Below are positions 1 through 29,617 of a DNA stretch of 29,617 nucleotides, piece after piece. The notes beneath the pieces were generated by a model that did not search any database, was not told the origin of the DNA, and was given only the letters and a program-made list of their open reading frames with translations. The DNA lies in the IMG/VR virus record IMGVR_UViG_3300042541_000229, positions 1 to 29,617 of that record, one strand, 5' to 3'. Origin of the DNA: a virus. Each line of letters starts with the position of its first letter. The first letter of the stretch is position 1. The translations under genes and the position numbers were made by a program.

Positions 1-1548
1 GCCACCTTGAGGAAGCGCTCCAGAAGATCCCCAAGGCATTGATCCTTGGTAACCTTGGGCAACTGGCATCTGCTGAACGTTAGGATCTGCATATTCAACA
101 ACAGATCCACCGTCTGCATAACCTCGCAGACCCGCTCCAGCACCTTGCATCATCATGCGCTCACGATCTGTAGGGTTAACACTTCCACCGTCCGCATATC
201 CTTGCATAGCCTGCAATCCTTGGCCTTGTAGCTGTGGCATTGGTTGGGCGGCATAAGGATCATTGTTGTATGGATCTTGATTTACAGGGCCACCATCAGC
301 CATCCTAACGTACCCACCCCTTGCAGCTGCAGGAACGGGCGTATACATAGGATCGCTCAAGAACTTAAACTCTCCACCGCCTGACTCAGCGTATTTGTTA
401 AGGTCGTCACCATACTGGTTGCGTGACTGGCTCATGGCGTACTGATCTAACGGCTGATCAAATGTTGCGTTATATCTGGAAAGGTCTGGTGCTCCAGATG
501 GCGCTCCAGATGGTGCTCCACCAGTTTCGCCAAATGCACCCAGCTTGTCTAAAGCTAGAATTCCAAGACCAGACTTGATTGGATTATCCATAACCCACTT
601 GGCGCCATCCCATAGCATATTGCCGGATGTCGCCCCTGCCTCTCCAGATGCACCCTTTGTTGTGGCGCTTGATATATCTCCTATAGCAGCCGCCCCATCT
701 GCCCCATAGCTTCTCTCTACAATTGAAGCTGGGACTTCTTGCGTCATGCTCATCATTTCTTTTACTGTCATCGGCGGATTCGCAGCCCCCTCTGCAGCAG
801 CCCCCTCTGCAGCAGCTGTGTTGGCTGATCTTGCAACATTCGTTACTGGGACAGATTCAATAGTCGCAACCGAAGGAAGTGACAGAGATGGGTCTGCTGA
901 CAATGATGCGGTTCTGCTATTCCTACCAACTTCTGCGCCAACATCCCTTCCAGCGTTTTTAAAAGCTGCTGTGGATGTGTCAAATGCTGCGCCAAGATCA
1001 GATGCTGCTGGAGCGCCAATCTCTAGGTTCTTAATAAAGGTTCCTGTTTTTGGATTTATTGTGCTGCCAAGATCTCCATAGAGAGAGTTTGCGAGGGGAT
1101 TAGTGACTCCGGGTTTAGCAACTTGCCCAAGATCCCCCCAAAGAGCCTTTTCTGAAGCAGTCATTGTCTTTCCTACAGTGCTGCCAAATGCTTTACCAGC
1201 AAGTGCGCCACCAGCATAACCAGTAGCGCCAGCTATCACACCAGACTTCAATGCATCCCCAAACTTCTCGCCCTCTGCCAAGCCTACGCCAGCATTCATC
1301 ACGCCAGACATTACGGAGCCAGCAATTGGGCCTACGCCGGGGATAAAGTACGGAGCTACTGTTGCAATAAACCTGATTGGATCATCAGCAATCGGCTTTA
1401 TCACGTCCTTATAGATGTGTTTGCCTGCATCCTCAAACCCATGAGCTAGGCTGTTGTCTATATGACCAAAGTCACCCTTAACTACGTCCTTAACTACGTT
1501 AACAACCGTCTTAACAACATCCTTTACCAAATGAACAATAACTGCCAT
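1..1548 (-). CDS. Partial Gly/Ala-rich virion-type protein with ADGG repeats
   Basis: The frame is open from an ATG at 1548 to the window edge, giving 516 codons without a stop, so the C-terminus is missing. The start has a good AGGGAG ribosome site and lies one base after the stop of the gene at 1550. The N-terminus (about residues 1-50) is rich in Val, Lys and Asp. A Gly/Ala-rich stretch follows (about 55-100, with motifs like PYFIPGVGPIAGSVMSG) that could be membrane-active. The middle is low-complexity Ala/Ser/Gly. The far end repeats a short motif: ADGGPV once and GYADGGSV twice, near positions 60-310. Such Gly-rich tails occur in virion or ejected proteins of uncultured aquatic phages. 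I do not recognise a named family; its place at the end of the tail cluster suggests a virion or ejection protein. Confidence 0.75.
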   Translation of the reverse strand, partial: MAVIVHLVKDVVKTVVNVVKDVVKGDFGHIDNSLAHGFEDAGKHIYKDVIKPIADDPIRFIATVAPYFIPGVGPIAGSVMSGVMNAGVGLAEGEKFGDALKSGVIAGATGYAGGALAGKAFGSTVGKTMTASEKALWGDLGQVAKPGVTNPLANSLYGDLGSTINPKTGTFIKNLEIGAPAASDLGAAFDTSTAAFKNAGRDVGAEVGRNSRTASLSADPSLSLPSVATIESVPVTNVARSANTAAAEGAAAEGAANPPMTVKEMMSMTQEVPASIVERSYGADGAAAIGDISSATTKGASGEAGATSGNMLWDGAKWVMDNPIKSGLGILALDKLGAFGETGGAPSGAPSGAPDLSRYNATFDQPLDQYAMSQSRNQYGDDLNKYAESGGGEFKFLSDPMYTPVPAAARGGYVRMADGGPVNQDPYNNDPYAAQPMPQLQGQGLQAMQGYADGGSVNPTDRERMMMQGAGAGLRGYADGGSVVEYADPNVQQMPVAQGYQGSMPWGSSGALPQGG

Positions 1549-1549
1549 T

Positions 1550-2005
1550 TTATTCTCCCTGTACTGGTGTTCTTGGCCCTAGAATCAGGGTTCCAATAAA
1601 TTGCCCATCGTCAGACTCTCCGATTTGATATCCCATATTCGGGCGCGGGGGGTTCTTGGCAAGTATCGTGAATAGGTTAATAAGCGACTGATCCTTGAAC
1701 TGAGTTCTGAGCGCCCAGTATCCTGAATTGTATGCGTCAACTATCCACTTTCTGGAGTTCTCAATATAGTTCTGAGGGGTGTCTGCATTTATTGCACGGA
1801 ATATTCCTGTGCCGGGGACTTCTTCAGATCCGTGAACTATAAATATGGTGTTCCCATATCTAAAGAACTTTGAGTCTGGCATCTGGGCCTCTCTGACAAA
1901 TGCGGCCAGAACCAACTCCATTGGAACCCCCTCATTTGCCATCTCTGCCGCAATCCGCATTAGATCCTCCACCACCAGCATCTGCTTTTTACTATCGACT
2001 AACAT
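1550..2005 (-). CDS. Unknown 151-aa protein downstream of the ketosynthase
   Basis: This 151-aa protein starts at an ATG three bases after the ketosynthase stop, so it is almost certainly on the same transcript. The N-terminal third is helical (residues about 8-42). The middle and end contain a NADTPQNYIENSRKW stretch, then an alternating pattern ending in MGYQIG and GTLILG. The later half faintly recalls GNAT-like proteins found near phage tail genes, but I see no clear acetyl-CoA loop. It shows no hot-dog dehydratase or ketoreductase motif, so I cannot link it to acyl chemistry. It could be a virion protein that simply follows the ACP/ketosynthase pair. Confidence 0.7.
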   Translation of the reverse strand: MLVDSKKQMLVVEDLMRIAAEMANEGVPMELVLAAFVREAQMPDSKFFRYGNTIFIVHGSEEVPGTGIFRAINADTPQNYIENSRKWIVDAYNSGYWALRTQFKDQSLINLFTILAKNPPRPNMGYQIGESDDGQFIGTLILGPRTPVQGE

Positions 2006-2008
2006 AAT

Positions 2009-3133
2009 TTAGACCCTCGTATCGAATATCGATGCTGCATAAATATTGCCCATTCCAGATGCTAAGCTTAATAGCAAGCCATCAGGGACACCAGACTCTT
2101 TCGACAAGAAAATATCGTCATCTTCCGTTCTATTTTTAATAGCTGGAATGATCCCCTTCTTGATGTCGTCAAGAATTAATCCTGTTTCAACCAAACTACT
2201 CGCGGCCAATGTATGCCCAATATGCTGCTTATATGATGTTGCTATGAAATCATCGAGGACTGTTGTGAGGGCGTTCCTCTCGGCCTTGTTATTGGTAAGC
2301 GTTCCAGTTCCATGCGTCTTCACCAGCTTAATGTCTTTTGCCTTCTTCTTGGCGAACTCAAGAGCCCCTGTAATAGCCCTCTGGTATCCCTGACCATCCT
2401 CTCTCTGTCCAATTGGGTTGGGGTTCTGCTCTGCCGAAATGTATGCGCTAAGAAGCTCAGCCTTTGGCTGAACAGCGTTCTTATTAACAGCGGTCTCGGT
2501 CTCAAATATCATAATCCCTGCCCCATGACCCAGAATAAACCCACAGTTCTTGCTATCAAATGCAGATGGAATTCCGCCCTGATCTTCAGATGTTGACAGT
2601 AACGATGCCTTCATCTGGCCGAAGTACTCTAGCGTTTGCTTAGAAGACTGATCCTCTGCTCCAACTATAATCACTCTATCGAACCCCAAGTTATCCATGA
2701 GGTTCTTCGCATCCATCATGCACTTAATCCCTGACGCACATGCACTGGCATCAGTCGTTACATAATCATATGCCTCAAACATAGCCGCCAGTCTTCCAGC
2801 GTATACGTTGGTCATTGTCAACATTCCAAGCTTGTAAACATAATCAAGCTCAGTCTGAACCTCTTTGTTCTTTGACTTGCCGCCAGCCCATCCCTGTGAC
2901 CCTGCCGCCAATAAGAATGCGGTCTTACCGTCCACCGGGTTGTCCTTCACATAATCAACAATCTCTTTTACAACTACCTTGTTCACCAGCTCATGCGGAA
3001 CATAAGACAGGCCGGACTGAACCCTTGAGAATACCTCTGGTATCCAATGCATCCTCTGTGGATAAGTGATATTTTCTATTAACCTTGTCTCTGTTGTGCA
3101 GACCGTTTTGTATTGAGTTAAGTATGTTTTCAT
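2009..3133 (-). CDS. Beta-ketoacyl-ACP synthase (condensing enzyme, FabF/KAS II-like)
   Basis: This predicted thiolase-fold condensing enzyme would join an acyl group held on its cysteine to malonyl-ACP, with loss of CO2. Counting from the ATG at 3133 it has 374 residues, slightly short of the usual ~410 for FabF. The catalytic set is present: Cys132 in TDASACASG, His274 in KTHGTGT, Lys302 and His307 in YKQHIGHTLAAS, and a Gly-rich C-terminal SGMGN in place of the usual GFGG-type loop. Keeping Cys132 argues against an inactive chain-length factor. A TTG 21 bases upstream would add seven residues. I prefer the ATG because it lies one base after the ACP stop, which suggests translational coupling. 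No ketoreductase, dehydratase or acyltransferase is nearby, so the cell would have to supply malonyl-ACP and any reduction. The enzyme class is clear; the role in a phage is inference. Confidence 0.9.
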   Translation of the reverse strand: MKTYLTQYKTVCTTETRLIENITYPQRMHWIPEVFSRVQSGLSYVPHELVNKVVVKEIVDYVKDNPVDGKTAFLLAAGSQGWAGGKSKNKEVQTELDYVYKLGMLTMTNVYAGRLAAMFEAYDYVTTDASACASGIKCMMDAKNLMDNLGFDRVIIVGAEDQSSKQTLEYFGQMKASLLSTSEDQGGIPSAFDSKNCGFILGHGAGIMIFETETAVNKNAVQPKAELLSAYISAEQNPNPIGQREDGQGYQRAITGALEFAKKKAKDIKLVKTHGTGTLTNNKAERNALTTVLDDFIATSYKQHIGHTLAASSLVETGLILDDIKKGIIPAIKNRTEDDDIFLSKESGVPDGLLLSLASGMGNIYAASIFDTRV

Positions 3134-3134
3134 A

Positions 3135-3419
3135 CTAAAGCTTAATACTCGCAATCGCCTCGTCTATCGTCTTCTGGTCGCTTGTCGCATTGGCCTCATA
3201 CATCTCAAAGAACTGCCGAGGCGTTGCTGGCATCAATGTCTTTGAAACCCCTTCTGAGACACCATATATCTCTGAAAAGTAAATGCTAAGCATGATCGCA
3301 TCAAGGCTATCTATTCCTAGATCGCCAAGCATTTCATCCAGCGTACTTGACTGTGAATCTTCTCTACTTGCGGGTTTTGCAGCTTTCACGATTTTGTTGA
3401 AAAGCTCTAACTTATCCAC
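3135..3419 (-). CDS. Acyl carrier protein
   Basis: This is a 94-aa acidic protein with the acyl carrier signature LGIDSLDAIML. Ser38 in the DSLD motif is the expected site for attachment of 4'-phosphopantetheine by a host transferase such as AcpS. The predicted pattern fits the four-helix ACP fold: helix 1 about residues 3-14, the recognition helix 2 from about 38, and a longer tail than the ~78 residues of E. coli AcpP. The start is GTG, supported by a GGGAGAAAG ribosome site. The stop lies one base before the ketosynthase ATG. Pairing with the ketosynthase strongly suggests the two proteins work together. A peptidyl carrier protein is a less likely alternative. Confidence 0.9.
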   Translation of the reverse strand: MDKLELFNKIVKAAKPASREDSQSSTLDEMLGDLGIDSLDAIMLSIYFSEIYGVSEGVSKTLMPATPRQFFEMYEANATSDQKTIDEAIASIKL

Positions 3420-3429
3420 AACTTTCTCC

Positions 3430-3657
3430 CTATGTCATAACTTGCGCGAATCGACTGGCCCATTCTCGCCAATCGGTAAAGCCCTTTGGATCGGGCGGGT
3501 TTTTCTGGCTAATTCCCGGCATTGTGCAAAAGACAACAGCCCATTCTTGCCATTTACTCTCATCTTCCAACTTCTCAATCGCTCCATAAACATTCAGATC
3601 GAGTGCGACCTGATCAGTCCAATCGAGCAATCCTATTATAACTGGTAGTGTGATCAA
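3430..3657 (-). CDS. Unknown 75-aa protein before the ACP gene
   Basis: This small protein is rich in Trp and acidic residues (WREWASRF near the end, KWQEWAVVF in the middle). It starts with TTG overlapping the TGA stop of the tail-hub gene upstream (TTGA), so its translation is probably coupled to that gene. It ends 10 bases before the ACP start and so sits between tail and acyl genes. I recognise no family. It may be a small virion or assembly protein. Confidence 0.65.
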   Translation of the reverse strand: MITLPVIIGLLDWTDQVALDLNVYGAIEKLEDESKWQEWAVVFCTMPGISQKNPPDPKGFTDWREWASRFAQVMT

Positions 3658-5300
3658 TTTGTATTTGTAGCGCCCAATACAGTTCCATCAGCCTCTTCCA
3701 TATGGGCAATTATCTGACCCATCTGATAGTCACCATTTACGGTGTTGGAGCTGAACCTGAACCTCATCTCTCTTCTAATGTCCTTGAAGTATACAACCTG
3801 ATCATATGGCGTAGCTGGATTATCTGAGAACGTCCTGATCTCTGACGGAATCTCTGCAGATCTAGCATTAGAGCGGCCAGTAACAGACACGCTCATGTCA
3901 CCAGACTGGACAAAGTCAGGCTCCAGCAGGTCACATCTCAACGACTTGGCATGGCCCTGAGTTACAAGGGCACTCATGTCTGAAGTCTCAAAGTATGACT
4001 CGATGGCGTTAAGGCGACTGATATCAATCTCGTTAACGCCAACCTCATGCTGCCAGCACTTAAAATTATCACCGAAATAGATAATCCGCACATCACCAGC
4101 TGGTGCGGTTGTGCGGATGTCGCTATTTGGGAGCTCTGTTATTCTGATGCCGGGATCAAGCCTAGATATGTTCTGTGCAGCGCCCATCAGGAATGGGGTG
4201 GCGTACTGAGTGGTGAACTCCCCAGCTGACCTGCCGCCATTTGGTAGAGCTGTGTCATACCAAGTGTTCTCACGCACATTATAGATAACAGCATGCGTAC
4301 ACTCTGTGGCCGCACCCCTTGGGTAGCACCACCATATCTCACCGTATCGCGTAACCTTGAAGGCAAATACCCGCTGAGCAGCTTCCCGGTTCAATCCATT
4401 GAAGAACCAGTTCAAGCTAAGATTATTCGGCAGATCCCGAACAACGCCATTGAACATGATGAACCTATCAGCGCCCACCCAGAAGTAAACGCCATCATAT
4501 TCAATAACGGACGCAGCCGACAGGATAGAGCTCTGAGCACTGATCGTGTCGAACTGGAAGGTTTGTGTTCCGCCAACAAACGACCCCCTAACTACCGCAT
4601 CCAGTGACCAGAATAGACCTGATGGTGCATTGCCGGGGCCACCTCGAAGTGGCAAGCCCCTGACTAGCTTCTGAGCTGCAATCCGGGCATTACCAGAACC
4701 CTCACCAGACATGTCTGCTGGGTTGCCGGGGGCTGACCACCCGATTGATCCATCTGCGCCAAATACTGTTAGATATGGGTGGAGTACGCATATCCCGCCA
4801 GAAGCATCCACACCCTCTGGGATAGCTAAGTCTATAAGGCGGTCGCCTGACCGAACATCACCATAAAATACTTGAGCTCCAGTGGTATTCGATAGGGCAG
4901 GATAGTTTGGCGCAACCTGTGCGATGATCTTGTTGCTTGGAACCAAGCTAATTGAGTCATACAGGACATCGAACTGCCACAGGTTGTTATCATTGAAGTT
5001 TAACGATGCCGGGGTACGATCCTCAGATCCGCCAGCATTTGCATTCTCATCCATCGTGATGCGCTGGACGTATGACGCGCTACCAGTATGCAAATAGGTA
5101 TATCCATTCTGTGTGAATGTCTTTATCCCGCGACTTATCTCGGCAATATAGTCAGTTACATTGCGATACCCGCTCATCTTACGGGGCAGCCCACGCTGGA
5201 ATCGAACCCACTGGCCGTCCACATAGTACTCGCCCTCAAATTTAGTCCCGTCCCGCTTGATCCCGGCAAGAGACTTAATGACTACTGGCGTTGTTGCCAC
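3654..5300 (-). CDS. Tail hub / packaged-DNA stabilisation protein (P22 gp10-like)
   Basis: This 548-aa protein starts with GTG, one base after the end of the previous gene. It is beta-rich, with repeated blade-like segments such as YFWVGADRFIMFNG, EIWWCYPRG and YNVRENTWYDTALPNGGRSAG. That is the pattern of the beta-propeller part of the short-tail hub proteins related to P22 gp10. The N-terminus (KSLAGIKRDGTKFEGEYYVDG) resembles the start of this class, in which a leading segment names the sampled path of the protein. In P22-like particles this protein plugs the portal below the gp4 adaptor. Its place downstream of two adaptor-type genes agrees with that. The assignment rests on the sequence pattern and context; a search would be needed to confirm it. 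Confidence 0.65.
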   Translation of the reverse strand: MATTPVVIKSLAGIKRDGTKFEGEYYVDGQWVRFQRGLPRKMSGYRNVTDYIAEISRGIKTFTQNGYTYLHTGSASYVQRITMDENANAGGSEDRTPASLNFNDNNLWQFDVLYDSISLVPSNKIIAQVAPNYPALSNTTGAQVFYGDVRSGDRLIDLAIPEGVDASGGICVLHPYLTVFGADGSIGWSAPGNPADMSGEGSGNARIAAQKLVRGLPLRGGPGNAPSGLFWSLDAVVRGSFVGGTQTFQFDTISAQSSILSAASVIEYDGVYFWVGADRFIMFNGVVRDLPNNLSLNWFFNGLNREAAQRVFAFKVTRYGEIWWCYPRGAATECTHAVIYNVRENTWYDTALPNGGRSAGEFTTQYATPFLMGAAQNISRLDPGIRITELPNSDIRTTAPAGDVRIIYFGDNFKCWQHEVGVNEIDISRLNAIESYFETSDMSALVTQGHAKSLRCDLLEPDFVQSGDMSVSVTGRSNARSAEIPSEIRTFSDNPATPYDQVVYFKDIRREMRFRFSSNTVNGDYQMGQIIAHMEEADGTVLGATNTN

Positions 5301-6428
5301 CTAAAACACCCCACCATCAACTGGATCGATGCCTAGATTTATAAGGGCAGCAGCTGCAGTTACCGCCCCAGTTCCACCCTGACTAATTGACAGAGGCAGC
5401 GTAACCCCGAAAGTCTCAGCTGGCACTACTTGAGCGCCATTAGAATATAGGATCGCAGCCGCCCCTTGGGATATGAATTCGCCCCCAGCGGTTACAGTCT
5501 TAACTTCTAGGGTGAATGCGCCAGTTGTTGAGTTCGTTACCCAATACTGCTGAACTGTGTTTGGGACAACTACTACTCGGTTGCTGGTAAGTGCGCCAGT
5601 GAAGTTGTACGCGACTCGGTTAAGCTCTGCACCAGATAAGGTGTATACCCCAGATCCGGCAACATTTATGGTGGTGTAATCAAATGCAAAGGATGCCGAC
5701 TGACCATAACCAAGGGAGAAGTAGTTCGTTCCATCGGTCATCACGATTGCCGAGTCAAGCGGCTGCAGGATCAGATTTAACTGCCCATCAATTGTGTTTG
5801 ATCCAACTGGCTGGATCGTAACAATACCGCTACCAGCGTTCTTAAACTGAACGAACCAATTGTTACCAGCCAAGGATGCGAGCGGGAGGGAAAAGACTCC
5901 AACCCCACCAGTCCATAAGAATGTCATGGCCCGATCAGGAACGACAGCTGTATGGCTAACTGTATATGTAACGACTGGCATTGACTGGGATAGCAACGAC
6001 CCCAGTGCAATGATTCCAGTACCCGCCAATGAAGATGCATTCGCTGTTGATATCGCAGCGCCATACTGGAATGTTCTCCACAACCCGCCAGCGGTAGTGT
6101 TATCTGTTAGGTAGATCTGCCATGTCGTACCCGGAGCAGCATCCAGAACCTGAACGCCAACAGAGTCAAAAACAGTGAAGTTGTACGCCCCAATGTTATT
6201 GAATAATATCGTCTGGCCGTTTGACGCATCTAGCGCCGATGGCAACCAGAGCTGCCTACTCGCTGCGTCTTGAGTTATATCCATTACCCCGGCGATAAGG
6301 TTATCCCCGGTAGATGCCTCAACAGGCCAGTTAAAGTAGGTGATAGGCTGGGTTAGGTTAACCTCAACATAAGAGAACTCTGCCGATGCAATATTTGAAC
6401 CGCCAAAGATATTTGTATATACAGTCAT
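5301..6428 (-). CDS. Fibre-like virion protein with QGGTGA motif
   Basis: This 375-aa protein is rich in Thr, Gly, Ala and Asn with an alternating hydrophobic pattern that suggests beta structure throughout. Near the C-terminus (about residues 348-366) it carries SISQGGTGAVTAAAALINLG, close to the QGGTGA-TAA-A--NLG motif common at the shaft-to-tip junction of phage tail fibres. The protein stops soon after this motif, so any receptor-binding tip is short or carried by another subunit. It starts two bases after the adaptor gene and ends next to the hub gene. I call it a fibre or spike component, with the exact role unknown. Confidence 0.6.
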   Translation of the reverse strand: MTVYTNIFGGSNIASAEFSYVEVNLTQPITYFNWPVEASTGDNLIAGVMDITQDAASRQLWLPSALDASNGQTILFNNIGAYNFTVFDSVGVQVLDAAPGTTWQIYLTDNTTAGGLWRTFQYGAAISTANASSLAGTGIIALGSLLSQSMPVVTYTVSHTAVVPDRAMTFLWTGGVGVFSLPLASLAGNNWFVQFKNAGSGIVTIQPVGSNTIDGQLNLILQPLDSAIVMTDGTNYFSLGYGQSASFAFDYTTINVAGSGVYTLSGAELNRVAYNFTGALTSNRVVVVPNTVQQYWVTNSTTGAFTLEVKTVTAGGEFISQGAAAILYSNGAQVVPAETFGVTLPLSISQGGTGAVTAAAALINLGIDPVDGGVF

Positions 6429-6430
6429 AA

Positions 6431-7084
6431 TTAAGCCTCGTCCCGAGCTGCTGATCTATCAAAGATTTTCTTCGTGTCTTCTGTATCAAGTGCGGTTGCA
6501 GCCATCTGATAGAAGCTCATCCATGTCGGTATCCGCTCATCGTTCTTGAGATAAGGGGTGGCCTCCAAGAGAGTGCCGTACAACAACAAATTAGGTGCAA
6601 AGTTGGTTAGCCAGTTGGTCTGTACCTGATCATCCAGCAAGGCAGGCAGCTCGTAGTACAGGATCTCAATTGGATACGCCACATCAGGCGTTGGAACAAC
6701 CAGCCAGTTGGTGTAGTTGTAGTCCGCATAGAACTCTGGCTGTGCAACGTCAGTCTGGTTGGGCCAGTAAGAGCGGCAGTACTCATATGACCTTGGGTAG
6801 ATCATCGACCTCTGGTTGCCCTGTGGGTCGAGACCGATATTCATTGAGACAGTCTCTCTCCACCGATCAGGCTTTGGGATCACTGGAATATTTACCTGCA
6901 GGGTACTTGTTACAGCAACCAAGAACCCCTGAACCTTGATGTCCCTAGCGATCCTTCTCTCTGCTAGGTTGATCAGTCGGGGGATCTGTGCATAGACGAG
7001 TGGATCAGTTGCTGCTGATGCCCCCCGCTCAAGATAACTTCTGATGTCATCTTTGAGCGAGTTGAATGTCATTGCTTGTGGCAT
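6431..7084 (-). CDS. Head-tail adaptor protein (SU10/P22 gp4-like)
   Basis: This 217-aa protein starts at an ATG behind a good AAGGAGC site. The N-terminus is helical (MTFNSLKDDIRSYLERG), followed by LINLAERRIARDIKV, the helix-and-Arg pattern seen in adaptor proteins that form the ring below the portal in short-tailed phages. The middle holds a sandwich-like part ending in EILYYELPALLDD, and the C-terminus returns to helices (LLYGTLLEATPYLKND). This layout matches SU10-type adaptors. The gene lies between the glycosyltransferase and fibre-like genes and upstream of the hub gene. Confidence 0.7.
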   Translation of the reverse strand: MPQAMTFNSLKDDIRSYLERGASAATDPLVYAQIPRLINLAERRIARDIKVQGFLVAVTSTLQVNIPVIPKPDRWRETVSMNIGLDPQGNQRSMIYPRSYEYCRSYWPNQTDVAQPEFYADYNYTNWLVVPTPDVAYPIEILYYELPALLDDQVQTNWLTNFAPNLLLYGTLLEATPYLKNDERIPTWMSFYQMAATALDTEDTKKIFDRSAARDEA

Positions 7085-7093
7085 TACAGCTCC

Positions 7094-7813
7094 TTATGGG
7101 TGGATGACAGCTGCTTCACCAAATTCATCGATTCCGTCATTGATCACTGGGCTTGGAGCCATCTCCTTAACGGCCAATGAATTGATGAACTCTAAGAAAT
7201 TGCCAGAATACTTTTTAACGCCAATATGGTTGCAGGTCATGGTCGGGTCGATGTACACCTTCCCACCAAGATCCGCCCACTTGCGACAGAAGATATTATC
7301 CTCGCTTATCAGCTCGCCATCTATGATCTTAATATCAAATACCAGCCTGCTGGTCTTGCCTTGGCTGGTATATTCGCTACTAATCTCCCAGATAGACTGA
7401 ATGGCCTCTTTGGAGACCCGCAGGAAGCCTGTGCCGACTGATACAACCTCTATCAAGCCATTCTCCTCTACCTTCATGCCGCTATCTAGTATCTTTACGT
7501 TGAATGCGATCTCATCGCTCTTCTTAATTACCGTCCCGCCAACAACGTCAACAGGGTGATTGAGTAGCGTAAATATCCATTCTGGGTTCCACTCCTGATC
7601 GGCATCCATGAATATGATGTCATCACAGCCAGACTCTACTGCCATCTGGAACAGATCGTTCCGAGCTCTCTGCACCAGAGCGTCATAGCAGACCTGAATG
7701 GGGATGATCTCTATGTCAGGTGGGCACATCTTGATGGTGTTGACCAGTGAATGCAGGAACTCTGCATTTACCTTGCCATCGTAGCAGGGGGTTCCGAATA
7801 GGACTTTTCTCAT
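7094..7813 (-). CDS. Glycosyltransferase, GT-A fold
   Basis: This 239-aa protein reads as a nucleotide-sugar glycosyltransferase of the GT-A fold. Features seen are an N-terminal VLFGTPCYDG strand-loop, ALVQRARNDL at about 45-54, the metal-binding DAD (residues 70-72) in DIIFMDADQEW, the GTGFLRVSKEAI segment at about 127-138, and SEDNIFCRKW followed by IDPTMTCNHIG near the end, which fits the acceptor side of the site. It has no membrane segment, so it should be cytoplasmic. The start overlaps the stop of the giant fibre gene (ATGA), so the two are probably made together. It may modify the fibre or another virion protein, or the host surface. The target is inference. Confidence 0.8.
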   Translation of the reverse strand: MRKVLFGTPCYDGKVNAEFLHSLVNTIKMCPPDIEIIPIQVCYDALVQRARNDLFQMAVESGCDDIIFMDADQEWNPEWIFTLLNHPVDVVGGTVIKKSDEIAFNVKILDSGMKVEENGLIEVVSVGTGFLRVSKEAIQSIWEISSEYTSQGKTSRLVFDIKIIDGELISEDNIFCRKWADLGGKVYIDPTMTCNHIGVKKYSGNFLEFINSLAVKEMAPSPVINDGIDEFGEAAVIHP

Positions 7814-8163
7814 GGATGACTTGCCTTGTATGCCTCGAACTTAGCATCTAGTTCTTTAATTGCGTTGATTAATGGGGTTATTAGTGCTGCATTTCCCAGC
7901 CGCTGCGTCCCATCCTCGTCAGTACTCCATAGGTCGCTGAATGTATCCACACCAGCCTTATCGAGCGCAGCCTTTACATTCTGCGCTATAAGACCATGCA
8001 TTACTATCTCTGTATCCTTTACATTCTCTTCCTTGTACTGAGTAGTCAAATCCTCAGTGATTTCATTGGATGGCTTCCAGCGGAAGGTTACGGGCTCGAG
8101 CTCATTAATAAAATCAAGGCCAAGGGTATCTTTCCCGACAACGTTCTTGATACGCTCATCTGA
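7810..8163 (-). other. S74 intramolecular chaperone domain of the fibre
   Basis: This marks residues 1354-1470 of the fibre. It begins with Ser-Asp-Glu-Arg, the self-cleavage motif of S74 proteins such as phage endosialidases. LGL, ELEPVTFRW and GLIAQ follow, and then a helical C-terminal end (LITPLINAIKELDAKFEAY) that would form a trimeric coiled coil. It should be lost from the mature virion after folding. The cleavage itself is inferred from the family. Confidence 0.85.
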
Positions 8164-11100
8164 TGAGAATGTCCATACTGCACTTGCTGTGTACGGACAT
8201 GAGATACGAGCAGTACCGTTACCTATGATTACAGAGTTATCCACACCCTGCGTAAAGTTACGACCAATTGCAATACGGCCAGTCGCAGCAGCAGCAAGGG
8301 TGATTGCGTCACCAAATACTTGGTTGCTGGAACCAGTAGTCAATAGCAGTCCAGTGTTGTAACCAGCAATGGTATTTGTTCCGCCAGATGTAAGGACTAC
8401 GCCAGCATTCTGACCAATTGCTGTGTTATTAACACCAGTTGTGTTGGCAGTGAGTGCATTTACACCAACTGCTGTGTTCTGAATGCCAGTTGTATTGGAG
8501 AAGAGTGCGTTATATCCAACGGCTACGTTGTTAGTACCAATTGTGTTGGTTTGGAGTGCTTGATAGCCTAGAGCTGTATTCTGAACACCAGTTGTGTTGG
8601 CATTGAGTGCGGCAAATCCAACTGCTACGTTATTAATACCAATTGTGTTGGCACCGAGTGCGGCATTCCCAACTGCTACGTTACTAACACCAGTTGTGTT
8701 GTTCTGGAGTGCATTCTGACCAACTGCTATGTTGTTAGTGCCAATTGTGTTGGTAGTTAGGGCGTTAAATCCAACTGCAGTATTAGCAGTACCAGTTGTG
8801 TTGGCAACGAGTGCGCTACCTCCAACTGCTACGTTATTAGATCCAGCTGTGTTGGCATTGAGTGCGCTATTTCCAACTGCTGTGTTACTAGTACCACCTA
8901 TGTTGCCGCCGAGTGCGTTATTGCCAACTGCTACGTTGCCAACACCAGTTATGTTGGATAAGAGTGCATTCCGACCCACCGCTGTGTTATTGACACCAGT
9001 TGTGTTGGATTGGAGTGCGCCACCTCCAACTGCTATGTTGTTAGTGCCAATTGTGTTGAAAGAGAGTGCACTCACACCCAACGCTGTGTTGCCAATACCA
9101 GTTGTGTTGGAAGAGAGTGCAAAAACACCAAGAGCCGTGTTATTAGCGCCAGTTGTGTTAGAAGCTAGGGTTTGGAAGCCAACTGCAGTGTTGCTGCTGC
9201 CAGTGTTGATTTGGAGTGCTTGTGAACCTACTGCTGTGTTCTGAGTACCTACTGTGTTGGCAGAGAGCGTGTTAGATCCAACTGCAGTGTTACTACTGCC
9301 AGTTGTGTTAACAATGAGTGCGGAATATCCAACTGCTGTGTTATTAGTACCAATTGTGTTAGCCCTTAGAGCTTGGGAACCAACTGCTGTTAAGTTAGAT
9401 GCTGTGCTGTTTAGGAGTGCGGAATATCCAACTGCTGTGTTATTAGAATCAATTGTGTTGGCAACGAGTGTGCTCACACCAACTGCTGTGTTATTAACAC
9501 CAGTTGTGTTGAGATTGAGTGCAGCATATCCAACTGCTACGTTACTACCGCCAATTGTATTGGAGAAGAGTGCGGACGCGCCAACGGCTGTATTTCGGAT
9601 ACCAGTTGTGTTGGCGTTGAGTGTGAAACCCCCTATTGCTACGTTATCAACACCAATTGTGTTAGCAGTTAGCGACAAAGAACCCAAGGCTACGTTCCTA
9701 ACACCAGTTGTGTTGAGATTGAGTGCGGCATATCCAAGAGCTGTGTTATTAACACCAATTGTGTTGGATAAGAGTGCGTTGTTTCCAACCGCTGCGTTCT
9801 GAGTGCCAGTTGTGTTGGAGAAGAGTGCGCTATCGCCAACTGCTGTGTTGCTAGTACCAGTTGTATTGGCAGTTAGGGCGTTAAAGCCAATTGCCGTATT
9901 CTGGATACCAGTGGTGTTGTTCCTTAGAGCTTGGGAACCAATAGCTGTTAATTGGTCTACTGTGTTGTTTAGGAGTGCAGCCACACCTACTGCTGTGTTA
10001 TTGACACCAGTTATGTTGACTTGGAGTGCGCTCGTACCTACTGCTACGTTACTAGAGCCAGTTGTGTTGGCAGCTAAGGCGGTATATCCAACTGCTGTGT
10101 TGTTAGTACCAATTGTGTTGAGTTGCATTGCGCCATATCCAACTGATGTATTCTGAGATCCAGTTGTATTGGTAGCGAGTGCGGCATTCCCAAGAGCTGT
10201 GTTATTAACACCAGTTGTGTTGAGATTGAGTGCGGCATTTCCAACTGCTGTGTTGGCAGCACCAATTGTGTTAGAAGCGAGTGCGGCATAGCCAACTGCT
10301 GTGTTATTGACACCAGTTGTGTTGGCATTTAGTGCGGAAACTCCAACCGCTGCGTTATTGGCACCAGTTGTGTTAAGAGCGAGTGCGCCATTTCCAACTG
10401 CTGTGTTGGCAGTGCCAATTGTGTTGACAGCGAGTGCAGAAACTCCAACTGCTGTATTCTGAGTACCAGTTGTGTTGGAAGTGAGTGCGGAAAGTCCAAC
10501 TGCTACGTTGTTAGTACCAGTTGTGTTGGCATTGAGTGCGGTATTTCCAACTGCAGTGTTACTACTGCCAGTTGTGTTGTTAGCGAGTGCGCCCCGACCC
10601 ATTGCTACGTTATCAACGCCAGTTGTGTTGGATAAGAGTGCGTTATATCCCACCGCTGTGTTATTGACACCAGTTGAGTTGGTAGAGAGTGCGCCACCTC
10701 CAACTGCTATATTCTGGACACCAGTTGAGTTGGATAAGAGTGCGCCACTTCCAACTGCTGTGTTACTAGTACCAGTTGTGTTGGCAGCTAAGGCGGTATA
10801 TCCAACGGCTGTGTTGTTAGTACCAATTGTGTTAGCGAGGAGTGCGGTATACCCAAGAGCTGTATTCTGAACACCTGTTGTGTTAGCAGTTAGGGCGTTA
10901 TATCCAACTGCTGTTGAGTTGTCTACTGTAGAAGCTGCGAGTGCACTACGACCAACTGCTACGTTACCAGAGCCAATGATGTTCGCTGCGAGTGTACTAC
11001 GACCAACTGCTGTGTTCTGAATGCCAGTTGTATTGGAGAAGAGTGCGCTATCGCCAACTGCAGTGTTACTAATACCAGTTGTGTTGGAAGTGAGTGCGTT

Positions 11101-12222
11101 GTATCCAACTGCTGAGTTATTAGTACCAGTTGTGTTGTTTAGGAGTGTACTACGACCAACTGCTGTGTTCTGAGTACCAATTGTGTTGGTAGCGAGTGCA
11201 TTTACACCAACTGCTGTGTTGTTAGTACCAGTTGTGTTGGCTTGGAGTGTGCTAGTTCCAACTGCTGTGTTCTGAGTGCCAGTTGTGTTGGCAGTTAGGG
11301 CAAGATAGCCAAGAGCTGTGTTAGCAGTACCAGCTGTGTTGGCCTTTAGAGCTTGGAAGCCAATGGCTGTTAAGCTATCTACTGTAGAGACGTTAAGTGC
11401 TTGCAAACCCACTGCTACGTTAAAGGAACCTGTTGTGTTGCCCCCGAGTGTGCCATTCCCAAGAGCCGTGTTCTGGATACCAGTTGTGTTGGAAGCGAGT
11501 GCGGCATTACCAACTGCTGTGTTGTTGAAACCAGTTGTGTTGGATTGGAGTGTGGCATATCCAAGAGCAGTGTTGTTAATGCCAGTTGTGTTGGAAGCGA
11601 GTGCGGCATTACCAACTGCTGTGTTATTAATACCAGTTGTGTTGAGATTGAGTGCGGCAGATCCAACGGCTGTGTTACTAACACCAGTTGCGTTGGTAGT
11701 GAGTGCGCCATATCCAAGAGCTGTGTTGTTAGTGCCAATTGTGTTTGAGTCGAGTGCAGTCGATCCTATAGCAATGTTGGTACTTACATTCCCGCCGCCC
11801 AATCCTATGCTTACTGTATTTATGCTCGCATCGCCGCCAGTAACTTCAAGCTTGAACGCGCCGCTAGGGGTGTTGCCAATCCCAACATTGCCACTCGGAT
11901 CAATAACAAATGGGGTGACATCTGGATTTGCTGAGTCTTCTACAACAAATGAATTGCCCGCACCCGTATTTGTAATCCTGACACCACCGCCAGCACCAGT
12001 CTGTGTGATCGTTACGGCATTGTGCGTGGCATCGTTGACATTGATGACAACAGGGGTCTCAAAAAGTGGCCCACTCGCCACCAGAATAACGTTGCCAACA
12101 CTATCAAGACTGTAGAGCTTGTTGTCTGTGACGTTGATCGCCAACTCGCCCTGAACCAATTGCCCTGCTGATGGGGCGATTCCGGGTGCTGCATTGTTCT
12201 TTGTGATAATTGTGACTGCCAT
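7810..12222 (-). CDS. Giant repetitive tail fibre with C-terminal S74 chaperone
   Basis: This 1470-aa virion fibre is the largest gene in the window. Residues 1-148 form an attachment region with a GELAINVTDNKLY motif and a SGNVGIGNTP segment typical of fibre N-termini. Residues 149-1265 are about 66 copies of a 17-residue repeat, consensus NTAVGxxALxxNTTGxN, probably a trimeric YadA-like beta-roll. Then come degenerate copies, and from residue 1354 an S74-type intramolecular chaperone: SDERIK, LGLDFINELEPVTFRWKP, HGLIAQNV. In this family the chaperone trimerises the fibre and then cuts itself off just before the SD motif. The protein probably recognises the host surface. The start has a weak GAGG site; the gene precedes the glycosyltransferase with a 4-base overlap. 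Confidence 0.9.
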   Translation of the reverse strand: MAVTIITKNNAAPGIAPSAGQLVQGELAINVTDNKLYSLDSVGNVILVASGPLFETPVVINVNDATHNAVTITQTGAGGGVRITNTGAGNSFVVEDSANPDVTPFVIDPSGNVGIGNTPSGAFKLEVTGGDASINTVSIGLGGGNVSTNIAIGSTALDSNTIGTNNTALGYGALTTNATGVSNTAVGSAALNLNTTGINNTAVGNAALASNTTGINNTALGYATLQSNTTGFNNTAVGNAALASNTTGIQNTALGNGTLGGNTTGSFNVAVGLQALNVSTVDSLTAIGFQALKANTAGTANTALGYLALTANTTGTQNTAVGTSTLQANTTGTNNTAVGVNALATNTIGTQNTAVGRSTLLNNTTGTNNSAVGYNALTSNTTGISNTAVGDSALFSNTTGIQNTAVGRSTLAANIIGSGNVAVGRSALAASTVDNSTAVGYNALTANTTGVQNTALGYTALLANTIGTNNTAVGYTALAANTTGTSNTAVGSGALLSNSTGVQNIAVGGGALSTNSTGVNNTAVGYNALLSNTTGVDNVAMGRGALANNTTGSSNTAVGNTALNANTTGTNNVAVGLSALTSNTTGTQNTAVGVSALAVNTIGTANTAVGNGALALNTTGANNAAVGVSALNANTTGVNNTAVGYAALASNTIGAANTAVGNAALNLNTTGVNNTALGNAALATNTTGSQNTSVGYGAMQLNTIGTNNTAVGYTALAANTTGSSNVAVGTSALQVNITGVNNTAVGVAALLNNTVDQLTAIGSQALRNNTTGIQNTAIGFNALTANTTGTSNTAVGDSALFSNTTGTQNAAVGNNALLSNTIGVNNTALGYAALNLNTTGVRNVALGSLSLTANTIGVDNVAIGGFTLNANTTGIRNTAVGASALFSNTIGGSNVAVGYAALNLNTTGVNNTAVGVSTLVANTIDSNNTAVGYSALLNSTASNLTAVGSQALRANTIGTNNTAVGYSALIVNTTGSSNTAVGSNTLSANTVGTQNTAVGSQALQINTGSSNTAVGFQTLASNTTGANNTALGVFALSSNTTGIGNTALGVSALSFNTIGTNNIAVGGGALQSNTTGVNNTAVGRNALLSNITGVGNVAVGNNALGGNIGGTSNTAVGNSALNANTAGSNNVAVGGSALVANTTGTANTAVGFNALTTNTIGTNNIAVGQNALQNNTTGVSNVAVGNAALGANTIGINNVAVGFAALNANTTGVQNTALGYQALQTNTIGTNNVAVGYNALFSNTTGIQNTAVGVNALTANTTGVNNTAIGQNAGVVLTSGGTNTIAGYNTGLLLTTGSSNQVFGDAITLAAAATGRIAIGRNFTQGVDNSVIIGNGTARISCPYTASAVWTFSSDERIKNVVGKDTLGLDFINELEPVTFRWKPSNEITEDLTTQYKEENVKDTEIVMHGLIAQNVKAALDKAGVDTFSDLWSTDEDGTQRLGNAALITPLINAIKELDAKFEAYKASHP
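8428..11778 (-). repeat. About 66 tandem 51-bp units encoding 17-residue fibre repeats
   Basis: I counted 66 consecutive in-frame units starting at residue 149 of the fibre. Most are 51 bp (17 residues); a few are 48 bp (16 residues). Positions NTA-VG, AL and NTTG are nearly fixed while the two residues after VG and those after AL vary. Some units break the pattern with VD or AS near the end followed by a unit lacking the first Asn (STVDSL-TAIGFQAL, STVDNS-TAVGYNAL, TVDQL-TAIGSQAL, TASNL-TAVGSQAL). On the plus strand the array creates long proline/valine-rich open frames that are only antisense shadows. Confidence 0.9.
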
Positions 12223-12224
12223 TT

Positions 12225-12452
12225 TTAGGGCCTCAGTGGGGTGTCTGGTCGGGTGAACTTCAACGTTATAATTTCAGTCTGTCTTGCTGGCAACCGATAC
12301 GGATCTAGGTCATCAAGATCCTTCTCGCACACCATCAGACCGGGGCTGTTTGGATCAGAGTACAGATCCTCGATTGACATCTTTATGCTGCAGCGGGCGC
12401 ATAGCGCAATGCCGTATGTGGACTTCCCGGTTGGATCGAGGTATATGCTCAT
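12225..12452 (-). CDS. Small zinc-ribbon-like protein, CxxC...C
   Basis: This 75-aa protein has Cys18 and Cys21 in LCARC and Cys42 in MVCEKD. Where a fourth cysteine would be expected there is Asp45, so a metal site of the CxxC...CxxD type is possible but not certain. The order of CxxC, a turn around DLYSDPNSPGL, then VC followed by acidic residues and PYRLPAR resembles small phage proteins that lie near adaptor and fibre genes. The start overlaps the adaptor stop (ATGA). It probably folds as a knuckle and helps tail assembly; the function is not known. Confidence 0.6.
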   Translation of the reverse strand: MSIYLDPTGKSTYGIALCARCSIKMSIEDLYSDPNSPGLMVCEKDLDDLDPYRLPARQTEIITLKFTRPDTPLRP

Positions 12453-13435
12453 CGTGTGTACACTCCAATGTTAGGGGTGAAGTAGACGGGTGAATTATCT
12501 CTCTCTTCCTCTTCTGCCTCAAGCAATGACCTCTGAGCCTTCTGATCCAGCAATGCCGCCATGTTCGGATCAATCGCTGGCAACTGCTCAGCCATCTCCG
12601 CAGCCAGCAGGTACACGATTGCATCGTACCAACGCTGCGGCACTTCAATCTCTTGTGCGAGTGTACCAACGTCCATGATGTAACGCTTAACATAAGTCAC
12701 GATCTGGGCTATCTCGAACGCGGCATTTGGAACGGGCCAGATATACAGGAACGGCTGATCTACCTGACGATCAAGCCAGAACTGTAGCGGTCTACCTTGG
12801 AATGTCTTGTTTGGGAGAGTTGAGTAGCTATCTCTATTGAGTCTAGCCATGACGATCTCATTCGGCGTATTGCCAAATAGAACGCTGCTTTGCGAGAGAA
12901 CTCCAAGGGTTACCCTAACACGCCAGTATGTTGCGTTAACAGATCCATCGATGTCAGCCCATGTCCAAGCGCCTGCATTCAGGTTTGGATTCGCAATCGT
13001 CTCGATTGTAGTCCATGTCAGGCCGTCATTTGACCACTCGATTACGAATGGAGCCGATGCAGCACTCCACTGCACACCAATCGTGGTGACGATTGCGCCA
13101 GAAGCAACGAAGAGTGATGAGGTTGTTGCGGTTCCAGTAGCAACACCAGTTAGGTACTGCATCGTTCTCAGATTCGTATTGAGAAGATCCACCGTACCAA
13201 CAGGTGCGGGGACTGATGCCATGTTCTCGTACATCGGCAGAATGACTTTATCGATACACCACAGCTGCAGACCCCTGTTCGCAAGGCGCGATAGGATTAG
13301 ATATAGGGTCTCTTGGGCAACCTGCAGTTGTTCAGCGGCAACGCCCTCTGGTGGAAGGCGACACCTACGAAAAGCATGATCGATGACTTTTCGTGTGTTG
13401 AATGTTGTTTGGGATACTGTTCCAGATACGGCCAC
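12449..13435 (-). CDS. P22 gp4-like tail adaptor with inserted F5/8C-like domain
   Basis: This 328-aa protein starts with GTG behind an AGGAG site. The N-terminus (KVIDHAFRRCRLPPEGVAAE, then QETLYLILSRLANRG) and the later parts (RPLQFWLDRQ, LYIWPVPN, RWYDAIVYLLAAEMAEQLP) resemble P22 gp4-type adaptors that extend the portal. Between about residues 98 and 185 is an extra beta domain with EWSNDGLTWTTI and ATYWRVRV, the pattern of F5/8 type C (discoidin-like) domains. Such domains can bind sugars or proteins. The insert is probably on the particle surface. Together with the 217-aa protein at 6431, this gives two adaptor-like proteins in one phage. Confidence 0.65.
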   Translation of the reverse strand: MAVSGTVSQTTFNTRKVIDHAFRRCRLPPEGVAAEQLQVAQETLYLILSRLANRGLQLWCIDKVILPMYENMASVPAPVGTVDLLNTNLRTMQYLTGVATGTATTSSLFVASGAIVTTIGVQWSAASAPFVIEWSNDGLTWTTIETIANPNLNAGAWTWADIDGSVNATYWRVRVTLGVLSQSSVLFGNTPNEIVMARLNRDSYSTLPNKTFQGRPLQFWLDRQVDQPFLYIWPVPNAAFEIAQIVTYVKRYIMDVGTLAQEIEVPQRWYDAIVYLLAAEMAEQLPAIDPNMAALLDQKAQRSLLEAEEEERDNSPVYFTPNIGVYTR

Positions 13436-13495
13436 CGAGTCTGCTCCTGTTAGTTCGGAATGCCGATGCGGCAGACCCAGCGGTTATTGTTGAAC

Positions 13496-14125
13496 TTATC
13501 TTGGGATTATTTTACCAAATTTTGGCAACTTAGAGTAGGAAGGAACAGCCTTTCCACCACGTTTCAGACCATTATGTGCTTGTGACGCTGGTTTGTCAGC
13601 ATGCTTTTTGATCTCTTGATCAATTAGCTTCTTGTCAGCAGCCATGTCTTCAGCTGCAGATCCGCCATGGCCCATCTTCCGTGACTCAGACATAGCAATT
13701 GCAAGCGCCTGCTTTGGGTTCTTAACGACATTGCCGTCCTTGCCAGAGTGGAGAGCTCCCTTCTTGAACTCGGACATTACGAGCCCGACCTTCTTTTGAG
13801 CCTTGCCCTTTACAGGGCCACCAGCTGCACATCCCGCCTCTTCCCTCTCGGCCCGGATCATCTTAGCTGGAGCTCCAACCTTCTTCAAGAGTGAGATCTC
13901 ACGAATGACCATACCATGCGGCTCGGCATCACCCTCTCTCTCAGCCATCTCATGCCTCAGAACATCACGAGGGGCATTGGCTCGCTCAAGGAAAGCGATC
14001 TCATCGCCACCCTTCTTAGCCTTGCCACCCCTAGCGTACCCCTTAACGTTCTGCTTTCCGGCGCTGCCCGTGTAACCATTCTCAGATCCAAAACTGAAGT
14101 CGCCGTACTTTAATGTCTTTCCCAT
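13496..14125 (-). CDS. Basic DUF6496-like phage protein
   Basis: This 209-aa protein is lysine-, glycine- and alanine-rich. Residues about 113-147 read VMSEFKKGALHSGKDG, then VKNPKQALAIAMSESRK, which closely matches the motif of DUF6496 (VMxEFK-G-L-SG...QAIAIALSEARK). The N-terminal half has glycine/lysine linkers and two charged helical segments (DVLRHEMAEREG and AKMIRAEREEAG). Proteins with this motif occur in phage structural clusters and some bacteria, with no known function. The strong positive charge suggests DNA or nucleic acid contact, perhaps as an internal virion protein. Confidence 0.65.
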   Translation of the reverse strand: MGKTLKYGDFSFGSENGYTGSAGKQNVKGYARGGKAKKGGDEIAFLERANAPRDVLRHEMAEREGDAEPHGMVIREISLLKKVGAPAKMIRAEREEAGCAAGGPVKGKAQKKVGLVMSEFKKGALHSGKDGNVVKNPKQALAIAMSESRKMGHGGSAAEDMAADKKLIDQEIKKHADKPASQAHNGLKRGGKAVPSYSKLPKFGKIIPR

Positions 14126-14144
14126 GATCGTTCCTTAGATTAGG

Positions 14145-16196
14145 TTAAGCCCAGTTACCTACCGATGTATTGCCCGTAGTGTTTCCTACGGGCCACAAAA
14201 TTATATGAGATGACGACAATGCAGTTCCGACAGTAGGGGCAACGGTGAACGCCATCAGGAAGTCAACAGTACCAGCAACAGAAACATCGAAGCTGCCCTT
14301 CATACGCAACACGAAGTTGCCAGCAATTGCACCAGATGCAGGTGTAATTGAGACCAGCGTACCGGGAGCTGCTGTTCTATTGTACATCATGGTTGGAGCG
14401 GTAGGAGTCGTGAACGCAGCGGCAAAGAATGACATCACGTTGTATTCATGCGCGGTTACTGTCGCCGTACCTCCGAGCGAATATTGAATTGCTTTTGCAC
14501 TTACCGCAGTATTGTTGAATACTATGTCCAGCTCATATTCATACCGGGTGGTTGCCGCCAAAGCTGTCGACACCCCAAACATTGACTGGGCGGTTATAAC
14601 GTTTGCAAGGGCTCTATCTGCACCGAGCTGGAACATGCTCTGAACAACTATCAATCCCCTAGCTGTACCAGCCGGGGTGAAGTATGCGGTGCTTACATCA
14701 CGCTCAAGTGATCCGGCAACTGGAATAGTTAGCAGTGACCCAGCGGCAAGCCTCATTGCTGGAACAGTTAACGTCCCAGCAGCCACATCAACAAATGCAG
14801 CTGGGGCCGCAACTCCAGCACCAACCCTGCCCGTTGTCGCAATCAGGTTACCAGTTGTTGTTACGTTAACGCTTGCGGCAACCGTAGTTCCAATGCGAAG
14901 ACGCTCAGCTGATACGCCAGCATTCATCGTCTTTAGGCTTAAATAAATATCCTCTAAGCTTAAAGTCGTGGTCTGTATAACAGATGAGATAGTAGATCCA
15001 ACCTTGTTAACCCCAGCAGTTGTCTCTAACTCGAACTCTATGTTCGTTCCAAACCCTGCGGCTGGAACGTTGGCGGTATTGTGCGATAGGCGTAACGCTG
15101 ATGACTCAACGTTCGTCACGATATCCGATGTAACTACCTGCAGGGTAGATTCTGGAGATGATGTATTAATCCCTACGCGGGCATTATGGAAAGCAGTCGC
15201 CGACTGAAGGCGCATGGTCTCCTGATTCTCCGATCCCCGCTGGAGAGATCCGAACGCCAAGTCAAACTCCTCTATGCCGGGAGCAACACTGGTAGATATC
15301 GCGGCGATAATGCCACCGATCTTGGTTGTGTTTGACTGAACCTCAGTCAAGAGCTCAATAGATGTACCGATGCCAGCTGCAGGAGTTCCGCTTGTCGTGT
15401 GCGTGAACCTTCCGGCAACCGTATTGCTGCTTTGGTTTGCATCCTCGATAGCGGCCTCAATTGTGGCCGTAGGCGTTAACGTTCCAACCCCAAGGCGCTT
15501 GGTTCCCATGAACCTAGCAGCTTCTGTCAGCGTACCAGAGGCCATAACATTAACCGCCAGACCAAATGACTCAACGCCAACACCATTTGCAGTAACGACT
15601 GAGTCTATTGCCCCGCCAACCTTAACCAGCGCAGCACTTGTCTCTGTTGAGAGCGCAAGTCTCGTCCCGATCCCAACAGCTGGCGATCCAGATGTTGAGT
15701 GCGTTGCGTTAAATACCTGAACAACTGAGTTGTTGTTCGCATCATCTGTGATCGTATCAATCGCACATGCAGGAGCAGCTGTGCCAATCCCAAGCCTCTT
15801 GGTAGAGGTTATGCGAGCTACCTCGGCAACAGTCCCTGCAACCATGTTCTGCACAACAAAGTCAGCCGCTTCAGCAGCTGCGGTGACCGAAGTAGAGACA
15901 GCTACAAGCTTTACCTGCTCAGTGACAATGCCTAGAAGAGCCGTCTCAGCAGAAAGGGTAAGGCTCCCGCCAATACCAACAGCAGGTACTCCAGATGTGG
16001 TGTGGGTTAGGGTGACAACGTTCGACACGCCAGCATTGTTGGCATCATTCACCACAAACGTTGGGACGGAGCTCGTGAACAGCTTGATCTGAGCTGCGGA
16101 CAGCTTTACAGATCCGCCGCCCTGCACTGACTCAAACTGCTCTAATCCAGTGAGCGTTACTCCTGCTGGTAGTTCGGGGATTGTTATATAGGCCAT
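14145..16196 (-). CDS. Fibre-like virion protein with four ~100-residue repeats
   Basis: This 683-aa protein starts MAYITIPELP, a usual start of phage fibre or spike proteins. Residues about 51-455 are four copies of a ~100-residue module, each running from a DANN-type start through THTTSGxPAxGIGTxLxL and then xxRLGxGTxxP. That last motif recurs in many tail fibres. The remaining part (about 470-683) is different and probably the receptor-binding or assembly end, with ATRYEYELDIVF and NFVLRMKGSF beta strands. It lies between the terminator-bounded small virion genes and the DUF6496-like gene. I cannot tell whether it is a tail fibre or a head fibre. Confidence 0.75.
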   Translation of the reverse strand: MAYITIPELPAGVTLTGLEQFESVQGGGSVKLSAAQIKLFTSSVPTFVVNDANNAGVSNVVTLTHTTSGVPAVGIGGSLTLSAETALLGIVTEQVKLVAVSTSVTAAAEAADFVVQNMVAGTVAEVARITSTKRLGIGTAAPACAIDTITDDANNNSVVQVFNATHSTSGSPAVGIGTRLALSTETSAALVKVGGAIDSVVTANGVGVESFGLAVNVMASGTLTEAARFMGTKRLGVGTLTPTATIEAAIEDANQSSNTVAGRFTHTTSGTPAAGIGTSIELLTEVQSNTTKIGGIIAAISTSVAPGIEEFDLAFGSLQRGSENQETMRLQSATAFHNARVGINTSSPESTLQVVTSDIVTNVESSALRLSHNTANVPAAGFGTNIEFELETTAGVNKVGSTISSVIQTTTLSLEDIYLSLKTMNAGVSAERLRIGTTVAASVNVTTTGNLIATTGRVGAGVAAPAAFVDVAAGTLTVPAMRLAAGSLLTIPVAGSLERDVSTAYFTPAGTARGLIVVQSMFQLGADRALANVITAQSMFGVSTALAATTRYEYELDIVFNNTAVSAKAIQYSLGGTATVTAHEYNVMSFFAAAFTTPTAPTMMYNRTAAPGTLVSITPASGAIAGNFVLRMKGSFDVSVAGTVDFLMAFTVAPTVGTALSSSHIILWPVGNTTGNTSVGNWA
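14832..16046 (-). repeat. Four ~300-bp repeats in the 683-aa fibre gene
   Basis: In protein terms the units begin at about residues 51, 151, 251 and 357. Shared landmarks are the DAN start, T/S-H-xTSGxPAxGIGT, and the R-LG-GT--P end. The sequences differ at many residues, so this is an old duplication rather than a recent one. The fourth unit is the most divergent. Confidence 0.75.
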
Positions 16197-16205
16197 ATCA
16201 GATCC

Positions 16206-16676
16206 TTATGCAGCTATTATGTAAGAACCTGTCAACAAAGGCTCATATCTAACAAAGTGTCTCCATGTTCCAGTAGTTGACCCAACTCCAATCACTATCT
16301 TTAAAACCCCTGTCGGAAGCCTAACGCCACGAGATGCTGTGTTTAGCATTATTCCAGATGCACTCTGAATTGGAGCCTCTGCCAATGAAGATGCAGCCGC
16401 TATAGCAACAGAGTACCCAGCAGCGACATTAGCCAAGCTGGTAGAGGCATTGGAAAGTGCTAACGTTGATCCGAGAGCAGTGGTTGAGCTGAATTGCAAA
16501 CTTGATGCAGTTGCTCCGTTCGCCGTCTGGCACTCAGACACAAGACTTGTAATCTGGACATCACCAAAAATTGTAAATATAGTGTCGCCAGATACCATTA
16601 TCTTAGAAATGGTTGCTGCAGTATGATCAGAATCTTGAGGAGAGCCACTCAAAATTGGGTTTACGGTAACTCCCAT
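16206..16676 (-). CDS. Small beta-rich virion protein
   Basis: This 156-aa protein is rich in Ser, Thr, Ala and Val, with alternating patterns such as IFTIFGDVQITSLVSE, then AYSVAIAAASSLAEA-like stretches. The C-terminus has GTWRHFVRYEPLLTGSYIIAA. I recognise no family. It is in the same run as the fibre and the 114-aa protein (a single-base gap upstream) and so is probably a virion component, perhaps a decoration or head-surface protein. Confidence 0.6.
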   Translation of the reverse strand: MGVTVNPILSGSPQDSDHTAATISKIMVSGDTIFTIFGDVQITSLVSECQTANGATASSLQFSSTTALGSTLALSNASTSLANVAAGYSVAIAAASSLAEAPIQSASGIMLNTASRGVRLPTGVLKIVIGVGSTTGTWRHFVRYEPLLTGSYIIAA

Positions 16677-16677
16677 T

Positions 16678-17022
16678 TTATACCCCCATGTAAACAGAAA
16701 CAGAGCCGTCAGTCCCGGTTACCCCTGCAGTGTCGATATATACTCTGACATTCTCCCATACAGCATCTGTAGCGAATCCGTCTGATGTTACAGCAGTGCC
16801 AAGTGGTAGCGTCATTATCGCTAAATCAATCCAATTCGATGAATCATTTGATACCTGAATTTTAGCTGTTGCAGTACCAGTTGAGGCAGATGTAGATCCA
16901 ACAATTTGAAAGGTGCGCTTTCCATACTGCGGAGGAGCAGTTGTTATCCTCCAAGTGTTCCCCACAAAAGGGGCCCCAGATACAATTGTTGTTGTTACAG
17001 CAGATGCTAATGTAACTGCCAT
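16678..17022 (-). CDS. Small beta-sandwich virion protein
   Basis: This 114-aa protein contains TAKIQVSNDSSNWIDLAIM, a VSxDxxxW turn common in small beta-sandwich domains of virion proteins, and a final strand set ending VSVYMGV. It starts just after an intrinsic terminator at 17033-17060, so its expression depends on read-through or an unseen promoter. It resembles the insert domain in the adaptor at 12449 only in this short motif. Probably a virion surface protein. Confidence 0.6.
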   Translation of the reverse strand: MAVTLASAVTTTIVSGAPFVGNTWRITTAPPQYGKRTFQIVGSTSASTGTATAKIQVSNDSSNWIDLAIMTLPLGTAVTSDGFATDAVWENVRVYIDTAGVTGTDGSVSVYMGV

Positions 17023-17032
17023 TTCGATCTCC

Positions 17033-17060
17033 TAAAAAGAGGGGGAGTTGCCCCCCCCCC
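17033..17060 (-). terminator. Intrinsic terminator after the capsid block
   Basis: On the minus strand a run of G residues (complement of 17051-17060) pairs with a CCCCC tract after a six-base GCAACT-type loop, and the stem is followed by TCTTTTT. This fits a Rho-independent terminator. It stands between the gene ending at 17066 and the one starting at 17022. It may allow partial read-through, giving more capsid than tail transcript. Confidence 0.75.
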
Positions 17061-17065
17061 AATTA

Positions 17066-17521
17066 TTATTTCTGAGCGTACACCACAGTGAAATTTATCA
17101 CAGCTTGCGTGGTCAGGATGGTTCCATTGGGGTCAATCGTGCAATACACGACTGTGTTTGTACCAATGTTAGACATCGCCAACAACGTTGCTACGGTAGG
17201 AACTCCTGTTGAACGAACAGTAGTCCACATATCAACTGACGGTATGTATTGAGCTCCGCCTGCCGCAGTACCAACGGTACATGGCAATGTCGTAGCAGTA
17301 CCAGCACCTTCAACCTGAAGCACGGTCTTATCGATATAGACATCGATAATTTGTGATCCAGATGGAAGTGTCAGTGTACCAGTAGAGGGCAAGCCAGTTG
17401 CCAAGCTTGTTACTGGGACAACTTGAGATACTACAACATAGCCGCCATCAGTGCTTTGGGTAAGCGTTCCAGAACCTGTCATCAGCGTAGAGCCAATGTA
17501 AGTCGTTGCTAAGCCAGCCAT
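17066..17521 (-). CDS. Beta-rich capsid-associated protein
   Basis: This 151-aa protein is rich in Thr, Val, Gly and Ala (PSTGTLTLPSGSQIIDVYID and VINFTVVYAQK). It lies immediately downstream of the major capsid protein, with a hairpin between, and ahead of a terminator, so it is probably made in large amount. A decoration or head-stabilising protein is a fair guess. I recognise no specific family. Confidence 0.6.
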   Translation of the reverse strand: MAGLATTYIGSTLMTGSGTLTQSTDGGYVVVSQVVPVTSLATGLPSTGTLTLPSGSQIIDVYIDKTVLQVEGAGTATTLPCTVGTAAGGAQYIPSVDMWTTVRSTGVPTVATLLAMSNIGTNTVVYCTIDPNGTILTTQAVINFTVVYAQK

Positions 17522-17541
17522 ATTCCTTCTCCTTTGTAGGA

Positions 17542-17563
17542 GCCGAGAGCTTTCGCCCTCGGC
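17542..17563 (-). other. GAAA-loop hairpin between capsid and next gene
   Basis: On the minus strand GCCGAGGGC, loop GAAA, GCTCTCGGC form a nine-pair stem with one G-U pair. There is no T-run after it, so it is unlikely to be a terminator. It may protect the capsid mRNA from decay or set a processing point. It lies 8 bases after the capsid stop and 20 bases ahead of the next start. Confidence 0.6.
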
Positions 17564-17571
17564 AAGTTAGA

Positions 17572-18489
17572 TTAAAGACCCGCTGTACCGTAAACGGTAC
17601 GGGGATCAGTCCAACCCGGAATATAACGCTCAGTTGCCTTGTAGCGCATGGAGTCTGTTTCAAAGTCTCCTTCCATGCTCTTCTCAAGGCTACGGCGCAT
17701 CATCAGCTGCAGGCCAACTTGTGCATCTGTCTTCACCCACCAAGCAGTGGTAGAGGTCAGACGAGACAGGTTAGCTTGTCCGCCAGACAACATGCCCATT
17801 GACTTGATCGGGTTGATGTCGTTGTTTGCGTTACCAGCCCGCAGAACAGACTTCAACAGGACTTCAGCTTGGAACACGTTTGAAGGGCTAACAACCAAAC
17901 ACTCAGGGGTCAGACGAATCCGTTTGCCGTTGTTGTCAACTGCGTTGCGGATCTGAATCAACATCTGTTCCAACGAGGTTTGTGACAGAGCTGCAGGGGT
18001 TGCCAGCACATTGCTGAACGTGCCGCTTGCTATCGGGTGCGAAGCACTTACTAGTGCAACGCCATCGCCACCTACATATGCACCGCCAGTGAATGAGCGG
18101 TTCAAGATGTTAGCGCACAATGTTTCTTTGGTTTCAATCAATGACTGAGCCAAGTGCTTGGCGTAGGTCTGACCGATAGAGATATGATCGCCATCCTCAA
18201 CCAGAACTTTGGTCAGGGCAAATGCCAGACCGTAGACCTTGTAGACGTAACGAGCATTGAACAGAACTCCACCAGCCTGATATGTGACAGGCATGCCATC
18301 GGGCAACTCAGGAGCCGCGCCAAAGCCATAAAGAACTGGTTCTTCATGGTAGTTGCGTGGGATACCCTTGCGCTCGGTGAATACTTGCTTCCATTCGTCA
18401 GCACGTTGGTCATATATGCCATCAAACTCTTCATTTAGAATCGGCTCAACAATCGATCTAAAGTCTGTACTTCGCATTGGGACTGCCAT
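17572..18489 (-). CDS. Major capsid protein
   Basis: This 305-aa protein fits an HK97-fold major capsid protein: MRSTDFRSIVEPILNEEF at the start, a helix-rich middle ending KHLAQSLIETKETL, then SASHPIASGTFSN and QTSLEQMLIQIRNAVDNNGKRI, as in Mu-like and related major head proteins. The sequence LVVSPSNVFQAEVLLKS and the C-terminal TDSMRYKATERYIPGWTDPRTVYG agree with the capsid P domain. It has a strong GGAGGG ribosome site. It would form the shell with the scaffold and capsid-associated genes around it. The function is based on family pattern and place between the scaffold and tail genes. Confidence 0.85.
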   Translation of the reverse strand: MAVPMRSTDFRSIVEPILNEEFDGIYDQRADEWKQVFTERKGIPRNYHEEPVLYGFGAAPELPDGMPVTYQAGGVLFNARYVYKVYGLAFALTKVLVEDGDHISIGQTYAKHLAQSLIETKETLCANILNRSFTGGAYVGGDGVALVSASHPIASGTFSNVLATPAALSQTSLEQMLIQIRNAVDNNGKRIRLTPECLVVSPSNVFQAEVLLKSVLRAGNANNDINPIKSMGMLSGGQANLSRLTSTTAWWVKTDAQVGLQLMMRRSLEKSMEGDFETDSMRYKATERYIPGWTDPRTVYGTAGL

Positions 18490-18502
18490 GTTCTATCCCT
18501 CC

Positions 18503-19054
18503 TTAATAAGCAGCAATTGTAGCAACGTTCTGGTGTTTCGACAGCTCAACCTGAACGATTACATATGTATCACCCCATGCATTATCTGGGCCGGGGGTGA
18601 TTCCGATAACTCTCATTGGTGCGTTGGTGGTCGTGGTTGACACGCCTAGAGTCGCTGTGCTCAGACCAGTGGTGGTCGAGCCTGAAGTGACTGCGGCAAA
18701 GTCAAACTGCTCACCAATGTTGCTAACAGCAATGGTTGCGTCTGTTTGGATTTCATAAACAATCATCGAATCAGAAGTCACATATGCAACAATGTTGGTT
18801 CCAACGTTGTTCGCTACCCATTTATTGGATACGCGACGACGACCGTCAGAATCTGTGAACTCAACACCCATGAATGTTCCGATGAGTGCGTCTGATGCTC
18901 CTGCTGGAACGACTTGTCCGGCTACAAGCTTGACTGGCTGATATTGCAGAATGGTGCTGGTGTAATTATCAGTCATGGTCAATGCCTGCGGACGAACGAA
19001 CCCGCTTGAGTGGTACGCTGGACGTAGTCCAAATGGTGCGCTTGTACTTGACAT
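18503..19054 (-). CDS. Capsid-associated (minor head) protein
   Basis: This 183-aa protein begins MSSTSAPFGLRPAYHSSG, as in small phage proteins encoded next to the major capsid gene. The rest is beta-rich: YQPVKLVAGQVVPAGAS, FMGVEFTDSDGRRRVSN, then low-complexity Thr, Ser and Ala near the end. It starts after a GAGGAT site and ends 13 bases before the capsid start. It may be a decoration protein or head-tail component. The function is a guess from the neighbours. Confidence 0.65.
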   Translation of the reverse strand: MSSTSAPFGLRPAYHSSGFVRPQALTMTDNYTSTILQYQPVKLVAGQVVPAGASDALIGTFMGVEFTDSDGRRRVSNKWVANNVGTNIVAYVTSDSMIVYEIQTDATIAVSNIGEQFDFAAVTSGSTTTGLSTATLGVSTTTTNAPMRVIGITPGPDNAWGDTYVIVQVELSKHQNVATIAAY

Positions 19055-19090
19055 ATAACAATCCTCTTTTTAAAGGTCGGAAAAGCCCAG

Positions 19091-19624
19091 CTAGTCAGAA
19101 AATACTGCTTTGCCGGGAGCTTCGCGCAGGGCTTGCATACCGTCACCTTCAATTACTCGTCCACCTGAACGTTGAATCCCGTCTGATATTTGGTCAACCA
19201 TAGATTGAAGCTTCTCATCTTCGCGCAATGGCGCATTGAAGTGAGCCTCTTCCATGTATGTGTTGTACAAACGCATAGGAATCTTAAATGCTAACATCTC
19301 GTTCACGCCAATCATTCCAGCATACTCGCCCGTCTTAACGGTTGCGTAGTCCCAGCCCGGTACATCACTAGGCTTTACTTGCTCGTATCCTAACCTCATA
19401 CGAGCGTGGACTGTATCACGGGGATTGGTGGTTGTTAGCCAACAGGTGTGATAATCAGGTATCTTCGGCAGATCAGGCAGTGCGCTTTGAAAAAACTGCT
19501 GCCTGAACATTTCAATGCGATCATCATCGGATAACTCACGAGATTCTTTGGCCGAACGACTTAGTTCCGCCCTAGACTGACGTGCTGGATCCGCTGCTTT
19601 TTTTAGTCTCTCATCACTACTCAT
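19091..19624 (-). CDS. Unknown 177-aa head-module protein
   Basis: I place the start at the ATG at 19624, behind AAAGGAG, giving 177 residues. An upstream codon at 19657 would put the ribosome site inside the gene. The start is charged and helical (MSSDERLKKAADP), followed by FFQSALPDLPKIPDYHTCWL and VPGWDYATVKTGEYAGMIGVNEMLAFKIP. It lies between the scaffold-like gene and the capsid-associated gene and is conserved in feel with small phage head proteins, but I cannot name it. Confidence 0.6.
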   Translation of the reverse strand: MSSDERLKKAADPARQSRAELSRSAKESRELSDDDRIEMFRQQFFQSALPDLPKIPDYHTCWLTTTNPRDTVHARMRLGYEQVKPSDVPGWDYATVKTGEYAGMIGVNEMLAFKIPMRLYNTYMEEAHFNAPLREDEKLQSMVDQISDGIQRSGGRVIEGDGMQALREAPGKAVFSD

Positions 19625-19643
19625 AGTACTCACTCCTTTATTT

Positions 19644-20552
19644 TCAGCGAGTTGCATTATTTTTGTCCCACTTCGCGTATTGCTTCAAATAGCGTTGCCG
19701 CGAAGCCGGATCATCCCATACACCAGCGTCAACCATAGCCTGTTTACGTTCTGGTGAAACATATACTTCATTGCGTGAACTCCTTGGGACATGTTCCCTA
19801 CCTGATCCCATCGGTGGCCCGCGCCGTGCACCTTTTGATTCTACATTAAGTTCGGCTATTCGTTTATCTAATTCTTGCCAGTAGTCTAGCGACTGCGGGT
19901 TGTAACCCTCGCCAGATAACTCCTTATCAATCTCCAAGGCCATCTGCGACTTGGTATCACCAGAAGCAGGATCATACCATGGGTTAAGTTTAACCCAATC
20001 CTGCGCCAGTTGTGCGGGTGGCGGCTGCTGGAATGTCGGAGTGGGCTCATTAGCCTTGCGACTAATGGCATTCCTAGCTACATCAAGCTGCCTTGCTGTG
20101 GATATCGCATCATCACGAATCCGCATCGCCCTAGCAACATCCTCGCCATTACCCATCTCAACTGCCCGAGCGATGATATGCTCAGCCGCCTTGACCTCTT
20201 CAACAGACTCCCTGAACCGCTTGTCCATTGCAAAGTATTCTGTACTGCTGGATCGCTTCTCGACACTGCTGAGTCGGGTTGAGAGCTCCTCATTCTGCTT
20301 GCGGAGGAGCTGCATCTCGGCCTTGTCGCGCTCTATTGCTGCCTTTCGGCGGTGAGCTCGCTCGGTCTTCTCCTCACGTCTACGCTTCCTGATCCCGTCC
20401 CGGTCATCACCCTCTTCGGTGAGTCGTGCGTCTCCGTCATCGTCATCATCGGCACTATCAAGCTTGGTGTCAACTGCTACATACTCCTCGCCCTCTACCT
20501 CAGTGCCAGCCTTCTCGTCATCATCACTCAATACTTCTTCATTGCTCGCCAT
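19644..20552 (-). CDS. Scaffolding-like protein
   Basis: This 302-aa protein has a strongly acidic N-terminus (repeated Asp and Glu over about residues 8-50), a highly charged central helix with ERAHRRKAAIERDKAEMQ and coiled-coil pattern to about residue 175, and a proline-rich hinge FQQPPPAQ. It ends with a basic helix (RKQAMVDAGVWDDPASRQRYLKQY). This layout is typical of phage scaffolds, which sit inside the procapsid and bind the capsid protein through a basic helical end. Its place, upstream of the major capsid gene and after the co-chaperonin, fits. No protease is visible in the window. Confidence 0.7.
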   Translation of the reverse strand: MASNEEVLSDDDEKAGTEVEGEEYVAVDTKLDSADDDDDGDARLTEEGDDRDGIRKRRREEKTERAHRRKAAIERDKAEMQLLRKQNEELSTRLSSVEKRSSSTEYFAMDKRFRESVEEVKAAEHIIARAVEMGNGEDVARAMRIRDDAISTARQLDVARNAISRKANEPTPTFQQPPPAQLAQDWVKLNPWYDPASGDTKSQMALEIDKELSGEGYNPQSLDYWQELDKRIAELNVESKGARRGPPMGSGREHVPRSSRNEVYVSPERKQAMVDAGVWDDPASRQRYLKQYAKWDKNNATR

Positions 20553-20571
20553 AATAAGCTCCTTTCAGCTA

Positions 20572-20991
20572 TTAGATAAACGCACGAATCTTCGTGGGGT
20601 CTCCCGTAATTTTGCCGATAACGTCCAGATCATTGTAAATAACAAACTCGATCTCTTCTTCGCCAAACCTTACAGTCCATCGGTCACCGCCATACTTCGG
20701 TGTCCTAACATAATCGCCGATCTGACACCAAGCCCCTTCAGGCCACAGTTCCATCGTGTTGCGATTCTTAAACGCCAGTGATCCAACTCCGATCACCTTC
20801 GATACCTGAGTGTTGCTCGCTTCTGTCTTGCGAACATCTTCGGGAATGAAGATACCAGACTTGGTCTGAGCTCTTGCCCTGCGAATCTGAACCATTATGC
20901 GAGATCCGAGCGGCAAAATGCCCGGATCAACTTCTGGGAATGATTCGTCCGCCGTGGCGTGTGATAAGTCTATTGGTGTTTCGAGTAGCAT
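20572..20991 (-). CDS. GroES-like co-chaperonin
   Basis: This 139-aa protein has the GroES fold pattern: GILPLGSRIMVQIRRA (first strands), a mobile loop with the GIFI hydrophobic patch at about residues 46-49, VIGVGS in the position of GEVLAVG, GDYVRTPKYGGDRW, and IYNDLDVIGKI at the end, like the GroES VSEDDILAIVE segment. In phages such as T4 the equivalent (gp31) replaces GroES so GroEL can fold the capsid protein. The gene lies just before the scaffold and capsid genes, which fits that job. It has an AGGAGG site. The N-terminal ~20 residues and the loop length differ from GroES. Confidence 0.85.
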   Translation of the reverse strand: MLLETPIDLSHATADESFPEVDPGILPLGSRIMVQIRRARAQTKSGIFIPEDVRKTEASNTQVSKVIGVGSLAFKNRNTMELWPEGAWCQIGDYVRTPKYGGDRWTVRFGEEEIEFVIYNDLDVIGKITGDPTKIRAFI

Positions 20992-21014
20992 ATGCCTACC
21001 TCCTATGCTGATGG

Positions 21015-21206
21015 TTAAAGTTCTCTCTTGTCTTGGTCATTTAAGACCTTCTCTATCTTGAGCAGGGCGGTTTCTAGGCCAGCATAGAAGCCGACCTTCT
21101 TGCCATACTCAAAATCTATTTGCTTCCCATCAGAGGAGAACTTCATCGAATCATGAGCGATCCGATTTTGCTCCTCTTTGATCAGGAAGATTATCCTTGC
21201 AATCAT
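21015..21206 (-). CDS. Unknown 63-aa helical protein
   Basis: This small protein is mostly helical and charged: MIARIIFLIKEEQNRIAHDSMKF, then DGKQIDFEYGKKVGFYAG and LLKIEKVLNDQDKREL. Its start overlaps the stop of the 61-aa gene upstream (ATGA). It precedes the co-chaperonin. I recognise no family. Confidence 0.6.
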   Translation of the reverse strand: MIARIIFLIKEEQNRIAHDSMKFSSDGKQIDFEYGKKVGFYAGLETALLKIEKVLNDQDKREL

Positions 21207-21388
21207 TTACTAACGCGACCCTCGGTACGGCTTGATGGCATTGGCGTTGTCGTTACCTTCATCTTAGGCTTCATCGTTGCCTTGCCTGAAGGTTGTGCTG
21301 GGGTTGGCGATGGATCTTTGCCGCTGCCGAGTGATGTTGGATACCCTTTGCCCATTGCCATTAGTTTGTGCAGACTTATTGCTTCCAT
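21203..21388 (-). CDS. Unknown 61-aa basic Thr/Ser/Pro-rich protein
   Basis: Accepted because it has a strong AAAGGAGAT site and fits exactly between the portal and the 63-aa gene, with a 4-base overlap with the latter. The protein is short and low in complexity: MEAISLHKLMAMGKGYP, then many Pro, Ser, Thr and Lys residues with no clear structure. It could be a small basic protein of the head. Confidence 0.55.
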   Translation of the reverse strand: MEAISLHKLMAMGKGYPTSLGSGKDPSPTPAQPSGKATMKPKMKVTTTPMPSSRTEGRVSK

Positions 21389-21399
21389 GTTTATCTCCT

Positions 21400-23934
21400 T
21401 TAAGGTAGTGGATTTGGATTGATGCCAGTGCCAGTTGAATAACCGATCTTCTCGCCACTCTCGACCTCGAGAGCTGCCAACTGCTTGGCGGTGTTGTTGT
21501 CTTCTGCGTTCATTCTCATGCGTGATTGTAACTCTACTTCCTGTCTATGGTCTTCACGATCTTGACGTAACTTCTCTTTATCCAGCTCAGCCTGCAGCTG
21601 CATGACCTTCTGTTGTAGCTCAACCTTGGTCGTCTCTTGATCCATAGCCATCTTGGCCTGATCAGCAGCAGCCTTAACCTGATCTGCTGCAGCCTTCCTG
21701 TCAACTTCCTTCTGAGCTGTGTCGATAGCTGGATCTGTCTGAGGCGGCGACAATGACTGAAGGGTCTCGATTGCCTTGTTGATGATGTCAGGTATTCCCT
21801 TCAGGGAGTCGTTGATCTCACCAATAACAGACTGGCTCGCAGCTGCCATCACCCTGTCGAATGCCTTCTTCTCTTCTTCTGTCGCCTTTACCTGAAGCTT
21901 TTCAATGGGTTGGCCTGCGGCCTCGGATGCAACGTCCACCATACGAGTGACATACCACAGAACCATGTGCTCCCTGATGTGCTCGAGCAATATAGGCACT
22001 GCGGTCGGTGCGGCCACCCGGCTAGATCCAAGTACTGGACTGGTCAGGAAGTCTAAGTGAACCTGCAGATGGGCCAGATGCTCTTGGTCAGGGTAGGCGG
22101 CAATCGGCCTGCTCATGGTCGCAGCGAGGTTCTCGTTCACCGCATTCATCTCGGCAACCTCTGGCACTGGGTTCAATAACGAATCGCCCTCTGGAACCTT
22201 CAGCTGTTTGAGCAGCAGCTCCTCGATCTTCCTAGCGTTGTACAGCTCTGGATGTGCATCAGCCCGCTGAACTACCGCCTGAATCTGCGCGAAACGCTGA
22301 GCATCGCTGTAGATATTCGGGTCAGAAACCGGGATAACATCCATCGGGCCCTCAAAGTCTTTCCTGTAAACCAGCAGCGAACCTGTATCATCATAAATCT
22401 CCTTCTCTTCCATGTAGAACTTGTTGATTCTAAACAGAACTTGTAACACGCGAGCCATGGCATCATGAACCCGAGCGTGTATCGAACTGAATACAATCAT
22501 GCCCTGCTCGATCCGAGCCATCGTTGTTCCGACCGGGACATTGGCGCTATTGTCTGACAGATCCTCAAAGGTGGTTCTGACCACGCCCTTGCCTGCGTCA
22601 ACCAGATAACCCAGCAGGCTGTACAGAACCTGTGATGGTGGATTGAACGGGAGCGGCATCATAACCTTGCGGATATCGTCCTGACTGAATGATCCCTCGA
22701 TCTCGAGCACTTCGGTCGGGTCGATACGGTCTGACTGACCGCCAGCTCCGCCCTTGAGCTTCAGCATGCCGGGGAAGTTGTTGATGTGAGCCGAGTCAAG
22801 CAGCGCCCTCAATGCGCCAGTAGCAGCAGCTGACAACCCGCCAATCATATGCGTCAGGCCAATAGGATAAGCGCCACGCCATGGAACGAATGGGAACTCA
22901 ATGATCCAGACCAGCTCTTCCATGAGCTCGTCGTCCTCTTCCCAGTTGCGGTAGATCGAGAGCACTGTCTGAGTCTGCTTGTCTATCGAGATGATGTACG
23001 GTGCAGTTCCCTCGGTATCGTCCTCGATGTCATAGAAGGCATTGATCTCGTAGATCGTCCTGAGTCCGTCCGTGTTGTATGCGTCCGCATCACGTCCCTC
23101 GATCTTGTCGTTGGCCCGCTCAGACTTCGATACCTCTGGGGTTGATGGGTTGGCTACCAAGACGATGTCGCGGTACATGCCAGACCGAACCCTGCGGTCG
23201 TACTCTAGCTTGGTGACATACTGGACATGGGTCTTGCGGTCAGCCGTATAGAAGTTGGTGGCCGAGAACGGCAGATAGATGTCATCTACCGAGATGAACT
23301 GTGGGCAAGGCTTCTTGCGCCGTGAGTCCCACGTCAGCTTCATGTACTGAACGCCGCCGAGCGGCATCTGTGTTGCCATCTGCTCGAGCTCTGACCTGAA
23401 CTCAGGCATCTGCTTGGTGGTCTGCCAGTTCAGGAACTTCGACAGCCGCTCAGCCTTCTTGAACTTGGCCTCGGTCAGCTCACCCACAACGTTCTGACGG
23501 GCTGGCCCGCCGGGGGGCATGATCTCCTTCATGACCCGTGACGAGAAGTCCACGCATGCTTCGGTCAGCATTGGGTGAACTACCTTGCTCGCCCCGGTGA
23601 ACGCTGCGCCGCCGGGAGCGTCATCGCCTAGACCAGTGCGGCGGATACCTTCTTCGTACTGTTCGTCCCGGCGCTTGCGGGCTTCCTTGTCTCGCTCGAC
23701 TAGGTCACAGAGTGCGCTACCAATCGCAGCGAGCTCACCCTCGGGCAAGTCTTCCGCCAGATTGGCGTAGAACTCACTGTCGCCGGGGAGTGGCTTATTC
23801 GATAGCTTGACGATTGCACCGCCATCTTCGGTGTCCTCGACATCGCCCTCTTCTTCATCATCATCGACTGGCATCATCTCGCCGATCTGCTCTTCCATCG
23901 TGTCGTCTTGGTCGTTCATGTCTTTGGTAGCCAT
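21400..23934 (-). CDS. Portal protein
   Basis: This 844-aa protein is in the right place (directly after TerL) for a portal, and its length is among the larger ones seen for short-tailed phages. The N-terminus is acidic (about residues 10-40). It then has VHPMLTEACVDFSSRVMKEIMPPGG and a typical middle (WRGAYPIGLTHMIGGLSAAATGALRALLDSAHINNFPG) for the wing and stem. Near FEDLSDNSANVPVGTTMARIEQG is the clip-region pattern. The last ~140 residues are a long helical coiled region (KAAADQVKAAADQAKM...), like the barrel of P22-type portals. It should form the ring for DNA entry and bind the adaptors at 6431 and 12449. Confidence 0.85.
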   Translation of the reverse strand: MATKDMNDQDDTMEEQIGEMMPVDDDEEEGDVEDTEDGGAIVKLSNKPLPGDSEFYANLAEDLPEGELAAIGSALCDLVERDKEARKRRDEQYEEGIRRTGLGDDAPGGAAFTGASKVVHPMLTEACVDFSSRVMKEIMPPGGPARQNVVGELTEAKFKKAERLSKFLNWQTTKQMPEFRSELEQMATQMPLGGVQYMKLTWDSRRKKPCPQFISVDDIYLPFSATNFYTADRKTHVQYVTKLEYDRRVRSGMYRDIVLVANPSTPEVSKSERANDKIEGRDADAYNTDGLRTIYEINAFYDIEDDTEGTAPYIISIDKQTQTVLSIYRNWEEDDELMEELVWIIEFPFVPWRGAYPIGLTHMIGGLSAAATGALRALLDSAHINNFPGMLKLKGGAGGQSDRIDPTEVLEIEGSFSQDDIRKVMMPLPFNPPSQVLYSLLGYLVDAGKGVVRTTFEDLSDNSANVPVGTTMARIEQGMIVFSSIHARVHDAMARVLQVLFRINKFYMEEKEIYDDTGSLLVYRKDFEGPMDVIPVSDPNIYSDAQRFAQIQAVVQRADAHPELYNARKIEELLLKQLKVPEGDSLLNPVPEVAEMNAVNENLAATMSRPIAAYPDQEHLAHLQVHLDFLTSPVLGSSRVAAPTAVPILLEHIREHMVLWYVTRMVDVASEAAGQPIEKLQVKATEEEKKAFDRVMAAASQSVIGEINDSLKGIPDIINKAIETLQSLSPPQTDPAIDTAQKEVDRKAAADQVKAAADQAKMAMDQETTKVELQQKVMQLQAELDKEKLRQDREDHRQEVELQSRMRMNAEDNNTAKQLAALEVESGEKIGYSTGTGINPNPLP

Positions 23935-23944
23935 TTGATCCCCA

Positions 23945-25435
23945 TCAAGCTGAGTAAGGGTTCACTGCCTTTGATGGCGGTGAACGGCGTTGTGCCTTGT
24001 CGTTGTCATCGGTCTTGCGTGTTACTGAAATCTGGTTCCTATCAGCCAGCAGCCTGAGTGCCTGCGTGGTTGAGTCAACATAGTCATCGTGCTTAATCGA
24101 TCCCTCTCCGTAGAAGCTACAGACCTGAGTGATCAGTGGATCTGCCCAGCTCTTCGGCATGCCGTGCTTCTTCTCTGATTCTACAACCCACACATACTTG
24201 TGTGCAAACAGATGACTAACTGCATGAAGACGCTGCAGCTTGTCAGCCCGTCCGGGGTTATAAGGATACGCCAGTATGTCTTCTCTTGCCAGCATCTGTC
24301 GAAGACTGATACCAGAGCCCTTGTCCTCAATGACGAGCAGGTCAGGCTTGCGGCCACCGAACTGCGACTGCTTTGGCCCGAACATCGGAGCGATCATCGG
24401 CTTCGAGTCGTCATCACCATACCGAACCTGATACTCCTTCCTAACTCTCTCGATCAGAGCGGGCATTCCGAGCCGCTCCTCCCAGCAGTCCAGCAGCAGG
24501 AACGCTGGCTTCTTCTCGTGCCTGAATACGCCCCAGACTGAGCATGCTGTTGGATCAGGGTCGTGCGACTTCTTGTTAGTAGTCTGCTCGCTGAAGGCGG
24601 TGTCGAGCGACATCACGATGTACTCGAACGCTGGCAGCACCTTGTCGTGGGGCCAGAGCTCGAACCATTCTCGCTTGATGATGCCTGACTCTTCCGGGTT
24701 CAGCACCTCGGCATGGATCTCTTGCCGCCCGAGCTGCGTACCTTCGTACAGCAGGATCTGATCCTTGAAGCTTGGTGCTAGGTTGTCTATGTTCGAGTAG
24801 GTGCTGGCCCGTGTGCAGATCACGCTCTTCTTGCGCTTGACCAGATCCGCTATGAGTGGCTTGGGCTTGGGAGTGGTGGTGCAGAGGATCCTCGGCTTCG
24901 AGCCGAGTCTCATACCGAACTGGATCATGTCCCATGCGTCATCGAGATACTCCCAAGCCGCCAGCTCGTCACACCACCCGCCATGAAACTGTGGGCCCCG
25001 CAGGCGCTCTGGCTCCGATGCGGCGATCCCCTTAATGATCGTGCCATTCTTGAGCACAATCTCGTGCAGTGACTTTGAGTACGTCTCGATGATCTCCGGC
25101 GGACAGACGCTGATCAATCCGCTCTCGCCCTCGAAGCATACGTCCCGTATGTCCCCCGAGGTGGGGGCCGACACCAGCCACCGTGTGCCGGGTTGCGACC
25201 AGCCGTACCACCATATGGCTTCAGCCGCCGACCGAGTCTTGCCTGCACCACGGCCAGCGAGCAGCAGCCACACCGACCAGTCGCCTTCATCCGGCGGCGG
25301 GAGCTGGTGATCGAGCGATATCGACAGCCACTTAACTCGAGCCCTGATCGCAGCCCGGTAGGCTGGCGGTAACTTGCCTAGCTCCGGGCTGTTCTTAATC
25401 CTATCTGTGAACTCATCGATGACGCTACTTTGCAT
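23945..25435 (-). CDS. terL: Terminase large subunit
   Basis: This 496-aa packaging motor has both enzymatic parts. ATPase: Walker A AGRGAGKT at residues 60-67, Walker B GGWCDE with Asp156 and Glu157, and a TTTP coupling motif at 186-189. RNase H-like nuclease: Asp278 in MSLDTAF, Glu370-Asp371 in LLVIEDKGSG, and the acidic cluster ending Asp451 and Asp454 in DDYVDSTTQAL. It uses ATP to pull DNA into the procapsid and cuts the concatemer. It overlaps the putative small-subunit gene by 11 bases and is followed by the portal gene. No frameshift or missing key residue is seen. Confidence 0.95.
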   Translation of the reverse strand: MQSSVIDEFTDRIKNSPELGKLPPAYRAAIRARVKWLSISLDHQLPPPDEGDWSVWLLLAGRGAGKTRSAAEAIWWYGWSQPGTRWLVSAPTSGDIRDVCFEGESGLISVCPPEIIETYSKSLHEIVLKNGTIIKGIAASEPERLRGPQFHGGWCDELAAWEYLDDAWDMIQFGMRLGSKPRILCTTTPKPKPLIADLVKRKKSVICTRASTYSNIDNLAPSFKDQILLYEGTQLGRQEIHAEVLNPEESGIIKREWFELWPHDKVLPAFEYIVMSLDTAFSEQTTNKKSHDPDPTACSVWGVFRHEKKPAFLLLDCWEERLGMPALIERVRKEYQVRYGDDDSKPMIAPMFGPKQSQFGGRKPDLLVIEDKGSGISLRQMLAREDILAYPYNPGRADKLQRLHAVSHLFAHKYVWVVESEKKHGMPKSWADPLITQVCSFYGEGSIKHDDYVDSTTQALRLLADRNQISVTRKTDDNDKAQRRSPPSKAVNPYSA

Positions 25436-25757
25436 CTTTCTGCTTTATTGCCAGCAGATCCTTCATGAGCGTGTTAGCGAAGTCCAGAACTTCGACTTGT
25501 ATAGGGCCCTGATCAACGCCAGTGACCTCCGTGCGTGATAACTTAGGCACATGGTACTCAATCATGTCTGTGTAGCACTGGAACGCTTTTAAAGGGCCTT
25601 CTGTCTCAGCGATAGCGTCCAACCAGATCTGCACTCGATGCGCGTTGCCATCCACGAACCGTGCGATAGCCTCTCTAGCGTTAGCTGTAGACTTGTTAAC
25701 GACCCCTTTGGGTCGTCCGGGGCCTGCTCCTTGTATCTTGTGTTTTTTTAATGCCAT
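25425..25757 (-). CDS. Putative terminase small subunit
   Basis: This 110-aa protein begins with a basic GPGRPKG patch (AT-hook-like, about residues 12-18). It continues helical: TANAREAIARFVDGN, RVQIWLDAIAETEGPLKAFQCYTDMIEYHVPKLSR. DNA-binding proteins of this size with this pattern are common as small terminase subunits, and the gene abuts TerL with an 11-base overlap. It starts six bases after the stop of the winged-helix gene. I cannot rule out that it is a different DNA-binding protein. Confidence 0.65.
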   Translation of the reverse strand: MALKKHKIQGAGPGRPKGVVNKSTANAREAIARFVDGNAHRVQIWLDAIAETEGPLKAFQCYTDMIEYHVPKLSRTEVTGVDQGPIQVEVLDFANTLMKDLLAIKQKDAK

Positions 25758-26011
25758 GGTTCCATCACCTCGTGTGCGGGCAATCGTCTAGGAAAGTATG
25801 TGTACTGCCATATCTGGCGGCGACCATATCGCGTGACTCTGTTCTCAATCAGTTCACGAGTCAAGTACCTTTGCTTCACGAAGTGACTGAGCGCCATTGA
25901 GATCTCGCTCTGTTGCAGGTCTGGGAGACTATTACGAATATCCGTGAAGGTGACGATACCACTAGCGTGTGCGTCTAGTAGTGCCCTTATTTTTGATGCT
26001 GCATTCGCCAT
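25748..26011 (-). CDS. Winged-helix DNA-binding protein, first gene of late operon
   Basis: This 87-aa protein has a helix-turn-helix (about residues 20-45, FTDIRNSLPDLQQSEISMALSHF) followed by a wing (about 52-72, RELIENRVTRYGRRQIWQY), as in small winged-helix regulators. It lies directly after a promoter that carries a palindrome (26041-26055), so it may control its own transcription and that of the packaging operon. The start follows an ACAGGAGC site. It is also possible that it takes part in DNA packaging, since its product is made together with the terminase. Confidence 0.7.
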   Translation of the reverse strand: MANAASKIRALLDAHASGIVTFTDIRNSLPDLQQSEISMALSHFVKQRYLTRELIENRVTRYGRRQIWQYTYFPRRLPAHEVMEPWH

Positions 26012-26034
26012 GGTCTGCTCCTGTTGTTGGGCGG

Positions 26035-26063
26035 ATAATATATGATCTGATCATACATTACAA
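26035..26063 (-). promoter_or_regulatory. Candidate late-operon promoter with operator palindrome
   Basis: On the minus strand TTGTAA (26063-26058; 4 of 6 match to the -35 consensus) and TATTAT (26040-26035; 5 of 6 to the -10) are 17 bases apart. The expected start of transcription is ~16 bases ahead of the ATG at 26011, leaving room for the AGGAGC ribosome site. The spacer contains a perfect palindrome (26041-26055). The strength is an estimate from the sequence only. Confidence 0.6.
26041..26055. promoter_or_regulatory. 15-bp perfect palindrome, candidate operator
   Basis: TATGATC T GATCATA is a perfect inverted repeat with one central base. It fills the spacer between the -35 and -10 boxes and covers the stop region of the gene at 26051. 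A dimeric regulator bound here would block RNA polymerase. The winged-helix protein encoded 30 bases away is the obvious candidate; the XRE-like protein at 27979 is another. Confidence 0.55.
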
Positions 26064-26212
26064 TCATCATCTGCCATCTTGAGTTGCTGAGCGACCAGCT
26101 CATCGTATCCCTCTTTACCGCCGAAGAGTTTGTAGAACTCCTCCATGACAGCGGCATTCTCACCGAAGAGATGTCCTTCATCGTTATCGCCGAACTTCTC
26201 GTTACCGTTCAT
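26051..26212 (-). CDS. Unknown 53-aa acidic protein
   Basis: This short frame encodes MNGNEKFGDNDEGHLFGENA, then VMEEFYKLFGGKEGYDELVA and an acidic end (ADDDCNV). The start overlaps the upstream stop by 4 bases (ATGA). It is helical and acidic and I recognise no family. The longer minus-strand frame at 25987-26181 in another phase lacks a ribosome site and is not preferred. Confidence 0.55.
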   Translation of the reverse strand: MNGNEKFGDNDEGHLFGENAAVMEEFYKLFGGKEGYDELVAQQLKMADDDCNV

Positions 26213-26403
26213 TTAAGCATCTCCCTTTGGAGCTTACGTTCCAGATAGTCTATGACTGCATTAGACAGGACGGCTTCATGTTCAAGTGTTTTGACTCTGC
26301 ACTGTTCTGCTTCTAACTGTGTTTCAAGCTCCAGAACCTGTAGTGACTCGCTCGGTTTGTAGGAGCCTACTGGTCTTCCAACTTTCTTTGTAACTGTTTT
26401 CAT
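26209..26403 (-). CDS. Unknown 64-aa protein with AT-hook-like start and coiled coil
   Basis: The N-terminus has KKVGRPVGSYK, resembling a GRP AT-hook. The rest is a predicted coiled coil (ELETQLEAEQCRVKTLEHE, then VIDYLERKLQREML). The start overlaps the upstream stop (ATGA), as does the next gene. A DNA-binding or scaffolding role is possible but not shown. Confidence 0.6.
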   Translation of the reverse strand: MKTVTKKVGRPVGSYKPSESLQVLELETQLEAEQCRVKTLEHEAVLSNAVIDYLERKLQREMLK

Positions 26404-26567
26404 GGTTTCATTTCCTTTTTGTATTTGATCATAGCATCGGCAATCTTGTATGCGGTGACTGCCCCCTTGTGACTTCTCTCTTCTTCACCTTCGCCCCACT
26501 TGTAGCCGTACTTAACTACTAATGCCATCATTGCCATTGCTGCTAGTTCGTCCCTGCTATCACTCAT
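26400..26567 (-). CDS. Unknown 55-aa protein
   Basis: Encodes MSDSRDELAAMAMMALVVKY, GYKWGEGEEERSHKG and VTAYKIADAMIKYKKEMKP. Both ends overlap neighbours by 4 bases and a GAGGAG site (formed within the previous gene's end) precedes the start. It is charged and helical. No family recognised. Confidence 0.55.
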   Translation of the reverse strand: MSDSRDELAAMAMMALVVKYGYKWGEGEEERSHKGAVTAYKIADAMIKYKKEMKP

Positions 26568-26707
26568 GTGCTCTCCTCGTAGTCCTCCAAAGCAGCCTTA
26601 GCATTATTGTATTCAACCTCCGCAGCATCCCTAGCATCATCAGCGGCATACCAAGCATCGCTAGCAGCCTTCATCGCCTTCACCAGTTCTTCTCTTGTCT
26701 CACTCAT
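26564..26707 (-). CDS. Small alanine-rich helical protein (paralogue 4)
   Basis: I place the start at the ATG at 26707 (47 aa), which follows AAGGAGAACAC and overlaps the upstream stop. The protein reads MSETREELVKAMKAA, then ADDARDAAEVEYNNAKAALE and ends DYEEST. It shares the REELVK start, the alanine/aspartate-rich middle and the Y-acidic-E end with three neighbours at 26704, 26889 and 27233. A single helix or helical hairpin is expected. No function is known. Confidence 0.65.
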   Translation of the reverse strand: MSETREELVKAMKAASDAWYAADDARDAAEVEYNNAKAALEDYEEST

Positions 26708-26889
26708 GTGTTCTCCTTGTCGTAAACCTGCAAAGCACCCTTGGCAATGAGCCAAATACGGTAAGCCTCAGCATCATATGCACGAGCAATGTCATTAGCA
26801 TTCTCAATAGCATTAAAAACTTTCCTAGCAGCAATCGAAGCAGTTTTCGCCTCATCAAGTTTCTTCACCAGATCTTCTCTCGTTATCAT
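26704..26889 (-). CDS. Small alanine-rich helical protein (paralogue 3)
   Basis: This 61-aa member of the family begins MITREDLVKKLDEAKTASIAA and ends ALQVYDKENT. It is longer than its relatives by an insertion of ~14 residues in the middle. It overlaps the next gene by 4 bases, and its last codons form the ribosome site of that gene. Confidence 0.65.
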   Translation of the reverse strand: MITREDLVKKLDEAKTASIAARKVFNAIENANDIARAYDAEAYRIWLIAKGALQVYDKENT

Positions 26890-27032
26890 TATTTGTTCTC
26901 CTTGTCGTAAGCCACTAAAGCGGCATGAGCAGCATCATAAGCATCACTAGCATCCTCCCTATTATCATCAGCAGCATAAAAAGAAGACGCAGCATCCTCA
27001 ACCGCCTTCTCTAGTTCTTCTCTTGTACTCAT
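26889..27032 (-). CDS. Small alanine-rich helical protein (paralogue 2)
   Basis: This 47-aa member (MSTREELEKAVEDAASSFYA, then DAYDAAHAALVAYDKENK) starts at the ATG at 27032 after GGGAGGATAAGAAC. Its stop shares its last A with the ATG of the next gene (TAATG). The end motif YDKEN is encoded by TACGACAAGGAGAAC, which includes the ribosome site for the gene after it. Confidence 0.65.
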   Translation of the reverse strand: MSTREELEKAVEDAASSFYAADDNREDASDAYDAAHAALVAYDKENK

Positions 27033-27038
27033 GTGTTC

Positions 27039-27236
27039 TTATCCTCCCCCAACATTGTCAGACATAACTGAAAGAGCTAATGCCTCGCCTCGTGCTGCCG
27101 CCGCTTTCAATTCTGCTATTGCATATAACGTGTTTTCGGTATCGCTGCATCCGTCATCACCGATTCCCAGTGCCTCATCAATCGCAACAAGCGAGCGAAT
27201 GGCATCTTCTAACATGTTCTTGTAGTAGTCAGTCAT
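27039..27236 (-). CDS. Unknown 65-aa protein inside the paralogue array
   Basis: This protein (MTDYYKNMLEDAIRSLVAID, then CSDTENTLYAIAELKAAAAR and SVMSDNVGGG) does not belong to the alanine-rich family but sits between its members. It is helical with a glycine tail. The start overlaps the upstream stop by 4 bases and has a good AAGGAGAACAC site formed by the previous gene's end. No family recognised. Confidence 0.6.
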   Translation of the reverse strand: MTDYYKNMLEDAIRSLVAIDEALGIGDDGCSDTENTLYAIAELKAAAARGEALALSVMSDNVGGG

Positions 27237-27379
27237 GTGTTCTCCTTATCGTAATTCTTCAAAGCCCTCCACGCAGCATCCAAAGCGCACCAAACTGCAT
27301 CAGCAGCAGAATGAGTATTAACATTCCAAGCATCCCTAGCATCATCAAGCTTCTTCACCAGTTCTTCTCTCTTTGTCAT
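27233..27379 (-). CDS. Small alanine-rich helical protein (paralogue 1)
   Basis: This 48-aa protein reads MTKREELVKKLDDARDAW, then SAADAVWCALDAAWRALK and ends NYDKENT. It is the first of the family in order of transcription. It starts at 27379 after GGAGGGATC and overlaps the stop of the gene at 27376. The final codons TACGATAAGGAGAACACATG again form the ribosome site and start for the next gene. Confidence 0.65.
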   Translation of the reverse strand: MTKREELVKKLDDARDAWNVNTHSAADAVWCALDAAWRALKNYDKENT

Positions 27380-27729
27380 TCTGATCCCTCCCAATGTTCA
27401 CACTGGCATACATATCTACCAGCATTGTGCGATGAGTTCCTGAGAAACGAGTGCGGTGCATCTGGATGAGTTTTGCAATCGATGTAATCAGCAGCATTAC
27501 CGTCATCAGATTCTTTGCACCAAGTATCGAACTCTTCTGTGTTCTCCTTAGTGTCAGTCCACTTCCATCCAATGAAAATGTAGGTCATCTTTTGGTGAAA
27601 CCAATTTGGGCGTTTTGCCAAGCATATTCTCATGCCGTTCTTGCCACCAAGACTCCAATGTCCGGCATATACCGGGGTGTAGTCAATTGAGGTGAACGTG
27701 GTATGTTGTGTTGTGTCATTGTCACTCAT
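27376..27729 (-). CDS. Unknown 117-aa protein with Cys/His cluster
   Basis: I place the start at the ATG at 27729 after AAGGAGAACAC, giving 117 residues. The C-terminal half has Cys-x-x-His in DCKTHPDAPHSF, RNSSHNAGRYVCQCEHW, so up to six Cys/His residues close together could bind zinc. The N-terminal half (HWSLGGKNGMRICLAK and MTYIFIGWKW) is beta-like. The DAPHxFxRNxSHNxxRYVCxCE pattern is familiar from small phage proteins with no known role. Confidence 0.65.
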   Translation of the reverse strand: MSDNDTTQHTTFTSIDYTPVYAGHWSLGGKNGMRICLAKRPNWFHQKMTYIFIGWKWTDTKENTEEFDTWCKESDDGNAADYIDCKTHPDAPHSFLRNSSHNAGRYVCQCEHWEGSE

Positions 27730-27739
27730 GTGTTCTCCT

Positions 27740-27982
27740 TTAATCGAGTGGGGTAAGAAGCAAACTACAGCACCCTTCTCCACCAATCATTTTTTTGTTG
27801 TGTTCAAGATAACGGCGAATAATGTCCGCATCTTCAATCTCGTATCTTCTCTGTTCCATTGAGAGCAATGTAAAAACTACATTTAGAGGTCTTGAATACC
27901 CAGACATTAATATGTTGTTGAGTCTTAAAGCCATCTCCAAATCTCGCAGATTTCTTAGTTCGTCTTCTTCTTTGGCACTCAT
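27740..27982 (-). CDS. Unknown 80-aa helical protein
   Basis: Begins MSAKEEDELRNLRDLEMALRL and has EDADIIRRYLEHNKK in the second half. Mostly helical and charged. Its start overlaps the stop of the XRE-like gene by 4 bases (27982-27979). No family recognised. Confidence 0.55.
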   Translation of the reverse strand: MSAKEEDELRNLRDLEMALRLNNILMSGYSRPLNVVFTLLSMEQRRYEIEDADIIRRYLEHNKKMIGGEGCCSLLLTPLD

Positions 27983-28233
27983 GACTCCGCCTTGAACTTA
28001 TCTATCCTCTGATTACACGCAAAGCGCATTAGTATCCAGTCATAGCCACCCATCATGCGCTCACCAGTCTCGGCCTCATGGATAGTAAGCGGGCATATCT
28101 TGGTTAACAGACCCAGCTCTACTTGAGTAAGGCCAGCCGCCAGTCTAATCGCCTTAACTGCTTCAGGGGTTTGCATCGTGCTGCTCATGATCATTGGTTG
28201 AATTGAGTTTGCGCTCATTCTCCTCGAACTCAT
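27979..28233 (-). CDS. XRE-like helix-turn-helix protein
   Basis: Residues about 23-70 (counting from 28233) read AVKAIRLAAGLTQVELG, then TIHEAETGERMMGGYDWILM, the five-helix DNA-binding pattern of XRE/Cro-type regulators, although the recognition helix is less typical. The start is uncertain: ATG codons at 28233, 28218, 28194 and 28188 are all possible and none has a well-spaced ribosome site. It overlaps the upstream gene. It may be a phage transcription regulator. Confidence 0.65.
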   Translation of the reverse strand: MSSRRMSANSIQPMIMSSTMQTPEAVKAIRLAAGLTQVELGLLTKICPLTIHEAETGERMMGGYDWILMRFACNQRIDKFKAES

Positions 28234-28345
28234 CGATGATATGTTTGTAGCTATCCAGCAGCTGCTCTTGTGTTTCCTTATTGGCGCGGGAGTACGACAG
28301 GACTGTACGGGCTACTGCCACTTGATATGAATCATTGATACTCAT
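28163..28345 (-). CDS. Unknown 60-aa helical protein
   Basis: Starts at the ATG at 28345 after GGAGAAG, one base after the stop of the membrane peptide gene. The sequence (SYQVAVARTVLSYSRANKET, then LLDSYKHIIDEFEENERK) is helical and charged. The end of the gene overlaps the XRE-like gene. No family recognised. Confidence 0.55.
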   Translation of the reverse strand: MSINDSYQVAVARTVLSYSRANKETQEQLLDSYKHIIDEFEENERKLNSTNDHEQHDANP

Positions 28346-28346
28346 G

Positions 28347-28460
28347 TTACTTCTCCAAGAATAGTTTGATTGCAAGGTAACCAGCAGCCCCGAATGAGAA
28401 CGATACGATGATATCAATCAGGACTGCATGCTTCAGGTAGAACTTAACTTTGTCGTTCAC
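28347..28460 (-). CDS. Single-span membrane peptide, 37 aa
   Basis: A GTG start at 28460 overlaps the lipoprotein gene's stop (GTGA). The peptide has a hydrophobic segment (VLIDIIVSFSFGAAGYLAI, about residues 13-31) between positively charged ends (NDKVKFYLKH and KLFLEK), so it should cross a membrane once. Because it sits directly after a lipoprotein gene, a joint role at the envelope is possible. Too short for a firm family call. Confidence 0.55.
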   Translation of the reverse strand: MNDKVKFYLKHAVLIDIIVSFSFGAAGYLAIKLFLEK

Positions 28461-28750
28461 GATGGGTTATTTCTAGCGCGTGGGGCGCAGTTTACATCTA
28501 TCACCACATCGGACATCTGGTTCGAGACTAGGCGCTTTGCATAGAAGGTCACTGCACGGAATCCATTGTCGTGACAGTCTGTGATTGCCTGAATGACTTC
28601 ATTGCGTGACATGGGCCTGATTGTCTCCTCGAGTACTAGGGTCTGCCGTGAGGCTTCTGGCATATTTGCATGCCGGATGTTGGGGGGTGAGCTGCATGCC
28701 GCCAGTGATGCCAGTGATAGTGCCGCCACTACATAATATATGCTCTTCAT
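28457..28750 (-). CDS. Small secreted lipoprotein
   Basis: Starts at the ATG at 28750 after TTGGAGATT, giving 97 residues (a codon at 28762 would add four). The N-terminus (MKSIYYVVAALSLASLAACSS) is a classic type II signal peptide with the lipobox LAAC and lipid-bearing Cys19, so the mature protein should be anchored to a membrane. Mature part: ETIRPMSRNEVIQAITDCHD, then AKRLVSNQMSDVVIDVNCAP. Two more cysteines (in TDCHD and VNCAP) may form a disulphide. Candidate roles are lysis (spanin-like) or exclusion of other phages, but it is not proline-rich like Rz1. Confidence 0.75.
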   Translation of the reverse strand: MKSIYYVVAALSLASLAACSSPPNIRHANMPEASRQTLVLEETIRPMSRNEVIQAITDCHDNGFRAVTFYAKRLVSNQMSDVVIDVNCAPRARNNPS

Positions 28751-28770
28751 TTTAATCTCCAAAGTTTAGG

Positions 28771-28866
28771 TTAGATACAATTATTATCAATTGATGATAC
28801 GAGTGCTAGTGCGAGTACGATACAAAGTACAACGAGCCAAGGTGCTGCAGAAAATGGTTTGCTCAT
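28771..28866 (-). CDS. Single-span membrane peptide, 31 aa
   Basis: Its start (28866) overlaps the stop of the 58-aa gene (ATGA). The peptide has one hydrophobic stretch (PWLVVLCIVLALALVSS, about residues 9-25) and a short polar end (DNNCI). It is short for an annotation and is accepted on the overlap and the clear membrane pattern. Confidence 0.5.
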   Translation of the reverse strand: MSKPFSAAPWLVVLCIVLALALVSSIDNNCI

Positions 28867-29039
28867 GCTGCCACCTCATCAAGATACTGCTGGTAGTTGC
28901 ATTCGTTGGTTTCTTCGATCCACTGATCGACCATCTCATTGAAGTGCTCTTTGTGCATCCAGTTCCCTTCATTGAGTATCCGAAGGGAAGCCGCACCTAT
29001 CTGAAAGTCTGTTGGCATAAACGAGTCGTATGATTTCAT
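28863..29039 (-). CDS. Unknown 58-aa acidic protein
   Basis: I place the start at the ATG at 29039 after TGGAGATAC, which gives 58 residues. It is acidic in the second half (HFNEMVDQWIEETNECNYQQ, then YLDEVAA) and contains MPTDFQIGAASLRILNEG. No family recognised. Confidence 0.6.
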   Translation of the reverse strand: MKSYDSFMPTDFQIGAASLRILNEGNWMHKEHFNEMVDQWIEETNECNYQQYLDEVAA

Positions 29040-29058
29040 TTTGTATCTCCAGTAAAAA

Positions 29059-29259
29059 TTAATATACAAAGAAATTTTCTACTACCTCATCACAGAAACC
29101 AAGTAGGTTATTAACCGCTTCATCCTTGGTACACCCGAAAGCTACTCGACCATTAGGCATTTCTGCAATCCAATCGTTGATGCCCAATTCAATCTGCTTA
29201 TCTAATGAGAAGTCATTGGTGCAAGTATTTGCAATTTCGTAAACTTCGAAGTTATTCAT
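29059..29259 (-). CDS. Unknown 66-aa acidic protein
   Basis: Starts at 29259 after CTGGAGATAAC. The sequence has LDKQIELGINDWIAEMPNGR and CTKDEAVNNLLGFCDEVVEN, and is acidic with three Cys residues. A stable hairpin lies just upstream. No family recognised. Confidence 0.6.
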   Translation of the reverse strand: MNNFEVYEIANTCTNDFSLDKQIELGINDWIAEMPNGRVAFGCTKDEAVNNLLGFCDEVVENFFVY

Positions 29260-29276
29260 TTGTTATCTCCAGAGAA

Positions 29277-29294
29277 TCCTCCCCGAAGGGAGGA
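29277..29294 (-). other. Stable UUCG-loop hairpin
   Basis: On the minus strand TCCTCCC-TTCG-GGGAGGA makes a seven-pair stem with a UUCG tetraloop closed by C-G, a very stable RNA loop type. It lies between two genes, after the stop at 29301 and ahead of the start at 29259. It has no T-run and is probably an mRNA stability or processing element rather than a terminator. Confidence 0.7.
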
Positions 29295-29300
29295 GGGTTG

Positions 29301-29594
29301 TTAGTATGAGTAGAATCCAAACTGACTGCATATTCCGACATAACCACCAACTGATGTTTTTCTATTTACAAGTTCGTTCATGTTCACCGCTCCGATCCAT
29401 CTACCCCACGCTGCGTTGAATACGACTACATATTCTGCTTCACGTTTAGTTCTGTCGAAATGGTTTGCTGCCATTTGGGCCATTTTAGAAGTAGCCTTTT
29501 CTGCGGCAGCCTGAGTCTTGTAATTCTTGCATGGGGATTTGTTGGTAGCCCTGTACTCTTCTACTCGTGCGATCAAGGTATCGATTGTGTTCAT
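29301..29594 (-). CDS. Unknown 97-aa protein
   Basis: I place the start at the second ATG (29594), because the first one (29600) directly touches its ribosome site GGAG. The protein has a helical first half (TLIARVEEYRATNK, then YKTQAAAEKATSKMAQMAANH) and a beta-like end (EYVVVFNAAWGRWIGAVNMNEL). The AAAEKA...VVVFNxxWGRWxGA pattern is common in small phage proteins of unknown role. Confidence 0.6.
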   Translation of the reverse strand: MNTIDTLIARVEEYRATNKSPCKNYKTQAAAEKATSKMAQMAANHFDRTKREAEYVVVFNAAWGRWIGAVNMNELVNRKTSVGGYVGICSQFGFYSY

Positions 29595-29617
29595 TTGCAT
29601 CTCCAGTTTTTGCTCTC

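What the first reader, a model, noticed from the sequence alone, without database searches (positions are those of the whole stretch)
2009..3419. Phage-encoded acyl carrier protein and ketosynthase pair in the virion operon
Seen: an ACP with GIDSLD and the phosphopantetheine Ser38, then one base later a ketosynthase with Cys132, His274, Lys302 and His307. Known: these are the partners of Claisen condensation in fatty acid and polyketide synthesis. Inference: this pair sits at the end of the tail and fibre genes, not among host-like metabolic genes, and there is no ketoreductase or acyltransferase. It may redirect host malonyl-ACP, produce an unusual acyl chain for an envelope or virion modification, or hold an acyl group as a virion part. 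I do not know of a described phage system with this arrangement, but I could not search.
Basis: partly seen in the sequence, partly recalled or inferred. Interest (0 to 1): 0.87.

Follow-up and report, generated by a model that had tools for sequence, protein, structure and literature searches.

The report
Phage acyl-carrier, ketosynthase and acyltransferase cassette
Many uncultured aquatic bacterial viruses carry a compact set of three genes that looks able to build a fatty acyl chain and attach it to something, most likely the viral protein that opens the host membrane; this set appears to be found only in viruses and its function is untested.

Summary
The ACP-ketosynthase (KS) pair is real and at the stated place, with all four KS catalytic residues and the ACP serine intact. 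ACP is directly upstream in 73/73 testable loci of a pattern-based sample, and GNAT directly downstream in most. In the one lineage where ACP-KS moved to the replication module, GNAT is still present in all three records that reach its site. ACP-GNAT without KS and GNAT alone also occur. GNAT directly precedes a large virion protein with a small-residue, membrane-like N-terminus, and lacks the CoA-binding loop, like ACP-using toxin acyltransferases. Best reading: a dedicated acyl-ACP pathway that acylates a virion or ejection protein. Enzyme module likely (about 0.75); substrate inferred (about 0.45). One divergent phage has ACP-KS without this GNAT. I found no description in the open papers searched.

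The parts
3135..3419 (-). Phage acyl carrier protein (94 aa), phosphopantetheine site S38 in GIDSLD
   Evidence: D37-S38 and D40 invariant in 38 homologues; directly upstream of KS in 73/73 testable loci of a pattern sample
2009..3133 (-). Beta-ketoacyl (keto)synthase (374 aa), catalytic C132, H274, K302, H307
   Evidence: Pfam PF00109/PF02801 over cut-off; phrog_35856 E 3e-39, function unknown; AlphaFold pLDDT 90 and FabF fold; catalytic residues invariant in 43 homologues; viral clade separate from cellular KSs
1550..2005 (-). GNAT-fold N-acyltransferase (151 aa), the missed third member; CoA-binding Q/RxxGxG/A loop replaced by N-x-D-T-x-x-N
   Evidence: No Pfam/PHROG hit; AlphaFold pLDDT 90.5; the listed Foldseek PDB hits are GNAT-fold acyltransferases; motif check; co-occurrence
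1..1548 (-). Candidate acyl acceptor: large virion/ejection-type protein, cut by the window end (710 aa in the near-identical phage L001); N-terminus MAVIV and hydrophobic glycine-rich stretches
   Evidence: Directly follows the GNAT gene. Role inferred from position and N-terminus only
3654..5300 (-). P22 gp10-like tail/nozzle protein (phrog_3287), upstream neighbour that defines the usual location
   Evidence: homologue annotated 'phage stabilization protein' in MW202545.1
3430..3657 (-). Small protein (75 aa) between gp10-like and ACP; replaced by unrelated small or knob-like proteins in other phages, so not part of the module

Best explanation
This is a phage-encoded acyl-ACP pathway. Host AcpS loads phosphopantetheine onto the phage ACP (no AcpS gene was found in the phage records). 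The KS condenses host-derived acyl and malonyl units to give a beta-ketoacyl-ACP, perhaps reduced by host FabG. The adjacent GNAT-fold enzyme transfers that acyl group from ACP, not CoA, to an amine. The most likely acceptor is the large virion protein encoded immediately downstream: its N-terminus (or a lysine) would be lipidated so that it can enter the host membrane during genome ejection, in the way HlyC or CdiC acylate the protein encoded beside them. Shown: the three genes, intact catalytic residues, GNAT fold, missing CoA loop, co-occurrence pattern. Inferred: enzyme activity, ACP as donor, the acceptor and the purpose.
For: (1) KS and ACP active sites are invariant across 43 and 38 diverse viral homologues. 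(2) The third gene has a GNAT fold; the listed hits include the AHL synthase TofI, whose class uses acyl-ACP (general knowledge). (3) The CoA-pyrophosphate motif Q/RxxGxG/A is absent at the b4-a3 loop in all 25 aligned members. Lack of CoA-contacting elements is what sets the ACP-using toxin acyltransferase ApxIC apart from other GNATs (PMC8339906). (4) Nested presence: ACP directly upstream of KS in 73/73 testable loci; of 104 loci fetched by GNAT, 58 have ACP+KS, 18 have ACP directly before GNAT without KS, 28 have neither locally. KS presence changes about 10 times on the GNAT tree, at least 5 forced by well-supported branches. (5) When ACP-KS moved to the replication module, GNAT stayed before the large virion protein: records G002, G339, G340. 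(6) Of 50,697 phage records, only one has the KS family at full length, and it is the only one with this GNAT. (7) The protein after GNAT starts within -7 to +7 nt in all 101 distinct cases, with S/A/G/P at position 2 in 97/101 (background 59%) and an acidic amphipathic N-terminus. (8) hlyC/cdiC-like precedent: the acyltransferase gene lies next to its protein substrate and uses acyl-ACP (PMC8510554).
Against: No biochemistry. The GNAT is also found without ACP and KS, so its basic function may need neither. One divergent phage (G341, 56.6 kb) has ACP and KS but no GNAT of this family. The GNAT is not a TAAT by sequence: no HlyC-family Pfam hit, and its invariant D75 and near-invariant H58 do not have TAAT spacing. 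The acceptor's N-terminal motif is the same in phages with and without ACP/KS, so it does not track the pathway. GNAT-fold or GNAT-annotated proteins occur in other podoviruses (PMC6918029).
Confidence: 0.48

Rival explanations
1. Host fatty-acid synthesis takeover: ACP and KS act as auxiliary metabolic genes that divert or boost host acyl-ACP for membrane change; the GNAT is a separate gene that merely has a fixed place in podovirus virion operons.
For: The pair moves as a unit to the replication module. This GNAT and GNAT-like proteins occur in phages without ACP/KS. fabF-type genes are reported among viral metabolic genes (PMC10653327; PMC8224337).
Against: The KS is not recently host-derived: it forms one viral clade with a long separating branch and cellular KSs score 92 bits or less. 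No FabG-type reductase or AcpS goes with it. ACP alone joins GNAT in 18 loci, which this view does not predict.
Confidence: 0.22
2. Small-molecule or lipid product: ACP, KS and GNAT make an N-acylated small molecule (acyl-homoserine-lactone-like, N-acyl amino acid or aminolipid) rather than acylating a virion protein.
For: GNAT enzymes that take acyl from ACP include AHL synthases (TofI is among the fold hits). A KS without reductase would give 3-oxoacyl-ACP, which LuxI-type enzymes use (general knowledge).
Against: The GNAT lies directly before the large virion protein, even when ACP-KS is about 20 kb away. No AHL synthase family hit.
Confidence: 0.15
3. Non-enzymatic virion parts or relics: ACP, KS and GNAT folds kept as structural or chaperone proteins of the tail/ejection assembly.
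For: Usual position among virion genes.
Against: Active-site residues invariant. The pair is found in the replication module in one lineage. KS presence varies repeatedly while the virion genes stay.
Confidence: 0.07

Closest known systems
Toxin-activating acyltransferases HlyC/ApxIC and CdiC (TAAT family)
   Same: GNAT fold without the CoA-contacting elements; acyl-ACP as donor (here inferred); gene next to a large membrane-acting protein (PMC8339906, PMC8510554).
   Different: No sequence match to the family; TAATs borrow the host ACP, whereas here dedicated ACP and KS genes accompany it; substrate is probably a phage virion protein.
FabF / KAS II and type II PKS ketosynthases
   Same: Fold and Cys-His-His-Lys catalytic set.
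   Different: About 35% identity or less to sampled cellular KSs, separate clade; FabF model score 115.7 against a cut-off of 493.75; different N-terminal region and C-terminal loop (GMGN where FabF has GFGG, the latter from general knowledge).
Solo phage acyl carrier proteins (Erythrobacter phage vB_EliS-R6L, Alteromonas phage R22Y) and the KS of phage MW202545.1
   Same: Phage ACPs have been reported, function unclear (PMC5463345, PMC11705849). MW202545.1 holds the same ACP-KS-GNAT order, with KS annotated and ACP/GNAT called hypothetical.
   Different: No earlier report linking ACP, KS and a GNAT was found in the papers searched.
Roseobacter prophage fabG-acpP-fabF
   Same: acpP next to fabF in regions called prophage (PMC8224337).
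   Different: That order is the ordinary bacterial fab operon; here there is no fabG and the KS is a distinct viral clade.

Membership tests
Beta-ketoacyl-ACP synthase II (FabF) | Thiolase fold with catalytic Cys, two His and Lys | tested here: met
   C132, H274, H307, K302 invariant in 43 homologues; fold match
Beta-ketoacyl-ACP synthase II (FabF) | Curated score of the NCBIfam equivalog TIGR03150 | tested here: not met
   115.7 bits against 493.75
Beta-ketoacyl-ACP synthase II (FabF) | Groups with cellular KSs on a tree | tested here: not met
   18 viral KSs form one side of a fully supported, long branch against 17 cellular KSs
Beta-ketoacyl-ACP synthase II (FabF) | Condensation of acyl-KS with malonyl-ACP | not testable with these tools
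   Needs in vitro assay
Acyl carrier protein (PF00550) | DSL phosphopantetheine site | tested here: met
   D37-S38 and D40 invariant in 38 sequences, L39 in at least 90%
Acyl carrier protein (PF00550) | Pfam gathering score | tested here: not met
   15.9 bits against 20.8
GNAT superfamily | GNAT fold and strand/helix order | tested here: met
   AlphaFold pLDDT 90.5; listed Foldseek hits are GNAT-fold enzymes, best E 1.7e-4, TM up to 0.59
GNAT superfamily | CoA-binding Q/RxxGxG/A motif between b4 and a3 | tested here: not met
   Absent at that place in all 25
Toxin-activating acyltransferase (HlyC/CdiC) | Sequence family match | tested here: not met
   No hit among 25 members up to E 1
Toxin-activating acyltransferase (HlyC/CdiC) | Catalytic His/Asp dyad | tested here: inconclusive
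   D75 invariant and H58 in at least 90%, but spacing unlike CdiC H37/D107
Toxin-activating acyltransferase (HlyC/CdiC) | Acyl-ACP is the donor | not testable with these tools
   Supported only indirectly by ACP adjacency and loop loss
Toxin-activating acyltransferase (HlyC/CdiC) | Gene adjacent to the large protein it modifies | tested here: inconclusive
   Adjacency is shown, modification is not

The most novel reading that the evidence does not exclude
A virus-only lipidation system: phages carry their own ACP, ketosynthase and ACP-dependent GNAT to make a special acyl chain and attach it to the N-terminus (or a lysine) of a virion ejection protein, so that the particle delivers a lipidated membrane-entry protein into the next host.
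Probability: 0.38. Interest if true: 0.92.

Novelty: new variant of a known kind. Interest (0 to 1): 0.74.

Why it matters
If right, it would be a dedicated, virus-encoded protein lipidation pathway in tailed phages, bearing on how short-tailed phages get ejection proteins into the cell envelope. It would explain an 'unknown function' family (phrog_35856) that is common in uncultured aquatic viruses, and give a KS clade with no close cellular relative found so far. It would also show that phage ACP and fabF-like genes counted as auxiliary metabolic genes may serve virion assembly rather than host lipid metabolism. The claim is directly testable with four small genes or gene fragments in a laboratory E. 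coli strain.

Tried and rejected
Virion-structural role for ACP/KS: rejected as the main reading, since the pair is relocated to the replication module in one lineage and its active sites are invariant. My first impression that the relocated lineage is an unrelated phage was wrong: longer records share capsid, portal, terminase and gp10 with the window. Recent capture from host FabF: rejected by the tree, by scores, and by a single full-length hit in the cellular collection, a phage-like contig in a Balneolaceae MAG. KS-like hits in unannotated 'Listeria/Enterococcus/Staphylococcus phage' records (23-31% identity) look like host DNA and were not used. Hidden ACP in GNAT-only loci: none seen. 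Defence-system match: none. The c11 gene after KS in the relocated lineage is not a GNAT homologue. The 582 candidates were not checked beyond the best 80.

Full report
Observation. The window is a 29.6-kb IMG/VR virus fragment. ACP (3135-3419) and KS (2009-3133), both on the minus strand and one base apart, are as described: S38 in GIDSLD; C132, H274, K302, H307. KS passes both Pfam ketoacyl-synthase cut-offs; ACP alone is below the PF00550 cut-off. The window phage has P22-like parts: gp4/SU10-type adaptor, gp10-like protein and a portal of phrog_1216, and a Terminase_6 large subunit.

A virus-only family. In 50,697 phage records only MW202545.1 (Manatee Spring, 57 kb, circular) holds a full-length relative, 47% identical, in the same order. 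In 84,980 bacterial and archaeal genomes the peptide scan found one full-length relative, a phage-like contig in a Balneolaceae MAG. A profile search of 297 genomes of that phylum found only the same contig. Ordinary cellular KSs score 92 bits or less with the family profile against 287-675 for viral members, the lowest being truncated or the divergent G341. On a tree 18 viral-family and 17 cellular KSs split on one fully supported, long branch. The scans use conserved peptides, so diverged cellular members could be missed.

ACP is part of the module. Every viral KS locus in the first sets has an ACP ORF just upstream. In the pattern-based sample, ACP is directly upstream in all 73 loci where upstream sequence exists. 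D37-S38 and D40 are invariant in 38 sequences; the KS catalytic residues are invariant in 43.

The missed third gene. The usual order is gp10-like, small or knob gene, ACP, KS, c3 (about 150 aa), then a large protein. c3 (window 1550-2005) matches nothing significant in Pfam or PHROGs. I suspected a GNAT from its sequence before folding it (note). The AlphaFold model (pLDDT 90.5) shows the GNAT order of helices and strands, and the listed Foldseek PDB hits are GNAT-fold acyltransferases (RimI, SpeG, YncA, the AHL synthase TofI and others). Where GNATs bind CoA pyrophosphate with Q/RxxGxG/A, this family has N-x-D-T-x-x-N and no such motif. A review states that the toxin acyltransferase ApxIC differs from other GNATs by lacking the CoA-contacting elements, explaining why its family uses acyl-ACP (PMC8339906).

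Co-occurrence. Of 104 loci fetched by c3, 58 have ACP and KS upstream, 18 have ACP directly before c3 but no KS, and 28 have neither locally. Whole-record searches of 15 of the loci without local KS (records up to 62 kb) found no KS in 14 and ACP in 8; the fifteenth is G002, where KS is unlinked. In the neither class the gene before c3 is usually a knob or tail-type gene, with no ACP motif nearby. On the c3 tree KS presence changes about 10 times, at least 5 forced by supported branches. In one lineage ACP-KS sits between an SNF2 helicase and replication genes. Its longer records share portal, capsid and gp10 with the window. In all three of those records that reach the gp10/large-protein site, c3 is there, unlinked (G002, G339, G340). 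Records of this lineage without c3 are short or end before that site as far as inspected (G005, first 20 kb of G338). One exception to the nested pattern is known: G341, an SU10-portal phage, has a divergent KS, an ACP and a DUF2269 membrane protein but no c3.

The likely acceptor. The gene after c3 starts within -7 to +7 nt of the c3 stop in all 101 distinct cases. It encodes a large protein with S, A, G or P at position 2 in 97/101 (59% in other long ORFs of the same loci), then hydrophobic residues and an acidic amphipathic stretch averaging about 11 D/E, 1.7 K and 0.2 R in 60 residues in the full-cassette class; 36/101 have no lysine there. It lies where P22-like phages keep ejection proteins (inference from gene order). 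The motif also occurs in phages with c3 alone, so it does not by itself prove acylation by this pathway.

Mechanism. No AcpS and no FabG-type reductase were found in 13 large records, though the same searches ring in control genomes. So the ACP would be charged by the host enzyme, and the KS product would be beta-ketoacyl-ACP unless host FabG reduces it. The likeliest use is transfer by the adjacent GNAT to an amine, most likely on the downstream virion protein. HlyC and CdiC are precedents: acyltransferases using acyl-ACP, encoded beside the protein they lipidate (PMC8510554). Membership in that family is not claimed: there is no sequence match and the dyad spacing differs.

Literature. Solo phage ACPs, prophage fabG-acpP-fabF and virome fabF genes are reported. 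I found no report of an ACP-KS-GNAT phage module in the open-access library. Subscription papers and preprints were not searchable.

Confidence. Real three-gene enzyme module: about 0.75. Acyl-ACP-dependent transfer by the GNAT: about 0.6. Virion protein as acceptor: about 0.45.

Noticed in passing
7810-12222: A 1470-aa fibre made of dozens of about 14-residue repeats (NTTGxxNTAVGxxAL), followed by a C-terminal part that looks like a fibre chaperone domain; copies in near-identical phages align with gaps, suggesting different repeat numbers.
   Followed up: no
7094-7813: Glycosyltransferase-like protein (phrog_1574; PF00535 below cut-off) inside the tail operon, next to the fibre gene.
   Followed up: no
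L258 6193-7963 (record G341): A divergent ACP - DUF2269 membrane protein - KS arrangement directly before an SU10-type portal, without the GNAT; a possible second, membrane-linked form of the module.
   Followed up: partly
L016 17717-19095 (MW202545.1): The public annotation starts KS about 50 residues late (18151 instead of 17995) and leaves ACP and the GNAT as hypothetical proteins.
   Followed up: yes
L007 7643-7942 and homologues: A 100-aa protein (RLSDEDxDPIEQD ... VTEKYWRYHFAKG, HTH-like) overlapping the KS stop codon in the replication-located lineage; unknown family.
   Followed up: no
L092 (Balneolaceae MAG contig JAGYJQ010000016.1): The only full-length relative in the bacterial/archaeal genome collection lies on a phage-like contig, a weak hint at a Balneolota host.
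   Followed up: partly
phage records OR846837, OR848561, PQ520154 and others: Unannotated 'phage' records with ordinary FabF-like matches, probably host DNA contamination.
   Followed up: no
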